Below, in pieces: positions 1-64,000 of a stretch of 64,000 bases of DNA (the first letter of the stretch is position 1; each line of letters begins with the position of its first letter). The notes beneath the pieces were generated by a model. The model worked only from the letters and a program-made list of their open reading frames with translations, was not told the origin of the DNA and did not search any database. A program made the translations under genes and the position numbers. Origin of the DNA: Cryobacterium ruanii (GTDB lineage Bacteria; Actinomycetota; Actinomycetes; Actinomycetales; Microbacteriaceae); assembly GCF_004404055.1 (NCBI RefSeq), contig NZ_SOHK01000015.1, forward strand, positions 186,001 through 250,000, written 5' to 3'.

Positions 1-641
1 CGCTGCACCGGACCGTGATTGCCGCGGGGGTTCTGAGCGTGGGGATTGTGGGCGGGTCGATGGTCGTGCTGGCGGGAGCGGGGCATCCGCTGTCGTGGGT
101 GGTACTCGCCGTGAGCATGTTCGCCGTCGTGGCCTACTCGGTGCGCGGACTGCGGTTCAAGGAACGCCCCGTTTTGGACTCGATCACCTCGAGCACCCAC
201 TTTGTCAGCCCCGCCGTTTACGGGCTCGTGGTGGCCGGAGCCACGATCGACTTCGCGCTGCTGGCACTGCTCGCGGCGTTCGGTCTGTGGGGCATGGCCA
301 GCCATGCCTTCGGCGCGGTGCAGGACGTCGAACCGGACCGCCAGGCCGGGATCGCGTCGATCGCGACGGCGCTCGGTGCCGGGCCGACCGTGCGACTCTC
401 GATCACCTTCTGGGCCGTCGCTGGAGTGCTCATGCTCGCGACGCCGTGGCCCGGGCCGCTCGCCGCGGTGCTGGCCGTTCCCTACATCCTTGCGGCGCTG
501 CCGTTCCGGTCGATCAGCGACGAGCAGTCGGCGACGGCCAACCGAGGCTGGAAACGTTTTCTCTGGCTCAATTTCATCACCGGTTCCCTCGTGACCCTGT
601 TGCTGATCTACTGGGTGCGGCACAGCGCCGGAGAATTCTGA
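1..641 (+). CDS. UbiA-family prenyltransferase, probable lycopene elongase (5' end outside window)
   Basis: This is the C-terminal part of an integral-membrane UbiA-type prenyltransferase. The frame is open to the window edge, so the start lies upstream. The diagnostic second Asp-rich motif is visible (SHAFGAVQDVEPDRQAG, with D-x-x-x-D), followed by IASIATALGA and three to four hydrophobic segments ending in LLLIYWVR. In actinobacteria this form usually prenylates lycopene to C45/C50 carotenoids (crtEb type). Homogentisate or 4-hydroxybenzoate prenyltransferases share the fold, so the substrate is inferred. The other carotenoid genes would lie to the left of the window. Confidence 0.75.
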   Translation, partial: LHRTVIAAGVLSVGIVGGSMVVLAGAGHPLSWVVLAVSMFAVVAYSVRGLRFKERPVLDSITSSTHFVSPAVYGLVVAGATIDFALLALLAAFGLWGMASHAFGAVQDVEPDRQAGIASIATALGAGPTVRLSITFWAVAGVLMLATPWPGPLAAVLAVPYILAALPFRSISDEQSATANRGWKRFLWLNFITGSLVTLLLIYWVRHSAGEF

Positions 642-678
642 TTCGAGCCCAGTCGAGTTCGGCCGTTAGAGTGAACAG

Positions 679-1056
679 ATGGAGCTCACGTCTGCCCGCG
701 TCGACAGTTGGAGCTGGGGCGTGCGCCTGTTCAAGACGCGTTCCATGGCCACGACGGCCTGCCGCGCCGGGCATGTGCGGGTGAACGGTGACAAAGCCAA
801 AGCCGCGCAGGCCCTGCACATCGGCGATGAGGTGCGGGTGCGCTCGGACGGCTTCGACCGGGTGCTAGTCGTGTCGCGCCTCGTGGTCAAACGGGTCGGC
901 GCCGCCGTAGCAGCCGAGTGCTACGTCGACAACACTCCCCCGCCGCCGCCGCGCGAAGAGGTGGCGCTAGTGCCCATGCGGGACCGCGGTGCCGGGCGGC
1001 CGACGAAGCGCGAGCGTCGGGAGATCGACGAGCTGCGCGGGCACGTCAACGAGTGA
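679..1056 (+). CDS. S4-domain RNA-binding protein, Hsp15/HslR-like
   Basis: This 125-residue protein has an N-terminal S4 domain (residues about 5-65: RVDSWSWGVRLFKTRS, then CRAGHVRVNGDKAK and IGDEVRV). It has a basic tail ending GAGRPTKRERREIDEL. The length and the tail match the ribosome-associated heat-shock protein Hsp15 family, which binds stalled 50S subunits carrying nascent chain. The start ATG at 679 follows a 37-bp gap after the prenyltransferase stop. It is transcribed toward the csrA end of the flagellar operon. Confidence 0.85.
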   Translation: MELTSARVDSWSWGVRLFKTRSMATTACRAGHVRVNGDKAKAAQALHIGDEVRVRSDGFDRVLVVSRLVVKRVGAAVAAECYVDNTPPPPPREEVALVPMRDRGAGRPTKRERREIDELRGHVNE

Positions 1057-1106
1057 CGGATGCGACGCCAGCGCTGGGTGCCGGTGCCGGACGCGGCTCG
1101 AACGGG

Positions 1107-1463
1107 CTAAGCCGGTGTGGGCGGCCGCGGCAGCGCCGGCTTGGCGCCTGGCTCGGCTGATTCCGGCGCGGGTGCGTACGTCTGCGGTGGTATCTGCGGC
1201 TGAGACTGGCGGGACTGCGCTGACTGCAACGCCGCCAGAACGCTGAGCGACCGCCTGATGCGGTCTTCGGCCTCGGTGTCGATCTGGCTCGCCGCAAGGT
1301 TCGCCTCGCTAACGGCGCGAACGACCTCATCCCGTTGGATTTTGACTCCCCGCGGTGCATCGATTCCGATGCGCACACTGTCGCCGCGGGCATCGAGCAC
1401 GGTGATGACGATATCGTCACCGATGAGGATCTTTTCCCCCGGTTTGCGTGTCAGAACGAGCAT
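1107..1463 (-). CDS. csrA: Carbon storage regulator CsrA with a long C-terminal tail
   Basis: This is an RNA-binding translational regulator. The first 60 residues match CsrA (MLVLTRKPGEKILIGDDIVI, then RIGIDAPRGV), and the RNA-contacting residues L4, R6 and R44 are kept. The family is usually 60-80 residues. This protein has 118, with a Gln/Pro-rich tail (SQSRQSQPQIPPQTYAPAP and PALPRPPTPA). It is the last gene of the flagellar series, 9 nt after the flhF-like stop. In Bacillus, CsrA represses flagellin translation and is antagonised by FliW. A fliW gene (31134-31532) and two flagellin leaders with CsrA-type hairpins are in this window. Confidence 0.95.
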   Translation of the reverse strand: MLVLTRKPGEKILIGDDIVITVLDARGDSVRIGIDAPRGVKIQRDEVVRAVSEANLAASQIDTEAEDRIRRSLSVLAALQSAQSRQSQPQIPPQTYAPAPESAEPGAKPALPRPPTPA

Positions 1464-1472
1464 CGTTACAGC

Positions 1473-2492
1473 TTACCGTTCGCCGTCGTCGGGCCGAGAA
1501 TGCGGTGGCGCCGCGCGACGGCCGGTCGGCGCGGCGGCCACCCGCCCGTCCATCCATTCCACCGGCAGTCCGAGGTCGTCGACCGTGGCGGGTGAGGTCG
1601 TGAACTGGCGACCGAGCGCGGCGACCGCGTGCACCTGGACGACGGTGACGACCAGGTTGACCCAACGTATGGTGTCCTCAGTTTTTCGACTAGCGTCAAC
1701 CACCACCCAGACCTGATCGGCACCGATCGCGGCGAGTGTGGCCGCGCGCGCAATCACATCCGTGGACGGTTCGATACCGTAGGCGATGAACGTGCTGTGC
1801 CCAATCTCCACTCCAAGGGCCCTGGCCAGCACAGCGCCGCGGCGATCGTCGACGCGCTCGATCTGGTCGTTGGCCACGGCGCCAGAAATGCGCAGCTCTC
1901 CCGCACCGGCCACCCGCAACATAAGGCGAGCAACGGTGATCGGGTCTTGTTCGAGCCCGACGATCAAAACCAGGTCTCCGGGCCGGGTGAGCGGGGCCGG
2001 AACGGGTGGGCGGGCCAGCTTCGGCGCCGCGGCCATGATCGGTGCCCGGGTCACCGCCTGGATCGGGGCTTCAACCATGGCCGGAGCCGATGCAACGAGT
2101 AGATCGGGCCCGACCTGCTGCACGACACTACGACCGGTCGCGAAGGTGAGTTCGTCCATAAGCTTCGCGAACCCGTCCGAGGCCGTCGACAACCGTGGCG
2201 AGGACTGCGTCGGGTACAGCTGGGATTCGGCCTCGTCGGCATCGTCGAGCAGGGCCGCAATACCGAGCCGGGCCGAAATATCAAGGCCGGCGTGCGCCGA
2301 CCGCTTGCGCTGTGCCGGTTCTAAGACCTCGACCGTGATTTCGTAGTGCTGACGCGCGAAGAATCCACGGATGCCGCCGACGGTCACCCGCTCGGCGGCG
2401 ATGATGGTGGCATTGGCCCCGTGCTCGGCTAGGACGCGTTCCTGCAGTTCCCGCAGTGTCGCACCCTCAAGCAGAAATCGTTTCGGCTCCAC
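1473..2492 (-). CDS. FlhF-like protein with degenerate GTPase motifs
   Basis: The N-terminus (VEPKRFLLEGATLRELQERV, then GANATIIAAERV) matches the start of FlhF, the SRP-type GTPase that helps place flagella. The gene sits directly after flhA, where flhF normally is. In the G-domain region, however, the P-loop is replaced by IVGLEQDPITVARLML, with no GxxGxGKT, and the DTAGR motif is also gone (VVVDASRKTED). It probably cannot bind GTP in the usual way. The start is uncertain: GTG at 2492 gives the FlhF-like beginning, GTG at 2501 and TTG at 2513 are in frame, and all overlap the flhA end. The length is about 339 residues. Confidence 0.7.
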   Translation of the reverse strand: MEPKRFLLEGATLRELQERVLAEHGANATIIAAERVTVGGIRGFFARQHYEITVEVLEPAQRKRSAHAGLDISARLGIAALLDDADEAESQLYPTQSSPRLSTASDGFAKLMDELTFATGRSVVQQVGPDLLVASAPAMVEAPIQAVTRAPIMAAAPKLARPPVPAPLTRPGDLVLIVGLEQDPITVARLMLRVAGAGELRISGAVANDQIERVDDRRGAVLARALGVEIGHSTFIAYGIEPSTDVIARAATLAAIGADQVWVVVDASRKTEDTIRWVNLVVTVVQVHAVAALGRQFTTSPATVDDLGLPVEWMDGRVAAAPTGRRAAPPHSRPDDGER

Positions 2493-4518
2493 GGACCACA
2501 CCCACTGTCTCAATGGTCACATTCGCCGACGTTACTTCCTGGTATGACAATACCGGCAGGCCGCCGGTCTGCGTGGAGATCAGGCGACGGATGGCGGGGC
2601 GAAGCGCCGGAGCACAGACCAGCACCGCGGTCTGTCCGCTGGCTTCGACCCTGGCAACGGACGTACGCACGGAGTTGAGCACGGCTTCGATGCGGGCCGG
2701 GTCCATCAAGATCTGGGTGCCCTGATCTGACGGGCGCAAACCTTCGAGCATGGACTGCTCGAGGGTAGGTTCAATCATGATCACCCGCAGCACAGTGCCT
2801 TCGAGATACTGCGCGGTCAGAGCCGGGCCGAGGGCCTGACGGGCGGCTTCAACGAGCCCTTCCGGGTCATTGGAAGCCTTGGCCCGCAGGGATAGCGCCT
2901 CGTAGATGCGCGGCAGGTCGTTGATGGGAATCTGCTCGATTAGCAGCCCTTGCAGCACGCGCTGCACCTCGGCGAGCGAGAGTAGGCCGGGAATCAGATC
3001 GTCGACGGCCGAAGGATTGACCTGTTTGACTCCATCGGTGAGCACCCGCACGTCTTCCCGGGTGAGAAGGCGCGCCGCGTTCGTGGTGATGATCGACGAG
3101 AGGTGGGTGACCACGACCGAGACCCGGTCGATGACCGTGGCACCGGTCATCTCTGCGCTGTGCCGCATTTCGCTCGGTACCCATTTTCCAGCCAGACCGA
3201 ACACCGGCTCGATGGTGACCTGCCCGGGAAGGGTTTCGAGGGCGTCACCGAGCGCGAGCACCTTGCCGGCTGGTGCTAACCCGCGCCCGTATTCAACACC
3301 GGCGATGCGAATGACGTAGGTCGACGACGGTAAATCGACGCTGTCCCTGGTGCGCACCGGCGGCACCACCACGCCCAGGTCCATGGCAATTTTGCGACGG
3401 AGGCCCCGAACCCGGGCCAGCAGGTCGTCCGACGCGCCGGAGACCAGGTCGACCAGGTCGGGCGAGAGCATGATCTCGAGCGCGTGCACGCGCATCTGCT
3501 CGATCAGGTCTTCGGTCGTGTCGGTTTTGGGAGCGCTCTTCTCTGAGGCTGTGGTGGCCTCGATGCTGGCCAGTTTGGTGTCCTCCCCGGCTTTGATGCG
3601 TTGAGCGATCAGCATGAGCGCCATCCCCACCATGAGGAACGGCAGCACCGGCATGCCAGGAATGAGCGCCATCAGAATGGCCGCCGCGCCGGCAATGGTC
3701 AGGGCGTTACGCGACTGGGTGAGCTGAGCGGATGCCGTCGACCCGATGTCGGTCTCCGCATTCGAGCGGGTCACGATCATGCCGGTGGACACGGCCATGA
3801 GCAGGGCCGGGATCTGGGTGACGAGGCCGTCTCCGATGGTCAGCAGGGCGTAGGTGTTGACCGCCTCGCCAATCTCCATGCCGCGCTGCAGCATGCCGAT
3901 GGCAATGCCGCCGATGAGGTTGATAACGATGATGACGAGCCCGGCGATAGCATCACCCTTAACGAACTTGGAGGCGCCATCCATGGCACCGTAGAAGTCC
4001 GCTTCGGCGGACACTTCGGCACGACGATCCTTGGCCTCGGCATCGGTGATCAGGCCGGCGTTGAGGTCGGCGTCGATGGCCATCTGCTTGCCGGGCATGG
4101 CGTCGAGGGTGAACCGTGCACCGACCTCGGCCACTCGCTCGGCGCCCTTGGTGACCACGACGAATTGGATCACCACGAGGATGAGAAAAATGACCGCGCC
4201 GATAATGATCGAGCCGCCGACGGCGACGTGCCCGAAGGCTTCAATCACCTGCCCAGCGTAACCATCGCCAAGAACGAGACGAGTGGATGCCACGTTGAGG
4301 CCAAGACGAAACAGGGTCGCGACCAGCAGCAACGAGGGAAAAACCGAGAAGTCGAGCGGCTTCTTCACGAACATCGTCGTGAGCAGGGTGACCAGTCCGA
4401 GCATGATGTTCAGGATGATCAGGACATCGAGCAGGCCAGCCGGGATCGGCACGACCAACAGCAGGATGATGCCGACCACGCCGACCGGAACGGCGAGCTT
4501 GATGAGATTACGATTCAC
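2467..4518 (-). CDS. flhA: Flagellar export gate protein FlhA
   Basis: This is the large export-gate component of the flagellar type III secretion apparatus. The 683 residues have about eight N-terminal membrane segments, the conserved cytoplasmic loop region (ARFTLDAMPGKQMAIDADLN and RRAEVSAEADFYGAMDGASKF) and a C-terminal cytoplasmic domain (ALSLRAKASNDPEGLVEAARQALG) that docks substrates and chaperones. The GTG start at 4518 overlaps the flhB stop as GTGA. A longer in-frame extension to 4689 would overlap flhB heavily and lacks family similarity. Confidence 0.97.
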   Translation of the reverse strand: MNRNLIKLAVPVGVVGIILLLVVPIPAGLLDVLIILNIMLGLVTLLTTMFVKKPLDFSVFPSLLLVATLFRLGLNVASTRLVLGDGYAGQVIEAFGHVAVGGSIIIGAVIFLILVVIQFVVVTKGAERVAEVGARFTLDAMPGKQMAIDADLNAGLITDAEAKDRRAEVSAEADFYGAMDGASKFVKGDAIAGLVIIVINLIGGIAIGMLQRGMEIGEAVNTYALLTIGDGLVTQIPALLMAVSTGMIVTRSNAETDIGSTASAQLTQSRNALTIAGAAAILMALIPGMPVLPFLMVGMALMLIAQRIKAGEDTKLASIEATTASEKSAPKTDTTEDLIEQMRVHALEIMLSPDLVDLVSGASDDLLARVRGLRRKIAMDLGVVVPPVRTRDSVDLPSSTYVIRIAGVEYGRGLAPAGKVLALGDALETLPGQVTIEPVFGLAGKWVPSEMRHSAEMTGATVIDRVSVVVTHLSSIITTNAARLLTREDVRVLTDGVKQVNPSAVDDLIPGLLSLAEVQRVLQGLLIEQIPINDLPRIYEALSLRAKASNDPEGLVEAARQALGPALTAQYLEGTVLRVIMIEPTLEQSMLEGLRPSDQGTQILMDPARIEAVLNSVRTSVARVEASGQTAVLVCAPALRPAIRRLISTQTGGLPVLSYQEVTSANVTIETVGVVRGAETISA

Positions 4519-5648
4519 GAACGGCCTCCGGCAGTTCTCGGTACTGATGGGGATGATGGTGGGGCGGCGAGGGCGCTCATGGTGTGGGTTCCCCCCGTAC
4601 TCCCCCGCTTCTGCAGGGCCATGACGAAAGCGAGCACCCGGGCGACCGCGTTGTACAGTTCGGTCGGAATCTCGTCGCCGATCTCGCATGCCGCATGCAG
4701 GGCCCGCGCGAGCGGCACGTCCTGCACGATCGGAACCTGATCGGTCTCGGCCTGCACGCGAATGCGGGCGGCGATATGGCCGACCCCCTTGGCGACCACG
4801 CGCGGAGCCGACTTGCCCGGTTCGTACTTGAGCGCCACGGCCACGTGCGTCGGGTTGACCAGTACGACGTTGGCGTCGGCGACCGAGGCGATCATGCGAT
4901 TGCGGCTCATCATCAGCTGGCGGGACCGACGCTGCGATTTGATCAGCGGGTCGCCCTCTGATGCTTTGTTCTCGTCCTTGACCTCTTTCTTCGTCATCAT
5001 CGTCTTCTTGCGATTGCGTTTCATGATGACGTAGATGTCGGCCACGGCGAGCACGAGGCCGGCCGCTACGGCCGCCTGCAGCAGGGCGGCCGTTCCGCCG
5101 GCGGCGGCGCTGAGCAGCTCCGACACCGGTAGTCCCCCGGCGGTCAGCAGCACCGGCATCAGGCCCTGGACCACCCAGTACAGCACCACACCCACAGCCG
5201 CGGTCTTGGCGAGCACCTTCACGCCCTCCCAGAGCGCCTGCGTGCCGAACACACGTTTCATGCCCGTGACGAGATTGAACTGCTCGTACTTGCCGGTGAA
5301 CTTCTTAAAGTGGATGCCGCCCTGCACGGCTGCTCCGCCCAGCACGACGATGAGCACCACGACAAAGAACGGGGTCAGAATATCGGCCAGTGAGGCCAGG
5401 CCCCTCCCGAGCGCTTCAACGGCGACGCTCGGATCCGGATTGCTGGCGAGCGTGCCGATGCGGTACATCTGGTCGGTTCCCGCCGCGCCGCCCGCCGCGA
5501 TGGTAGCCGGCAGCATGAGGCCGGCGACACCCACGCCGAGCCACGCCGTGACATCCTGTGATTTTGACAGCTCACCCTTTTCGCGCACCCGCTTCATGCG
5601 TTTCTGGGTGGCTGGTTCGGTCTTCTCGCCGGAGTCGGTTTCGGACAC
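4515..5648 (-). CDS. flhB: Flagellar export switch protein FlhB
   Basis: This protein controls substrate specificity of the export apparatus. It opens with SGEKTEPATQKRMKRVREKG, typical of FlhB, then has four membrane segments. The autocleavage motif NPTH is at residues 265-268 (VVLVNPTHVAVALKYEPG). The 377-residue protein has a short Ser/Pro-rich tail after the conserved domain. The GTG start at 5648 abuts the fliR stop, and the end overlaps flhA by four bases. Confidence 0.97.
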   Translation of the reverse strand: MSETDSGEKTEPATQKRMKRVREKGELSKSQDVTAWLGVGVAGLMLPATIAAGGAAGTDQMYRIGTLASNPDPSVAVEALGRGLASLADILTPFFVVVLIVVLGGAAVQGGIHFKKFTGKYEQFNLVTGMKRVFGTQALWEGVKVLAKTAAVGVVLYWVVQGLMPVLLTAGGLPVSELLSAAAGGTAALLQAAVAAGLVLAVADIYVIMKRNRKKTMMTKKEVKDENKASEGDPLIKSQRRSRQLMMSRNRMIASVADANVVLVNPTHVAVALKYEPGKSAPRVVAKGVGHIAARIRVQAETDQVPIVQDVPLARALHAACEIGDEIPTELYNAVARVLAFVMALQKRGSTGGTHTMSALAAPPSSPSVPRTAGGRS

Positions 5649-6407
5649 CTACCTCACCGCCATGAGGGCGTCGAGGGCCTGCCCGGTGAGAGACGACACG
5701 ATGCGCGGCAGGGCCACGAAGACCGTCGCTGCGAGGCTCAACGTGATGAGGATCTTGAGCGGAAAGCCGAGGGCGAACGCGTTGAGGGCGGGCGCGACCC
5801 GTGTGAGCAGGCCGAGGCCGGCATCCGCTAGAAAGAGCACCACGAGCAGGGGGCCGGCGATCTGCACGGCGGCGAGGAACATCTGGGTGGTGGCGGCGAT
5901 CATGGCCTGCGCTGGCGCGGCCAGGTCCAGGCCCGAGCCGAGTGGAATGGCGGAGTAGCTGCGAAACAGGCCGCCGAGCACCAGCTGGTAGGCGCCGGAG
6001 GCGAACATCAACGCGAGCGCGGTCATGTGAAACAGGCGGGTGAACTGTGCGCCGTTGATCATGGACTGCGGGTCGAAGCCCTGCGCCATCTGGAACCCGC
6101 TGAACATGTCGATGAGACCACCGGCCGACTGCACGGCGGCGAAGACCAGAAAAACCAAGAAGCCCAGGGTGGCACCGACCAGAATTTCCAGAATCAGGGC
6201 GCCGACGAAACCGGCGGTGTCCTGTGAGACGTAGTCGGCGGTGACCCGCGGCGAGACGGCCAGGGCCAGCCCGATGGCCAGCATCGCTTTGATCCGTGCG
6301 GGGAATGCGCGATAGGAAAATGGCGGCGCGATGACCAGAAAAGCGACCATGCGCACACCGGCGAGCATGACCGCTTCGATCCAGGCGAAATTGAGGTTGA
6401 ACTCCAC
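5649..6407 (-). CDS. fliR: Flagellar export protein FliR
   Basis: This is a core membrane protein of the export gate, joining FliP and FliQ. The 252 residues contain about six hydrophobic segments. Family features include FSYRAFPARIKAMLAIGLAL and the segment GFQMAQGFDPQSMING. The GTG start is one base after the fliQ stop. Order fliP-fliQ-fliR-flhB-flhA is the usual order in Gram-positive flagellar operons. Confidence 0.96.
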   Translation of the reverse strand: MEFNLNFAWIEAVMLAGVRMVAFLVIAPPFSYRAFPARIKAMLAIGLALAVSPRVTADYVSQDTAGFVGALILEILVGATLGFLVFLVFAAVQSAGGLIDMFSGFQMAQGFDPQSMINGAQFTRLFHMTALALMFASGAYQLVLGGLFRSYSAIPLGSGLDLAAPAQAMIAATTQMFLAAVQIAGPLLVVLFLADAGLGLLTRVAPALNAFALGFPLKILITLSLAATVFVALPRIVSSLTGQALDALMAVR

Positions 6408-6408
6408 G

Positions 6409-6684
6409 TCAGCCTCCGCCGAGCAGCGCGGGGATCTTCTCGAACATCTGGTTGGTGAAGGCGATCGATTCGGCGATCATCCAGTGGCCGCAGATGAGCA
6501 GGGCTAGGGCAACGGCGATCGCTTTGGGCACGAACGACAGGGTGACTTCCTGGATCTGGGTGATCGACTGCATCAGCGAGATGGCGAAACCGACCACGAG
6601 GGCGGTGATGAGTACCGGGGCCGAGAGTTTGGCGGCGAGGATCAGCGCCTGCAGGCCGATGTCGAGCACCGCATTCGTGTTCAT
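6409..6684 (-). CDS. fliQ: Flagellar export protein FliQ
   Basis: This is a 91-residue, two-helix membrane protein of the export gate. The family motif ALVVGFAISLMQSITQIQE is present. The start ATG overlaps the fliP stop (ATGA). The length matches the family (about 88-90 residues). Confidence 0.97.
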   Translation of the reverse strand: MNTNAVLDIGLQALILAAKLSAPVLITALVVGFAISLMQSITQIQEVTLSFVPKAIAVALALLICGHWMIAESIAFTNQMFEKIPALLGGG

Positions 6685-7541
6685 GTGGCCATCTGATAAC
6701 TGCCGATGAGACTCGTGATGATGAGTCCCCAGCCGTCGACGAGCACGAACAACAGAATCTTGAAGGGCAGCGAGATCATGACGGGCGGCAGCATCATCAT
6801 GCCCATCGACATGAGCGCCGCGGAGACGACGATGTCGATGACCAAGAACGGAATGAAGATGACGAATCCGATGATGAAGGCGGCGCGCAGTTCAGAGATC
6901 ATGAAAGCCGGGATGAGGGTGAGCAGGGTGACATCGTCGGGGTTGTCGGGGTTGGGCTGGTCGGCGGCCCTGGTCATCAGTGCCAGGTCTTCGCCACGCG
7001 TGTTGGCGAGCATGAATTGCCGCAACGGCTCCGAACCCAGGTTGAGCGCGTCGGTGAAGTTGAGGGAACCGTCGAGGTAGGGCTGCAGGGCCACGGTGTT
7101 GATGTCGGTCAGCACCGGCGCCATGATGAACAGCGACAGGAACAGGGCGAGGCCGGCAAGTACCTGGTTCGGCGGGATCGAGGGCAGGGCGAGGGCGTTG
7201 CGGGTCATGGCGAGCACCACGAAGATCTTGGTGAAGCTCGTCATCATGAGCAGCAGCGCCGGTGCGACCGACAGCAGGGTGATGCCCAGCAGGGTGACGA
7301 TCGCTGACGACGGCGCTCCGTCCGGGCCGTTGATGTCGACGCTGAGGCCGCCGCCGCCGGTGTCGGTCGGGTCGGTCGGGTCGGTCGGGTCGGTCGGCGC
7401 GGTCGGGTCGACCGGCATAGCGTGGCCGGCCGTCGCGCCCAGCCAGAGCAGCGCGGCAGTGATCAGCACGGCGAGGACGACCAGCACGCCGGTGCGGGCC
7501 AAGAAGGCCGTGGACACCGTGCGGTGTGGTGCGGTAATCAC
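6681..7541 (-). CDS. fliP: Flagellar export protein FliP
   Basis: This is the export-gate pore protein, about 286 residues from GTG 7541, which overlaps the fliO stop as GTGA. It has an N-terminal hydrophobic signal (residues about 12-36). A short exported spacer follows, containing four tandem copies of Pro-Thr-Asp. The conserved core comes next (LLMMTSFTKIFVVLAMTRNALALPSIPPNQ and ELRAAFIIGFVIFIPFLVID). The (PTD)4 run, encoded by a 9-bp DNA repeat, is not part of the family core. An in-frame GTG at 7577 would give a longer, less likely start. Confidence 0.95.
   Translation of the reverse strand: MITAPHRTVSTAFLARTGVLVVLAVLITAALLWLGATAGHAMPVDPTAPTDPTDPTDPTDTGGGGLSVDINGPDGAPSSAIVTLLGITLLSVAPALLLMMTSFTKIFVVLAMTRNALALPSIPPNQVLAGLALFLSLFIMAPVLTDINTVALQPYLDGSLNFTDALNLGSEPLRQFMLANTRGEDLALMTRAADQPNPDNPDDVTLLTLIPAFMISELRAAFIIGFVIFIPFLVIDIVVSAALMSMGMMMLPPVMISLPFKILLFVLVDGWGLIITSLIGSYQMAT
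7362..7397. repeat. Four tandem 9-bp repeats inside fliP
   Basis: Four exact copies of GTCGGTCGG (read on +) lie head to tail. On the coding strand they specify Pro-Thr-Asp triplets in the spacer behind the FliP signal peptide. The period is a multiple of three, so slippage would change the spacer length without breaking the frame. Confidence 0.9.
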
Positions 7542-7996
7542 CGTCCCTGCCGAAGCAGAGCGGCCGTCTGACGCCACGTCGACGGTGACAGAATCGACCC
7601 GGCCAGTGCAGCGGACGCGACGGACGCGGTGACGGGAGCGGCGTCATCCGCTGTGGCGGCGGCCAGCGAACGGGCGAATGCCGTCGCCGGAGCGGATTGC
7701 GGCGCGCCCAGCATCGAAATGGCCTCGTCGAGGGTCGATGACGGGGTCGCGAGGGATTTCTCGTGCAGCACGGTGACGGCCTGTTCGGTCACGCCGAGTA
7801 CGAGGCGCGTTCCCTCCACCTCGACGACGACAACGGATGCCTTCTGCCCGATGGGCTGACGGCCCACGACGGTCACCGGGTTGGTCGCCCCCTTCGCGAG
7901 TGCGCCGCGCGACAGGCGGCGCTGCAGGTACCAGAGCAGTGCGAGAACCACGCCCAGGGACAGGACGACGCGCACCGCGACAATCAGGGTCTCCAC
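7538..7996 (-). CDS. fliO: Flagellar protein FliO
   Basis: FliO is a membrane scaffold for assembly of the FliP ring. The 152 residues begin with one transmembrane segment (VRVVLSLGVVLALLWYLQRRL), followed by a soluble FliO domain (VVGRQPIGQKASVVVVEVEG, then LVLGVTEQ). It lies between fliN and fliP, as in other flagellar operons. The GTG start directly follows the fliN TAA. Confidence 0.92.
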   Translation of the reverse strand: METLIVAVRVVLSLGVVLALLWYLQRRLSRGALAKGATNPVTVVGRQPIGQKASVVVVEVEGTRLVLGVTEQAVTVLHEKSLATPSSTLDEAISMLGAPQSAPATAFARSLAAATADDAAPVTASVASAALAGSILSPSTWRQTAALLRQGR

Positions 7997-8704
7997 TTAA
8001 GACAAGCCATCCGCGACATCGAGTATCTGGGTGATGCGCACGGCGTAGTCCTGGTCGACGACAACGATTTCCCCGTGGGCGATGAGCCGTCCGTTGAGAA
8101 GGATATCGGCCGGTGCTCCGGCCGAGCGATCCAGCTCGATGACGGCCCCCGGTTTGAGCGACAGAACGTCGCGAACGGACATGCGGGTGCGCCCGATCTC
8201 GACCGTCAGCGACATTTCGACGTTGCTGATGCGGCCGAGGTTGCCCAGGACTGTGCGGTCCGGGGCGGCGACGGGCCCGCGGACGACACCGTTTTGGCGC
8301 ACGCGAATGGCAAACCAGCCGGTCACGACCCCGCCGGCGCTCAGCTCGAACACCTGGGTGTCTTCGGCGGCGAACAGGGCCGACGCGTCTTCAACCCGTG
8401 AGTCGCCGAGAACGCCGATTCCGAGCACACCAGAGGCGCTTTCCAGGGCGGGTCGCAGAACGTCCTGGCTTGAGACAAGCTGGGAGTTCGCCCCGGCTGC
8501 GGCGTCGAGTGAGGCTGAGTCGCTGAGCACGACGGCCAGATCAGCGGAGGTCGTACCCACAAACGAGGCCACCACGGCAAAACCAAGGCGCGCGGTCAGC
8601 TCTGCGCCGCCCGCGTGCGGCAGAGCTTGCAGCGGCACCGTCGTCGGCAACACGCGAATGAGTGCATTGACAGCGAGTTCTGGAAGTGATCGGGTAGAAA
8701 TCAT
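7997..8704 (-). CDS. fliN: Flagellar motor switch protein FliN (with an extra N-terminal domain)
   Basis: The C-terminal 80 residues are a SpoA/FliN domain (VEMSLTVEIGRTRMSVRDVL, then LNGRLIAHGEIVVVDQDYAVRIT). They form the bottom of the C-ring. The first 130 or so residues resemble the CheC-like middle part of FliM/FliY more than a short enteric FliN. At 235 residues it is FliY-like in size, though I see no clear CheC phosphatase motif. The start ATG overlaps the fliM stop. Confidence 0.92.
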   Translation of the reverse strand: MISTRSLPELAVNALIRVLPTTVPLQALPHAGGAELTARLGFAVVASFVGTTSADLAVVLSDSASLDAAAGANSQLVSSQDVLRPALESASGVLGIGVLGDSRVEDASALFAAEDTQVFELSAGGVVTGWFAIRVRQNGVVRGPVAAPDRTVLGNLGRISNVEMSLTVEIGRTRMSVRDVLSLKPGAVIELDRSAGAPADILLNGRLIAHGEIVVVDQDYAVRITQILDVADGLS

Positions 8705-9612
8705 TGAGTTGTCTCCTCGGTATCAATGACGATGCAGGCCAGCCGGGAACCGTTCGCACCGACGGCCGCGCGGGCCAGCATCTGGCCGTCTACGGCCAGA
8801 TTGAGCGGACGATGCTGGGGATGCGGAACGTGCAGAACATCGCCGACGGCCAGCGACAGGATGCGACTGGGCAGCACGTGGGCCGTCTCGAGCCGGAGCG
8901 ACACATCGACCGGCACCGCTGCGATTTGGGCTTGCAGAAATTGGGTGGCGTTGGACGACGTGCTCGTCGGGTTCGCTTCGCCGAGCTGCGGCATCAGGGC
9001 AGCGGCGGGAATGGCCACGGTCGCCGTCGCGGTGATCTTCTCCACCCGCATGGCGAAGGTTGCGACCACCATCAAGTCGCCGGTGGCGGCGGCCTGCGCG
9101 AACTGCGAGTTGTACTGAATCGCTTCGACGCCCATTTCGTTCACGATCAGCGGGCCGAAGGAGTAGCGCAGATCCTCGAGACTTTCTGCCATGAGTTTAC
9201 GGATCAGGGCCAGTTCGATCTGAGTGAAATTGCGCTCCGCGTTCACCGGCACGCTGCTGTTGCCGCCGAGCATGTGGTTCACCCAGGTGAGGGCCGACGT
9301 GGTCGGAAACTGGATGACCGCGCGGGCTTCGAGGCCGCCGACCGTGCACAGCACCATGGCGGTCTTGGGCGGCAGGGAACCCGCATATTCGTCGTAGGTG
9401 GCCATGAGAACCTGCTCGCAGGTCACCGTGCAGAGTACGCGCACGCGTGCGGTCAGCTGGGTGCCCCACTGACGAGCAAAGGTTTCAAAGGCCAGTTCGA
9501 GAACGCGGGAGTGCTCCCTGGCAAGGGTGGTGGGACGTCGAAAGTCGTACAGCTCAACGCTCTTCGCCACTTTTGCGGGCGCACCGCTGCCGACCTGATC
9601 GTGAACTGTCAC
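8701..9612 (-). CDS. fliM: Flagellar motor switch protein FliM
   Basis: This C-ring protein links FliG to FliN. It has the FliM core (YDFRRPTTLAREHSRVLELA, then FETFARQWGTQLTA) and a C-terminal SpoA domain (LAVGDVLHVPHPQHRPLNL). At 303 residues it is slightly short. The N-terminus lacks the clear CheY-binding LSQxEIDAL peptide of enteric FliM. It starts with GTG at 9612, 72 bp after the motB stop. Confidence 0.93.
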   Translation of the reverse strand: MTVHDQVGSGAPAKVAKSVELYDFRRPTTLAREHSRVLELAFETFARQWGTQLTARVRVLCTVTCEQVLMATYDEYAGSLPPKTAMVLCTVGGLEARAVIQFPTTSALTWVNHMLGGNSSVPVNAERNFTQIELALIRKLMAESLEDLRYSFGPLIVNEMGVEAIQYNSQFAQAAATGDLMVVATFAMRVEKITATATVAIPAAALMPQLGEANPTSTSSNATQFLQAQIAAVPVDVSLRLETAHVLPSRILSLAVGDVLHVPHPQHRPLNLAVDGQMLARAAVGANGSRLACIVIDTEETTQ

Positions 9613-9683
9613 GTTGGCACTATCGACCGGGTCAGCCGCAATGTAAGCAGCCTCGGGTAGCGGATGCGGCGCGCGGCCGGCCG

Positions 9684-10541
9684 TCAGTTCTCGGCGACCA
9701 TGCCGGGGATGAGGGCGCGCACGCTGTCCGGCTGGTTCGACAGCAGCACGATGTCAACTCGGCGATTCTGCGCCATATCGGCGGGACTGGAACCGGTGTT
9801 CACCGGCTGGGCAGAACCGAACGCGACGGCGGAGATCAGCCCCCCGCCGACGCCACCCTGCTCGACGAGACGACGCAACACCTTTGTGGCTCGGCTCGCC
9901 GACAATTCCCAGTCGGTGGCGAAGGCCTGGGACTGGCCGTGCTTGTCGGCGTGCCCTTCGACTGAAATCTTCTGCCCCGTCACCACGAAGGCCGGAGCTG
10001 CGGCATCGAGCACCGCGGCCGCGGCCGCGGTGAGTTCAGCGCTGTCGGGTGCGAAGAACGTCTCGCTCCCGACCAACCCCAGAGTCAGCCCGCGGTCGGT
10101 GATCTGGAATTCCACCAGGTCGGCCACTCCGGCCGCGGCCAGGCTTCCGGTGATAGCCGCTTCGAGCGCGTCCAGCTTTGCGACCTCCTGTTGGGCGGCC
10201 TCGGCGTTTGCCGTCGCCTCGGCCGTCGCGTCGGCCGGATCGATGGCGTCGGCCGAATGGGTCACCTCGGTCGGTGACTCTCCTTCATTGTCGACGAGGT
10301 CAGCCGGAACGACGACGCCCTCGGCGGTATCGACCTTGCCCGCATCCACCGCCCCAAAGCCGGTGGCGAGCGAGTTGGCCAGTTGTTCGTACTTATCCTG
10401 ATCGACCGTCGACATGGCGAAGAGCACGATGAACATGCACATCAGCACGGTGACCATGTCCATGTAGGACGCCATCCACCGTTCGTCTGGGTGAACGTCC
10501 TCCTCCTCAGTTATTTCGCGGCGCTTGGCGCGCGTAGTCAT
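9684..10541 (-). CDS. motB: Flagellar stator protein MotB
   Basis: This is the peptidoglycan-anchored stator subunit. It has a single membrane helix with the proton-binding aspartate D28 (SYMDMVTVLMCMFIVLFAMS), a long Ala/Glu-rich linker, and a C-terminal OmpA-like domain (KISVEGHADKHGQS, ATKVLRRL, NRRVDIVL). The protein has 285 residues. Its start overlaps the motA stop by four bases. Confidence 0.96.
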   Translation of the reverse strand: MTTRAKRREITEEEDVHPDERWMASYMDMVTVLMCMFIVLFAMSTVDQDKYEQLANSLATGFGAVDAGKVDTAEGVVVPADLVDNEGESPTEVTHSADAIDPADATAEATANAEAAQQEVAKLDALEAAITGSLAAAGVADLVEFQITDRGLTLGLVGSETFFAPDSAELTAAAAAVLDAAAPAFVVTGQKISVEGHADKHGQSQAFATDWELSASRATKVLRRLVEQGGVGGGLISAVAFGSAQPVNTGSSPADMAQNRRVDIVLLSNQPDSVRALIPGMVAEN

Positions 10542-11401
10542 GCGGCTTCGGGAAGGTCTTTGTTCCTGCCCTTTCCTTTACTCTTTGTCTTTGTCTGTGC
10601 GGAACCGACGGCATCCGTTGTGCCGTCTTTGGCCTTGGCACCGGTTTTCGGCAACAGTTCGGCGGAAACCATGGCACGCAGGCGCTCTCCAAGTAGCCGA
10701 GGCTGGCTGCCGGCCTGCACGGCCAGGGCACCCTCCATGACGAGGGTCATGCGGTCGACGTCGAGGTCGGCCAGACGGCGCAGGCGTGAGCCGAGCGGCA
10801 GCCAGATGAAGTTGGCCGAGAGCAGTCCCCAGAGGGTGGCTACGAAGGCGGCCGCGATCATTGGTCCCAGGGTCGCGGGAGTGTCCAGGTTCTCGAGAAC
10901 GTGGGTCAATGACACGACCGTGCCGATGATGCCGACCGTCGGTGCGTACCCGCCGAGTCCGGTGAAGAATTTGGCGGCATTTCGATTCGACCGAGCTCTG
11001 GTCGCGATCTCGTCCTCGAGGAGCATCCTCAGTTCATCCCCGTCGGTGCCGTCTGCGATGTTTTGCAGGGCGCCGCGCAGGAACGGGTCGGTCACCTTCT
11101 CGGACTCCTGGTCGAGTGCGAGAAGTCCGGCGCTGCGGGCCGTTTCGGCGAGGCCGACAACCTGGTCGATGACGGACTGCGGCGGCGTGGTCTTGCCGAG
11201 GAACGCTCCGGGTAGCGCTTTGAAAGCGGACGTGAAGTCCTTGATCGTGCCGCCCGCGAGGCCGACCGCGATGGTCGCGCCGAAGACCAGGATCATGGGT
11301 GCCGGCAGCAGGATTGACATGACGGAGGAATGCTCGAGGGTGATCATGGCCAGGAGCGCGCCGAAGGCGAGTACCAGGCCGATCAGAGTTGCGGGGTCCA
11401 C
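10538..11401 (-). CDS. motA: Flagellar stator protein MotA
   Basis: This is the ion-channel stator subunit. The 287 residues have four membrane segments and the conserved family segments PAPMILVFGATIAVGLAGG and FTGLGGYAPTVGIIGTVVSL. A Lys-rich tail (KTKSKGKGRNKDLPEAA) follows the last helix. The GTG start overlaps the flbD stop by one base. Confidence 0.96.
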   Translation of the reverse strand: MDPATLIGLVLAFGALLAMITLEHSSVMSILLPAPMILVFGATIAVGLAGGTIKDFTSAFKALPGAFLGKTTPPQSVIDQVVGLAETARSAGLLALDQESEKVTDPFLRGALQNIADGTDGDELRMLLEDEIATRARSNRNAAKFFTGLGGYAPTVGIIGTVVSLTHVLENLDTPATLGPMIAAAFVATLWGLLSANFIWLPLGSRLRRLADLDVDRMTLVMEGALAVQAGSQPRLLGERLRAMVSAELLPKTGAKAKDGTTDAVGSAQTKTKSKGKGRNKDLPEAA

Positions 11402-11634
11402 TACAGCTTCCTGGGGCCTCGCGGCAGTTCGCCGGCGCTCGGGTCGTACGCGAGCGCGATCACGTGCGCACGGTAGCTCGCGATCTTCTCGATCACTTCC
11501 TCCATGGATTCCGTGACGATGAAGTTGGCGCCGTCGACCATGACCAGGGTGGTGTCGGGGTTCGCGTGGATGCGTTCGATCAGGTCAGGATTGATCGCAA
11601 AGTGGCTGTCATTCAGCCGCGTTAGTACGATCAT
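11401..11634 (-). CDS. flbD: Flagellar FlbD/SwrD family protein
   Basis: This 77-residue protein matches the FlbD family throughout (MIVLTRLNDSHFAINPDLIE, then NPDTTLVMVDGANFIVTES). In Bacillus the same small protein (SwrD) raises stator torque. The gene is the first of the motA-motB-fliM group and has its own FliA-type promoter just upstream. Confidence 0.93.
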   Translation of the reverse strand: MIVLTRLNDSHFAINPDLIERIHANPDTTLVMVDGANFIVTESMEEVIEKIASYRAHVIALAYDPSAGELPRGPRKL

Positions 11635-11680
11635 GTGCTCATCCCTGGTTGTGACACCGCAGACGGGATGTCATTCGCTA

Positions 11681-11707
11681 CTGTCGGCCGCTTGAACGCT
11701 TGGGTAA
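11681..11707 (-). promoter_or_regulatory. FliA-type promoter for flbD-motAB-fliM and following genes
   Basis: Read on the minus strand the site is TTAC-N15-GCCGACAG. Two bases differ from the TAAC-N15-GCCGATAG sites before flgB and flgN. It ends 46 bp upstream of the flbD start. It lies between flbD and the inserted AbiEi/DUF559 gene, so it could keep the motor and export genes under the flagellar sigma factor. Confidence 0.6.
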
Positions 11708-11764
11708 GGCATCCGCTCACTAGACAATTTCGTCGGGTGAAAGGAAGATCTAACCCACCAAAAC

Positions 11765-12756
11765 TGTCTACTGAACGCGCCGGGGCGCGCCGAGCCACCC
11801 GCGACGGCGTAGGTTGCGCGCGATTCGCGCTACGAGTGCTGCCTCGTGGCGCAGATCCTCAGCGTTGACCCGGGTTACGTGAAGCCCCTCCGATTCCATA
11901 TCGGCCGTGCGCGTGAGATCCCGGCGCCACTGCCGTTGGTCGGTGCGATGGTGGTCGCCCTCGTACTCGAGCAGCTCGCCGTGGTCCTTAAAGTACAGGT
12001 CTCCGCGGCCTAATAACCGACCGGAGGCCGCGAAAATGTTCTCATTCACGAGTGGCTTTGGCAGGCCGTTCGTCACCACGATGACTCGAAGTTCGGATTC
12101 CGGCGAGGATTCAGCCCGGTTGCTCAGCAGCGAGAAGGCCCGACGGAGGAGTGGCTTTTCGCGACGGTGGGTGTCGATAGTTTGACTGATTTCATTGAGA
12201 GAAACCAGCGGCGACTGCCAGTGGATCAGGTAGTCGCCGACCGCTACAAGCTGCCTGAGGGTGAGGCTCCCTGCGAGATCACACCACGTGCGTGCCGGGC
12301 TCGTGACGCTGAGTCCGAACAAATCGAACAGATCGGCGTCGTCGACAACCATCGAGTGCCCGATGACGCCGTTCATTCGCAGCTCACGACCGGGCAAGGG
12401 GGCTCCGACGTGCAGCGTATTCGCGACGGCAAAGTGCGGAGGCAGCGGAGCGCCGAACAACAGTGCCGCCGTGTGGTGGCTGAAAAACGCGCCCGCCGGC
12501 ATCCGTGTTGCGAGGGCCGTGCAGCGGTCCACCGTACTCAATAAAGCGGATGTCGGCGCGCGCACACCCCAGAATGGCCGGGCGAGATCGCCGGCCCTCA
12601 TGCGACCGGGAGACAATCCGTGCGCCGTGCCCTGTGCCACGGTAAATGGCCCGCTCAGCAGGTGCGGTGGGAGATTCTTCCGTGCGGTCATGCTCTGAGG
12701 ATGACGCATGCGGCGCATCTTGGGAAAGTTATGCACAGCCCGAGGCTCAGTAGACA
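11765..12756. repeat. 10-bp inverted repeats bounding the AbiEi-like gene
   Basis: TGTCTACTGA at 11765-11774 and its exact complement TCAGTAGACA at 12747-12756 flank the gene. The left copy overlaps the stop codon. Outward of the repeats, similarity continues weakly for about 12 bp. A related TAGACAA element also occurs near 11725. The repeats could be operator sites or remains of an insertion event. No target-site duplication was recognised. Confidence 0.6.
11768..12691 (-). CDS. AbiEi-like/DUF559 protein inserted in the flagellar operon
   Basis: The N-terminal part resembles the AbiEi winged-helix and middle regions common in actinobacteria (GRMRAGDLARPFWGVRAP, GAFFSHHTAALLFGAPLP, LSVTSPARTWCDLAG). 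The C-terminal part resembles the DUF559/Vsr-type PD-(D/E)XK fold (ESSPESELRVIVV, GRGDLYFKDHGELLEYEGDHH). The function is unknown. Such proteins are annotated as type IV antitoxin-like, but no AbiEii toxin gene is adjacent. It is not a flagellar gene and splits flgE from flbD. ATG 12691 is chosen; ATG 12709 and TTG 12757 are alternatives. Confidence 0.75.
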   Translation of the reverse strand: MTARKNLPPHLLSGPFTVAQGTAHGLSPGRMRAGDLARPFWGVRAPTSALLSTVDRCTALATRMPAGAFFSHHTAALLFGAPLPPHFAVANTLHVGAPLPGRELRMNGVIGHSMVVDDADLFDLFGLSVTSPARTWCDLAGSLTLRQLVAVGDYLIHWQSPLVSLNEISQTIDTHRREKPLLRRAFSLLSNRAESSPESELRVIVVTNGLPKPLVNENIFAASGRLLGRGDLYFKDHGELLEYEGDHHRTDQRQWRRDLTRTADMESEGLHVTRVNAEDLRHEAALVARIARNLRRRGWLGAPRRVQ

Positions 12757-12761
12757 AGATT

Positions 12762-12789
12762 GTGGGGTCCGGCCGCCCCAGGACCCCAC
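12762..12789 (-). terminator. Hairpin downstream of flgE
   Basis: There is a perfect 9-bp stem (GTGGGGTCC at 12762-12770 with GGACCCCAC at 12781-12789) and a 10-nt loop, 22 bp beyond the flgE stop. No strong T-run follows on the minus strand. It may be a weak or factor-dependent terminator that separates the flgB-flgE genes from what follows. Confidence 0.5.
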
Positions 12790-12810
12790 GAACGCGTCTA
12801 CCAAGCGTGA

Positions 12811-14007
12811 TTAGCGCTTGAGGTTGGTCAGCTCCTGCAGCACCTCGTCGGAAGTGGTGATGATGCGGGCGTTCGCCTGGAAGCCACGCTGGGCGACGAT
12901 GAGGTTCGTGAACTCCTGCGACAGGTCTACGTTCGACATTTCGAGCGCACCGCTCGTGAGCGAGCCGAGGCCGGCCGAGCCGGGGGTGCCAAGCTCGGCG
13001 CCGCCCGAGTTGAAGGTAGCTCGGTAGGCGGAGGAACCGGCCTTCTCGAGCCCGCCGGGGTTCACGAAGGTGGCGAGGGCGATGCGGCCGATGGCCATCT
13101 GCTGGCCGTTGCTAAACAGGCCGACGAGGGTGCCGTCGGCACCGAGCGTGTAGCTGTTGAGCGTGCCGGCCTCGTTGCCGTTGTCGGTGGCTCCGGCAAC
13201 GGTGGTCAGGCCCGAGAAGCCCTTGAGGGCGTCGAGGTTCATGACGATGCCGTCGACGATCAGTGCGCCGGAAGCATTGAAGTTACCCGTCGTGCCATCA
13301 GCGGTGAGCTGCACGGGTGCTGGCGACGTGACCCCTGATTTGGGCGTTTGGCCCACGGTCCAGCCGTCTACGGCCGGTGCGCCCGTGCGGGTGAAGGTCA
13401 GTGACACCGTTCGGGAATTGCCGAGGTCGTCGTAGACATCGACGGTGCGCACGAGGGATTCGTCGAGCGCAGTCTCCGAAGGCAGGTTGCCGGTGAAGGT
13501 CGCGCCGGTAGATTTCGACGCTGGCACGATGGCGCCGACGGGCCTGGTGATGTTACCGACCGCGCCGCCGGCGTTGACGACGCCGTTGTTCGCGCCCCAG
13601 CCCTGCACGATCGCGCCGTCGGGCGAGACGAGACGGCCGACCGAGTCGAAGTCAAACGACCCGGCGCGGGTGTATAGGGTCTCACCGCTGAGGGATGTCA
13701 CGAAGAAACCATCGCCGGAGATCATAAGGTCGGTGGTCTTGCCCGTGGACTGCGCTGAGCCCTGGGCGAAATTCGTGGAGATTCCGGCGACCTGCACGCC
13801 GAGGCCCACCTGGGCCGGGTTCGTACCACCGGTGGTGGCCGTGGCGCCGCCAGCGGCCTGGGTGAGCTGTGACAGTGTGTCCTGGAACTGGGCGGCGGAC
13901 GCCTTGAACGCGGTCGTGTTGACGTTGGCGATGTTGTTGCCGGTGACGTCGAGCATGGTCTGGTGTGACCGAAGGCCGGAGATGCCGGAGTAGAGAGAAC
14001 GAAGCAT
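12811..14007 (-). CDS. flgE: Flagellar hook protein FlgE
   Basis: This is the hook subunit, 398 residues. It has the axial-protein N-terminal motif (LYSGISGLRSHQTMLDVTGN, then NIANVNTTAFKAS) and the matching C-terminal D0 helix (NVDLSQEFTNLIVAQRGFQA, then RIITTSDEVLQEL). The start ATG at 14007 has an AAAGGCAG ribosome-binding site. It is separated from flgD by 67 bp. No separate flgF or flgG gene was found. Confidence 0.95.
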   Translation of the reverse strand: MLRSLYSGISGLRSHQTMLDVTGNNIANVNTTAFKASAAQFQDTLSQLTQAAGGATATTGGTNPAQVGLGVQVAGISTNFAQGSAQSTGKTTDLMISGDGFFVTSLSGETLYTRAGSFDFDSVGRLVSPDGAIVQGWGANNGVVNAGGAVGNITRPVGAIVPASKSTGATFTGNLPSETALDESLVRTVDVYDDLGNSRTVSLTFTRTGAPAVDGWTVGQTPKSGVTSPAPVQLTADGTTGNFNASGALIVDGIVMNLDALKGFSGLTTVAGATDNGNEAGTLNSYTLGADGTLVGLFSNGQQMAIGRIALATFVNPGGLEKAGSSAYRATFNSGGAELGTPGSAGLGSLTSGALEMSNVDLSQEFTNLIVAQRGFQANARIITTSDEVLQELTNLKR

Positions 14008-14074
14008 GAGGTGCTGCCTTTCGAGAATGAAATATGCGATGAAATGAGTGGGGTGGCGGGGCCATTACCGCGGA

Positions 14075-14548
14075 TCAGGCCGCGGTGGTTGCCTCCGTGG
14101 CGTCAGCCGTATCTTCGGCGCCTTCAGCGCTCGTCACGCCGGAGATGACGTCGAGGGCGACCGGCTCCCCATTGACGGTGACCAGGGGAACCGCGTTGGC
14201 AAACGAGACCGACGTGGCCAGCCCGGTGATCAGGTCACCGTCGGCGTTGGTATAGGTGACGGTCTCCCCCACCAGCGCGGCCGCGGAGGTGCGCATCTGC
14301 AGGGAGAAGCCCTCCTCGCTCGCCGTGGCCATTTCGGTGAGTTTTTCCATCATGGCGAGTTGAGTGGTCTGGGCGATCATCTCGTTGGTGTCCATCGGGG
14401 AGCTGGGATCCTGATTCTGCAGCTGGGTCACCAACAGCGACATGAACACCTCCGAGTCCATGGACTGGTTGGGGGTGCGCGTCGTCGTCGTAGACGAGTA
14501 CATTCCAGTGGGAGCAGCGGCAGCGGCCGCCAGGGCGTCGATTGTCAC
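14075..14548 (-). CDS. flgD: Flagellar hook assembly scaffold FlgD
   Basis: This hook-capping scaffold has 157 residues. The N-terminal family signature is clear (DSEVFMSLLVTQLQNQDPSS, then MDTNEMIAQTTQLAMMEKL). The C-terminal part is shorter than in enteric FlgD. It sits between fliK and flgE. Confidence 0.94.
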   Translation of the reverse strand: MTIDALAAAAAAPTGMYSSTTTTRTPNQSMDSEVFMSLLVTQLQNQDPSSPMDTNEMIAQTTQLAMMEKLTEMATASEEGFSLQMRTSAAALVGETVTYTNADGDLITGLATSVSFANAVPLVTVNGEPVALDVISGVTSAEGAEDTADATEATTAA

Positions 14549-14559
14549 GGATATTCTCC

Positions 14560-16044
14560 TTATGCCAGTACGTCGATAGTGTGGATAGACCCGAATCGGG
14601 GTGGTCGGTTCTCCGGCGGAGTATCCGGTGTTCGACCGTCGGGACTGCGGCCGTTGGGACTGCGGCCGTCGGGACTGCGCCGGTCACCGTCGGAGCGCGG
14701 CTGGCGGGTGGCACTGGGATCGCCGGCCTGGCTCTCGGGAGACAGATCGAGCTGGGAGTTCAGCCCCGAACCGGCCAGGTCGCGACGGAGGTCGGGCAAG
14801 ATCACGCGCAGGGCTTCGCGTGCCAGGTCGGTGGCGGCGAACAGCTCCACGCGAATTCCCTCCCCCGTCACGTGCGCGCGCACAGTGACCGGCCCCAGGT
14901 TGTCGGGCGTCAGGCTGATGGTCAGCACATGCTCGCCCGGCCCCGCGCTAGTGAGCGAGAACAGCGGCTTCATGATCTGCGCGGCGAGCGGCACGGCGAC
15001 GGCGGGTGGGGGTGCGGCGACCGAGGTGGCCGTGGCCGTCGCCGATGTGGCGGGCACAGCGGTTGGTAGAGCGGATGCCGGGGGCGCGACCGGTGCGACG
15101 GCTTCGGTCGCGCTGTTGGTCGCGGTGCTGGCAATGGCGCTAGTGCGCCCGGCAAGCCGCACCGAGTCGGGCAGATCGGAACCTGCCGCCCCTCCGACAG
15201 CCGGGGTGATGCTCTGGACAGCAACGTGTGCGGCACCGCCACTTGCCCAGGTAGCTTCCAAGAGCGGCGCGTTCGCGGCTGGCGGTGTCGCTGCTCCGCC
15301 GGTTGCGAACGGGGTCTGGGCGGGCAGCGCCGCGACATCCGCTTCGGTGGGTGTTGGCAGTGCAGCAGCGGCTGTGCCGGTGTCGGCGGGGTGGCCCGGT
15401 CCCGACATACCTCGGCCCGCAGCGGCACGGGCCGCTGCGGTGACGGCGAGGGCCACGGCGGTCAGGGCTGCGGTACCCGCGGCGTCGACAATGGCCGCAG
15501 CCGAAGCGGGAGTGGCGGTGACGGGCGCCGGGAGAGCGCCCCCGGCCGTGGAGTAAGCCGGCGCAGCTAGACCAGGCAAACCAACCACAGCGGTCAGAGC
15601 CACGGTCTGATCGAGTGTCGCGGCGGGCCAAAAAACGTCGGATTCGGCAATGGCAGGCTCGGTGACGTCAGGCACGGCGGCGTCAGGCACGGCCTCACCG
15701 CCGATGCCAGCCGCGACAGATGCGCGGGCTGCCTGCGCCGCAGCAGCACCGGCGGTGCTGGCCCAAGTCACGGCTGACGGGAGCGCCGACGGAAGCGCCG
15801 ACGGACGCGCGGACTCCACTGCCGGGGTATCGGCCGTAGCCGCCGAATCGGCCGACTCGGTCGCGGAATGACGTGAGCGCTCGGTTTTCTGTTCTCTCGT
15901 CGAGGCGGAAGACCCAGCGCGATCGGCGACGCTGTCCTGCATGATCGACGCGAATGCGTCGGCGCCCGCCGAGTACCTCTCGCGCGGCATCGATGATGCT
16001 GCGGGGGCGGCGGCCAGCCGAAATTGGCCGAGGGCGAGAGTCAT
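14560..16044 (-). CDS. fliK: Flagellar hook-length control protein FliK
   Basis: This 494-residue protein is very Ala/Pro/Thr-rich for most of its length. The C-terminal Flg_hook domain is recognisable (GEHVLTISLTPDNLGPVTVR, then HVTGEGIRVELFAATDLAREAL). Near the C-terminus there is a small run of (S/T)P(D/N)GR repeats. FliK acts as an exported ruler and triggers FlhB switching. Low complexity is normal for the ruler region. The start overlaps the NlpC/P60 gene by four bases. Confidence 0.9.
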   Translation of the reverse strand: MTLALGQFRLAAAPAASSMPRERYSAGADAFASIMQDSVADRAGSSASTREQKTERSRHSATESADSAATADTPAVESARPSALPSALPSAVTWASTAGAAAAQAARASVAAGIGGEAVPDAAVPDVTEPAIAESDVFWPAATLDQTVALTAVVGLPGLAAPAYSTAGGALPAPVTATPASAAAIVDAAGTAALTAVALAVTAAARAAAGRGMSGPGHPADTGTAAAALPTPTEADVAALPAQTPFATGGAATPPAANAPLLEATWASGGAAHVAVQSITPAVGGAAGSDLPDSVRLAGRTSAIASTATNSATEAVAPVAPPASALPTAVPATSATATATSVAAPPPAVAVPLAAQIMKPLFSLTSAGPGEHVLTISLTPDNLGPVTVRAHVTGEGIRVELFAATDLAREALRVILPDLRRDLAGSGLNSQLDLSPESQAGDPSATRQPRSDGDRRSPDGRSPNGRSPDGRTPDTPPENRPPRFGSIHTIDVLA

Positions 16045-16694
16045 AGTGAGCTTCCCGGGGCTGTTGGGTTCTGCTGGGCGAAGGCGGCGAAGGCGACGCT
16101 GAGCATGTCGGTGGAGCCGGTGCCGGTTGCCGCGGTGGGAGTGGGGATGATGCGGCGGATGGTGGTGATGTCGGCATCCGTCATATAGGCCTCCCGCAGG
16201 CAGACGGTGCGGCCCGGGTAGGGAGCGTGGATGACCTTGTTGTCGCCGGCATAGATGAGAATGTGGTCGCCGCCGCCCGTGACGATCAGGTCGCCGGGCT
16301 GGGCTTCAGCGAGCGACGCCACCTCGGTTCCCATCTTCATCTGGCCCGAAACCAGGCGCGGCAGTTCTATTCCGATATCGGCATACACGGTCTGCACGAG
16401 TCCGGAGCAGTCCATTCCGCTCGAGTCTTCGCCACCGAAGACGTAGGGCACACCGAGGTATTTCTCCGCGGATGCCACGACTTCAGCGCCGGTCGTGCCG
16501 TTCGCCGAACCGGTCGCGCTGGTCGCGCTCGTGCCGAGAGCGGCCGCGAGGGTCGCTGCGAAATTATCAGCCGAAGCGGATGCCGCGGCGGCGGTCGCCG
16601 CCGTCGTCGTGACACGTTCGGTCGACATGCTGGAGAGTTGCTGCAGCGTCGCCTGGATCTGGCTGATGCGCCCCATGGCCGCGATCATTGTCAT
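16041..16694 (-). CDS. NlpC/P60 (C40) peptidase in the flagellar operon
   Basis: The C-terminal two-thirds is an NlpC/P60 cell-wall hydrolase. The catalytic Cys is in MDCSGLVQTVYADIGIELPR, and a His is in GGGDHILIYAGDNKVIHAPY. The N-terminal 60 or so residues are Ala/Ser/Thr-rich, with no clear signal peptide. It may therefore leave through the flagellar export system. Its place between fliJ and fliK suggests it opens peptidoglycan for rod growth, the job of FlgJ-type enzymes elsewhere. That role is inferred. Confidence 0.9.
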   Translation of the reverse strand: MTMIAAMGRISQIQATLQQLSSMSTERVTTTAATAAAASASADNFAATLAAALGTSATSATGSANGTTGAEVVASAEKYLGVPYVFGGEDSSGMDCSGLVQTVYADIGIELPRLVSGQMKMGTEVASLAEAQPGDLIVTGGGDHILIYAGDNKVIHAPYPGRTVCLREAYMTDADITTIRRIIPTPTAATGTGSTDMLSVAFAAFAQQNPTAPGSSL

Positions 16695-17170
16695 GGTGTC
16701 TCCTTGTCATCGTTCGTGACGGACTCGGTCGCGGCCAAATCGGGCGTGGCCGTGCGGCTGCGGCGCCAGCGTGCTCCGGCGATTTCGTCGAGCACGGTCT
16801 GCTCCGCGTGCAGATCGGCGGCCAGCACGGCGGCGGCATGCCGCTCATGCAGCTTCGCGAGCGCGACCGACTCGGCGCGCGCGGAGTTGAACACCGATTC
16901 TGCCGAGTCGAGGCTTTCCTCGTGGTTGCGTCCGACGGCGTCGAGTTCGGCGAGCATGCTCCGGGACGACGATCGCGCGGCGGCCATGGCGTTGATTGCG
17001 GCGATGGTCTGCGGGCTACTGCCGAGGGCTCCGAGAGCGGAACGGGCGCGGCCTCGACGCGCCTCGCTCGCGGCCACTCGGGCATTCGCCTCGGCGAGGT
17101 CGAGGGCGGCCTGGTCCTTCTGCAGCCGGCGCAGTCGGAGCAGTCCGGCGAGGGGAAACAGGCGGCTCAT
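16691..17170 (-). CDS. fliJ: Flagellar export protein FliJ
   Basis: This 159-residue, largely coiled-coil protein begins FPLAGLLRLRRLQKDQAALD. It lies directly after fliI, overlapping its stop. FliJ is the stalk-like partner of the FliI ATPase. Sequence conservation in this family is low, so position is a major part of the evidence. Confidence 0.85.
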   Translation of the reverse strand: MSRLFPLAGLLRLRRLQKDQAALDLAEANARVAASEARRGRARSALGALGSSPQTIAAINAMAAARSSSRSMLAELDAVGRNHEESLDSAESVFNSARAESVALAKLHERHAAAVLAADLHAEQTVLDEIAGARWRRSRTATPDLAATESVTNDDKETP

Positions 17171-18504
17171 GCGACAGCCCCGAACGCGCGGGTCAGCTGG
17201 CCGAGCTGCGCCCAGGCCTGATCGGTCGGAGTCTGGTCGTCCATCCGCTGCTGCAGAAACGCCTTGATCGCGACATCGTTCTCGACTGCGGCGTCGACGA
17301 GCGGGTTGGCGCCGGCCCGGTAGGCGCCGACGTCGAGCAGGTCCTGCGCGCCCTGACGTGCCGCCATGACCCGGCGCAGGGTCGTCGCAAACGCGTTCCG
17401 CTCGGGGCTGTTTACCCGGGAGGCGACACGAGAGATAGAAGCGAGCACGTCGACGGAAGGAAAATGGCCGGTAATCGCAAGCTTGCGATCCAGCACGACG
17501 TGACCGTCGAGAATGGATCGGGCCGCATCGGCGATGGGCTCATTGTGGTCGTCACCGTCGACGAGTACCGTGTAAATTCCGGTGATCGAGCCGGTTTCAC
17601 CGGTTCCGGCGCGTTCGAGCAGCCGGGCAAGCACCGAGAATGTCGACGGCGGGTAGCCGCGGGTGGCCGGCGGCTCACCGACCGACAGACCGATTTCACG
17701 CTGGGCCATGGCCACCCGGGTGAGGGAATCCATCATGAGCATCACGTCGGCGCCCTGGTCGCGAAACGATTCTGCAATGCGGGTGGCGGTGAACGCGGCG
17801 CGCAGACGCATCATCGCCGGTTCGTCCGACGTGGAGACCACGACGATGGAGCGGGCGAGGCCTTCCGGGCCGAGGTCGTCTTCGAGAAACTCACGAACTT
17901 CACGCCCGCGTTCGCCGACCAGCGCGATCACCGACACCCGCGCATCCGTTCCGCGGGCGATCATCGACAGCAACGATGACTTTCCGACTCCGGAACCGGC
18001 GAAAAGACCCAGGCGTTGCCCGCGACCAACCGTGGTGAGGGTGTCGAGAACCCGCACGCCGAGGTGCAGCGGGGTCGTGATGCGCGCCCGGTGCATGGCC
18101 GACGGGCTGTCGTGTTCGAGCGAGACGAAACCGTCGGAGAGGAGCGGTCCCTTGCCGTCGATCGGGCGGCCGAGGCCGTCGAGTACTCGGCCGAACAACC
18201 CGCGACCGGTGGGGACGAGCAGCGGCGAGCCGGCGGACCGCACCCGGGCGCCAGCCTGCAACCCGGTGATGCGGCCCAGGGGCATGCACCGAATGCCGCT
18301 CTGGGTCGTGGCGACGACTTCGGCATCGATGCCGGCGTGGCCAGGCCGGGCGCCGAGGGTGACGATGTCACCGATCGCCGAGCGCAGGCCACGCACCTCG
18401 ACACCGAGACCGACGATGGACGACACGATACCGACCCGCTCCGGACGTCCGGCTTCGATCGCCTGCACGAGTTGCGCGGCCCGCGGACGCCAGGCGGTGA
18501 TCAT
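17167..18504 (-). CDS. fliI: Flagellum-specific ATPase FliI
   Basis: This is the export ATPase, related to the F1 beta subunit. Walker A is at residues 170-176 (GSGVGKS) and Walker B is ADVMLMMDSLTRVAMAQREI. The segment GLSVGEPPATRGYPPSTFS is typical of FliI. At 445 residues the length matches. It overlaps fliH and fliJ by four bases each. Confidence 0.97.
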   Translation of the reverse strand: MITAWRPRAAQLVQAIEAGRPERVGIVSSIVGLGVEVRGLRSAIGDIVTLGARPGHAGIDAEVVATTQSGIRCMPLGRITGLQAGARVRSAGSPLLVPTGRGLFGRVLDGLGRPIDGKGPLLSDGFVSLEHDSPSAMHRARITTPLHLGVRVLDTLTTVGRGQRLGLFAGSGVGKSSLLSMIARGTDARVSVIALVGERGREVREFLEDDLGPEGLARSIVVVSTSDEPAMMRLRAAFTATRIAESFRDQGADVMLMMDSLTRVAMAQREIGLSVGEPPATRGYPPSTFSVLARLLERAGTGETGSITGIYTVLVDGDDHNEPIADAARSILDGHVVLDRKLAITGHFPSVDVLASISRVASRVNSPERNAFATTLRRVMAARQGAQDLLDVGAYRAGANPLVDAAVENDVAIKAFLQQRMDDQTPTDQAWAQLGQLTRAFGAVA

Positions 18505-19118
18505 GCCGTCGCCTCGACGAGTGCGGCCCTGGCCCGATCAAAGGCCGTGCCGATGCGGGCGTCGAGAAACCCGTCGCTGAACTCGGTGATCGCATCCCCG
18601 CGCTTGAGCCGGGAATCAGCAACGAACGTGATGTTCTCCAGTGCCCGCGTCTGCGCTCCGAGCACGACGAGATCCTCCGGGTGCATGCGAATGGTGTGCA
18701 CCTCGCTGCGATCGAGCTGGTCAGGCTGAAGCATGGCCCGTTCGAGTGCGCGACGCGCCGACGGTTCCGTGTGGCTGAGCTCAGCGCCCAGGATAGCCTC
18801 GGCCAGCTCGAGGGACATGTTCACGAGCGTGCTCTCCGCATGCTGGATGAGCGGAATGCTGCGTTCGTCGAGGGCGCGGGCGGCTGCGCCGAGCAGCCTC
18901 ACCGCATGGTCGACCTGCGCGTCGCCGGAGCGTTCATTTTCGGCGTGTTCGGCGTTGATCTCGTCGGCGCGACGCGCAACATCTGCTGCGGCCAGGCGCA
19001 GCCCCTCGGTGTAACCGGCAGCGTGCCCCTCGGCCCGCGATTGCTCGGCGGCGCGGTCCTGCTCCTCGTCGCGCAGGCGTGGAAAGGCCATGCGGCCAAA
19101 CCCGGTGTCAGTTGACAT
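18501..19118 (-). CDS. fliH: Flagellar export stator protein FliH
   Basis: This is a regulator of the FliI ATPase, 205 residues from ATG 19118. It has a charged helical N-terminal region (RLRDEEQDRAAEQSRAEGHA, then AGYTEGLRLA) and a C-terminal V-ATPase E-like domain (HTIRMHPEDLVVLGA, then DSRLKRGDAITEF). A longer in-frame extension to 19262 lies inside fliG and lacks family character. The start overlaps the fliG end by 11 bp. Confidence 0.9.
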   Translation of the reverse strand: MSTDTGFGRMAFPRLRDEEQDRAAEQSRAEGHAAGYTEGLRLAAADVARRADEINAEHAENERSGDAQVDHAVRLLGAAARALDERSIPLIQHAESTLVNMSLELAEAILGAELSHTEPSARRALERAMLQPDQLDRSEVHTIRMHPEDLVVLGAQTRALENITFVADSRLKRGDAITEFSDGFLDARIGTAFDRARAALVEATA

Positions 19119-20124
19119 ACTCGTCCTCGGCGCCGCGCTGCACGGTGATGCTGCCCTGTGCTTCCATGTCGCGAATGGCACGCACGATTTCAGCGCGGGC
19201 GTCTTCGACCTGGCGCATGCGCACCGGTCCCAGACTCTTGGTCTCGTCGTCGAGAACGTCACGGTTGCGCTCGGAGAGATTGGCCCGAATGACCTCGGCT
19301 ACGGCGTCGGAGGTGCCCTTCATGGCCATGGCCAGAATGTTGGTGTCGATGCCGCGCAGCACCTGCTGCACGTCGCGGCTCTCCAGCTTGACGATGTCGA
19401 CGAAGGTCAGCATGCGGGAGCGAATCTCCTCGGCCAGGATCGGATCGCGTTCTTCGAGCCCCTCCAGCAGGGCGCGCTCGGTGGCGGCATCCGCTCGGTT
19501 GATGATGTCGACGAGCGGCTGTACCCCCCCGATCACCTCGATGCTCTCACGGGAGACGATCTTTCCGGTGCGCAGCTTGAGGGTGTCGGTCACGACGCGA
19601 ATGGCTTCGGGCGTGGCGCTCGACATGGTGGCGATGCACTGGGCAACGTCCGTGCGCAGGCCAGGCTCCATGCCGGCCAGAACAGCGGATGCCTGGTCGC
19701 GCCGCAGGTGCGCGAGAACCAGCGCAATGGTCTGGGGCATTTCACCGTCGAGCAGGTTGAGCACGTCGCCCGGCTCCGAGGGGTCGAGAAACTCAAACGC
19801 TTTGCCGGCCATGCTGGTGGCGACGCGGTTCATCACCCCCGCAGCACGCTCGGCGCCAAACGAGGCTTCGAGCAGGCCGACGGCGAATTCGTGCCCGCCG
19901 CGGGACAGCCGGCGACCCTTCTGGGTGATCTCGTGAAACTCGTTGAGCGTGGCCTCGGCAACGGTCGGGTCCACATTACGCAACTGCACGATTTCAGCGG
20001 CAATGACTTCAGCCTCGACGTCGCTGAACTGCTTCATGACCTCGGTTGCCCGCTGTCGATCCATGTTCATGAGCACGACGGCCACCTTTTGGGTGCCGGT
20101 TAGCGTTGTCCCGGGCTCGTTCAC
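19108..20124 (-). CDS. fliG: Flagellar motor switch protein FliG
   Basis: This is the rotor protein that meets the stator, 338 residues. It has the three-domain armadillo-like pattern (LTGTQKVAVVLMNMDRQRA; EFLDPSEPGDVLNLLDGEMP; and the torque helix region VLRGIDTNILAMAMKGTSDA). The GTG start overlaps the fliF stop as GTGA. Confidence 0.96.
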   Translation of the reverse strand: MNEPGTTLTGTQKVAVVLMNMDRQRATEVMKQFSDVEAEVIAAEIVQLRNVDPTVAEATLNEFHEITQKGRRLSRGGHEFAVGLLEASFGAERAAGVMNRVATSMAGKAFEFLDPSEPGDVLNLLDGEMPQTIALVLAHLRRDQASAVLAGMEPGLRTDVAQCIATMSSATPEAIRVVTDTLKLRTGKIVSRESIEVIGGVQPLVDIINRADAATERALLEGLEERDPILAEEIRSRMLTFVDIVKLESRDVQQVLRGIDTNILAMAMKGTSDAVAEVIRANLSERNRDVLDDETKSLGPVRMRQVEDARAEIVRAIRDMEAQGSITVQRGAEDEYVN

Positions 20125-21737
20125 ACGCGTTGCCGATCGTCCATGAAGCCGCGCAAAAATTCTGCAGTACTGCGCGGGTCGGACTTGGCCAGGGAATCGA
20201 TCTCCGCACGACGCAGGTCGGTGTCGGTCGGCACGAAGGCGATGGTCGGAATGATCCGGGTCGGGGTGTCATTCAGGTTGTCTAGAAACAGCGATGCAGC
20301 CGACGGTGTCACGGCGAGCGGAACGTTGGGCGCGCCGAGCGCGTTCTGCATCTCGGTGAGATCGCCGATCTCCACCGATTCCCGGCTCTGGCGACGTGAC
20401 CGGCGGGCGTACAGAATCAGGCTGATGACGAGCGTGATGACGATGCCGGCGGTGATCACCGACACTCGCAGAATCTCGGCGAACTGCTCGGCGGCGGCGG
20501 CATCCGCTGCGGCCGTGAGTGCTGCGGCTGCGGCGGCGGCACCGGTGGTGTCGAAGGCCATGACCTCGACGGTGACCGCATCACCGCGGATGGCGTCGAT
20601 ACCGGCGGCCGAGGTTACGAGTGAGGTGATGTCGGCCACGTTGAGGGTGGCGGCGGCATCGGAATCGACGGCCACTGAAACGGTCTGGCGGGTGATCGCT
20701 CCCGCCGGGATGGTGCGGCTCTCGGTGACCTTATTGACGGCGTTGTTGCGGGTGGTGGATTCGCTCGAGAACGTGCCATCGGTGGCGCCGTCGGCAACGG
20801 CGGCCGTGTCGGAGCCGAGCACGCCGGCGGCGCTGCCACCCGTTCCCGAGTAGGTCTCGGTGTCGACGGATTCGTTGAGGGCCAGCGCATCGGTCGGCGA
20901 GGTGAACGATTCCTCGACGCGTTCGGCCGACTCGTAGCTCATGTCGGCGGCGACAACGACGGTGGCGTTACCGGCGCCGACGACCTTGTCGAGCATGGCT
21001 TGCACGGCGGTGCGCACGCGGGTCTCATAGTCGGAGGCCTGCTGGTCGGCTCCTCCGGTGGCACCAACGCCGACAGCGGAGAGCACTGCGCCGGTTGAGT
21101 CGACGACCGCGACGTCGGCCGCGGTCATGCCGTCGATCGAGGCGCTGGTTAGGTGCACAATCGCCTGCACCTGGTCGTTGGAGAGCGTGACGCCGTTCTG
21201 GGTCTCCACGAAAACGGATGCCGTCGGGTCGTTCTGCTCCGACACGAAGACGCTCTCTTTGGGAATGGCGAGCTGCACCGAGGCCATCTTCACGCCATCG
21301 AGGGCACCGATGGTCTTGGCGAGTTCCCCCTCCAGTGCACGCTTGTAGGTGACCGACTGCTGAAACTCGCTCGAGGTGACGCCCATGGTGTCGAGCAGGG
21401 AGTATCCCCCAGTGCTCGAGGTGGGCAGGCCGGTCGACGCGGCCTTGATGCGTTCATCGTAGACGTTGGCCTCGGGCACCAGAATGGTCGCACCGCCGTC
21501 GGCGAGTTCGTATTTGACGCCGTCGGTGCGCAGCTGCTCGACGATGCTATTGGCGTCTTCACCGCTGAGGCCGGAGAACAGGGGGGTGTAAGAGGGCTTG
21601 GTGACCCACATGCTGAGCGCGGCGATGCCGAGCACGAGCACGGCGACGCCGATGATGGCGACCGTGCGCTGGGCAATGGTGAACTCGCGTATCGCGTTTC
21701 CGAAGCGTTTGAAGACGCTGGTGACCTGCCGGGGCAT
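20121..21737 (-). CDS. fliF: Flagellar MS-ring protein FliF
   Basis: This is the basal-body base ring, 538 residues. One membrane helix is near residues 25-48, with a second near 410-435 (VITAGIVITLVISLILYARR). The ring-building motifs (YTPLFSGLSGEDANSIVEQL, then GVKYELADGGATILVP) and the FliG-binding C-terminal tail are present. The ATG start overlaps the fliE stop. Confidence 0.96.
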   Translation of the reverse strand: MPRQVTSVFKRFGNAIREFTIAQRTVAIIGVAVLVLGIAALSMWVTKPSYTPLFSGLSGEDANSIVEQLRTDGVKYELADGGATILVPEANVYDERIKAASTGLPTSSTGGYSLLDTMGVTSSEFQQSVTYKRALEGELAKTIGALDGVKMASVQLAIPKESVFVSEQNDPTASVFVETQNGVTLSNDQVQAIVHLTSASIDGMTAADVAVVDSTGAVLSAVGVGATGGADQQASDYETRVRTAVQAMLDKVVGAGNATVVVAADMSYESAERVEESFTSPTDALALNESVDTETYSGTGGSAAGVLGSDTAAVADGATDGTFSSESTTRNNAVNKVTESRTIPAGAITRQTVSVAVDSDAAATLNVADITSLVTSAAGIDAIRGDAVTVEVMAFDTTGAAAAAAALTAAADAAAAEQFAEILRVSVITAGIVITLVISLILYARRSRRQSRESVEIGDLTEMQNALGAPNVPLAVTPSAASLFLDNLNDTPTRIIPTIAFVPTDTDLRRAEIDSLAKSDPRSTAEFLRGFMDDRQRV

Positions 21738-22042
21738 CAGGCTTGCATCCTCATGATCTCGTTGAAGGCGTCGACGCCCTTGTTCCGTACGGCGGCGACG
21801 AGTTCCATGGTCACCTGCGCGCGGGTGGCGGCGATGGTGGCGGTGTGAATGTCATTGAGGTCGCCGGTGACGGCCTGGATGGCGAGGGAGTTGGAGGTGC
21901 CCTGTAGCTGCTGCAGGTTGTCGACCGCGCCCGAAAGGGCGGTGCCGAAGCCGGAGCCGTCGGTGCGCTGCGTGGCAGTCGTGGCCGAGCTGCCCATGAC
22001 ACCCGAGAGGGCGGTGGTTGCGTTGATAGCGCTGAGTGGCAT
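21737..22042 (-). CDS. fliE: Flagellar MS-ring/rod junction protein FliE
   Basis: This 101-residue protein matches FliE (GTALSGAVDNLQQLQGTSNS, then LAIQAVTGDLNDIHTATIAA). The C-terminal segment VTMELVAAVRNKGVDAFNEI is characteristic. It connects the MS ring to the rod and is the first exported rod protein. It overlaps flgC and fliF by ATGA-type junctions. Confidence 0.95.
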   Translation of the reverse strand: MPLSAINATTALSGVMGSSATTATQRTDGSGFGTALSGAVDNLQQLQGTSNSLAIQAVTGDLNDIHTATIAATRAQVTMELVAAVRNKGVDAFNEIMRMQA

Positions 22043-22428
22043 CAGCCACGTCCGATCTGCAGTGCTGCTTCATAGGCGGTCTTGGCTCGGTCGACGACGG
22101 CCGCGTTGGCCTGGTAGCCCCGCTGGGCCATGATGAGGTGGCCCATCTGCTCGGCCATGTCGATATCGGGGTAACGCACGTAGCCATCAGCATCGGCGAG
22201 CGGATGCTCCGGCTCGTACACGAGGGTTCCCTCGGCGCCACCGAATGCCGCGGTGGCACTGGCGCCGACGTTGCCGGCACCTTCCTGCGCGAGAATATAC
22301 CGCTCCTGGAAGGCGACATCCGTCGTGGCTGTCACGGTGTTGGCGTTGGCGAGGTTGTCGGCGATGGCGTCGAGCCACTTGCGGTGCAGGGTCATTCCGC
22401 TGCCGGCGATGCCGATGGCATCAACCAT
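22042..22428 (-). CDS. flgC: Flagellar rod protein FlgC
   Basis: This is a proximal rod subunit, 128 residues. It has the N-terminal motif GIAGSGMTLHRKWLDAIADN, then LANANTV, and the C-terminal YPDIDMAEQMGHLIMAQRGY, then QANAAVVDRAKTAYEAAL. The length is typical. It is translationally coupled to flgB and fliE. Confidence 0.96.
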   Translation of the reverse strand: MVDAIGIAGSGMTLHRKWLDAIADNLANANTVTATTDVAFQERYILAQEGAGNVGASATAAFGGAEGTLVYEPEHPLADADGYVRYPDIDMAEQMGHLIMAQRGYQANAAVVDRAKTAYEAALQIGRG

Positions 22429-22769
22429 CAGGCGGTCTTCATCGCGGCGCGAATGGACGAGACCGGGCCCTCGACGGCCTTGGCGGCGAACTGGTAGCGC
22501 AGCAGGGCGTCGATGTTGGCGAGGGTCTCGGAGTCGAGGTTCACGTTGTTGCCGTTGAGCAGCGTCGGATCGGGCGAACGCTCGGTCGTGGCGAAAGATA
22601 CACCCGAGCCGTCAGCCACCGATTTGGCCAGGGCTTTCTCGAACGAGACGACCTTGGCGTGGTAATCGGGGGTGTTGATGTTGGCGATGTTGTTCGCGAT
22701 GGTGCGCTGGCGCAGCGCAAGGCCATCCAGCGCACTCGAGAGGGCCAGGGAGGTCACGGAGTCCAGCAT
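22428..22769 (-). CDS. flgB: Flagellar rod protein FlgB
   Basis: This is the first gene of the long flagellar series. The 113 residues begin MLDSVTSLALSSALDGLALR and contain TIANNIANINTPDYHAKVV, typical of FlgB. ATG 22769 is chosen because the family starts there. An in-frame TTG at 22796 would add nine unconserved residues. A FliA-type promoter lies 76 bp upstream. Confidence 0.95.
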   Translation of the reverse strand: MLDSVTSLALSSALDGLALRQRTIANNIANINTPDYHAKVVSFEKALAKSVADGSGVSFATTERSPDPTLLNGNNVNLDSETLANIDALLRYQFAAKAVEGPVSSIRAAMKTA

Positions 22770-22844
22770 GATTACCCGTTTCGTCGACAAAGACAAGACG
22801 GCCGATCCGTGGCCCGGTGGTGAGCAATCCGTGCTCAGTCCTTG

Positions 22845-22871
22845 CTATCGGCCACCCCGACAGATGCGTTA
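22845..22871 (-). promoter_or_regulatory. FliA-type promoter for the flgB operon
   Basis: Minus-strand TAAC-N15-GCCGATAG (-35 at 22868-22871, -10 at 22845-22852). It is the same as the flgN promoter in both boxes and in spacing. The expected transcript would begin near 22838, giving a leader of about 70 nt before flgB. It implies that even rod and export genes are read by the flagellar sigma factor. Confidence 0.8.
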
Positions 22872-22946
22872 GGTGTTCGCAAGAACATTCCCACGATTTG
22901 TTGCGCTACGGCGTGTCGCCGCTGTTCTACTACCCTCAGACGGGAG

Positions 22947-23300
22947 TCAACCGTTCACATCCAAATAAACGGATGCCCGCGCGTCGCGCTCCGGAGGCAC
23001 GGACCGCACCGCCGTCAGGTGCTTGAGGGTGAGGCTGCGGGCCTGTTCCAGCTCGCCGATGAACTTGCGCTGATTGGTGAGCAAATCCTGGGCCCGATCG
23101 GCGAACTCGGTCGGCAGGAGCCCAAGCGCACTGGGCGGTATCCAGGCGATCAGGGGCTCGCTGGCTCCCCCAACGACTGCCGGGCCCATTGACCGGGCAG
23201 CGGTGTCCAGCGACAGTTCGAGCGCATTGAGCGCACCCGCCCACCCGGCGCGGGTACCGGCATCCGTTGTGGCGCTATTAGCCAATGCCGAGCTCACCAC
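22947..23300 (-). CDS. FliT-like protein after fliS
   Basis: This helical protein of 117 residues overlaps the fliS end by 23 bp. I do not recognise strong motifs. By position (fliD-fliS-next gene), size and predicted helices (LPTEFADRAQDLLTNQRKFI, then GELEQARSLTLKHLTAV), it is likely the FliT-type chaperone for the filament cap protein. An alternative GTG start is one codon later. Confidence 0.6.
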   Translation of the reverse strand: MVSSALANSATTDAGTRAGWAGALNALELSLDTAARSMGPAVVGGASEPLIAWIPPSALGLLPTEFADRAQDLLTNQRKFIGELEQARSLTLKHLTAVRSVPPERDARASVYLDVNG

Positions 23301-23715
23301 TCAGGCGTGCGGCCGGGGCCGGTGCGGCCGGCAGCAGCTCGGCGGCTTCGTGCCAGGTGAGGCGCAGCGGTTCGAGCAGCGAGATGCACTCGTGGGTGCG
23401 GGCCGGGTCGCGGTGGGTGTTGGCGCTGACCATGGCGGTCGAGACGTAGGTATAGAGCGAGAAGAGCCCCTCGCCGCCGTCCCAGGCGTCGACGTTGAGC
23501 GAGGTGCTCAGCTCCGACACGATGGCCTGGGCATGAATAAGGTTGTCCGATGCCATCTGCCAGTCCTGGCGCTGCTGGGCCGCTTCGGCGCGGTTCAGGT
23601 CGAGCAGCAGGCGGTCGTAGAGCATGGTGAGCAGGCGAACCGGGGTGGCCGAGAGAACCGCGTCGCGGTTGTAGCGCGAACGCTGGGCGTTGGTTCCCAT
23701 TGTCATAGTCATCAT
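23278..23715 (-). CDS. fliS: Flagellin chaperone FliS
   Basis: The 145 residues contain the FliS signature (RYNRDAVLSATPVRLLTMLY, then DRLLLDLNRAE). FliS binds the flagellin C-terminus in the cytoplasm before export. In Bacillus it also affects the FliW-flagellin interaction. The start overlaps the fliD stop. Confidence 0.95.
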   Translation of the reverse strand: MMTMTMGTNAQRSRYNRDAVLSATPVRLLTMLYDRLLLDLNRAEAAQQRQDWQMASDNLIHAQAIVSELSTSLNVDAWDGGEGLFSLYTYVSTAMVSANTHRDPARTHECISLLEPLRLTWHEAAELLPAAPAPAARLSGELGIG

Positions 23716-25082
23716 TTTCCGTTCGCGCTGTTGAGGCCATCGACCTGGGCGGTGAGCCAGGCCGACTGGGCGTTCATGTTGCTGAGCTGAACCTCGAGTG
23801 AGGCGTAAGTGCGTTCCAGGGTGGCCCGGCGCGAGGTGAGGCGCAGGTCCCAGTTGTCGATCTGGGTGCCGAGGCTTTTGACGAGACTTTCCTGGCCGGT
23901 GACCTTGCCGGTGATCATTCCGTCGTATTTGTCGGAGGCGCTTGTAGCCGCGGCGGCGACCCGCGACGAGATCTCGCTCAGTACCGACTTCACGAACTCG
24001 GGGTCGTCCTTCATCGCGGCGGCGAACTTGTTGGCGTCGAATTCCAGGGTGCCGGTCTTGGTGATGCTGATGCCGATCTCACTCGGCGAACGGCCGCCGA
24101 CCGGGTAAGACGCAGCGCTCAGGATGAGCTGCTTCACGTCGCGCACGGTGCTGTCGCCGCTGAACACGCCGGCCGAAACAATGGCTTTACCGCTCGCGTC
24201 GGTGCTGTTGACCACCGCAGATTTCGTACTGATGAGCGCGAAGACACCGTTGAGCGACTCGACGAGACCCTTGGCAATGGCACTGACCGCCGCGTCGTCG
24301 CGGCTGACGCTGATCGTGACCGGGTCGGTCGACACGCCAGACACCGTGACGGCGACGCCGGGCAGCAGGTCGGCAAAGGTATTGGTCGAGGAGGTGATCG
24401 CCTGCTCGGCGGCGGTTCCTTTCCACAGGGTGACCGAGGCGTCCTGCGCGGTGCGGATGACGGCGGCACCGGGCGCTGTGAGCAGGTTGTTGGTGTCCGC
24501 GACCGTGTCTTCGGTTCCGGAGTGCAGGGCGAAGGCACCCGCGGCTCCCGTCGTGGTGGCGACCAGCTGCAGGCGGTATTGGGTTTCTCCGTTTGCGGTA
24601 CCGGAGGCAATTTTGGTGGCGGTGATGCCGGCATCCGCTGCATTGAGGGCAATGACCATGTGGTCGAGGGAGGTGCTCGATGCGGTGATGCGGGTCTTCA
24701 TACCGCTGTTTGAGACGAGGATGAACTCGGTGTCGGGGGCCACTGTCATGGCCGCGGTGACGCCGGACTGCGCCTGGGCGAGCTTATCCACGACGATGTC
24801 GAGGGCGCCGGTCGTGGCTGTGCTGCCGGCCGAGACGGTGACGCTCGCGGCGCTGCTCTTGGCGGCGTACAAGTTGAGGGAGTCGGCGGTGACGCTCCTG
24901 TTGGCGAGCGTGGCGAGGGAGGCAACGGAGCTGTTTAGGCCCTGCAGCGCAGCGACCAGGGTGTTCGAGGTGGTGACCTTGGCCTTGAGCAGGTTCTGCG
25001 GCCCGGCTTCGAGGGTCATCAGCGAATTGATGAGCGAGGTGGTGTCCAGGCCGCTGATCAGGCCATCGACTGCCATCGACAT
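23712..25082 (-). CDS. fliD: Filament cap protein FliD
   Basis: This 456-residue protein begins VDGLISGLDTTSLINSLMTL, typical of FliD/HAP2. The C-terminal region includes FVKSVLSEISSRVAAAATSA and LTSRRATLERTYASLEVQLS, then NMNAQSAW. It forms the cap under which flagellin is added. No FliA-type box is visible in its 50-bp leader, so it may depend on read-through past the fliC terminator. Confidence 0.95.
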   Translation of the reverse strand: MSMAVDGLISGLDTTSLINSLMTLEAGPQNLLKAKVTTSNTLVAALQGLNSSVASLATLANRSVTADSLNLYAAKSSAASVTVSAGSTATTGALDIVVDKLAQAQSGVTAAMTVAPDTEFILVSNSGMKTRITASSTSLDHMVIALNAADAGITATKIASGTANGETQYRLQLVATTTGAAGAFALHSGTEDTVADTNNLLTAPGAAVIRTAQDASVTLWKGTAAEQAITSSTNTFADLLPGVAVTVSGVSTDPVTISVSRDDAAVSAIAKGLVESLNGVFALISTKSAVVNSTDASGKAIVSAGVFSGDSTVRDVKQLILSAASYPVGGRSPSEIGISITKTGTLEFDANKFAAAMKDDPEFVKSVLSEISSRVAAAATSASDKYDGMITGKVTGQESLVKSLGTQIDNWDLRLTSRRATLERTYASLEVQLSNMNAQSAWLTAQVDGLNSANGK

Positions 25083-25135
25083 GGGGTGCCTCTCCGGCCA
25101 TCGGGTCAGGCGAGCGGATGCGCGCGCTGCGGTGA

Positions 25136-25194
25136 AAAAGCCCCTGGCGGCAGCCGAGGCACGACGAGTAGTTCGCGTCTCGGCTACCGCCAGG
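25136..25194 (-). terminator. Rho-independent terminator of fliC
   Basis: 16-nt arms at 25143-25158 and 25179-25194 pair with one mismatch (CCTGGCGG...CCGCCAGG outer part). On the minus strand the stem is followed by GGCTTTTTC. It lies 56 bp beyond the fliC stop and just before fliD. Confidence 0.88.
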
Positions 25195-25249
25195 CCCAGA
25201 TCAGGTTCGATCTGGTCGTGCGGTGGTGCTGATGTTGATCCTGCTGGTG

Positions 25250-26368
25250 TTACTGGAGCAGCTGCAGCACGCCAGAGTTGCTCTGGTTGGCCTGCGCGAG
25301 CATGGCTGTACCAGCCTGCGACAGGATGTTCGCCCGGGTGTACTTGACCATCTCTTCGGCCATGTCGGTGTCGCGAATACGCGATCCGGCAGCGGTGAGG
25401 TTTTCCTTGGATACGGCCAGGTTCTTGATGACGCTCTCGAAGCGGTTCTGCGAGGCACCGAGTTGGGCGCGCGCCGTTGAAATCAGGTCAATTTTCGAGG
25501 AGATGGTGGTGATTGCCGCTGCTGCTCCCTCTGCGGTGCCGAAATTCAGTGCGGTTGAACCCGGGACCGCACCGCCTCCAGTTATGCCAGCGCCCGGAGC
25601 AGTGGCGAACCCGACTGCACCACCGGTTGTCGACCGCACCTCCAGCTTGCCTGAAACGATGGTGGCTTGCAGGTTGTTGGCGAACTGCGCGTTGGCGTTC
25701 AATGCGGCCGCTACCTGATCTGCAGACGAATAAGCTCCAGCCGCTGCGAGAGTGGCCGTGACCGTTGTAACTGTGTTGTCCGCGTTCGTGACCGAGAAGG
25801 CCTGTGTTCCGCCAACGGTACCTGGCGCGACGGTGAACGATGCACCAGCGGGCGAGGTGGTCAGGGCTGTCGCAATGCTTGCGACGTTCGCCAAGTTGAC
25901 GCCGATCTGATCGGCACTGTTGGCACCGATTTGAAAGCTCATCGAACCGCCCTTGAGCAGATCCGTTCCGTTGAAGTTCGTGCTCGCGCCGATTCGAGTG
26001 AGCTCGGCGGTGAGCGCAGTGGCTTCCGTGGTGATCGCCGCACGCGACTGAGTGTTGTTCGAGCCGTTACCAGCTTGAACGGCGAGGTCGCGCATGCGCT
26101 GAAGAAGCGAGGTTACCTCATTGAGCGAACCTTCAGCAGTCTGGATGACACTGACGGCGTCCTGTGCGTTGCGGGCGGCAACCGTGAGGCCACCAACCTG
26201 CGACTTCAAGCCCTCCGAGATTGCGAGGCCGGCCGCGTCATCCGCTGCTCGGTTGATGCGAAGACCGCTAGAGAGCTTCTCCAGCGACTTCGACAGGTCG
26301 TTCTGCGTTGTTGCCAGGTTGCGGTACGCGTTGTTCGCCGCAATGTTGGTGTTTACCTGCATGCCCAT
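25250..26368 (-). CDS. fliC: Flagellin
   Basis: This is the main filament subunit, 372 residues. The N-terminal D0/D1 is complete (MGMQVNTNIAANNAYRNLAT, LEKLSSGLRINRAADDAAGL, and VSVIQTAEGSLNEVTSLLQR). So is the C-terminal part (RIRDTDMAEEMVKYTRANIL and MLAQANQSNSGVLQLL). The central variable domain is short. GGAGG lies 7 nt before the ATG. A FliA-type promoter, a 5' hairpin and an ACGGA at the ribosome-binding site point to sigma and CsrA control. Confidence 0.97.
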   Translation of the reverse strand: MGMQVNTNIAANNAYRNLATTQNDLSKSLEKLSSGLRINRAADDAAGLAISEGLKSQVGGLTVAARNAQDAVSVIQTAEGSLNEVTSLLQRMRDLAVQAGNGSNNTQSRAAITTEATALTAELTRIGASTNFNGTDLLKGGSMSFQIGANSADQIGVNLANVASIATALTTSPAGASFTVAPGTVGGTQAFSVTNADNTVTTVTATLAAAGAYSSADQVAAALNANAQFANNLQATIVSGKLEVRSTTGGAVGFATAPGAGITGGGAVPGSTALNFGTAEGAAAAITTISSKIDLISTARAQLGASQNRFESVIKNLAVSKENLTAAGSRIRDTDMAEEMVKYTRANILSQAGTAMLAQANQSNSGVLQLLQ

Positions 26369-26398
26369 GATGAATCCTCCGTGATTGGGTCAAAGTAC

Positions 26399-26420
26399 GC
26401 CGGCCCATCCATGGGCCAGC
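26399..26420 (-). promoter_or_regulatory. Putative CsrA-binding hairpin in the fliC leader
   Basis: On the mRNA strand the core is GGCCCAUGGAUGGGCC, extended by GCU and GGC to an 8-bp stem with hexaloop AUGGAU. The loop contains AUGGA, a match to the CsrA ANGGA core, which prefers hairpin loops. The hairpin sits at the expected 5' end of the transcript, 30 nt upstream of the start codon. A second ANGGA (ACGGA) overlaps the Shine-Dalgarno. An identical 22-nt element lies upstream of the mini-flagellin. Confidence 0.75.
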
Positions 26421-26428
26421 ACCATGAG

Positions 26429-26455
26429 CTATCGACCAATTGCGATAGCGGGTTA
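26429..26455 (-). promoter_or_regulatory. FliA-type promoter of fliC
   Basis: Minus-strand TAAC-N15-GTCGATAG (-35 at 26452-26455, -10 at 26429-26436). Expected transcription would begin around 26422, directly at the CsrA-type hairpin. A GCTATCG/CGATAGC inverted repeat overlaps the -10 and spacer. Confidence 0.8.
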
Positions 26456-26521
26456 GAAATCTGGGTGAGCTGATTTCGTGAATTCAACGAATCGCGCCGA
26501 TTTCGCGAGGTACCGCAAACG

Positions 26522-26588
26522 TAAAAAGACCGTTGCAGAATTCAGCCACTTCCGTTTGAACGGCAGGGCGAGCAATTCTGCAACGGTC
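26522..26588 (-). terminator. Rho-independent terminator of the mini-flagellin gene
   Basis: Perfect 15-bp arms (26528-26542 and 26574-26588; GACCGTTGCAGAATT and its complement) are followed on the minus strand by TTTTTAC. The hairpin lies 76 bp past the mini-flagellin stop and upstream of the fliC promoter, so the two flagellin genes are separate transcription units. Confidence 0.9.
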
Positions 26589-26664
26589 AGCATGGGCGGC
26601 GCGACGCTGGCGACATCCGCTGCCGGTCAAGCGCAGCAGCTGCTACCTACAAAACGTATTCGTG

Positions 26665-27036
26665 TTACGCGGCGGGGCGCAGCAGCTGCAGAACGTCGGA
26701 GTTCGACTGGTTGGCCTGGGCGGAGACAGCGGTGACCGGCTGGGTGAGAATGCTCACGCGGGTGAGGTCCACCATCTGCTCGGCCATGGCGCTGTTGGTG
26801 AGGCGGGAGGCTGCCGCCAGGGTGTTCTCGGCCGAGACCGCACGGGTCTTGCCCTCGAAGTTGACGCTGTCTGCGGTGACGGCCGGCTCGGTGACGGCCG
26901 GCTCGGTGTTGGCCGGCTCGGTGGAGGCGAGCCCGCTCGAGATGGCGACCGTCGGCTGCGCGAGGCGCGTCTGCGAGGCGGCGAGCTTGCGGTACGCGTC
27001 TGAGGCCGAGGTGTTGTTGTTGACCTGCATGTCCAT
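26665..27036 (-). CDS. Mini-flagellin (truncated flagellin paralog)
   Basis: This 123-residue protein keeps only the ends of flagellin. The N-terminus MDMQVNNNTSASDAYRKLAA aligns with fliC (MGMQVNTNIAANNAYRNLAT). The C-terminus AMAEQMVDLTRVSILTQ and ANQSNSDVLQLL aligns with the flagellin D0 helix. The D1 domain and the SSGLRINRA region are missing, replaced by three TEPA(V/N) repeats. ATG 27036 has a GGAAG ribosome-binding site and the same leader hairpin as fliC. It may be a decaying copy, a minor filament or junction protein, or mainly a carrier of the CsrA-binding leader. Confidence 0.85.
   Translation of the reverse strand: MDMQVNNNTSASDAYRKLAASQTRLAQPTVAISSGLASTEPANTEPAVTEPAVTADSVNFEGKTRAVSAENTLAAASRLTNSAMAEQMVDLTRVSILTQPVTAVSAQANQSNSDVLQLLRPAA
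26881..26925. repeat. Three tandem 15-bp repeats in the mini-flagellin gene
   Basis: Three copies of GGCCGGCTCGGTGNN (read on +) lie head to tail and encode the TEPA(V/N) repeats on the minus strand. They sit where flagellin would have its D1 and central domains. Confidence 0.88.
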
Positions 27037-27064
27037 GATGATTTCTTCCGTGAGGTGTTGTGAA

Positions 27065-27086
27065 GCCGGCCCATCCATGGGCCAGC
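27065..27086 (-). promoter_or_regulatory. Second copy of the CsrA-type hairpin, before the mini-flagellin
   Basis: All 22 bases are identical to the fliC leader hairpin at 26399-26420, although the sequence on each side has diverged. It starts 29 nt upstream of the mini-flagellin ATG and 17 nt after the sigma-factor stop codon. ACGGA also occurs at the ribosome-binding site here, as in fliC. Confidence 0.75.
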
Positions 27087-27103
27087 GGGGAGGATACGTA
27101 AAG

Positions 27104-27934
27104 TCAGGATGCGGCGCGATCTGCGGTGTCAAGCTGCAGATGATCGGCGGCACGAGTCATTCCCACCGTGGCGAGCTCGGCGAGGCGAGCGAGATAAGCG
27201 TTGCGGCGAGCCGGAGCGATGCGGGACTCCGGCTGGTAGGCAGGCACGGTCTCGATTTCGTCGGCGTAGTGCGTGCTGAGCCCGTCACGCAGCAGCCGAA
27301 TCGCTTCGGCACGCATTTGGGAGACGGCGGAGTGCGTGGTGCCGAGTTCGGCCGCGATGTCCTTGACCGGGCGGTCGTCGAAGTAGATCTGCTCGACGAT
27401 GACCCGCATCTTTTCGGGCAGGGCCGCAATGGCCGCCCGCAGGTAGACCAGGCGTTCGGTGGAGAGCAGCGACTCTTCCGGCATGGCGGTGTCGGCCACG
27501 AGAAACTCCGCGGTCGTGTCGTCGAGGGCCGAGAGGGTGCGGGCCGCGTCGGCCAGGCCGGCCGCAGCCGTCTCGCGGTCGACGCCCAGTGCGTCGGCGA
27601 TTTCGTTCACGTTTGGGGTGCGGCCGAGAGCAGCCGAAAGCGTCTCCTGCACGGCCAGAGTTTCTTTGATGCGGCGGCGAGCTGATCGCGTGGCCCAGTC
27701 GCTCGAGCGCATCTCGTCGGCGAATGCGCCAATGATGCGGCGGCGGGCGAAGGCCCCGAAGGGAACCCCGAGAGCCGGGTTGAAGGTATCCGCTGAGGTG
27801 ATGAGAGCGACTGCGCCGGCCGATGCCAGGTCGTCGCGAGAGAGGTGGCGGGCCTTGGCCCAGACCTCCGAAACGAGGTAACCGACGAGGGGCAGATTCT
27901 CGACTACGAGGGCATTGCGTTCCGTGCGATTCAC
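27104..27934 (-). CDS. fliA: Flagellar sigma factor, FliA/WhiG type
   Basis: This is an RNA polymerase sigma factor of 276 residues. Region 2 is near residues 13-90 (VENLPLVGYLVSEVWAKARH, GVPFGAFARRRIIGAFADEM and RSSDWATRSARRRIKE). Region 3 follows, then region 4 (LPEKMRVIVEQIYFDDRPVK and IAAELGTTHSAVSQMRAEAI). RSSDW is a hallmark of the FliA/WhiG/SigD group. GTG 27934 is chosen; upstream in-frame sequence lacks family character. It likely reads the TAAC-N15-GCCGATAG promoters in this window. No FlgM anti-sigma gene is seen. Confidence 0.93.
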   Translation of the reverse strand: MNRTERNALVVENLPLVGYLVSEVWAKARHLSRDDLASAGAVALITSADTFNPALGVPFGAFARRRIIGAFADEMRSSDWATRSARRRIKETLAVQETLSAALGRTPNVNEIADALGVDRETAAAGLADAARTLSALDDTTAEFLVADTAMPEESLLSTERLVYLRAAIAALPEKMRVIVEQIYFDDRPVKDIAAELGTTHSAVSQMRAEAIRLLRDGLSTHYADEIETVPAYQPESRIAPARRNAYLARLAELATVGMTRAADHLQLDTADRAAS

Positions 27935-28241
27935 GTGCAGCCCCCGTGCCTTCCATGCCAATGTTTTGATGTGCACGGAGGGGCGTCCGCGCCTCCCGCG
28001 AGAGGCCCCGATGCCTGCAAGGTCAAAGCTACCCCCAAAAGGAGGTAAATGGGTAGTGCTACACAGCCCATTTGGTACATTGTTATGTCCATTGTTTAGC
28101 GGACACACTTGAGCGATTTTGCAAGAAATCGGTTTATCTTGCCTAACCGTGGTTATTTCGTGGCCGATAGTGCCAACAAACGATCCAGAGCGCGCGCACC
28201 CGTGTGAGCCTGCGAGTGAGTGAAAACTGGCTGGAGGAGTC
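27935..28241. other. Divergent regulatory region between fliA and flgN
   Basis: This 307-bp non-coding stretch holds the flgN FliA-type promoter (28144-28170). It also holds a CTACCC/GGGTAG inverted repeat (28029-28034 and 28051-28056) that encloses AAAAGGAGGT on the + strand. A 16-codon + strand reading frame (28049-28099) follows this anti-SD match with only 3 nt spacing. The fliA promoter must lie here, but I could not assign convincing boxes. Confidence 0.6.
28144..28170 (+). promoter_or_regulatory. FliA-type promoter of flgN-flgK-flgL-fliW
   Basis: TAAC (28144-28147), 15 bp, GCCGATAG (28163-28170), matching the general TAAA-N15-GCCGATAA consensus of FliA/SigD/WhiG sigma factors. Transcription would begin near 28177, about 65 nt before flgN. 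Confidence 0.85.
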
Positions 28242-28727
28242 ATGGGCGCCAACGAACTATCCGCGCTGCTCTGGCGCGAACGGGAGCTTCTCGAGTTGCT
28301 CGTCTTCAAACTTGAAGAGGAACAGCTTTTGCTGCAGGGCGGTAAAGCCCGCTGGCTGCAACACGCCACGCGCGAGGTGGAACAGGTACTCAACCTCGTG
28401 CGTGAAGCTGGACTGGGACGTTCCGTCGAGGTCGCCGCACTCGCCACCCAGTGGGGAACAGCCGAAGACGCAACACTGCGTGAACTCGCCACGCATGCCC
28501 CCTCCGGGCCGTGGGGCGAGATCTTCGCCGCACACCTCAAAGCCATGGGCGATCTCACCACCCAGATCAAAGAATTGCGCGACACCAACGAACGCTTCAT
28601 TCGCGCCGCAGCCCGCTCCACCCAGGAGACGATGGCCACGGTCAGCGCCAATCCCAAGACCTATGATGCCAGCGGCACCACCGGTGAACCGGTGACCGCC
28701 GCCCGCATTTTCGACCGCAACCTCTGA
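28242..28727 (+). CDS. flgN: Flagellar chaperone FlgN
   Basis: This is a helical 161-residue protein (LLWRERELLELLVFKLEEEQ, then LLLQGGKARWLQHATREVEQ). It lies immediately upstream of flgK and flgL, whose hook-filament junction proteins FlgN protects before export. GGAGG lies 5 nt before the ATG. A FliA-type promoter is upstream. Confidence 0.88.
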   Translation: MGANELSALLWRERELLELLVFKLEEEQLLLQGGKARWLQHATREVEQVLNLVREAGLGRSVEVAALATQWGTAEDATLRELATHAPSGPWGEIFAAHLKAMGDLTTQIKELRDTNERFIRAAARSTQETMATVSANPKTYDASGTTGEPVTAARIFDRNL

Positions 28728-28761
28728 CTTTGAACGCCCAACGACTAGAACGGAGAACACG

Positions 28762-30213
28762 GTGAGCACATTTGGTGGCTTGAACACCGCGTACACCGGC
28801 CTCGTTGCCGCGCGCCAGGGCCTCGACGTGGTCGGTCAGAACATTGCCAACGCCAACACGGATGGCTACACCCGGCAGCGCATATCCACCTCCGCCCTCG
28901 GCGCTACGGCCCCCACCGGCATTTTCACGCAGGGCGCCCGGGTGGGTGAGGGCGTTGCCATGGACGGCATCATTCGCCTCGCCAGCGCCCAACTGGATGC
29001 CCGCGTGCGCGCCACCGCAGCCACCGCCGGTTACACCGCGGTGCGCGCCAATGCGCTCGCCTCGGTCGAGGATTCACTCAATGAACCCGGCGAAGACGGC
29101 ATCTCGGCCACGCTTGATGAATTTTGGGCGGGCTGGCAGACGCTTTCCAATGGCACCGACACCGCGGCGCCCGCAGCGCTGCTGCTCGGCACGGCCGGCG
29201 AACTGGTAACCCAGATCTCCGAGGGCTATCAGGCCGTATCCGACGAATGGTCCACGGTGCGCAGCGACCTGAACAATATGATCTCCGAGCTCAACGGGGC
29301 TGCCGCGCAGGTTGCCGCGCTCAACGTGCAGATTCGCCAGACCCTCGCAACCGGCGGCACGGCCAACGAACTACTCGACCAGCGCAATACCCTGACGACG
29401 ACGATCGCCGCGCTCTCCGGCGCGACCGTCACGGAACAGGCCGACGGAACGGTGAACGTGCTGGTGGGCGGCAACGCGCTCGTCGCGGGCGGCGTGGCTC
29501 ACCAGATTAAGGTCGATACCAACGCTCCCCGAGTGTTGCAAGACGGCGGCGACGTGAGCCTGATGTGGGCCGACAACGCCGACACCGCAGTGACGATGGA
29601 CCGGGGCGAGATGGCCGGCGCGCTGTCGCTGCTCGGCGCGACCAATGTCGCTGGTACTGGTGGCGCGTTGGCCGAGGCTGCCGAGTCCTACAACGCCTTC
29701 GCCACGGATCTGACCGACAAGGTCAACGCCATTTACAAGACCGGCTTCACGCAAGCGGATGCGACCGGCCAAGCCTTCTTTTTCCGAACGGATGGCGCAC
29801 CCGCCGCGCAGGGTCTCAGTATCGTGCCCACAGCATCCGCTGATATGGCCGTTCGCGCATCGGTTGATTCTGGCGCCTACGACGGCACGATAGCGGATGC
29901 CATCGCCCAGCTCGGCGCCGGATTCGCACTCGACGGCAGCGCAGCAATCATCTCGCCGAGCACCACTTGGTCGGACTTCGTCACGAAGACCGGCGTGCTC
30001 ACGCAGACCGAACTGCACTCGGCGGCGCTGGCCAGCTCGACGGCGTCGGGCGCTGCCAACCAGCAGCTCGCCAACTCGTCCGTCGACCTTGACGAGGAGA
30101 ACGTGAACCTGCTGATGTTCCAGCACGCCTACCAGGGCGCGGCCCGAATGATGACGGCCGTCGACGAGATGCTCGACACCCTGATCAACCGCACCGGATT
30201 GGTCGGGAGGTAA
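28762..30213 (+). CDS. flgK: Hook-filament junction protein FlgK
   Basis: This 483-residue protein has the axial N-terminus (LNTAYTGLVAARQGLDVVGQ, then NIANANTDGYTRQRI) and the C-terminal pattern VNLLMFQHAYQGAARMMTAV, then DEMLDTLI. It forms the first junction layer between hook and filament. It begins with a GTG/ATG-type start at 28762 and is followed by flgL after 3 bp. Confidence 0.95.
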   Translation: MSTFGGLNTAYTGLVAARQGLDVVGQNIANANTDGYTRQRISTSALGATAPTGIFTQGARVGEGVAMDGIIRLASAQLDARVRATAATAGYTAVRANALASVEDSLNEPGEDGISATLDEFWAGWQTLSNGTDTAAPAALLLGTAGELVTQISEGYQAVSDEWSTVRSDLNNMISELNGAAAQVAALNVQIRQTLATGGTANELLDQRNTLTTTIAALSGATVTEQADGTVNVLVGGNALVAGGVAHQIKVDTNAPRVLQDGGDVSLMWADNADTAVTMDRGEMAGALSLLGATNVAGTGGALAEAAESYNAFATDLTDKVNAIYKTGFTQADATGQAFFFRTDGAPAAQGLSIVPTASADMAVRASVDSGAYDGTIADAIAQLGAGFALDGSAAIISPSTTWSDFVTKTGVLTQTELHSAALASSTASGAANQQLANSSVDLDEENVNLLMFQHAYQGAARMMTAVDEMLDTLINRTGLVGR

Positions 30214-30216
30214 CCC

Positions 30217-31137
30217 ATGGTCGAGAGGGTGACCACCCAGACGCAGATGCGCGCCGCCCAGCGCAACCTGCAAGAGAACATGACGCACCTTGCACGGTTG
30301 CAGGAACAGGCGAGCACGCTCAAATCAATCAACCGTTCCTCCGACGACCCCACCGCTGCGGCCGCGGCTATGGCCGTGCGCGCCGAGATGCGTGCGGTCG
30401 ACCAGTACAGTGCCAATGCCGACAACGGCAACGACTGGCTCACCACGATCGAATCGTCGCTCAGTTCGGTGTCAGACATCATGAACCGCGTGCGTGACCT
30501 CACCGTGCAGGGCGCGAACTCCGGTTCGCTCTCGGCTACGGCCAAGGAAGCCATCGCGATCGAGGTCGAGGGTCTCAAGACCGACCTGCTGTCGCAGGCC
30601 AACACGAAGTTTCTGGGGCGCAGCGTCTTTGCCGGTAACTCCGACGACGCCACAGCGTTCACGGCTGTGACCGAGAACGGCTTGGCGACCTATCCGTACA
30701 CCGGCGACACGACGGGTGCGGGCAGCGTCGAGCGTCGCATCAGCGCCACCAGCACCGTGCGGGTCGACGCCGACGGCGGCACCATCTTCGGCACCGCGAA
30801 CACGTCGGTGTTCACGCTGCTCGACAATATCGTCGACGACCTGCGCTCAACCGACACGTCGGTCAACGTGCGTGCCCGCCTCAGAGGTCTCGACGAACGG
30901 ATGGCCATCATGACCGGTCAGCACAGCGAAATCGGCGCCCGCCAGGTGCAGATGGAACGCGCCCAGTCGACCCTGCTCGAAAAGACCGGCACACTGGATG
31001 CCCAACGGTCCGGCATCGAAGACGCCGACCTCGGCCAGGTCATCATCGATTTGAAACTGCAGGAAGTGACCTATCAGGCCGCCCTCGCCGTTACCGCCCG
31101 TGTGCTTCAACCAACCTTGATGGACTTTCTCTCATGA
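30217..31137 (+). CDS. flgL: Hook-filament junction protein FlgL
   Basis: This 306-residue, flagellin-like protein starts MVERVTTQTQMRAAQRNLQE. It contains LKSINRSSDDPTAAAAAMAV, typical of FlgL. It is the second junction layer. Its stop overlaps the fliW ATG. Confidence 0.94.
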   Translation: MVERVTTQTQMRAAQRNLQENMTHLARLQEQASTLKSINRSSDDPTAAAAAMAVRAEMRAVDQYSANADNGNDWLTTIESSLSSVSDIMNRVRDLTVQGANSGSLSATAKEAIAIEVEGLKTDLLSQANTKFLGRSVFAGNSDDATAFTAVTENGLATYPYTGDTTGAGSVERRISATSTVRVDADGGTIFGTANTSVFTLLDNIVDDLRSTDTSVNVRARLRGLDERMAIMTGQHSEIGARQVQMERAQSTLLEKTGTLDAQRSGIEDADLGQVIIDLKLQEVTYQAALAVTARVLQPTLMDFLS

Positions 31138-31532
31138 GCACAACCCTCAGCAGCCCCACCCTCAGCTTCGTCTCTCCCCCGCCCGGGCTGGCGCCGCTCA
31201 CCGACTTCGTGCTCAACGAGATCGAGGGGGCTGCCGGGCTGTACTCCCTGCAGGCATCCGCCCAGCCGGCCACACGCTTGTTCGTGCTCGATGCGGCGAT
31301 CTTTCTGCCGAACTACACCCCGGCGATCTCGAACGAACAGTCGATCGCGCTAGCGCTGACGACGCCCGACGATGCCCTCGTGCTCGTGGTCGTTAACCCC
31401 GGCGAGAGCACCACGACGGTGAACCTGATGGCGCCCATCGTGGTGAACGCCCGCACCGGCGCCTGCGCCCAGCTCATTCTGGACGACCAGGACTGGCCGC
31501 TGCACGCCGAGCTCGGCACGGGCGAAAACTGA
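31134..31532 (+). CDS. fliW: Flagellar assembly factor FliW
   Basis: This 132-residue protein carries the FliW pattern (LSFVSPPPGLAPLTDFVLNE, YSLQAS, AAIFLPNYTPAISNEQ, VVVNPGESTTTVNLMAPIVV, QLILDDQDWPLHAEL). In Bacillus and Campylobacter, FliW binds either flagellin or CsrA. When flagellin is exported, FliW is freed and blocks CsrA. It overlaps flgL by ATGA and shares its FliA-type promoter, so CsrA antagonist and filament proteins rise together. Confidence 0.92.
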   Translation: MSTTLSSPTLSFVSPPPGLAPLTDFVLNEIEGAAGLYSLQASAQPATRLFVLDAAIFLPNYTPAISNEQSIALALTTPDDALVLVVVNPGESTTTVNLMAPIVVNARTGACAQLILDDQDWPLHAELGTGEN

Positions 31533-31570
31533 AGCTCAGCCTTCGGAGCTATGCGCGAGCGGTATTTCAC

Positions 31571-31605
31571 CGCGCGCTGGAGCCGCGCGCTGGAGCCGCG
31601 CGCTG
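31571..31605. repeat. 13-bp tandem repeats between fliW and sufU
   Basis: Two full and one partial copy of CGCGCGCTGGAGC lie in the 119-bp gap between two converging genes. A small AGCTC/GAGCT hairpin directly follows the fliW stop. No T-run is seen. Confidence 0.7.
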
Positions 31606-31651
31606 CGCGGAAGGCGGAACATGCGCACTAGCGCAGGTCCCGCGCAGCAGG

Positions 31652-32140
31652 CTAGTGCGACTCCGCCTCGATCACGGCGGCCTCGAAGGCCACCCAGGGC
31701 AGCATGGCGCACTTGACCCTGGCGGGGTAGCGCGAGACTCCCCCGAAGGCGGCCGCGTCACCGAGAATTTCTTCGTCGGGCTCGATCTTGCCGCGCGAGC
31801 GCAGCATCTCGCGAAAATTGTCGAGCAGTGCACGGGCTTCGGTCGTGCTGAGGCCGCGCAGGGTGTCGGTGAGAATCGAAGCGGATGCCTGCGAGATGGA
31901 ACAGCCATCGCCGGTCCAAACCAGCTCGGTCACGGCGGCATCGATGTCGCCGCCGAGCGTCACGCGCAGGGTGACCTCGTCGCCGCAGGTCGTGTTGATC
32001 TGATGCGATTCGGCCACGCGCAGGCCACGCGCGCTACCGAGCGCGACAGCATCAGCCAGCGGTGTGAGTTGGATCGCCCCATGCCGGGCCTTGGAGTGCT
32101 CGAGGATGATGGTCTGGTAGAGCTGCTGTAGGTCGCTCAT
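31652..32140 (-). CDS. sufU: SufU-type iron-sulfur cluster assembly protein
   Basis: The 162 residues match SufU: LYQTIILEHSKARHG, C52-G-D54, GDGCSISQASASIL with C80, and RVKCAMLPW with C144. In Gram-positive bacteria SufU is a zinc-dependent sulfur acceptor for SufS. It overlaps the sufS stop by four bases. The rest of the suf operon is not in this window. Confidence 0.95.
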   Translation of the reverse strand: MSDLQQLYQTIILEHSKARHGAIQLTPLADAVALGSARGLRVAESHQINTTCGDEVTLRVTLGGDIDAAVTELVWTGDGCSISQASASILTDTLRGLSTTEARALLDNFREMLRSRGKIEPDEEILGDAAAFGGVSRYPARVKCAMLPWVAFEAAVIEAESH

Positions 32141-33477
32141 CGCGAGACTCCGAAGAACGGCGCGACCTCGGCGAGGGTGGCCAGGAACAGGTCGACCTCG
32201 TCGGTCGTGTTGTAGAGGTAGGTGCTCGCCCGAGTGGACGCGGTTACGCCCAGCCGACGATGCAGCGGCTGGGCGCAGTGGTGGCCGACCCGCACCGCGA
32301 TACCGGCGTCGTCGAGAAACTGGCCGACGTCGTGCGCGTGCACACCGACAACATCGACGGCTGCGAGCCCGAGGCGTTCGACGCCGAGACCCGGACCGAG
32401 CAGGCGCACACCTGGGATCTCGGCGAGCCCGGCGACGAGGCGCTGGCCGAGCTGGGCCTCCCAGGCGGCGACCCGATCCATGCCGGTCTCGCGCAGGTAC
32501 TCCACGGCCGCGGCCAGCGCGATCGCCTGCGAGATGCGCTGGGTGCCGGCCTCGAACCGCTGCGGCGGGGCCAGAAACTCGGCAGTAGTCATGTCAACGG
32601 TCGTGATCATCGATCCGCCGGTCTGGAACGGCGGCATGCCGGCGAGCAGTTCGGCCTTGCCGTAGAGCGCGCCGATGCCGGTCGGGCCGAGCATTTTGTG
32701 GCCGGAGAAGACGGCAAAGTCCACGTCGAGCGTTTTCAGATCGACCGGCAGGTGCGGCACGGTCTGGCAGGCGTCGAGCACCACGAGGGCCCCGTACTTG
32801 CGGGCGAGGGCAACGAGTTCGGCGACGGGGTTCAGGGTTCCGGTGACGTTCGAGCCGTGCGTGAAGGCGAGCAGTCTCGTGTGGGGGCCGACGACATCCG
32901 CTGCGGAAAGCAGGTCGAGGGTGCCGTCATCGAAAACGGGAATGAAGCGCAGCGTGGCACCGGTGCGCAGCGCGAGCTGCTGCCAGGGAATGAGGTTGGC
33001 GTGATGTTCCATCTCGGTGACCACGATCTCGTCGCCGGCGCCCAGGCCGAACCGGCGCGCGGCCGGGCCGCCGAGGCCGAGCGAGGCGTTGGAGAAGCTG
33101 TAGGCCAAGAGGTTGATGGCCTCGGTGGCGTTGGAGGTCCAGACGATCTCATCGGTCTGGGCGCCGACGAACGCGGCGACCGTCTCGCGGGCGGCCTCGA
33201 ACGCCTCGGTCGCCTCGACGGCGAGGGTGTGGGCGCCGCGGTGCACGGCGGCGTTTCGCTGCTCGTAGTACTCCTGCTCGGCTTCCATGACGCTGATCGG
33301 GTTCTGCGAGGTCGCTCCCGAGTCGAGATAGGTCAAAGGATGCCCGTTCACCGTTTGGTGCAGCACCGGAAAGTCGTTGCGGATGCGCTCTACGTCGACA
33401 TTGGTCAGCGGTGCCAGCTCAGGGTGCTGCGCACCGCGTGCCGGGGACAGTGCGGACGATGGTGCTCGAGACGTCAT
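32137..33477 (-). CDS. sufS: SufS-type cysteine desulfurase
   Basis: This is a group II cysteine desulfurase supplying sulfur for Fe-S clusters. From ATG 33477 it has 446 residues. The PLP lysine is K261 (FAVFSGHKMLGPTG). The substrate-binding part is LDSGATSQNP, and the catalytic Cys lies in RVGHHCAQPLHRRLG. A GGAG is just upstream of the chosen start. Longer in-frame sequence toward 33633 has no family match. Confidence 0.95.
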   Translation of the reverse strand: MTSRAPSSALSPARGAQHPELAPLTNVDVERIRNDFPVLHQTVNGHPLTYLDSGATSQNPISVMEAEQEYYEQRNAAVHRGAHTLAVEATEAFEAARETVAAFVGAQTDEIVWTSNATEAINLLAYSFSNASLGLGGPAARRFGLGAGDEIVVTEMEHHANLIPWQQLALRTGATLRFIPVFDDGTLDLLSAADVVGPHTRLLAFTHGSNVTGTLNPVAELVALARKYGALVVLDACQTVPHLPVDLKTLDVDFAVFSGHKMLGPTGIGALYGKAELLAGMPPFQTGGSMITTVDMTTAEFLAPPQRFEAGTQRISQAIALAAAVEYLRETGMDRVAAWEAQLGQRLVAGLAEIPGVRLLGPGLGVERLGLAAVDVVGVHAHDVGQFLDDAGIAVRVGHHCAQPLHRRLGVTASTRASTYLYNTTDEVDLFLATLAEVAPFFGVSR

Positions 33478-33587
33478 ACTCCAAGGATATTCCCTCGCCC
33501 CCAGCTCGGGCGCCGCGCGGCCGAGTATGACGCGGCGATTATTAGATCGCGGTGGAAAACCCGGCGGGAGCGTGTGAGTCTTAAGGG

Positions 33588-33872
33588 GTGACCAAGACTG
33601 CCGAACGCACCGAGCTCCGCGAGGAGGTGTCACTCGACCGGCCGTGGGTGACCCTGGTCTGGGACGACCCGGTCAACCTCATGTCCTACGTCGCCTACGT
33701 ATTTCGCAGGTACTTCGACGTCACACCGAAGCAGGCCGAACGTCTCATGCTGCAGGTGCACAACAACGGGCGGGCCATCGTGGCGACCGGTAATCGCGAG
33801 TCGATGGAACGCCACGTCGAAGCCATGCACGGCTATGGCCTCTGGGCGACGCTCGCGAAGGCTGAGGAATGA
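33588..33872 (+). CDS. clpS: ATP-dependent Clp protease adaptor ClpS
   Basis: This 94-residue protein contains the ClpS core ([20 protein letters not shown], then [16 protein letters not shown]). It delivers N-degron substrates to ClpAP/ClpCP. The GTG start lies 110 bp from the divergent sufS start. The end overlaps the DUF2017 gene by four bases, a common actinobacterial pair. Confidence 0.95.
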
Positions 33873-34411
33873 GCAGCCCGCGGCGGTTTACCCCGCAGAA
33901 CGACGGCGACCTACTCGCCCAATTCGAACCGATCGAGGTCGACCTGCTGCGTCTTGCCACCACCCAGCTTCTCGAGATGCTCGACTCTGGCACGGCCGAC
34001 CCCCAACTCGCCGCGAGCGACGGTATTTTCGGACGCCTGCTGCCCGATGCCTACCGCGATGACGACGAAGCGGCGGCCGAGTTTCGACGCTTCACCGCCA
34101 CCGGCCTGCTCGAACGCAAGGCGCAGAACGCCCAGACTGTGCTGGGCTCGCTCGATGTGAGCGCCATCGAAGCGGATGCCGCCACGCCCGACACCGCAGA
34201 TCGCCAGCCGGTCACGATCAGCCTCAACCCCGACGCCGTTCAGGCTTGGCTGCGCAGCCTCACCGACCTGCGGCTGACTCTCGCCGACCGGCTGCAGATC
34301 TCCCCCGATGGTGTGGTGCACATGAACGGCGACGACATGCCGTTTCTGCGCGATCTCTACGAATGGCTCGGCATGCTTCAAGAGGAACTCGTCTACACGA
34401 TCGACATCTGA
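33869..34411 (+). CDS. DUF2017 family protein
   Basis: This 180-residue protein of unknown function is found next to clpS in actinobacteria. Visible features are [20 protein letters not shown] and [20 protein letters not shown]. The C-terminus is [16 protein letters not shown]. It is translationally coupled to clpS. The 3' end overlaps the converging oxidoreductase by 19 bp. Confidence 0.88.
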
Positions 34412-35886
34412 CCGCCGAGCGTGCCTGGGCGATCGACGGGCTCGGCCAGCAGGGCTCGTGCAGCGATTCCAATCACAGCACTGTAGGTGGGGTAGGCGAA
34501 TCGCACGTTTGCCAGCGTGGCCACGTCGATTCCGGCTGCCATCGCCGTCGTGACGGACTGAATGACCTCCACGGCGTTTTCGCCGACCGCATGGGCCCCG
34601 AGAATCAGCTCACGCCGGCGATCGGCGATGAGCTTGAGGAATCCCCGTTGCCGATCGTCGATCACCGCCCGATCCAGCAACGAATAGGGCACCACCGTTA
34701 CGACGCACAACTCGTCGCGACGTTGGGCGTCACTCTCGGTCAGGCCGACGCCTGCGTAGTCCGGATCGGTGAACCCACCCGCTGGAAGCAAGTGGTGCGG
34801 GATTCGTTGGTTGGCATTCAACACGGCATTCTCGGCTGCTGCTTCGCCTTCGAATTGTGCGGCCTGCACAAGCATGTCTTGGCCATTGGCGTCGCCGACA
34901 GCGAAAATGTGCGGCACCGAACTTCGAAAATACGCATCGACGGGAATGGACGAACGGCTCGTGACCACACCGGCATTTTCCAGTCCCAGGTCACCGATAT
35001 CCGCGGGCCAGCCGGTTGCCATGATCACAGCATCGAAGCTGCCTGATATATCCTGCCCGTTCTCCCGCCAGGTCAGCATGATCGAGCCGTCGGAGGCGCG
35101 CAGGAGCCCGTCAATACCGTCAATGCCAAGTCGGAGCACAACGCCTTGTTCAACGAAGGCATCGGCGACCGCGTGCGAAATGGACTCATCGGATGTGGTG
35201 AGCACGCGGTCGGCCACATCGAGCAAGGTCACGGTGGAGCCGAAGGAGCGAAATATGGTAACCAATTGGGCACCGGTGTTTCCCCCGCCGATCACGGCCA
35301 GACGAACGGGAACGCTCGGAAGGTCAAGCACGTGCTCGGGCACCGTCGCGAGTTCAGCTCCCGGCACCGGCAGACGGCGGGAATGACCGCCCACGCACAC
35401 GAGCACGGCATCGGCCGTCACCCTGCGCCCGGACTCCATTCTGAGCGTGGAGGCATCCAGAAAGCGGGCCCGCCCCTCAAGAATCAGTTCCACCCCGGCA
35501 TCGGCGAAGCGCGTAGCCTCACTCTTGATCGAGCGAACCCGGTCAACGGTCTGCCGGACGCGCGCAACGGTGGTGGGCCAGTCGAGGGGGCGCTCAGATA
35601 CGGAAATGCCATACGCAGCGGCGGTTCGGATCTCTCGCATGAGCCGTGCCGTCTTGGCCAGCACCCGGGTGGGCACGCATCCGGTGTTCACGCACGTGCC
35701 ACCGAGACGATCAGATTCGCAGACGGCCACGGATGCGCCCAGTTCCGCTGCGCGCAGGGCTGCGGCGGTTCCAGCCGGGCCGGCACCGATCACCACCACG
35801 TCGAAGTGCTCGGGAACGATCCCGGTTGAGTCGAAGTCCTGCTGTTCGGACGGCATTGTGTGGTCGAAACTTGGGGCAGCGGTCAT
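34393..35886 (-). CDS. Pyridine nucleotide-disulfide oxidoreductase (mercuric reductase/Lpd-like)
   Basis: This FAD/NAD(P)-dependent enzyme has 497 residues from ATG 35886 (GGGAG upstream). It has an N-terminal FAD-binding motif VVIGAGPAGTAAALRAAELG and a redox-active pair C65/C70 in GGTCVNTGCVPTRVLAKTA. The NAD motif is LAVIGGGNTGAQLVTIFRSF, and a dimerisation domain follows. It lacks an HMA domain and vicinal C-terminal Cys, so mercury reduction is unlikely. The substrate is not deducible. Confidence 0.85.
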   Translation of the reverse strand: MTAAPSFDHTMPSEQQDFDSTGIVPEHFDVVVIGAGPAGTAAALRAAELGASVAVCESDRLGGTCVNTGCVPTRVLAKTARLMREIRTAAAYGISVSERPLDWPTTVARVRQTVDRVRSIKSEATRFADAGVELILEGRARFLDASTLRMESGRRVTADAVLVCVGGHSRRLPVPGAELATVPEHVLDLPSVPVRLAVIGGGNTGAQLVTIFRSFGSTVTLLDVADRVLTTSDESISHAVADAFVEQGVVLRLGIDGIDGLLRASDGSIMLTWRENGQDISGSFDAVIMATGWPADIGDLGLENAGVVTSRSSIPVDAYFRSSVPHIFAVGDANGQDMLVQAAQFEGEAAAENAVLNANQRIPHHLLPAGGFTDPDYAGVGLTESDAQRRDELCVVTVVPYSLLDRAVIDDRQRGFLKLIADRRRELILGAHAVGENAVEVIQSVTTAMAAGIDVATLANVRFAYPTYSAVIGIAARALLAEPVDRPGTLGGQMSIV

Positions 35887-36153
35887 TTCGGTCTCCCACC
35901 GTCGTAATCGACCAAATAGTGGCAGCGTCGGCTGGGAATCAACCTGCGCCCGAATGGCTGGGCATCCCTGTTTGGGGAGGTACACACTCCTCTGCCAATT
36001 CACGGCTGCCGGAGGTAGTGTGGTCGCGACTGGGCGGGGCATTTGCTACCGCGTCTGGTTCGCCCTCGGGCCTTCAAACCGTGTGCCAACGCCGCTCGCA
36101 CGGATGCGCCACTGCATTTCGAGGTGGCTCCACGGCATCCGATGGAGAGAACA

Positions 36154-37011
36154 ATGGATCTCAGCACCCTGACCCACGTCATCGCGGCTCGACAGCGCAG
36201 CGACCTCGACGCCCTGGGGCCGACGGTCGTGCCGCTGGCTGGCGGCTCCGAGCTGTTCGCCGACCCGCGCACCCACCTCGAGGCACTCGTCGATTTGCAG
36301 ACCTTCGGGTGGCCAGCGCTGACGATCACCGACGAGGGCCTCGAGATTGCAGCGACCTGCACCCTCGCCGAGCTCTCCCGGCTGCCGATGCAGCCGGGGT
36401 GGGTGGCTCATCCGCTGTTCTATCAGTGCTGCACGGCCCTGTTCGGCTCGTTCAAGGTCTGGAATGTGGCGACGGTTGGCGGCAACCTGGCCACCTCGCT
36501 TCCTGCCGGGCCAATGATCACCCTCGCGGTCGCGCTCGACGCCGAGCTGCTGGTCTGGCGCGGCAGCGGCAGCGGCAGCGACGAGATCGTGCCGGCCCGC
36601 GAGTTCGTGACCGGCAATATGACCAACGTGCTCGCGCCGGGTGACGTGCTGCGCTCCATTCATGTGCCGCTGGCCTCGCTGCAGGCGCAGACCGCATACC
36701 GCAAGATTGCGCTGTCGCCGCTTGGGCGCTCGGGGGCGGTGCTCGCCGGGCGGGTGGGCGGCGCTGCTCCCGGCGGCGATGACGGCGCCTTCGTGCTCAC
36801 GGTCACTGCGGCGACGCTGCGCCCGGTACAGCTGCGCTACCCGGCGCTGCCGAGCATCGAGGTTCTGGCCTGCGACATCGCCGCGATCGACTGCTGGTTC
36901 ACGGATGCCCATGGCGCCGCCGACTGGCGGCGCGCCATGGGGCTGCTGCTGGGAGAAGAGATTCGCGCTGAACTCGCCAGCGCGGCGACCAACGCGGGAG
37001 GCCGCTCATGA
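36154..37011 (+). CDS. Xanthine dehydrogenase FAD-binding subunit
   Basis: This subunit of a molybdenum hydroxylase has 285 residues. FAD-binding motifs are visible (VPLAGGSELFADPRTHLEAL and VATVGGNLATSLPAGPMITL). ATG 36154 with GGAGAG upstream is preferred over in-frame starts at 36043 and 36142. It overlaps the next subunit gene by ATGA. It passes electrons from the Fe-S domain to NAD+ or another acceptor. Confidence 0.9.
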   Translation: MDLSTLTHVIAARQRSDLDALGPTVVPLAGGSELFADPRTHLEALVDLQTFGWPALTITDEGLEIAATCTLAELSRLPMQPGWVAHPLFYQCCTALFGSFKVWNVATVGGNLATSLPAGPMITLAVALDAELLVWRGSGSGSDEIVPAREFVTGNMTNVLAPGDVLRSIHVPLASLQAQTAYRKIALSPLGRSGAVLAGRVGGAAPGGDDGAFVLTVTAATLRPVQLRYPALPSIEVLACDIAAIDCWFTDAHGAADWRRAMGLLLGEEIRAELASAATNAGGRS

Positions 37012-39836
37012 CGCTGGAACTGGCCGCCATGGTCGCCACCGTCACGTTCGAGGTCAACGGCACCCCGGTTGAAGCAACCCCGACACCCGGCCAATGCCTG
37101 CGCACCCTGTTGCGCGAGCACGAACACTTCGACGTGAAAATGGGTTGCGACACCGGCGACTGCGGCGCCTGCACGGTGCAGGTGGACGGCACACCCGTGC
37201 ACTCCTGCATCTACCCCGCGTTCCGGGCTGACGGCAAGCAGGTCACGACAGCGGCCGGTCTCGGCCAGCCCGGCGACCTCGCCCCGGTGCAGCAACGTTT
37301 CGTCGACGCAGCCGGCTTCCAATGCGGCTTCTGCACGCCCGGCATGGTCGTCACCGCCGCCGCGATCGAAGCGGATACCGCCGCCCACCTCGACGAATTG
37401 CCCCGCCTCCTGAAGGGCAACCTGTGCCGCTGCACCGGCTACCGCTCGATCAACGATGCGATTGCCGGCCAGCGCACCCCGCCGGAAGGCTCCTGCCACG
37501 TGGCGCCGGGGCGCGAACACGCCGAAGCCTCGACTCTCGGACCGGTGCGCGCGACCGGCCGAACCGGCCGGGTCGCCGGCCCGGTCGGCACCTCCCCCGG
37601 AGCGATCGCCGGGGAACGCGTGGTCAGCGGGCTCGAGCCGTACACCCTCGACGTGGCCGTTCCCGGGCTGCTCCACCTCGCCGTGCTGGGCAGTCCGCAC
37701 GCGCACGCGCGCATCCGCTCTCTCGATGCGGCGCGGGCGGCCGCGCTGCCGGGCGTGCACCGCGTACTGACCCTCGACGACTCCCCTACCACCCTGTACT
37801 CGACGGCGCGGCACGAAAGCCGGTTCGACGACCCCGACGACACCCTCGTCTTCGACCAGACCCTGCGCTTTCGGGGCCAGCGTGTCGCGGCGGTCGTTGC
37901 CGACTCCGTGGCGATCGCCGAGGCCGCCTGCCGGCTTATCGAGGTCGAGTACGACCTGCTCTCCGCCGTGTTCGACCCGCGGCTGGCCCTCGAACCCGGC
38001 GCCCCGCTCGTGCACGGTGACAAGGACCCGGTGGTCTCACGCGTCGCCGACCCCGGGCACAACCTCGTCGCCGAGCTGCACGGCGAATACGGCTCCGTCG
38101 AGGCCGGTCTCGCGCGAGCTTCGACCGTTGTCTCCGGCAGCTGGCAGACCCAGCGCATCGCCCATACCCACCTCGAAACCCACGCCACAATCGGCTGGCT
38201 CGACGGCGACCGACTGGTGCTGCGCACGAGCTCGCAGGTTCCCTTTCTGGTGCAGACGGAGATCTGCCGCCTGTTCGACCTCGATCCGGCCGGGGTACGC
38301 GTGTTCACCGCCCGGGTCGGCGGCGGCTTCGGCGGCAAACAGGAACTGCTGACCGAAGACCTCGTCACCCTCGCCGTGCTCGAAACCGGGCGCCCGGTGC
38401 AATACGAATTCACCCGCACCGACGAGTTCACCATCGCCCCGGTGCGGCACCCGATGACGATCGACGTCACCCTCGGCGCCACGGCCGACGGCCGACTCAC
38501 CGCTCTGAAACTCGGCGTCCTCGCCGACACCGGTGCCTACGGAAACCACGCCCCCGGCGTGCTATTCCATGGCACGAGCGAATCCGTCGCGCTCTACAAC
38601 GTGCCCAACAAGAGAGTGGATGCCCAGAACGTCTACACGAACAACCCCCCGTCGGGCGCCTTCCGCGGCTACGGCCTCGGCCAGATCATCTTCGCGATCG
38701 AGTGCGCCCTCGACGAACTGGCCCGCGACCTCCAGATGGACCCCTTCGAACTCCGTCGGCTCAACTCGGTGCAACCCGGTGACCCGCTCGTCGTCACCCA
38801 CGAAGAAGGCCCCGACCTCGTCTTCGGCAGCTACGGCCTCGATCAGTGCCTCGACCTCGCCGAAGCGGCCCTGAAGCGCGGCAATCGGGCCGTCATTCCT
38901 TCCGGGCCCGAGTGGAGGGTCGGCACCGGCATGGCGTCGTCGATGATCGCGACCACGCCGCCGCGGGGCCACCGCTCGCAGGCGTCCATTCAGTTGACGG
39001 CCGGCGGCCGCTACCTTGTGCGCGTGGGCACGACCGAGTTCGGCAACGGTACAACGACCGTGCACGCGCAGATCGCTGCGACGGCCCTGCACACCACCTT
39101 GGACCGCATCGACCTGGCGCACTCCGATACGGATGCCGCCGGCTACGACTCCGGCGCGTTTGGTTCGGCCGGGGTCGTCGTGGCCGGTAAGGCCGTGCTC
39201 GCCGCGGCGACCGCTCTGGGCGAGTCGCTCGTCGAGGCCGCCGCGTCGTGTACTGGGGGCGACAGGACCTGGCAGCTCGAGCGCGACGGCCTGCGCGCCG
39301 CTGCCGCGACCGTCTCCCTCGTCGAACTCGCGGACTGGGCCACGGCCAACGGCGTCGACCTCACCGCCGTGCGCCGTGAAGACGGAATGCGGCGCTCCCT
39401 CGCCTTCAACGTGCATGCGTTCCGGGTGGCCGTGAACACCGACACCGGCGAGGTGCGCATTCTGCAGTCGATTCAGGCTGCGGATGCCGGCTTCGTCATG
39501 AACCCGGAGCAGTGCCGCGGGCAGATCGAGGGCGGGGTCGCGCAGGCGCTCGGCACCGCCCTGTTCGAGGAGGTCGTGCTCGACGGCGCGGGGGCCGTGT
39601 CCACTCGGGTACTACGCAACTATCACGTGCCCCAGCTCGTGGATCTGCCGGTCACCGAGGTCTACTTCGCGCAGAGTCACGACGTGCTCGGGCCGTACGG
39701 TGCCAAGTCAATGAGCGAATCCACCTACAACCCGGTCGCGCCGGCGCTGGCCAATGCAGTGCGCGACGCGATCGGCATCCGTCCCACCGAGTTGCCCATG
39801 TCGCGGGACCGCATCTGGCGCCTGCTGCACGGCTGA
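37008..39836 (+). CDS. Fused 2Fe-2S and molybdopterin subunit of xanthine dehydrogenase
   Basis: This single 942-residue chain combines two usual subunits. Residues 1-165 hold both 2Fe-2S clusters (C47, C52, C55, C67; and C106, C109, C140, C142). A short linker leads to the large molybdopterin domain (RVGGGFGGKQELLTEDLVTL, NPPSGAFRGYGLGQIIFAIE, and SMSESTYNPVAPALANAV). Together with the FAD subunit and the guanine deaminase this indicates purine (hypoxanthine/xanthine) oxidation. No XdhC maturation factor is nearby. Confidence 0.9.
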   Translation: MTLELAAMVATVTFEVNGTPVEATPTPGQCLRTLLREHEHFDVKMGCDTGDCGACTVQVDGTPVHSCIYPAFRADGKQVTTAAGLGQPGDLAPVQQRFVDAAGFQCGFCTPGMVVTAAAIEADTAAHLDELPRLLKGNLCRCTGYRSINDAIAGQRTPPEGSCHVAPGREHAEASTLGPVRATGRTGRVAGPVGTSPGAIAGERVVSGLEPYTLDVAVPGLLHLAVLGSPHAHARIRSLDAARAAALPGVHRVLTLDDSPTTLYSTARHESRFDDPDDTLVFDQTLRFRGQRVAAVVADSVAIAEAACRLIEVEYDLLSAVFDPRLALEPGAPLVHGDKDPVVSRVADPGHNLVAELHGEYGSVEAGLARASTVVSGSWQTQRIAHTHLETHATIGWLDGDRLVLRTSSQVPFLVQTEICRLFDLDPAGVRVFTARVGGGFGGKQELLTEDLVTLAVLETGRPVQYEFTRTDEFTIAPVRHPMTIDVTLGATADGRLTALKLGVLADTGAYGNHAPGVLFHGTSESVALYNVPNKRVDAQNVYTNNPPSGAFRGYGLGQIIFAIECALDELARDLQMDPFELRRLNSVQPGDPLVVTHEEGPDLVFGSYGLDQCLDLAEAALKRGNRAVIPSGPEWRVGTGMASSMIATTPPRGHRSQASIQLTAGGRYLVRVGTTEFGNGTTTVHAQIAATALHTTLDRIDLAHSDTDAAGYDSGAFGSAGVVVAGKAVLAAATALGESLVEAAASCTGGDRTWQLERDGLRAAAATVSLVELADWATANGVDLTAVRREDGMRRSLAFNVHAFRVAVNTDTGEVRILQSIQAADAGFVMNPEQCRGQIEGGVAQALGTALFEEVVLDGAGAVSTRVLRNYHVPQLVDLPVTEVYFAQSHDVLGPYGAKSMSESTYNPVAPALANAVRDAIGIRPTELPMSRDRIWRLLHG

Positions 39837-39974
39837 GCAGACGCCAAGCATCGGTCGACATCGTTTCTCTGGCGGTCACGATCGGCTCGACCAACGGAAA
39901 CAGCATGCGGAGAGCGCCCCCAAACAGTAGAAATTGCCCGCCGTACTACGCGAAAGAGGATATTCTACGTAGAT

Positions 39975-41387
39975 ATGTACGAATCATCGGGTCCCGCGGT
40001 CTTTCGCGGTTATATTTTTCATATAGCTGACGCTCCCACGGTTGCCGAGGCCCACGAACACCTCGTCTCGGTGCCCGACGGCGCCCTCGTGACCGGTGTT
40101 GACGGCACTATCGCGTGGGTCGGCCCGTTCGCCAATCTGCCGGCTGCCTTCGCCGCCTTGCCGGTGACCCGCACCGGGTTCATCATTCCCGGGTTCGTCG
40201 ATACCCACATCCATTTTCCGCAGACCTACACAACAGCTGCCTATGGCGGTGGCCAACTACTCGAGTGGCTTGACGAGTGCGTATTTCCCGCCGAGTCGCG
40301 GCTGGAGGACCCGGGATTCGCTCGCCAGGTGGCGCGCGATTTCACGCGGCGGCGGGCATCCGTCGGCACGACGAGCGCCCTCGTATTCGGATCGGCGTTT
40401 GCGCTCGCGCAGGACGCCCTGTTCGAAGAAACCCAGGCGGCCGGCCTGCGGCTGGTGAGCGGGCGCGGTATCCAGACCGTCGGCACCGACTCCGCCCGCG
40501 CCCTGATCACGAGCGAGCAGGCTGCGATCGAGCTTACGGCGGCCGAGATCGACCGCTGGCACGCCGTCGACACCGGCACGGCCCAGACCGCGCTGCTGCA
40601 GGTCGCGATCGTGCCGCGATTCAGCCTCTCGGTGACGCCGACGACCCTCGCCGGGCTCGGCGAACTCTACGAATCGGTGCGCGGCCGCGGCGTGTACTTT
40701 CATAGCCACCTCAACGAGAACGACCGGCCGGGCACGGGCGAGATCGCAGCGGTGCGGTCGGTGTACGGCACCGAGAAATACCTCGATACCTACGACGGAT
40801 GCTTCCTGCCGGGCTCGGCCCGCGGTGGCTCCAGCCTGCTCGGGCCCCGCAGCATCCTCGCCCATGCCGTGCATTGCCAGGACAGCGAGCTGGCCCGCCT
40901 CGCCGACACCGGAACGTCGATCGCCCACTGCCCCACCTCGCAGGCTTTCCTCGGCTCCGGCACCATGCCGTGGCGCCGCACGACCGCGTTCGGCGTGAAC
41001 GTCGCGATCGGAACGGATGTCGGCGGCGGCGACGAATGGCTCGTCGCTCGGGTGCTCAACGACTGCTACAAGGCGCACCTGTCGGAGCCCGGCGACGCCG
41101 GCGTGGCCCTCGACCCGGCCGCGCTGCTGTTCACCGGAACGCTCGCCGGGGCGCGGGCCCTCGATATGGAGGCGCGGTTCGGCAACTTCGACCTCGGCAA
41201 GGACGCGGACTTTCTGCTCATCGATCCCGACCGCTGGGAGCCGCTCGCCCTCATACTGGAGAACGCGGTGCGCGCTGACGACGCTGGCCTGGCCGCCGAA
41301 CAAACCCTGTTCGCGTTGCTGCTCGCCCTACGCGAGCCCGCCATCACCGGCGTGTACGTGCGCGGCCACCGCGTGCGCGTGAACTAA
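39975..41387 (+). CDS. guaD: Guanine deaminase
   Basis: This amidohydrolase converts guanine to xanthine, the substrate of the adjacent dehydrogenase. The 470 residues contain the metal motif GFVDTHIHFPQTYTTAAYGG, HSHLNEN, the conserved HAVHCQDSELARLADTGT followed by HCPTSQAFLGSG, and IGTDVGGG. ATG 39975 has no strong Shine-Dalgarno. TATTCT at 39961-39966 could be a -10 box close enough for a leaderless transcript. A 138-bp gap separates it from the xanthine dehydrogenase gene. Confidence 0.92.
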   Translation: MYESSGPAVFRGYIFHIADAPTVAEAHEHLVSVPDGALVTGVDGTIAWVGPFANLPAAFAALPVTRTGFIIPGFVDTHIHFPQTYTTAAYGGGQLLEWLDECVFPAESRLEDPGFARQVARDFTRRRASVGTTSALVFGSAFALAQDALFEETQAAGLRLVSGRGIQTVGTDSARALITSEQAAIELTAAEIDRWHAVDTGTAQTALLQVAIVPRFSLSVTPTTLAGLGELYESVRGRGVYFHSHLNENDRPGTGEIAAVRSVYGTEKYLDTYDGCFLPGSARGGSSLLGPRSILAHAVHCQDSELARLADTGTSIAHCPTSQAFLGSGTMPWRRTTAFGVNVAIGTDVGGGDEWLVARVLNDCYKAHLSEPGDAGVALDPAALLFTGTLAGARALDMEARFGNFDLGKDADFLLIDPDRWEPLALILENAVRADDAGLAAEQTLFALLLALREPAITGVYVRGHRVRVN

Positions 41388-41825
41388 GCGCCGCCCGGTT
41401 TCGCATCCGCTCGCCTCGGCGTAGGGGGGCGCCGGCCGCGAGCGGGTTGATCAGGCTCATCGCCGTGGCATAGCTGTCGGGAGCGCTCGCACTGTCGATC
41501 GGGCATTCCAGCCAGACCGCTGCGCCGTCGGCGTACCGCCGGGCCGAGGAGTCGGAGATCAGCACGAGCGGGATCCCCGCCGCTGGATCGCCGCGACCAG
41601 CTGCCCGAACCCCGCCGATCGACGGCGAAAACCGAACAGAACGGCCGCGTCGTGCGGGCCGAGTCCGGCCACATCCTCGCCGATCGCCTGCCCGGGCAGT
41701 GGCGCGAGCCGCACGCTCTGAAAGGTCTGCGCGAGCTGCTGGCGCAGGTGCATCGAACTCGGAATCGATCTCATCGGCGCAGTCCTGATCGGCAAGGTAG
41801 AGCACGGCGGCCTCGAACCTACCCG
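41384..41825 (-). pseudogene. Remnant of a MurR/RpiR-family regulator (SIS domain)
   Basis: Pieces of one protein family are spread over two frames. VLYLADQDCADEID is in one, then MHLRQQLAQTFQSVRLAPLP and GLGPHDAAVLFGFRRRSAGF in another. IPLVLISDSSARRYADGAAV and DSYATAMSLINPLAAG are then back in the first. This matches the sugar-isomerase-like domain of RpiR-type regulators with at least two frameshifts. The N-terminal helix-turn-helix is missing, and the amidase gene begins where it should be. The gene is probably dead. Confidence 0.75.
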
Positions 41826-43036
41826 GGCATTTCGTTCAGCTGAGTCGCCATCGCCGTTGCCGCATCCACGAGCGCGAGATCGCTGAATCGGGGCCCGACC
41901 AGGCACAACCCGAGCGGGGCTCCGTGCACGTCGAGCAGCGGAGCCGACAGAGCCGGATAGCCGCCGATCGCCGCGAGGCAGGTCAACGCGAGGGTCGCGC
42001 TGCGGGTGCGATCGAGGGCCGCCGCTTCGCTGTCGAGCCGGGGCGCCGTTGAAGCGGTGCTCGGCAGCAGCAGCACTCGCTCGTCCAGAATCTGATCCAG
42101 CCGCTCACGCGCGACGCCGAGCACGCCCCGCGCCGCCCGCTCGGCGCTGCCGGTCACCCGTGACGCCCAGGAGAAGCGAGCCGCCACATCGGCCGCGAGC
42201 ACGCCGGGATGCGCGCGTACCCACGAGCCGTGCACCTGCCAGGCCTCGGCCGCCTGCACGGTGCGGAAGGCCTGGAACAGTGCGGCAAGATCGCCGACGT
42301 CGACAAAGTCGACCGGGGTGATGCTGCCGGTTCCCTCGAGCCAGTCGACGGCGTCGACGAAGGCTTCCTGTACCTCGTCGTCGAGCCCGACCACAACGGA
42401 TGCCCCCACCGCGTATCGTGCCGGCGCACCCCGCTGCAGCTCCGGCTGCACCGAGGCAACGACGGCGGCGCGCAGCACGCCGGGGGTGCGCGTGATCCAG
42501 CCCACCGCGTCGAACCGCGGCGCGAGCGGCAGCAGCCCGCTGCGATTGACGGCATCCTGGGTGCTACGAAGCCCCCACAAGCCCTGGTACGACGCCGGCA
42601 CCCGAATCGATCCTGCGGTGTCGGTGCCGAGTCCGATGTCGGCCTGGCCCAGCGCGACGGCGGTGGCCGGACCGCTCGACGACCCGCCGGGCACGGCGTT
42701 CGGAACGCGCGGGTTCGGCGGGGTGCCGTAGTGCACATTCGCGCCCGTGATGCCGTACGCGAACTCGTCGGTCTGCGCGATACCGCGCGCGGTCGCGCCA
42801 GCCCCCAGAAGTGCGCGCAGCGCCGGGGCGCTCTCGGTCGCGGCGGCCTGCTCGTGCAGGTATTCGGGAATGCCGGCGCCGACGGCGAACCCGGCCACGT
42901 CATAGAGATCTTTGACGGCAACGGTACGCCCGGAGAGCGGTCCGATACTCTCGCTGCCGACAAGCGGATTGCCGAGAACCCGCCAGATGCTGGTGTCAAA
43001 GGCCGGAACCGCCGCCGGATGAAGCAGATCAGCCAC
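41819..43036 (-). CDS. Amidase-signature family hydrolase
   Basis: This 405-residue amidase has the Ser-cisSer-Lys triad at K42 (VAVKDLYDVAG), S119 (PGGSSSGPATAVALG) and S143 (GTDTAGSIRVPAS). The C-terminal part (LSAPLLDVHGAPLGLCLVGP) is also complete. Its substrate is unknown. Related enzymes near purine or urea genes act on allophanate, ureidoglycolate-type or simple amides. It overlaps the acetamidase remnant by 8 bp. Confidence 0.88.
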   Translation of the reverse strand: MADLLHPAAVPAFDTSIWRVLGNPLVGSESIGPLSGRTVAVKDLYDVAGFAVGAGIPEYLHEQAAATESAPALRALLGAGATARGIAQTDEFAYGITGANVHYGTPPNPRVPNAVPGGSSSGPATAVALGQADIGLGTDTAGSIRVPASYQGLWGLRSTQDAVNRSGLLPLAPRFDAVGWITRTPGVLRAAVVASVQPELQRGAPARYAVGASVVVGLDDEVQEAFVDAVDWLEGTGSITPVDFVDVGDLAALFQAFRTVQAAEAWQVHGSWVRAHPGVLAADVAARFSWASRVTGSAERAARGVLGVARERLDQILDERVLLLPSTASTAPRLDSEAAALDRTRSATLALTCLAAIGGYPALSAPLLDVHGAPLGLCLVGPRFSDLALVDAATAMATQLNEMPG

Positions 43037-43592
43037 GATAGTCCGCCGTTCGAATGCGAGTGTGCACCCCGGTGACCCGGTCGACCACCTGGGAGATCGT
43101 GAAATCGGTAGCGGCGCTCAGGTACGCGTAGGCGAGCACCGTCATCTTGAGCAGGTCGCAAGACCGGGCGCCACGCGCACGAATCGGGCCGGTCACGATG
43201 TGCGGCCCGTCGCTGCCCGGGTCGCGACCGAAATCAGACGCAGCAAGGTCGATCGCGTCGTCGAGCACGAACTCCCGTGGCACGCCGTGGCGGCTGAAGA
43301 AGGCGGCCGGGTCTCGGCCCTGGTCCGCCAGCACACCCTCGTCGTTGATCGTATCGATCATGACATCGTCGCCCGAATCGACGGTGAGCACGCCAACGTC
43401 GCGCGCGCAGGGCAGCCGGCCCCAGAGCACGGTGGCACGCGTCGCTGGCAGGTAATGGATGCTGCCGGCCCCGTCCGAAGACAACTCCGGCACCTGCGTG
43501 AGCGGCTGCAAAATCTGAGGGAACATGGTGCTTTCTGAGCCGGGACTGCTGGGAGCTGGTGGGTCGGCAAACACAAATACTTCCTGCCGCAT
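43029..43592 (-). pseudogene. Acetamidase/formamidase with a large internal deletion
   Basis: The first 150 or so residues match the family start (GSIHYLPATRATVLWGRLPC, LTVDSGDDVMIDTINDEGVL, DGPHIVTGPI). They then jump, at LLKMTVLAYAYLSAATDF, straight to the family C-terminus (TISQVVDRVTGVHTRIRTAD). A normal member has around 400 residues; this one has 187 or fewer. The deletion is in frame, so a short protein could still be made, but the central part of the enzyme is lost. The likely original start is ATG 43526 or 43592. Confidence 0.75.
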
Positions 43593-43685
43593 CTGCGAGC
43601 GTATAGCTCGTGTGGCGTAGAACTGTTAGCCCACCCCCGTGCTAGGGGGCCCCGACCGACGCACGGACGGCCCGAAAACCCTACG

Positions 43686-44405
43686 ATGGCAGGCATGCAG
43701 ATGCTGCCGTCCAGTCGCGTAGCCGGGCTCGTGCTCGCCGCCGGGGCCGGCTCTCGCTATGGCATGCCCAAGGCGCTCGTGCACGACGACGCCGGGCGTT
43801 CCTGGCTGCAGCACACCGTCGACGTACTGGCCGCGGCCGGATGCTCCCCCGTGATCGTCGCGCTCGGCGCCCGCGGGGCCGAGGCGGCGGCGCTGCTCGA
43901 ACCCGGTGAGGACGACCCGACCAGAGCGCCGGCCCAGGACGCAAACCGGCCACGGGCATCCGTTCTGATCCTGCAGGTCACCGACTGGGCCGAGGGACTC
44001 TCCGCTTCCCTGCGAGCCGGTCTGCGCTGCGCCCTCGACCAGCCCGGTCTCGCTGCCGTCGCGGTCGTTCCCGTGGACGTGCCCGATCTGAACGCGGCAA
44101 CCGTGGCCCGCCTGATTGGAACCAACGCCTCGACGAATGCGCCGGGTGCGGCGAATGGGGCAGGTGCGGCAGGTGCGGCAGGTGCGGCAGGTTTGCCGGT
44201 CACCGTGTTGGCCGGTACCCTGCGTCAGGCCCGGTTCGCCGGCCAGCCGGGGCATCCCGTCGTGATCGGGCGGGCGCATTGGGTGCCCCTCCTCGATACC
44301 CTCGCCGGGGACACCGGCGCCCGTCCATATCTGCGCGCGCACCCGGTCGAGCAGATCGAGTGCGGAGACCTCGGCACCGGTGCCGACGTCGACCGGCCGA
44401 ACTGA
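43686..44405 (+). CDS. MocA/MobA-like nucleotidyltransferase
   Basis: This 239-residue protein has the nucleotidyltransferase motif GLVLAAGAGSRYGMPKALVH and the segments LSASLRAGLRCAL and VVPVDVPDLNAATVARLIG. The C-terminal part is QPGHPVVIGRAHW. It is probably the molybdenum-cofactor cytidylyltransferase (MocA type) that matures the nearby xanthine dehydrogenase. A Gly-Ala repeat insert is encoded by 9-bp repeats at 44161-44187. Confidence 0.82.
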   Translation: MAGMQMLPSSRVAGLVLAAGAGSRYGMPKALVHDDAGRSWLQHTVDVLAAAGCSPVIVALGARGAEAAALLEPGEDDPTRAPAQDANRPRASVLILQVTDWAEGLSASLRAGLRCALDQPGLAAVAVVPVDVPDLNAATVARLIGTNASTNAPGAANGAGAAGAAGAAGLPVTVLAGTLRQARFAGQPGHPVVIGRAHWVPLLDTLAGDTGARPYLRAHPVEQIECGDLGTGADVDRPN

Positions 44406-44858
44406 CCGATTCCGCTCAACCGGCGCAACCGGCGCAACAAGATCGTTTTCACCGTACTAAAGCCCCAATCTCGACCGGATACCAGAAGTCTTGCGATCAC
44501 GGCCGCTTGCGACTTTCTGAGTCAGCAGACTGGTAGCGGGCGAGAAACGGTGCCGCGCCTCGCCTCGGCACGCCCGGCTGCGCCCCGCCCCGCCGTGCTG
44601 TACCTCTTCGCGTCGTGCTGTGGCCCGCCCCGACCCGCCGTACTTCGTGACGCCCTGCCCCGCCCCGCCCCCGCCCCCGCCGTGCTTAGCGACGCCCCGC
44701 GACGCCCCGTTGGACTGTACCTCGTCACGCCCGCCGCACCATGATGGGCCGTGCCGTGTATTGCGCACAGCGCAGGGACGAGCAGCCACGGGCAGTGCTG
44801 GGCTTGAGTACCGGTAGACGTCGAGGGGGCGACCTCGACGCGGGTCGTCCCCGTCTCG
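44406..44858. other. Gene-poor C-rich low-complexity stretch
   Basis: I see no gene I can support here. Between about 44570 and 44740 the + strand has imperfect repeats built on CGCCGTGCT/CGCCGTACT and CCCCGCC. On the minus strand these read as Gly-rich nonsense. Around 44815-44858 there is GTCGAG/CTCGAC-type dyad sequence. It ends at the DUF222 remnant. Confidence 0.6.
44658..44678 (-). other. G-quadruplex-forming motif
   Basis: Four runs of C (4, 4, 5 and 5) are each separated by a single G on the + strand. The minus strand is therefore four G-runs with one-base loops, the most stable G-quadruplex pattern. It lies in the gene-poor stretch 253 bp past the MocA-like gene. Confidence 0.75.
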
Positions 44859-45133
44859 TTAGTCGAGCCCGTCGACGCCGTGCTGGGCTTGTCGAAGCAG
44901 ACCGCCATTTCGTGAGCCGCCGCTTTCTACTTTGCCGGCCACGCGCGGGGTGACGGCTGGCGGTCCAAGCGGGGCCGGCTGCAGAAGCGGGTTCTTGCTG
45001 GGCAAGTCGATCAGTGCTCGCGTCGGGTCGATCTCGATCGGGGTTTGTAGGCAGTACAGGCCGCCTCGGAGGAAGATTTTCCAGTGTCGGTTGTGAAGCA
45101 GCAGGCGGTGCGGGGTGCGACCTGATACAGGTA
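44859..45133 (-). pseudogene. 3' remnant of a DUF222/HNH endonuclease gene
   Basis: A minus-strand frame ending at TAA 44859-44861 reads RTPHRLLLHNRHWKI, then GGLYCLQTPIEIDP and LPSKNPLLQPAPLGPPAV. This resembles the C-terminal end of the DUF222/HNH proteins that are repeated in Microbacteriaceae genomes. The catalytic HNH part and the start are absent. The frame runs into the 3' end of the glycosyltransferase gene. It is likely a leftover from recombination. Confidence 0.55.
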
Positions 45134-46447
45134 CTAACCCCGAGCCGGCACCCGGGCGAGCGCCGCGTAGGCACGCTGCGCGCCGGATTGCCGGGTCAGT
45201 GACAGCGCGAGGGCATCGAGGCGGGCGCGCGGGTCGCCCGTGAGACGCAGCATCCGCTCGCAGGCTGTGCGCAGGTCGGTGACGGTGGCGGTGTTGGGCG
45301 GCAGCGAGGTGCCGAAGCCCGCCGCCTCGAGGGCGGCCGCGCCGGCGAACTGGTCGGTTGAGAACGGCAGCACGACCAGCGCAACTCCGGCCCTCATCGC
45401 CTCGGTCACTGAGTTGTTGCCGCCGTGGGTGACGGCGAGGGCGGCTGCCTGCAGTAGGCGTACCTGCGGCAGGAAAGCGCGTACCAGCCAGGCGGCGGGC
45501 ATGGCCCCCAGCTCGGTGGGGTCGGTCGCCCCGACCGCGATGGCGACCCGCACCGGAAGGCCCTCGAGGGCGGCGATGACGCGCGCGAGCACGTCTCCGC
45601 GCACCGAGAGAAAACTTCCGAAACTGACGTAGACCACGGGCAGCGAATTGGCCGCCAGCCAGGCCTCAACCTGGGGGTCGACGGCCTCGGAGCGCACGGC
45701 CGACCCGAGAAACACATGGGGTGGCAAAGAACCGGTGCGTGCCGGCGGATGCAATTCGGCCGGATAGTTGAGCAGCAGCACGTCGCCGACCTCCTGGAAG
45801 GCGTCGACGCTCAGCCGCGCTTCCGGATCGAGCTCGATCAGGGCCTCGTTCCACTGGGCCGTGAACGTGTCGCGCACGGCCTCGCACTGCAGTTCCAGCA
45901 GGGCCAGCTCCGCGGCGGCGGGCGAGAACACGGCGGGCCAGGCCGGCGGATAGCCGTAGACCTCCGCGCCCACGGGCAGTGCCGACGGATGCCCCAGCAC
46001 GACGTCCGCGTGCGCAACACCGGCGCTGAGCAACCCCAGCCGGGCGCTGAAAGCGAGATGGTCGACGATCACCTGGTCCGGCTGCACCCGGGCGACGATG
46101 CTCTGCACCTCGCGGGCTATCTCGACGGGGTTGTAGAGCAGGTCGCTGCTGCGCGCCTCGGCCTGAAAGCGCAGGGTGTCGACCATGCCACGGCGGGTCG
46201 CCTCGAAAAAGCCGCGCAGGGCGTCGTCTTCGCCGACGGGCTGCGCTTCGACCCGAATCGTGCCGGGGTTGGAGCCGCGACCCAATTGCAGGTTCTCCCG
46301 TTCGAAGCCGAACGCGGTCACGATGTCGGCCGTGGCTGGTCCGCTGGCGACCACGACGCGTTCGCCGGCCTGCGCCCAGGCGGTGCCGAGCGTGGCGAGT
46401 GGGTACAGGTGTGAGGCGTAGTCCGGGCTGATGATCAGCAGGGTCAC
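45134..46447 (-). CDS. GT1-type (UGT/macrolide family) glycosyltransferase
   Basis: This 437-residue protein has a GT-B fold. The N-terminus is VTLLIISPDYASHLYPLATL. The donor-binding motif is in ALAVTHGGNNSVTEAMRAGV, then LVVLPFSTDQ. VVYVSFGSFLSVRGDVLARV precedes it. The GTG 46447 start overlaps the upstream glycosyltransferase stop as GTGA, so the two are coupled. The acceptor is unknown; a lipid, antibiotic or carotenoid are possible. Confidence 0.85.
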   Translation of the reverse strand: MTLLIISPDYASHLYPLATLGTAWAQAGERVVVASGPATADIVTAFGFERENLQLGRGSNPGTIRVEAQPVGEDDALRGFFEATRRGMVDTLRFQAEARSSDLLYNPVEIAREVQSIVARVQPDQVIVDHLAFSARLGLLSAGVAHADVVLGHPSALPVGAEVYGYPPAWPAVFSPAAAELALLELQCEAVRDTFTAQWNEALIELDPEARLSVDAFQEVGDVLLLNYPAELHPPARTGSLPPHVFLGSAVRSEAVDPQVEAWLAANSLPVVYVSFGSFLSVRGDVLARVIAALEGLPVRVAIAVGATDPTELGAMPAAWLVRAFLPQVRLLQAAALAVTHGGNNSVTEAMRAGVALVVLPFSTDQFAGAAALEAAGFGTSLPPNTATVTDLRTACERMLRLTGDPRARLDALALSLTRQSGAQRAYAALARVPARG

Positions 46448-48732
46448 GAAACGCTCAGCTCCCACACGGCCGGCTCGAAGGCCACGGCGACGTCGCGGTA
46501 GACGCCGGCGAGGGTGGTCGCCATCGCCTCGATCGTGAAGTTGTCCACGACCATGGTGCGGGCCCGAGCCGCGCTGGCACCGCCGTGAACGCCGCACGCC
46601 GCGGTGAGCGCGTCGGTGACGGCGCGGGCCAAGGCTGCGCCGTCACCGGTGTTGACAAGAAAACCGGTCACACCGTGCTCGACGTACGTGGCCGGTCCGC
46701 CGCCGTCGGGTGCAACCACCATGAGCCCGGTCGCCATCGCCTCGAGCAAGGCGATGCCGAACTCCTCCTTCATGCTCGCGCAGACATACACACCGAATGG
46801 TGCTGCGAGGCCGGGCCGACCGTATCGGACCGCGGCGAGCCAGCGGGTGACGGTGTCGTTGGCGCGGTGTCCGGCCAGCAGCAGACCCAGGGCCGCCGCC
46901 TCGCCGAGGTCTCCGCTCGCCAACGACCGGGCAATGTGCGCCAGTTCCTTGCCCTCATCAGACGACGGATGCTCCAGGTCGCCCCCCACGATCAGCAGAT
47001 TGCAGCGCGCCTGTAATTTTGGATCGGTGTTCCAGGTCTCGACCAGTGCGGCCATGCCCTTGACCCGGTGCAGGCGACCGACGCTGATCAGCAGGGGCAG
47101 GCCGCGCCGCTCGGGCGGAAGGGTGCCGAGCAGGGCGTCGAGCTGTTCGAAGGCTACGGCGGCTGGTTCAGCTGCGGCCCGGGCGTGGGCGTCACGGGAG
47201 ACCAGCAGGCTACCGCCGGTCAGGCCAAGCGATCCGAGGGCATCCGTTCGGGAACGGTCGATCACCGAGAGGTCGATGCCTTCCGGAATGACGGAGTGCC
47301 GTTCGGGGTGCGCGTTGATGTCGATGCCGGTCAGCCGCTCGATGTCCTGTTGCAGGTGCGGGCGCGGAAACAGAACGGTGTGCGCGGCATCCGCGGCGAG
47401 CCGTTGCACGAGGCGGGCGCGAAACCAAAAGTGTTCGACCGCATCGACCGTGCCGAAGTTGGCTCGGGTGAGGGCGCCGCTCGATTCGAGCGAGTCGATC
47501 ACGCCGTGCGGGTCGGGTGCCACGGTGAACACCACCGGAATGTCGAGGTCACGGGCAACGGTCGCCGCTGCGAGGCTGCCGACGTCGGCCATGCGCAGGT
47601 GAATCGCGTCGACCACGCCGGCCGAGCGCAAAATGCGGCGGATGCCACGTTGCGCTGCGACGCGCCTGGGCCAGGCGTCGGTCGAGGGCACCGGGCCGCC
47701 GACGAAGGGCACGGCTGCGAACGAGTGCCTGGGCAGGGTCGATCCGACGTCGGCGATGGCGTTGAGCGCGTCGTCGTGGGTGCCACGTGAGATGGTGATG
47801 ACCCGGTCGACCCCGCCGGCAGCACGGACTCCACTCGTGCCGGCTGAACGTGTGCCGGCTGCGCTCGTACCGGCTACCAGGGCGTCGCCGAGGCGCACAA
47901 GTAGGGTGGCGATGCCGCCATTGTCTCCGGCGCCCACCTGAGACAGCTCACCGTCGATATCGGCGTGCAAGAACAGCTGGGCGATCGTGGTGCCGCGGTT
48001 CCACGGCGCGCGCGGGACGTCCGTCGCCGTGAGGTCGAACAGCGCCAGTCGCGCGACTGCGGCGAGCTCACCGGTTTCGCAAGCGGATGCCGCAGCATCC
48101 GCTTGCGAGAGCGCGCTGAGCAGCGAGATGACGGCCGGGCTCGGGGCTCGGTCGCCCAGGGCTGCGATCGCGGCAACGCGGGCGTGCAGATTCTCGGAGC
48201 TGTCGGTGGCGACGCGACGCAGCAGGCGTTCGGGAACGCGACCGGGAACGAGGCCGATGGTCTCGACCAGGCGGGCGCGGGCGAAAGTTTCGCTGACTCC
48301 CAACAGGGCGCCCTCCAGAAACAGGCCAACCTGGTCGGCGGCCGAGGAACCCCACTGCTCCAGGGTGCGCTGGGCGAGCATACCCGTGAAACCGCCCTTC
48401 CGCACGAGCGTGACGAGGCCCGCGATGGCGTCATAGCGCGGCAGGCGGGTGCCGAGGGCCCAGGCCGCGTGCTCGCGCAGAAACGCCGAGTCGTGGTGCA
48501 ACAGGGCAACGAGAACCTCGTCGGCGGAATCGTCGAACACCTGGGCTAGAGCGTGTACCGCCGCGATGGCGGTGAGTTGGTCGTTCGGGTCGATGGCCGC
48601 CTGGGCCAGCATTCGCACGGCCCGAACTCCACCATCACGAGCGGCGGCGACGGTGAGGTCATCGGCGCGTCGGATACCGTCAAGAATAGTGGCGGCAGCA
48701 CGCTGCTCGTCCAGGGCGGTGTGGGTGGCCAC
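46444..48732 (-). CDS. HEAT-repeat/GT4 glycosyltransferase fusion
   Basis: This 762-residue protein starts at GTG 48732 with GGGAGGAG upstream. The first 220 or so residues are HEAT-like helical repeats (TAIAAVHALAQVFDDSADEV, REHAAWALGTRLPRYDAIAG, and ARVAAIAALGDRAPSPAV). The rest is a GT4 glycosyltransferase (RGLPLLISVGRLHRVKGMAA and the E-x7-E region EEFGIALLEAMATGLMVVAP). HEAT repeats may bind a partner protein. The product is unknown. It leads a two-gene unit with the GT1-type enzyme. Confidence 0.85.
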   Translation of the reverse strand: MATHTALDEQRAAATILDGIRRADDLTVAAARDGGVRAVRMLAQAAIDPNDQLTAIAAVHALAQVFDDSADEVLVALLHHDSAFLREHAAWALGTRLPRYDAIAGLVTLVRKGGFTGMLAQRTLEQWGSSAADQVGLFLEGALLGVSETFARARLVETIGLVPGRVPERLLRRVATDSSENLHARVAAIAALGDRAPSPAVISLLSALSQADAAASACETGELAAVARLALFDLTATDVPRAPWNRGTTIAQLFLHADIDGELSQVGAGDNGGIATLLVRLGDALVAGTSAAGTRSAGTSGVRAAGGVDRVITISRGTHDDALNAIADVGSTLPRHSFAAVPFVGGPVPSTDAWPRRVAAQRGIRRILRSAGVVDAIHLRMADVGSLAAATVARDLDIPVVFTVAPDPHGVIDSLESSGALTRANFGTVDAVEHFWFRARLVQRLAADAAHTVLFPRPHLQQDIERLTGIDINAHPERHSVIPEGIDLSVIDRSRTDALGSLGLTGGSLLVSRDAHARAAAEPAAVAFEQLDALLGTLPPERRGLPLLISVGRLHRVKGMAALVETWNTDPKLQARCNLLIVGGDLEHPSSDEGKELAHIARSLASGDLGEAAALGLLLAGHRANDTVTRWLAAVRYGRPGLAAPFGVYVCASMKEEFGIALLEAMATGLMVVAPDGGGPATYVEHGVTGFLVNTGDGAALARAVTDALTAACGVHGGASAARARTMVVDNFTIEAMATTLAGVYRDVAVAFEPAVWELSVS

Positions 48733-48872
48733 GTGCGTCTCCTCCCCGCGAAAAATTCCGCGGATCGATCGCGGCGATTCGGGCCCGCCGCGAGTGAACA
48801 GGGGTTGATTTCGGCTTGTAGCCGCTGGGAACAAAATCTAAAAATCCGAGAGTGATGAGCCCGAATTCAATT

Positions 48873-48891
48873 TAGCTAACTGAGTTAGCTA
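48873..48891. promoter_or_regulatory. Perfect 19-bp palindrome upstream of the glycosyltransferases
   Basis: TAGCTAACT-G-AGTTAGCTA is a perfect 9-1-9 palindrome, AT-rich in a GC-rich setting, 141 bp before the GTG of the HEAT/GT4 gene. It looks like an operator for a dimeric repressor such as MarR or TetR. No regulator gene is next to it. Confidence 0.65.
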
Positions 48892-48965
48892 TGTTCCCAA
48901 TCGTCATCATTGCATGAATGTCGAAACTTAAGCTGAGAGAAACCGTCGCCACGCTGGAAAGACAA

Positions 48966-49002
48966 ATAGAGTCACGCACCAATAATCGGTGCGTGACTCT
49001 AT
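48966..49002 (-). terminator. Terminator of the OFA transporter unit
   Basis: Perfect 15-bp arms (48966-48980 and 48988-49002, ATAGAGTCACGCACC and its complement) enclose a 7-nt loop. The minus strand then reads TTTGTCTTTCC. It is 22 bp after the small membrane peptide gene. Confidence 0.85.
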
Positions 49003-49024
49003 CAATTACGTTGAGGATTCCGGC

Positions 49025-49126
49025 TCAGCCGAACAGAGCCGTCACCCTGGTGAGCGTTTGAAATATGCCGAAGGCGAGCGGGATTCCTACCAGCGCCCAC
49101 GCGACGACGAGTTTCGCTTTCTTCAT
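49025..49126 (-). CDS. 33-residue membrane peptide coupled to the OFA transporter
   Basis: A short gene encodes MKKAKLVVAWALVGIPLAFG followed by IFQTLTRVTALFG. This is a basic start and one hydrophobic helix. It has AAAGGA upstream, and its ATG overlaps the transporter stop as ATGA. It is followed by a strong terminator. Small single-helix proteins in this position are known as MFS transporter small subunits for OFA-type carriers. Its exact role is unproven. Confidence 0.8.
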   Translation of the reverse strand: MKKAKLVVAWALVGIPLAFGIFQTLTRVTALFG

Positions 49127-50517
49127 GATCGATCCTTTCCGGCGGTTGCACCAACGAGAGGCTTGACGGTTTCATGAAAGTCCGTGTGCACCGGTCGTAC
49201 GAACAGGTTTGCGATGAAGCCGACCACGAGCAATCCGACCATGGTGAGCAGTGCTGGCTGATAGGCAGCGGCATTCAGCTCCCCCGGTGCGCCCTGGGCG
49301 TCCAGGAACGAGTTGACAATGAGCGGTCCCGCGATACCGGCGGCCGACCAGGCGGTCAGCAGCCGACCGTGGATGGCACCCACTTGAAAGGTTCCGAACA
49401 GATCACGCAAATAGGCCGGAATGGTGGCGAAACCGCCGCCATAGAACGAGATGATGATGAAGGCCAACACCACGTAGAGGGCGGTCGTACTCGGGCCGAA
49501 GAGCGCCAACAAGAGGTACAGCACCGTGCCGACTCCGAGGTAAACCATGTAGATGTTCTTGCGGCCGGTCTTGTCCGAGGTGGCCGACCAGACGAAGCGT
49601 CCTCCCATATTGGCGAGCGACAGAAGGCCGACGAAGCCGCCAGCGACGGCTGCCGAGACCAACGAGTTACCGTCGTTCTGCCGAAAGAAGTCCTGGATCA
49701 TCGGAGCGGCCTGCTCGAGAATGCCGATTCCGGCGGTGACGTTGCAGAACAACACGACCCAAAGCAGCCAGAACTGACGCGTTCGAATGGAGTTTTTGGC
49801 TGAGACGTGGTTGCTGGTGACGAGGGCTTTGGCACGCACCTTCGACGGATCGAATCCGGTCGGTAGCCAATCGGCGGCCGGAACCTTGATCGTGAAGGCA
49901 CCGAACATCATGTAGGCACAGTAGATCACCGCGAGGGTGACAAACAGCTTGCCCACCGCGTCGCCGCTGGCTACCCAGTTCGCTGCCCCGGAATTCGGGT
50001 CATAGAAGCTGAGCAGCATGGTCGATACCGGGCTGGCGATGAGCGCGCCGCCACCGAAGCCCATGATCGCCATGCCGGTTGCCAGGCCGGGGCGGTCTGG
50101 GAACCATTTGATGAGCGTGGAGACCGGCGAGATGTAGCCGATACCCAACCCGATACCACCGATGAGCCCGTATCCGACGTAGACCAGCCACAGCTGGTTG
50201 GTGAATATCCCGAGGGAACCGATGAGGAATCCGCCCGACCAGAACAGGGCTGCGACGAACATGGCCTTGCGCGGCCCGTTGGTGTCGACCCAGGTACCCA
50301 TGACGGCCGCGGAGAGGCCGAGCATCACGATGGCGATCGAGAAAATCACCCCGATCTGCACCAGGCTGGCGTCGAAGTGCGCCACGAGCGCAGTTTTGTA
50401 GACGCTCGTGGCGTACGCCTGGCCGATGCAGAGGTGCACGGCGAGGGCGGCCGGCGGAATGAGCCAGCGGTTGAATCCGGGTGGGGCGATGGTGCGGTCT
50501 CGATCGAGCCAGCTCAT
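49123..50517 (-). CDS. OFA-family MFS transporter (oxalate/formate antiporter-like)
   Basis: This 464-residue protein has about 12 membrane segments. OFA-family features are visible (HLCIGQAYATSVYKTALVAH, GIGLGIGYISPVSTLIKWFP, and MAIMGFGGGALIASPVS). It likely moves formate, oxalate or another small carboxylate. It diverges from the FdhF/YdeP-type oxidoreductase gene with a 211-bp shared upstream region, which supports a link to formate. Confidence 0.88.
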   Translation of the reverse strand: MSWLDRDRTIAPPGFNRWLIPPAALAVHLCIGQAYATSVYKTALVAHFDASLVQIGVIFSIAIVMLGLSAAVMGTWVDTNGPRKAMFVAALFWSGGFLIGSLGIFTNQLWLVYVGYGLIGGIGLGIGYISPVSTLIKWFPDRPGLATGMAIMGFGGGALIASPVSTMLLSFYDPNSGAANWVASGDAVGKLFVTLAVIYCAYMMFGAFTIKVPAADWLPTGFDPSKVRAKALVTSNHVSAKNSIRTRQFWLLWVVLFCNVTAGIGILEQAAPMIQDFFRQNDGNSLVSAAVAGGFVGLLSLANMGGRFVWSATSDKTGRKNIYMVYLGVGTVLYLLLALFGPSTTALYVVLAFIIISFYGGGFATIPAYLRDLFGTFQVGAIHGRLLTAWSAAGIAGPLIVNSFLDAQGAPGELNAAAYQPALLTMVGLLVVGFIANLFVRPVHTDFHETVKPLVGATAGKDRS

Positions 50518-50728
50518 TGAGTTATCCTTGCTGCCGGGGAGGCGAATAGCGACGTTGCTGTGCGTGTCAGCGTGTTCGCGGTGACCATGAAAGTAATGGT
50601 CGACCGGGAACTCTGAAACTCTGCGAAGTACAGACTATATGAACGGTTCGAAGGATTTCTCTCTCGGATTCACCACCCATTTCGCGGTTCGGGGAAATTT
50701 CCCCTCGTCGGCAAGGCAGGATAGATCT

Positions 50729-53029
<2,301 letters not shown>

Positions 53030-53035
53030 TTTGAG

Positions 53036-53890
53036 CTAGGCGGCGTGAACGCTACGCTGTGCGTCGACGATGCGGTCGCCGCCGGCGTAGATGACCATGG
53101 AGTTGCCGCGGAGAAAGCCGACCAGGGTCATGCCGACCTCGACGGCGAACTCCGCGGCCAGTGACGACGGTGCCGATACAGCGGCGAGTACCGGGATGCC
53201 CGCCATCAGGGCCTTCTGGGTAAGTTCAAAACTCGCCCTGCTCGACACCATGAGCACGGTGCCGGTCAGCGGTAGCCTGTTCTCTTTGACCGCCCACCCG
53301 ATGACCTTGTCTACGGCATTGTGCCGGCCGACATCTTCGCGCAGAACGAGGAGTTCGCCGGTGGCAGCATCGAAGAGTCCGGCCGCGTGAATGCCACCGG
53401 TCTTCTCGAACACGTTCTGCCCCGCTCGCAGTTTTTCGGGAAAAGTTGTGAGCGATTCGGCAGTTACTCGCACCGGGTCATCCGCTATTTTGAAGGTTGA
53501 TTTGGTGCGCACCGCATCGATGCTCTCTTTGCCGCAGAGACCACAGGAACTGTTGGTCAGCAGCGAGCGTTCCAGACTCGGTGCGGGCGGCGTGACACCG
53601 GCGCCGAGCGTGACGTCGAGCACGTTGAAGGTGTTGACGCCGTCTGCAGTCGCGCCGGCGCAGTAGCGGGCGGAGTTGAAATCGTCGCCGCGGGTAATGA
53701 CACCTTCAGAGACCAGAAAACCGGCCGCGAGGTCGATGTCATTGCCCGGGGTGCGCATTGTGACGGCCAGGCGGCGGCCGTTTACTCGAATTTCCAACGG
53801 TTCCTCGACGGCGAGCAGATCTTCGCTGGCCAATGGTCGTTCGCCGACGGTAAGCCGGGTGATTTTGCGTCGCGCGGTGATTCTATTCAT
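53036..53890 (-). CDS. fdhD: Formate dehydrogenase accessory sulfurtransferase FdhD
   Basis: FdhD passes sulfur to the molybdenum cofactor of formate dehydrogenases. The 284 residues from ATG 53890 carry RLAVTMRTPGNDIDLAAGFL, then VSEGVI. The sulfur-relay motif is SSCGLCGKESIDAV, and LREDVGRHNAVDKVIGWA follows. An in-frame ATG at 54022 overlaps the moaA stop and would add 44 unconserved residues. It converges with the FdhF/YdeP-type gene. Confidence 0.93.
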   Translation of the reverse strand: MNRITARRKITRLTVGERPLASEDLLAVEEPLEIRVNGRRLAVTMRTPGNDIDLAAGFLVSEGVITRGDDFNSARYCAGATADGVNTFNVLDVTLGAGVTPPAPSLERSLLTNSSCGLCGKESIDAVRTKSTFKIADDPVRVTAESLTTFPEKLRAGQNVFEKTGGIHAAGLFDAATGELLVLREDVGRHNAVDKVIGWAVKENRLPLTGTVLMVSSRASFELTQKALMAGIPVLAAVSAPSSLAAEFAVEVGMTLVGFLRGNSMVIYAGGDRIVDAQRSVHAA

Positions 53891-54021
53891 AACCAAAGTC
53901 TGCCACGGGTCGGCATTCGCCGGGGGTGGGTATGTAAAACCGGTAGATTTCGCAACACGCCGGGTCACATTCGCCACAGCTCGGCGTGTCGTTTTCGGCG
54001 TAACGTACCCGACCACGTTCA

Positions 54022-55140
54022 TCAGCCGCCGATGTAGGACATTTCGATCTTCTTGGCACCGGAGGCCCTCAGCTCGCTGGTCTTGGCGCTGCGCAGCTGC
54101 GAATACCGGTCGGTGCGCTCGCGCCAGAGGTGCGCCATGACCGTGGAAAGCTCAGCGTCGGAGCAGCCGCCGCGCATGAGCGCCCGCAGGTCGTGGCCCT
54201 CGGTCGCGAACAGGCAGGTGAACAGCTTGCCGTCGGTCGACACCCGGGCACGGGAACAGGACTGGCAGAACGACTGCGTCACACTCGAAATAACGCCGAT
54301 CTCGCCGCCGCCGTCCTGGTAGCGCCAGCGGCGCGAGGTCTCGCCGTTGTAGTTCGGGGCGATCTCTTCGAGCGGCAGCTCAGCGTGAATGCGGTCGATG
54401 ACGTCTTTCGACGTCACGACCGCGCCCATCTCCCAGCCGTTGCTCGTGCCGACGTCCATGAATTCGATGAAACGCAGAATGTACGGGGTGTCCTTGAAGT
54501 GGCGCGCCATGGCCAGAATGTCCTGATCGTTTTTACCGCGCTGCACGACCATGTTGACCTTGATCGGGCCGAGTCCGACGGCTTCGGCCACGTCGATGCC
54601 GTGCAGCACCTTGGCAACCGGAAACTTGACGTCGTTCATGGTGCGAAACGTGGTGTCGTCGAGCGAGTCGAGCGACACAGTGACCCGCTTCAGGCCGGCA
54701 TCCTTGAGTGCCTGCGCTTTCACGGCCAGCGCCGACCCGTTTGTGGTGAGTGCGATGTCGATCTCACGCCCGTCGGGAGTGCGCAGCTCGGCCAGCAGGG
54801 CGATGAGGTCTTCGATGCCCTTACGCAGCAGCGGTTCGCCGCCGGTCAGCCGAATCTTCTCGACGCCGTGCGCGACGGCGATGCGCGCAAGCCGAGTGAG
54901 TTCCTCGAAGCTGAGTAGTTCGTCGTGTTCCATGAACGCGAAGTCCCGGCCGAAGATCTCCTTCGGCATGCAGTACACGCAGCGAAAGTTGCAGCGGTCG
55001 GTAACGCTCAGGCGCAGGTCGTGCAGCGGCCGATTCAACCGGTCGGTCACTAACCCGGTCGGCGGTTCGAGGTTCAACGGAATGTCCGCGCGCTCTCGAT
55101 AAAAGCGCGGCACTGGTTCTGCAAGGTCGATGCCGGTCAT
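54022..55140 (-). CDS. moaA: GTP 3',8-cyclase MoaA
   Basis: This radical-SAM enzyme is the first step of molybdopterin synthesis. The 372 residues hold the SAM cluster motif C50-x3-C54-x2-C57 ([15 protein letters not shown]). The C-terminal cluster is [20 protein letters not shown], and the protein ends in the required Gly-Gly. A structured leader precedes it. Confidence 0.96.
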
Positions 55141-55178
55141 GTTTCCAGCCTAAACCTCGCGCCCCGAACGAGCGTGCC

Positions 55179-55252
55179 AGAACATCGGTTCTAAGCGGAT
55201 GTTGATACAGGAATGACCCGGCCGGGAGAATTCCCGGGCGGGCCATCCGCTT
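55179..55252 (-). promoter_or_regulatory. Structured leader between fdhA and moaA
   Basis: Two contiguous stem-loops lie 38 nt upstream of moaA. The first, reading toward moaA, has 9-bp outer arms (55244-55252 and 55193-55201, AAGCGGATG/CATCCGCTT). It encloses a CCGGGA-TCCCGG inner stem. The second is AGAAC-N4-GTTCT at 55179-55192. No T-run follows. It could end the fdhA transcript or act in the moaA 5' leader. Confidence 0.5.
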
Positions 55253-55273
55253 GCGTGCCGCTAGGCAGTGCCG

Positions 55274-56491
55274 CTAACCCTTGACGTATCCGTTGGGGTT
55301 CAACACGTACTTCGTGGCTGCACCGGCGTCGAATTCGGCGTAGCCGCGCGGGGCGTCTTCCAGGCTGATTGCCTGGGCGTTGACGGCCTTTGCGATCTGT
55401 ACCTTGTCGTGCAAAATAGCCATCATCAGCTGGCGGTTGTACTTCATCACCGGGCACTGGCCGGTCGTGAAGGACAGCGACTTGGCCCAGCCGAGGCCCA
55501 GCCGAATCGACAGCGAACCGACCTGCGCGGCCTTTTCCTTTGCACCCGGATCACCCGTGACGTAGAGACCCGGGATACCGAGGGCACCACCGGCCGCGGT
55601 GATCGTCATGAGCGAGTTGAGCACGGTAGCCGGGGCCTCGTGGTCGGCGTCCTTGCCGTGACCGCGCGCTTCAAACCCGACGGCGTCCACTCCGGCGTCG
55701 ACCTCGGGCACGCCGAGGATCTGCTCAATCTGCTCCCCCGGCTCTCCCTTGGTGAGGTCGATGGTCTCGCAGCCGAAACTGCGGGCCTGGGCCAGACGCT
55801 CCGGGTTCAAGTCGCCGACAATGACAACGGCCGCACCGAGCAGCTGCGCCGAGACGGCGGCCGCGAGGCCGACCGGGCCGGCTCCGGCCACGTACACGGT
55901 CGTTCCGACGCCGGCACCGGCCGTGTAGGCCCCGTGGAATCCGGTCGGGAAGATGTCGGACAGCATGGTGAGGTCCATGATCTTCTCGAGGGCCTGGTCC
56001 CGATCGGGAAACTTCAACAGGTTCCAGTCGGCGTAGGGAACGAGAACGTACTCGGCCTGGCCTCCCACCCAGCCGCCCATGTCGACGTACCCATAGGCGC
56101 TGCCCGGACGGTCCGGGTTGACGTTGAGGCAGATGCCGGTCTTGCGTTCCTTACAGTTGCGACAGCGGCCACAGCTGATGTTGAACGGCACCGACACGAT
56201 GTCGCCGACCTTGATGAATTCGACATCGGGGCCCGCTTCGACCACTTCGCCGGTGATTTCGTGACCCAGCACCAGGTTGCTCGGTGCGGTCGTGCGGCCA
56301 CGAACCATGTGCTGGTCGGAACCGCAGATGTTGGTGGTCACGGTCTTGAGAATGACGCCGTGCGGCACCTTGCGGCCGACGTTGGCCGGGTTGACGCCCG
56401 GTCCGTCTTTGAGTTCGAACGTGGGGTAGTCGATGTCGATGACCTCGACGACTCCAGCGCTCTTGTAGGCAACTGCTCTGTTCCCCGTCAT
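55274..56491 (-). CDS. fdhA: Glutathione-independent formaldehyde dehydrogenase
   Basis: This zinc-dependent medium-chain dehydrogenase has 405 residues. The catalytic zinc region is TNICGSDQHMVRGRTTAPSN, then LVLGHEITGEV. The structural zinc Cys cluster is CGRCRNCKERKTGICLN. The NAD fold is VYVAGAGPVGLAAAVSAQLL. The long insert typical of the Pseudomonas formaldehyde dismutase/dehydrogenase is present. It oxidises formaldehyde to formate, which fits the nearby formate-related genes. Confidence 0.92.
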   Translation of the reverse strand: MTGNRAVAYKSAGVVEVIDIDYPTFELKDGPGVNPANVGRKVPHGVILKTVTTNICGSDQHMVRGRTTAPSNLVLGHEITGEVVEAGPDVEFIKVGDIVSVPFNISCGRCRNCKERKTGICLNVNPDRPGSAYGYVDMGGWVGGQAEYVLVPYADWNLLKFPDRDQALEKIMDLTMLSDIFPTGFHGAYTAGAGVGTTVYVAGAGPVGLAAAVSAQLLGAAVVIVGDLNPERLAQARSFGCETIDLTKGEPGEQIEQILGVPEVDAGVDAVGFEARGHGKDADHEAPATVLNSLMTITAAGGALGIPGLYVTGDPGAKEKAAQVGSLSIRLGLGWAKSLSFTTGQCPVMKYNRQLMMAILHDKVQIAKAVNAQAISLEDAPRGYAEFDAGAATKYVLNPNGYVKG

Positions 56492-56670
56492 GAATTACCT
56501 TTCTCGTTTTCTTCGCGGAGTAAGCCAAACGACCTTCTCCACACTGGGTGAGCGCTGCGATTCTGCTTGCAGCCCCTTTACTTCATCACGAATCTCAGAA
56601 ATTACAATCAGTCAACTCCCAGTTCGAGGCCCCGGTTCTGGCCTAAGGATCGACCAGAGCGAGGAGCGAC

Positions 56671-58755
56671 TCAGGGCTTCCAGACCTGCACAACGGATGG
56701 CCGTGGTCCGGCCCACGCGCCCGCCGGCGCGGCCGCACCCAGCGCAACATAGTCCGGGAATCGGCTGGACTGGGCCGCCCAGCTTCCGTTCTCCCCCGGG
56801 TGCTGCACGGCAACATAGACCATCGACTGCTCCGAACGGATGACCGGCCCGCACGTCTCGGCCTGGCGCGGCACCGAGAGAAACTGCTGCACCCGCCCGC
56901 GCTCGGGGCCGGTGAGCGGAACCTTGAACAGGCCGTCGCAGAAGCCGATCGTGCTCGGTGCGCCATCGGTGGAGATCCACAGGTTGCCCTCGGTGTCGAA
57001 TGCCACGTTGTCGGGGCACGAGATGGGTGACACTTTCTCGCTCGGAAAACCGGCGAAGTAGGTGCTCATGTTCGTCTTCGGGTCGCCGCAAACGAGCAGC
57101 AGGTTCCAGTCGAAGGTCACCGAGGTAGCATCCGATCCGGTTTCGGTGATCTCCACAATGTGGCCGTCGCGGTTCATCGCCCGCGGATTGGGCTCGGTGG
57201 CGCCCTCCTTGCCGGGCAGGCCGCGATCGGTGTTGTTGGTGCAGGCGACATAGATCTTGCCGGTCACCGGGCTCGGCTCGACGTCTTCACAGCGGTCCAT
57301 TTTGGTGGCGCCGACGGCATCCGCTACCAGGCGGGTGTTCACGAGGGCGTCATCGGTGCTGAAGCCGGGCACCTGGCAGACGCCGTCGATGACGAGCGCC
57401 ACCCACTGGCCGGTGCCGTCGAACTGGCCGTCGGCGGGAAGCTGGCCGGTGCCGGTGATCTCGGCGGCCGGGGAGTTGCCGGCGAAGCGTGCCACGTACA
57501 GGGAGCCCCGGGTGAGTAGGGCCTTGTTGTGGGTACGCGCCTTCGGGTTCTTCTTCTGATCGAAGCGGTCGTAGGAGACGAACTTGTAGAGGTAGTCGAA
57601 GCGTTCGTCGTCGCCCATATAGGCGGCGACATGGCCGGTCTTGCCGACGATCACGTTGGCGCCCTCGTGCTTGAACCGGCCGAGCGCCGTGTGCTTGACC
57701 GGGGGCTCGTTCGGTGCCTCCGGGTCGATCTCCACGATCCAGCCGAACCGGTTGGGCTCGTTCTCGTTTCCGGCGATGGTGGCGTCGAAGCGGTCGTCGA
57801 CCTGCTCCCAAAGCCGACCGGTGGGGCGGTTGGCGAGGCCGTAGCGGGCATCCGCTGTGCTGGTACCCGTCGTGCGGAAGTAACCGTTGAAGTTCTCCTC
57901 GCCGGAGAGCACCGTGCCCCAGGGCGTGGTGCCGCCCGCGCAGTTGCCGAGGGTTCCGAGCACGGTGCGGCCGGTGGGGTCGGCCTTCGTCTTCAGCAGG
58001 TCACTGCCGGCAGCCGGACCGGTGACGGTGAACGGGGTGCTCGCGGTGATGCGCCGGTTGAGGCGGTCGCCCACGCGGTAGGTCCACGGTTGGCCGGCGC
58101 GCTTGCGTTCGAGGGCGACCACGGACATACCGTGGGCCATCATCGCCACGCGACGCTGCTCATCCGCTTCGGCCGGTGTCGTGGCCGGTGCGAACATGAT
58201 GTTCTCGTTGGTGTACTCGTGGTTGGTGACGAGGATTCCGGAGCGCCCCTTGCGCCCCGGACCCTCGAGGATGTCGAGGTAGTCGTTGTTGTAGCCGAAC
58301 TGGAGCGCCTGCGACGCGGCCGTCTGGTGCGCCGGGTCGAACCGATCGGTGGCGGCGAACAGCGGATCCCCCCAGCGGATGATGGGGTTCCAGGAGTACC
58401 CGGTGGGCACGACGAAGGAGTCGACGGCGGCTGGAACGGGCGCGATCGGGGTGAAGGCGAGCCCGCGGCCGGCCGGACCGCCGGGTGCGGCCAGCGAGGG
58501 AGCGGTCTGGCCAGACCCCAGCACGATCGCTGCGGCGCCGACGCCCACGCCGACGAGCAGGGAACGGCGGCTCAGGGCCGCGCCGACTATGTCGCGAAAA
58601 TAGTCGTTCGCGCTCTCGTTGGGCACCGGGTGGAAGCAGGCATCCGCACACTTGAGGTGGCAGGTGACCGCGCTGCGCTTGCCGAGGGTGTGCCCCTCCA
58701 TGGGAAGCAGCGGCAGCAACGGTCGGCCCTGCGCGGTGGATTCACGGTGCAGCAT
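56671..58755 (-). CDS. PhoX-family (DUF839) alkaline phosphatase
   Basis: This 694-residue protein starts with GKRSAVTCHLKCADACFHPV and has a twin-arginine signal at residues 62-85 (SRRSLLVGVGVGAAAIVLG). So it is exported folded. The PhoX core is visible (GYNNDYLDILEGPGRKGRSG, LVTNHEYTNENIMF, and LGNCAGGTTPWGTVLSGEEN). PhoX enzymes use iron and calcium and release phosphate from esters outside the cell. GAGGAG precedes the start. Confidence 0.93.
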   Translation of the reverse strand: MLHRESTAQGRPLLPLLPMEGHTLGKRSAVTCHLKCADACFHPVPNESANDYFRDIVGAALSRRSLLVGVGVGAAAIVLGSGQTAPSLAAPGGPAGRGLAFTPIAPVPAAVDSFVVPTGYSWNPIIRWGDPLFAATDRFDPAHQTAASQALQFGYNNDYLDILEGPGRKGRSGILVTNHEYTNENIMFAPATTPAEADEQRRVAMMAHGMSVVALERKRAGQPWTYRVGDRLNRRITASTPFTVTGPAAGSDLLKTKADPTGRTVLGTLGNCAGGTTPWGTVLSGEENFNGYFRTTGTSTADARYGLANRPTGRLWEQVDDRFDATIAGNENEPNRFGWIVEIDPEAPNEPPVKHTALGRFKHEGANVIVGKTGHVAAYMGDDERFDYLYKFVSYDRFDQKKNPKARTHNKALLTRGSLYVARFAGNSPAAEITGTGQLPADGQFDGTGQWVALVIDGVCQVPGFSTDDALVNTRLVADAVGATKMDRCEDVEPSPVTGKIYVACTNNTDRGLPGKEGATEPNPRAMNRDGHIVEITETGSDATSVTFDWNLLLVCGDPKTNMSTYFAGFPSEKVSPISCPDNVAFDTEGNLWISTDGAPSTIGFCDGLFKVPLTGPERGRVQQFLSVPRQAETCGPVIRSEQSMVYVAVQHPGENGSWAAQSSRFPDYVALGAAAPAGAWAGPRPSVVQVWKP

Positions 58756-58896
58756 GGAGCGCTCCTCGGGTCGATGTACGTCGTCGATATTAGCCCCGAA
58801 CTGGGGGTGGAACTACTCTCTCGCCGTCACCTCTCCAGCGTGAAACCGACAGGTGTCCCGGCGGTGAACCGCAGATGAACGCTTGGTGCGCGAGTT

Positions 58897-60078
58897 TTAC
58901 CGGAACGTACGGGAGTGAACGAAGAGGGCGACGGCATGCGCGGTGGTCTCGCGCACGCGTTCGGTGGCGTGAGCCCGCAGGTCGTCGAGGGTCGCCGGTC
59001 CGCCGGCGATAGAGAAGGCGGCAGTGACACCGGATGCCGCGGTGTCGGCCGGCGACAACGCCACCCGGCCGGCGATGACGACGACCGGGCATCCTGCCGG
59101 GGCGAGACGTGCCACGGCCACGGCCACCTTGCCGCCGAGGGACTGGGAGTCGAAGCTGCCTTCGCCGGTGAGGACGAGGTCGGCGGAGGCCATTGTGCGG
59201 GCCAGGCCCATGGCATCCGCTACCAGGGTGCTGCCGGAGACCAGCTTGGCCTGAAGCAGCGGAACGAGGGTGGCCGGCATGCCGCCGGCCGCTCCAGCCC
59301 CTGGCCGGTCGGTCATGTCCTCGCCCGTTTCACCCTGCACGATGGCGGCGAGGTGGGCGAGACCAGCGTCGAGCTCGGCGACATCGTGGCGCTGCGCGCC
59401 CTTCTGCGGGCCGAATACGGCGGCCGCGCCGGCAGGGCCGCAGAGCGGATTGTTCACGTCCACCGCGATTCGCCAGCGCACCGCGCGGGCGTGCGGGTGC
59501 AGTCCGGCCAGGTCGATCGACGCGATCCGGGCCAGGCCCCCACCGCCAGGCGCCACGGGCGCCCCGGCTGCGTCGAGAAAACGCACGCCGAGGCCGGCGA
59601 GCAGGCCGGTTCCGCCATCAGTGCTGGCGGAACCTCCGACGCAGAGCAGAATCTCGTCGACCCGCTGGCCGAGCAGTTGGCGGGCGAGCAGGCCGACCCC
59701 GAAGGTGTCGGCGCGCTGGGGCTGGGGCGGGGCATCCGCTATCAGGGACAGGCCGTTGGACTCGGCCGCTTCGATGAGCCCGGTGCGCCCGTCGGCGGAG
59801 GTGGCGTAGCGAGCTTGTCGGCTGCGACCGAGCGCGTCGACGGTGAGCATGGTGCTGGGCTCGACACCCCAGACGGCCGCGATGGCGTCAAGAGTTCCCT
59901 CGCCGCCGTCGGCCATCGGGCAGAGCGTGAGGCGAAGGTCGGGCCGGCCGAGCGCGAGTCCGGCGTCGCGGGCCCCGTCGGCCATGGCGGCGGCGGCATC
60001 GGCCGCACTGAGGCTGCCTTTGAACGAATCCGGCGCGATGACGATGGAGAGCGGCTTCACTGCCGAATGATCGTGCAT
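58897..60078 (-). CDS. Glycerate kinase
   Basis: This 393-residue protein shows the GlxK-type family motifs (IVIAPDSFKGSLSAADAAAA, CPMADGGEGTLDAI, GGSASTDGGTGLLAGLGVRF, and VLTGEGSFDSQSLGGKVAVA). It phosphorylates glycerate to 2-phosphoglycerate and links glyoxylate, purine and C2 breakdown to glycolysis. It stands alone, facing away from the dnaE2 unit. Confidence 0.93.
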   Translation of the reverse strand: MHDHSAVKPLSIVIAPDSFKGSLSAADAAAAMADGARDAGLALGRPDLRLTLCPMADGGEGTLDAIAAVWGVEPSTMLTVDALGRSRQARYATSADGRTGLIEAAESNGLSLIADAPPQPQRADTFGVGLLARQLLGQRVDEILLCVGGSASTDGGTGLLAGLGVRFLDAAGAPVAPGGGGLARIASIDLAGLHPHARAVRWRIAVDVNNPLCGPAGAAAVFGPQKGAQRHDVAELDAGLAHLAAIVQGETGEDMTDRPGAGAAGGMPATLVPLLQAKLVSGSTLVADAMGLARTMASADLVLTGEGSFDSQSLGGKVAVAVARLAPAGCPVVVIAGRVALSPADTAASGVTAAFSIAGGPATLDDLRAHATERVRETTAHAVALFVHSRTFR

Positions 60079-60313
60079 TGGTTCAGGCTAGCCCCGGCTA
60101 CGACCACGACACGAACGGATGCCCCCAGTTCCCCTCCTCGGGCAATCGCCCGTGGCGCATGTCGGTGGCGTGACATACACTTTTATCTAGAAGACATATT
60201 CGATAAAGCTTGGTTTCGATGAGTGTTTGTTCGAACTTATCTCGAGAGTTTTTTAACCATTGCTCATCAGCTTTTTATCTATTTCCACTCGCCACGAGCC
60301 TAAGGAGCCCGCC

Positions 60314-60586
60314 TTGCCCCACATTATTGATGCTCAGGTTGACGTCGAGCTCTCCGCCGACGGTGACCCGCGCGCGTTCATCTGGAATCGGTTTGAACAC
60401 ACCGTCATCGGGCAGCCGCAGGCCGTGTTCAAACGCACCCGGTGGTGGGAGAACGAAGGAATCCCCACCCGCATCGACACCGAACTGTGGCGGCTCGACG
60501 CGAGTCGTGGCGGTGAAGAACAGCACCGCTACGACCTGCGCCGCGGCATGGACGGGTCCTGGGTGTTGGCGCTGGACTGGGGATGA
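60314..60586 (+). CDS. DUF6504 family protein upstream of dnaE2
   Basis: This small protein of 90 residues starts at TTG 60314, with AAGGAG 6 nt upstream. An in-frame ATG at 60260 lacks a ribosome-binding site. It contains QPQAVFKRTRWWENEGIPTR and ends in WVLALDWG. In actinobacteria this family sits in the imuA-imuB-dnaE2 mutagenesis cassette. Here only dnaE2 is adjacent, with a 4-bp overlap. The function is unknown. Confidence 0.85.
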   Translation: MPHIIDAQVDVELSADGDPRAFIWNRFEHTVIGQPQAVFKRTRWWENEGIPTRIDTELWRLDASRGGEEQHRYDLRRGMDGSWVLALDWG

Positions 60587-63500
60587 ACAGCGCACTGGGC
60601 ACGAGTTTTGCGCACCTGCACGTCGCGAGCGCCTACTCGACCCACTATGGAGTGACACTACCCGAAGCGCTGGCCGAGCAGGCGGCCGCGCAAGGCGCGA
60701 ATTTTCTTGCCGTGACCGACCGTGACGGACTCTACGGCGCCGTCAAGCACGTGCGGGCCTGCGTGGCCGCGGGCATCCGCCCCGGGCTCGGCGCCGAACT
60801 TTGCGTGCACGACGAGGAGTATCGCCCACTCGGCCGGGTGGTCGTGCTCGCCCACGGCCAGACCGAGGGTCGCGGCTACGCCGCACTCTGCCGTGCGGTC
60901 AGTGCCGCCCACGCCGGCGGTACTGATCGGCGCGGTACCGGCCAGCGCGGTACCGGCCAGCACGGTACCGGCCAGCACGGCACCGGCCAACGCTCGGCGC
61001 TCACGCCCGCAAGCACCGGCCCGAGCATTTCGCGCGCCCAACTGGCCGACCTGGCTGGCCTCGCCTCGCTTACCGTGCTGCTCGGCCCCGACTCCGACGT
61101 GGGTCTCGCGATCGCGAGACGCGACAATACGGATGCCGCGGCGCGGCTCGCCCACTGGCAGCGTGCCCTGCCCGCCCAGGCCGTCGTGCTCGAGATCGTC
61201 TGTCACCTCGCCGAGAGCGGCACCGTCGGCAGCGTGACCCCGGCCACGCGCATGCTCGCCCTCGCCGAGAAATCCGGGCTGCCCGCAGTGTTCAGCAATG
61301 CCGTGCGGTACGGCACCCCCGACGAAGCGGTCACCGCCGACCTCGCCGACGCCGCGCGCTTTCTGCTGCCGCTCGCCGAGCTCGAAACCCCGCAGACCAA
61401 CGGCCAGGCCTGGCTCAAACCGGCCGGGGCGATGCGCCAGGTGGCCCGCATGATCGTCGACGCCGGCCTGCACGATGACGGGGCACTCGAACGACTGCTG
61501 CGTGATACCGAGCAGCTCGCCGACCGCTGTAGCCTCGACCCGGTGAGCGACATCGGCCTCGGCCGGCCACGCATGCCGGAGGCACGCGTGATCGGTGTCA
61601 CCGGCGATCCGGTCACCGAACTCTGGCGGCGCGCCCGAAGCGGCATCGCCGATCTGTACTCCGCGAGCGGCTCGCGCGCGGTCGAAGCCGCCCATGCCCA
61701 GCTCGCCCACGAGATGAAGACGGTCGAACACCTCGGCTTTGCCAGCTACTTTCTCACCGTGTCGCGGGTGGCCGACATCATTCGCGGTATGGGCATCCGT
61801 ATTCAGGCCCGCGGTTCGGGGGTCGGCTCGGTGCTCAACTACGCGCTGCGCACGTCTTCGGTTGAACCCATCGCGAACGGGCTGCTTTGGGAGCGTTTTC
61901 TCTCGCCCCAACGCCAGACGCTGCCCGACATCGACATCGACGTGGAGTCGGCCAGGCGGCACGACATCTACCGCGAGGTCTTTCGTGCCTTCGGCAGCGA
62001 CCGGGTTTCGCTCATGTCGATGACCAACGCCTACCGGGGCCGCGGGGCCGTGCGCGACGCCGGCCTCGCCCTCGGCCTGCCCGACGCCCAGATCAACGTG
62101 ATCGCCAAGCAGATGTGGCGGTTCAACGCCCGCGACTTTCGTCGCGCCCTCGAGGAGAAGCCCGAGCTCGGAGCCCTCGCCGCCGAGGTGCGCGAGTCGC
62201 AGCAGCTCGACCTGCTGGTCGACCTCACCGCGCGGCTCGACCGGCTCCCCCGGCACATCTCGGTGCATCCCTGCGGCGTGATCCTCTCCGACGCGAGCCT
62301 GCTCGACCGCACCCCGGTGCAGGCGAGCGGCATGGGCCTGCCTATGTCGCAGTACGACAAACACGACATGGACCCGATGGGGCTCATCAAACTCGATATT
62401 CTCGGCGTGCGCATGCAGTCGGCGATGGCGCACGCCGTCGAAGAGCACCACCGGCTCACCGGCGAGAGCATCGACCTCGACCGGGTGCCGCTCGACGATG
62501 CGAAAACTTTCGAGCTCATTCGCTCCACCCGCACCCTCGGCATCTTTCAGATCGAGTCCCCCGGCCAGATGGAGCTCGTCGGCAAGCTGCAGCCCGAGGT
62601 GTTCAACGACCTCACGGTGGAGATCTCGCTGTTCCGCCCCGGACCGATGAAGAACAATATGCCGCTCAAGTACCTGCAGGCCAGGCACGGCGAGGTCTCC
62701 CCCGACTACATCCACCCCCGGTTCGAGCCGATCCTGCGCGAGACCAACGGCGTCGTCATCTTTCACGAACAGGTCATGCGGCTGTTCGACGAACTCACCG
62801 GCTGCGGCCTCGGAAAAGCTGATGTCTTTCGCCGCCACCTGGGTAAGCCAGAACAACTCCCGCAGATTGAGGAGTACCTGCGTGAGAAAGCCCTCGCTCG
62901 CGGCTTCAGCGTGAAGGTCATCGACCAGATCTGGACGGTACTGGCCGGGTTCGGCAGCTTCGGCTTCGCCAAGGCGCACGGCGCCGCGTTCGCCCTGCCC
63001 ACCTACCAGTCGGCCTGGCTGAAAACCCACCATCCGGCAGCGTTCCTGGCCGGGCTGCTCACCCACGACCCGGGCATGTGGCCGAAAGACCTCATCGTCG
63101 CCGAAGCCCGGGTGCTCGGGGTGCCGGTGCTCCCCCTCGACGTACAGTCGAGCGCGCTGGACTACCGGGTGGAGGATCTCGCCGACGGGAGCCAGGGCAT
63201 CCGCTTGGCACTGCCGGAACTGGTCGGCAGCACGGAGGCGGAGCGGGCGCGTATCGCCCGGCACCAGCCGTTCAGTTCGCTGCAGGACTTTCGTGACCGG
63301 GTGAACCCCCGGCGACGCACCTTCGAGGCGCTCGCCCGGGTGGGCGCCCTCGACACGTTCATCGGCTACGACCGGGCACGGCGGCACGAACTGCTCGCGC
63401 ACATTCAGTCGCTGCGCGGCACTGCCGTGGTAATTCGTGCCGACCAGCTCGCGTTCGAGGTAGAGCTGCCGGTGCCGCGGTACTCGGGTGACCGCGCCGG

Positions 63501-64000
63501 CGCCATCACGTCGCTCGAACTGCGCGGCCGCACCCAGACCGATCTGGAGCTGCTCGACCTGAACCTGGCCGTTTCGACCCACCAGATGACGCGCTTTCAC
63601 GCCCTGTTCAAAGAGCTCGGAGTGACCCCGGCGAGCGAGCTCGGCAATCTGCCCGGCGGCACCGAGGTACTGCTCGCCGGGGTTCGGCGAGCCACGAACA
63701 CGCCACCGATGCGTGGTGGCCGCCGTGTGGTGTTCATCAGCCTCGACGACGGCACCGGCCCGGTCTCCAACGTCGTGTTTTTTCACGACGCGCAGGAACG
63801 GGTGGGCGGGCAGGTGTTCCAGACCAATTACATGCTCGTGCGCGGTCGCACCCGGCGTTCCGGCGCTCGCGGTGTTTCAGTGACCGGGGAGAATCTCTGG
63901 AACCTGTTCGATGTGGCCCGCCAGGTGAAGGAGCGGCATGCCGTTGAACGTGCCGCCGCGCAGGAAGCGGCCAGCGCGGCGGCCTACGCGGCTGAACTAG
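60583..64000 (+). CDS. dnaE2: Error-prone DNA polymerase DnaE2 (3' end outside window)
   Basis: This is a C-family polymerase alpha subunit used in damage-induced mutagenesis. At least 1139 residues are visible and the frame is still open at the window edge. The N-terminal PHP domain starts SFAHLHVASAYSTHYGVTLP. The catalytic PDIDID motif has D449, D451 and D453. IFHEQVMRLFDELTGCGLGK and FGFAKAHGAAFALPTYQSAW are typical. An OB-fold follows near the C-terminus. A four-copy RGTGQ/HGTGQ insert lies in the PHP domain. Confidence 0.95.
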   Translation, partial: MNSALGTSFAHLHVASAYSTHYGVTLPEALAEQAAAQGANFLAVTDRDGLYGAVKHVRACVAAGIRPGLGAELCVHDEEYRPLGRVVVLAHGQTEGRGYAALCRAVSAAHAGGTDRRGTGQRGTGQHGTGQHGTGQRSALTPASTGPSISRAQLADLAGLASLTVLLGPDSDVGLAIARRDNTDAAARLAHWQRALPAQAVVLEIVCHLAESGTVGSVTPATRMLALAEKSGLPAVFSNAVRYGTPDEAVTADLADAARFLLPLAELETPQTNGQAWLKPAGAMRQVARMIVDAGLHDDGALERLLRDTEQLADRCSLDPVSDIGLGRPRMPEARVIGVTGDPVTELWRRARSGIADLYSASGSRAVEAAHAQLAHEMKTVEHLGFASYFLTVSRVADIIRGMGIRIQARGSGVGSVLNYALRTSSVEPIANGLLWERFLSPQRQTLPDIDIDVESARRHDIYREVFRAFGSDRVSLMSMTNAYRGRGAVRDAGLALGLPDAQINVIAKQMWRFNARDFRRALEEKPELGALAAEVRESQQLDLLVDLTARLDRLPRHISVHPCGVILSDASLLDRTPVQASGMGLPMSQYDKHDMDPMGLIKLDILGVRMQSAMAHAVEEHHRLTGESIDLDRVPLDDAKTFELIRSTRTLGIFQIESPGQMELVGKLQPEVFNDLTVEISLFRPGPMKNNMPLKYLQARHGEVSPDYIHPRFEPILRETNGVVIFHEQVMRLFDELTGCGLGKADVFRRHLGKPEQLPQIEEYLREKALARGFSVKVIDQIWTVLAGFGSFGFAKAHGAAFALPTYQSAWLKTHHPAAFLAGLLTHDPGMWPKDLIVAEARVLGVPVLPLDVQSSALDYRVEDLADGSQGIRLALPELVGSTEAERARIARHQPFSSLQDFRDRVNPRRRTFEALARVGALDTFIGYDRARRHELLAHIQSLRGTAVVIRADQLAFEVELPVPRYSGDRAGAITSLELRGRTQTDLELLDLNLAVSTHQMTRFHALFKELGVTPASELGNLPGGTEVLLAGVRRATNTPPMRGGRRVVFISLDDGTGPVSNVVFFHDAQERVGGQVFQTNYMLVRGRTRRSGARGVSVTGENLWNLFDVARQVKERHAVERAAAQEAASAAAYAAEL
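60931..60990. repeat. Four tandem 15-bp repeats inside dnaE2
   Basis: Four near-identical copies of CGCGGTACCGGCCAG encode (R/H)GTGQ four times in the PHP domain of DnaE2. The unit is a multiple of three, so copy number can change in frame. The repeat is probably a surface loop expansion. Confidence 0.9.

Follow-up and report, generated by a model that had tools for sequence, protein, structure and literature searches.

A putative pseudo-GTPase descended from FlhF next to flhA in Cryobacterium ruanii and its relatives

In the genome of Cryobacterium ruanii, the gene directly following flhA begins like flhF, whose product is a GTP-driven protein involved in the construction and placement of bacterial flagella, and does not show the GTP-binding motifs of the latter; this raises the question of whether it is flhF at all, when the motifs were lost, and what the protein might do without them. 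The region analysed (hereafter, the window) consists of 64,000 nucleotides (contig NZ_SOHK01000015.1, positions 186,001 to 250,000), and all the coordinates given below refer to it. The gene lies on the reverse strand (1473..2492; GTG start at 2492, stop codon at 1473-1475) and encodes a protein of 339 residues. Its start overlaps by 26 nt the flhA gene (2467..4689, reverse strand; PF00771), and csrA (1107..1463, reverse strand) is located downstream of it; NCBIfam CsrA matches the latter over residues 1-57, just above the cut-off. The CsrA ORF is 118 residues long, and the tail beyond residues 1-57 is rich in proline and alanine; a second csrA sequence pattern matched just part of the 60 flhA loci read in the class. 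The same flagellar cluster embeds fliG (19108..20124, reverse strand; TIGR00207, E 3.7e-81, above cut-off), whose product is the partner proposed below, fliF, coding for the MS ring protein (20121..21737, reverse strand; TIGR00206, E 6.9e-67, above cut-off), fliI (above the NCBIfam FliI/YscN cut-off), and fliW, whose NCBIfam matches are under their cut-offs. Named relatives of the protein sharing at least 76% identity belong to Cryobacterium only; the remoter ones include Curtobacterium, Glaciibacter, Naasia, Arthrobacter, and Intrasporangium, and the class Actinomycetes is the home of Cryobacterium, Curtobacterium, and Intrasporangium.

The initial annotation of this DNA had recognized an FlhF-like N-terminus and gene position, with csrA occupying the place of flhG. 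Both observations agree with our data: the gene directly follows flhA, the NCBIfam FlhF model TIGR03499 matches its product (residues 9-68 only, E 1.2e-5, 25.5 bits vs. a cut-off of 174), and no CbiA/MinD-type match falls within the window. Residues 1-60 (2313..2492, reverse strand) represent an FlhF-type N-terminal domain with the order beta-alpha-beta-beta, the counterpart of the FliG-interacting domain (FID), and an HMM built on the N-domains of P-loop-bearing FlhFs from other lineages retrieved the protein with an E of 5.4e-9. In the AlphaFold2 model (85 window and locus sequences; mean pLDDT 81.5), the pLDDT is about 90 or more both in the N-domain and across most of the C-terminal domain. 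For L235, which is a distant relative, the model aligned with the FID structure 9en1 over 54 columns (31% identity, target TM 0.80; E 0.38, rank 26), and 9en1 was absent among the matches listed for the window model in the fold search.

The N-domain is followed by a linker, which harbors a conserved helix at residues 77-92 (2217..2264, reverse strand; GIAALLDDADEAESQL), with L81 and L82 invariant in 32 sequences; in the AlphaFold2 model, the helix spans residues 72-92. A second conserved element, the linker motif STxSxxFxxLMxxL, occupies residues 102-115 (2148..2189, reverse strand; STASDGFAKLMDEL). In its strict form, it was found in 67 of the 97 family-set proteins and in 16 of 60 complete ORFs of other loci (mean for shuffled sequences 0.01), in none of 16 P-loop-bearing FlhFs, and is missing from many groups (e.g., f16, f47, f94, and f118); it might possibly be a binding peptide. 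The family set comprises 107 proteins, 97 of which have an N-domain match (91 distinct, owing to same-species copies); in at least some of the ten others (L013, L027, L073, L077, L083, L089, L102, L103, L107, and L108), the match is missing owing to a start chosen too far inside. Residues 161-323 (1524..2012, reverse strand) correspond to a pseudo-G domain with a predicted SRP-GTPase fold, which contains a newly conserved block at residues 259-270 (1683..1718, reverse strand; DQVWVVVDASRK). D259, Q260, W262, and K270 are invariant among 32 aligned relatives, at least three pairs of which are from the same species; the alignment of 85 sequences has no invariant column, and W262, K270, and D273 are conserved there at 90% or more.

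Concerning the role of the protein, we consider it probable that the gene is this lineage's flhF turned into a pseudo-GTPase, the N-domain being an adaptor for FliG, the G-like domain a docking module, and the GTP cycle having decayed once. According to this scheme, the N-domain would still bind FliG, as it does in Shewanella FlhF, and would deliver FliG to FliF, allowing the MS and C rings to start; the G-like domain would represent a fixed docking module for another partner, rather than a GTP-driven dimer; the GTPase activator FlhG would have gone first, thus rendering the GTP cycle superfluous, and the latter would have decayed in the ancestor shared by the later classes. A nucleotide-independent adaptor holding FliG by its N-domain appears to us to be the best reading, and a GTP-independent positioning or assembly factor, as the initial annotation had suggested, is the most likely function. 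If such a fixed adaptor is right, the contact with FliG would be GTP-independent in these bacteria.

The published work bears on this proposal in two directions. In Shewanella (PMC11236974), FlhF needs its first 60 residues to bind FliG, and these also suffice for the binding; the FliG-interacting domain consists of three strands and a helix. The landmark HubP is bound by the NG domain, and neither GDP nor GTP affects this binding. In Pseudomonas (PMC12713375), cells whose FlhF lacks the G domain have a non-polar flagellum in about 65% of cases, the B and N domains supporting (misplaced) flagella without it, and motility requires all three FlhF domains; the same study states that the FlhF-FliG contact is regulated by GTP binding, which counts against an adaptor holding FliG without GTP. 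GTPase-motif mutants of Vibrio are reported to lose their flagella and polar location. Since mutants differ between species, the purpose of the FlhF GTP cycle is still argued.

The target might also be the export gate FlhA, or flagellar gene expression via the csrA neighborhood, instead of FliG and the MS ring. The 26-nt overlap with flhA, the direct adjacency of the two genes across the class, and the presence of csrA as the next gene in the window point in that direction; however, P-loop-bearing FlhFs share the flhA-flhF order, and the domain that was retained is the one binding FliG in Shewanella (PMC11236974), so that we regard this target as unlikely.

The positions of the GTP-binding motifs were analyzed by profile alignment. 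At the G1 position, the P-loop GxxGxGKT is replaced by GLEQDPIT (residues 179-186; 1935..1958, reverse strand), a placement obtained in two steps, i.e., by aligning class-level relatives with FlhF, and then the window family with those relatives; in the former, the FlhF P-loop aligns with a GDVLVVVG segment. According to the profile alignment, FIAYGIEP (core IAYGI; residues 235-242; 1767..1790, reverse strand) replaces the DTAGR strand at G3, and ALGRQFTTSP (core LGRQFT; residues 292-301; 1590..1619, reverse strand) the TKLDET segment at G4. A sequence pattern written for the block that follows G3 in FlhF matched one of 28 FlhFs and was left out. The letters surviving at the motif positions are G179, T186, the G of DTAG, and T298; all others, including the lysine and the aspartates, are gone. 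The absence of the P-loop lysine and of a DTAGR-type motif, noticed in the initial annotation, is thus borne out by the alignment.

A pocket that was rebuilt, still binding a nucleotide or another small ligand so that the protein stays a switch, would be compatible with the near invariance of G179, the first glycine of the old P-loop, with weak matches to the Pfam ETF domain in three of 85 members (best E 3e-4), and with the regulation of FliG binding by GTP in Pseudomonas (PMC12713375). On the other hand, the binding positions have no conserved lysine, aspartate, or TKxD, the newly conserved residues differ from the GTP-binding set, and in groups f16, f47, and their relatives the C-terminal domain has drifted further; a rebuilt pocket is, in our opinion, quite unlikely.

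The initial annotation had also made its reading depend on the predicted structure having an SRP-GTPase fold, and the fold is present in the model. SRP GTPases account for all 31 PDB matches of Foldseek at E ≤ 0.001, with FtsY on top (5.7e-6), and VIA gave Z values of 17.2 vs. Ffh (7o9f), 16.0 vs. FlhF (8r9r), and 15.3 vs. FlhF (2px3). The structural alignments span residues 160-323; the linker helices (72-92 and 106-118) are unmatched to the helical N subdomain of NG. Although the domain has drifted further in groups f16, f47, and their relatives, the two Foldseek matches of the L235 model at E ≤ 0.001 are FlhF and Ffh, and the best 50 VIA rows (Z 8.9-11.1) are all SRP GTPases. The C-terminal domain is, hence, predicted to keep the shape of an SRP-GTPase G domain. 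Searches by sequence retrieved far less: no Pfam match anywhere in the window protein, no phmmer match in the PDB, and FtsY at just E 1.4, ranked under unrelated chains, in a profile search of the PDB. The Pfam SRP GTPase family matched none of 85 members, and for this reason the gene is easily missed; NCBIfam FlhF matched 52 of the 85 at E ≤ 0.001.

The comparison of profiles allowed FlhF to be distinguished from the other SRP GTPases. The C-terminal domain of the window family, compared alone, matched FlhF G domains with an E of 1.4e-6 over 112 columns, from mid-domain onward; in a further comparison, the values were 4.5e-7 (72 columns) for FlhF vs. 0.014 for FtsY/Ffh, and both direct matches (72 and 112 columns) stop short of the P-loop region. 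With the class-level relatives (n = 23 of 43 sequences, the other 20 being left out because the pattern did not match their domain start), the domain alone gave 1.4e-9 for FlhF vs. 7.3e-4 for FtsY/Ffh, and 9.4e-8 over 151 columns with a smaller FlhF set; it is colinear with FlhF G domains across 151-155 columns. The window family, in turn, aligned with these class-level relatives at 5e-41. These profile E-values refer to a single comparison; in the controls, made with the smaller FlhF set, the best values were 0.032 and 0.044 for 60 column shuffles of each set, and 0.6 and 0.38 for the reversed profiles. Judging from these profiles, the C-terminal domain resembles FlhF more than it does FtsY/Ffh, which supports the descent of the gene from flhF.

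In more general terms, the protein resembles FlhF (8r9r, 2px3; FID, 9en1) in its FliG-interacting-type N-domain, linker, predicted G fold, and flhA neighbor, whereas it differs in being without the P-loop lysine, the DTAGR aspartate, and TKxD, all of which FlhF has, in its score far below the cut-off of the FlhF model, and in FlhG, which was not found in this genome; the helical N subdomain was not recognized in the window protein. FtsY and Ffh are similar in the predicted G-domain fold (Z about 15-17), but the profile match of the window family to them is weaker than to FlhF. The C. ruanii genome contains two SRP54-family matches, adjacent to each other on contig 24, which we take to be FtsY and Ffh. 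Like pseudo-GTPases in general, the window protein combines a predicted GTPase fold under selection with the loss of the binding residues; we know of no pseudo-GTPase described within the SRP-GTPase family.

A foreign Rossmann-like domain fused to the N-domain, instead of FlhF's own domain, might explain why sequence searches of the PDB barely detect it and why the direct match of the window family to FlhF misses the P-loop region. Nevertheless, the colinearity of the class-level domain with FlhF over 151-155 columns, better than with FtsY/Ffh, the SRP-GTPase fold predicted for both the window and the L235 models, and the sequences of group f31, which by eye still read as intermediate, make such a fusion very unlikely.

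The reach of the P-loop loss was then analyzed in one phylum, whose families are designated by codes (f16, f31, f47, etc.) and not by named class. The genomes bearing flhA, i.e., flagellated, were 51 out of 394 in the class draw, 90 out of 297 in the order draw, and 63 out of 396 in the phylum draw. The class and order draws together included 127 flhA-bearing genomes, 76 of which were searched with the family profile; this matched in 56, and the N-domain HMM added two more (G707 and G781). No flhF-like gene was found in the remaining 18 (12 read beside flhA, six by profile search only), which suggests that some lineages can do without it. The region following flhA was read in 60 class genomes and 40 others, picked to cover families, misses included. 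The class loci comprised 44 complete P-loop-less ORFs, three cut by a contig end, and 13 without an N-domain match; the others comprised 15 ORFs with a P-loop, 16 complete ones without, four cut, and five without a match. The seven cut ORFs (L163, L165, L178, L204, L207, L225, and L227) were not counted as P-loop-less, nor was L190, which has no N-domain match and is hit by the family profile; the P-loop-bearing L229 also stops at a contig end. In locus L231, one of the five without a match outside the class, the flhF-like gene extends across two frames, which represents either a real frameshift or a sequencing error.

Overall, the 60 P-loop-less ORFs derive from 28 family groups and the 15 P-loop-bearing ones from eight, with no mixed group. 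The pattern used ([AG]xxxxGK[ST], searched over the entire ORF) was absent throughout the 60 complete ORFs beside flhA, two of which (L142 and L143) have no G-like domain, and throughout the 97 family-set proteins; a P-loop-like string in the linker of the Arthrobacter protein L103 is a chance occurrence. Hence, the intact P-loop elsewhere in the chain of homologs, which would have spoken against the initial annotation, was not encountered in these two sets. An N-domain HMM built on P-loop-bearing FlhFs alone detects the ORF beside flhA in those 28 P-loop-less groups. Canonical FlhF above the cut-off occurs in 15 of the 396 phylum genomes, and the P-loop is present in the 14 loci extracted correctly (for L123, the wrong ORF had been picked).

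The two states were mapped on a tree of FlhA. A single change separates P-loop-bearing sequences (P, 17 rows) from P-loop-less ones (D, 37 rows) in a rapidly built LG+G4 tree with 61 FlhA sequences, from which stateless rows were left out, and the branch leading to the D side has an SH-aLRT of 100. The rows left out of the count are G470 (cut by a contig end), G574 (frameshifted), and five without an FlhF-like match, with the same result; when "none" is treated as a third state, the number of changes is six. This one change on the FlhA tree argues for a single loss of the P-loop rather than a local event. A loss throughout Microbacteriaceae had been envisaged in the initial annotation: the loss is indeed shared, but it appears far older than that family, being one change common to 28 family groups. 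Outside the class, no FlhF-like match adjoins flhA in L215-L217 (f12) and L228 (f38); f12 sits among P-loop-bearing lineages.

As for FlhG, strong matches were obtained in three of 23 genomes, with the order flhA-flhF-flhG (5.8e-70, 5.2e-78, and 6.7e-193, the last in the query's own genome), and all three are P-loop-bearing. In the other 20, 15 of which belong to P-loop-bearing groups, the FlhG query gave nothing better than 8e-15; in this test, G587 is P-loop-bearing by family only, and G578, G641, G644, and G650 are less than 80% complete. The best FlhG match in the C. ruanii genome reached just 7e-11. The whole genome contains 14 CbiA/MinD-type matches at E ≤ 0.001, and for the best three, ParA and partition models rank on top, none above the cut-off. 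Since FlhG was found in three of the 23 genomes, all of them P-loop-bearing, it was probably lost before the P-loop.

The same split may be compared with that of other flagellar genes. As reported in PMC10746217 (mBio, 2023), FlgFG was lost in the ancestor that Acidimicrobiia, Nitriliruptoria, and Actinomycetia share, and the classes without FlgFG are stated to lack FlhF as well. In our data, 13 out of the 15 P genomes had 7-11 pieces matching TIGR03506 (FlgE/F/G), whereas 25 out of the 26 D genomes had 2-5, and the remaining three genomes had none; going by these match counts, the P/D split appears to coincide with the FlgFG split.

Whether the altered gene is still used was evaluated by 18 pairwise Nei-Gojobori comparisons with Cryobacterium relatives, some of which are duplicates and several of which have a dS above 1. 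Over the whole gene, the dN/dS was 0.12-0.24, and flhA had 0.03-0.10; of the parts of the protein, the N-domain gave 0.02-0.28, the linker 0.16-0.37, and the pseudo-G domain 0.11-0.20. These ratios indicate that the pseudo-G domain is under purifying selection and that the gene is still used. That the gene is just a functionless relic in decay, as its missing G-motif residues and its absence from several flagellated groups (f8, f4, and genus g85) might suggest, is extremely improbable in view of these ratios and of the conservation of the gene in 28 family groups. Taken with the model and the alignments, they mark the protein as a putative pseudo-GTPase, with the predicted fold retained, the binding residues gone, and purifying selection acting on it.

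Regarding the evolutionary meaning, we lean, not strongly, towards FlhF having been converted once rather than lost: once FlhG had gone, and on the branch where FlgF and FlgG were lost, the GTP switch would have become a static adaptor for FliG. If this is true, the scaffold role of FlhF would have been naturally separated from its GTP cycle, and some lineages would later have dropped the G-like domain or the whole gene; flagellated bacteria that combine a FliG-binding-type domain with a G-like one devoid of a GTP site would offer a natural test of the scaffold alone. The absence of FlhF, as stated in PMC10746217, would be revised at least for Actinomycetes, in which an altered form is present. 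FlhF itself is known; what appears to be new, on the basis of the sequences, is a pseudo-GTPase ortholog of it across many families. No title on a degenerate actinobacterial FlhF occurred among the literature matches listed, and a search for pseudoGTPase together with FlhF found none.

Natural variants were found beside flhA. In group f90, two short forms of 249 residues (L142:2104-2850; genome G717) and 277 residues (L143:364-1194; genome G698) retain both the N-domain and the linker motif; their N-terminal part alone is matched by the family profile, this being its single match in each genome, and it detected no G-like domain in these proteins or elsewhere in the two genomes. Neither an flhF-like neighbor of flhA nor a profile match was found in L145, L147, L152, L154, and L155 (f8), L153 and L174 (f4), and L166, L169, and L171 (genus g85), and these absences are apparent secondary losses. 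At the other extreme, locus L196 (genome G1084; ORF 374-6004, reverse strand) harbors an FlhF-like protein of 1876 residues with a very long linker, and further long-linker forms of 1018 and 1027 residues occur in L140 and L194, respectively.
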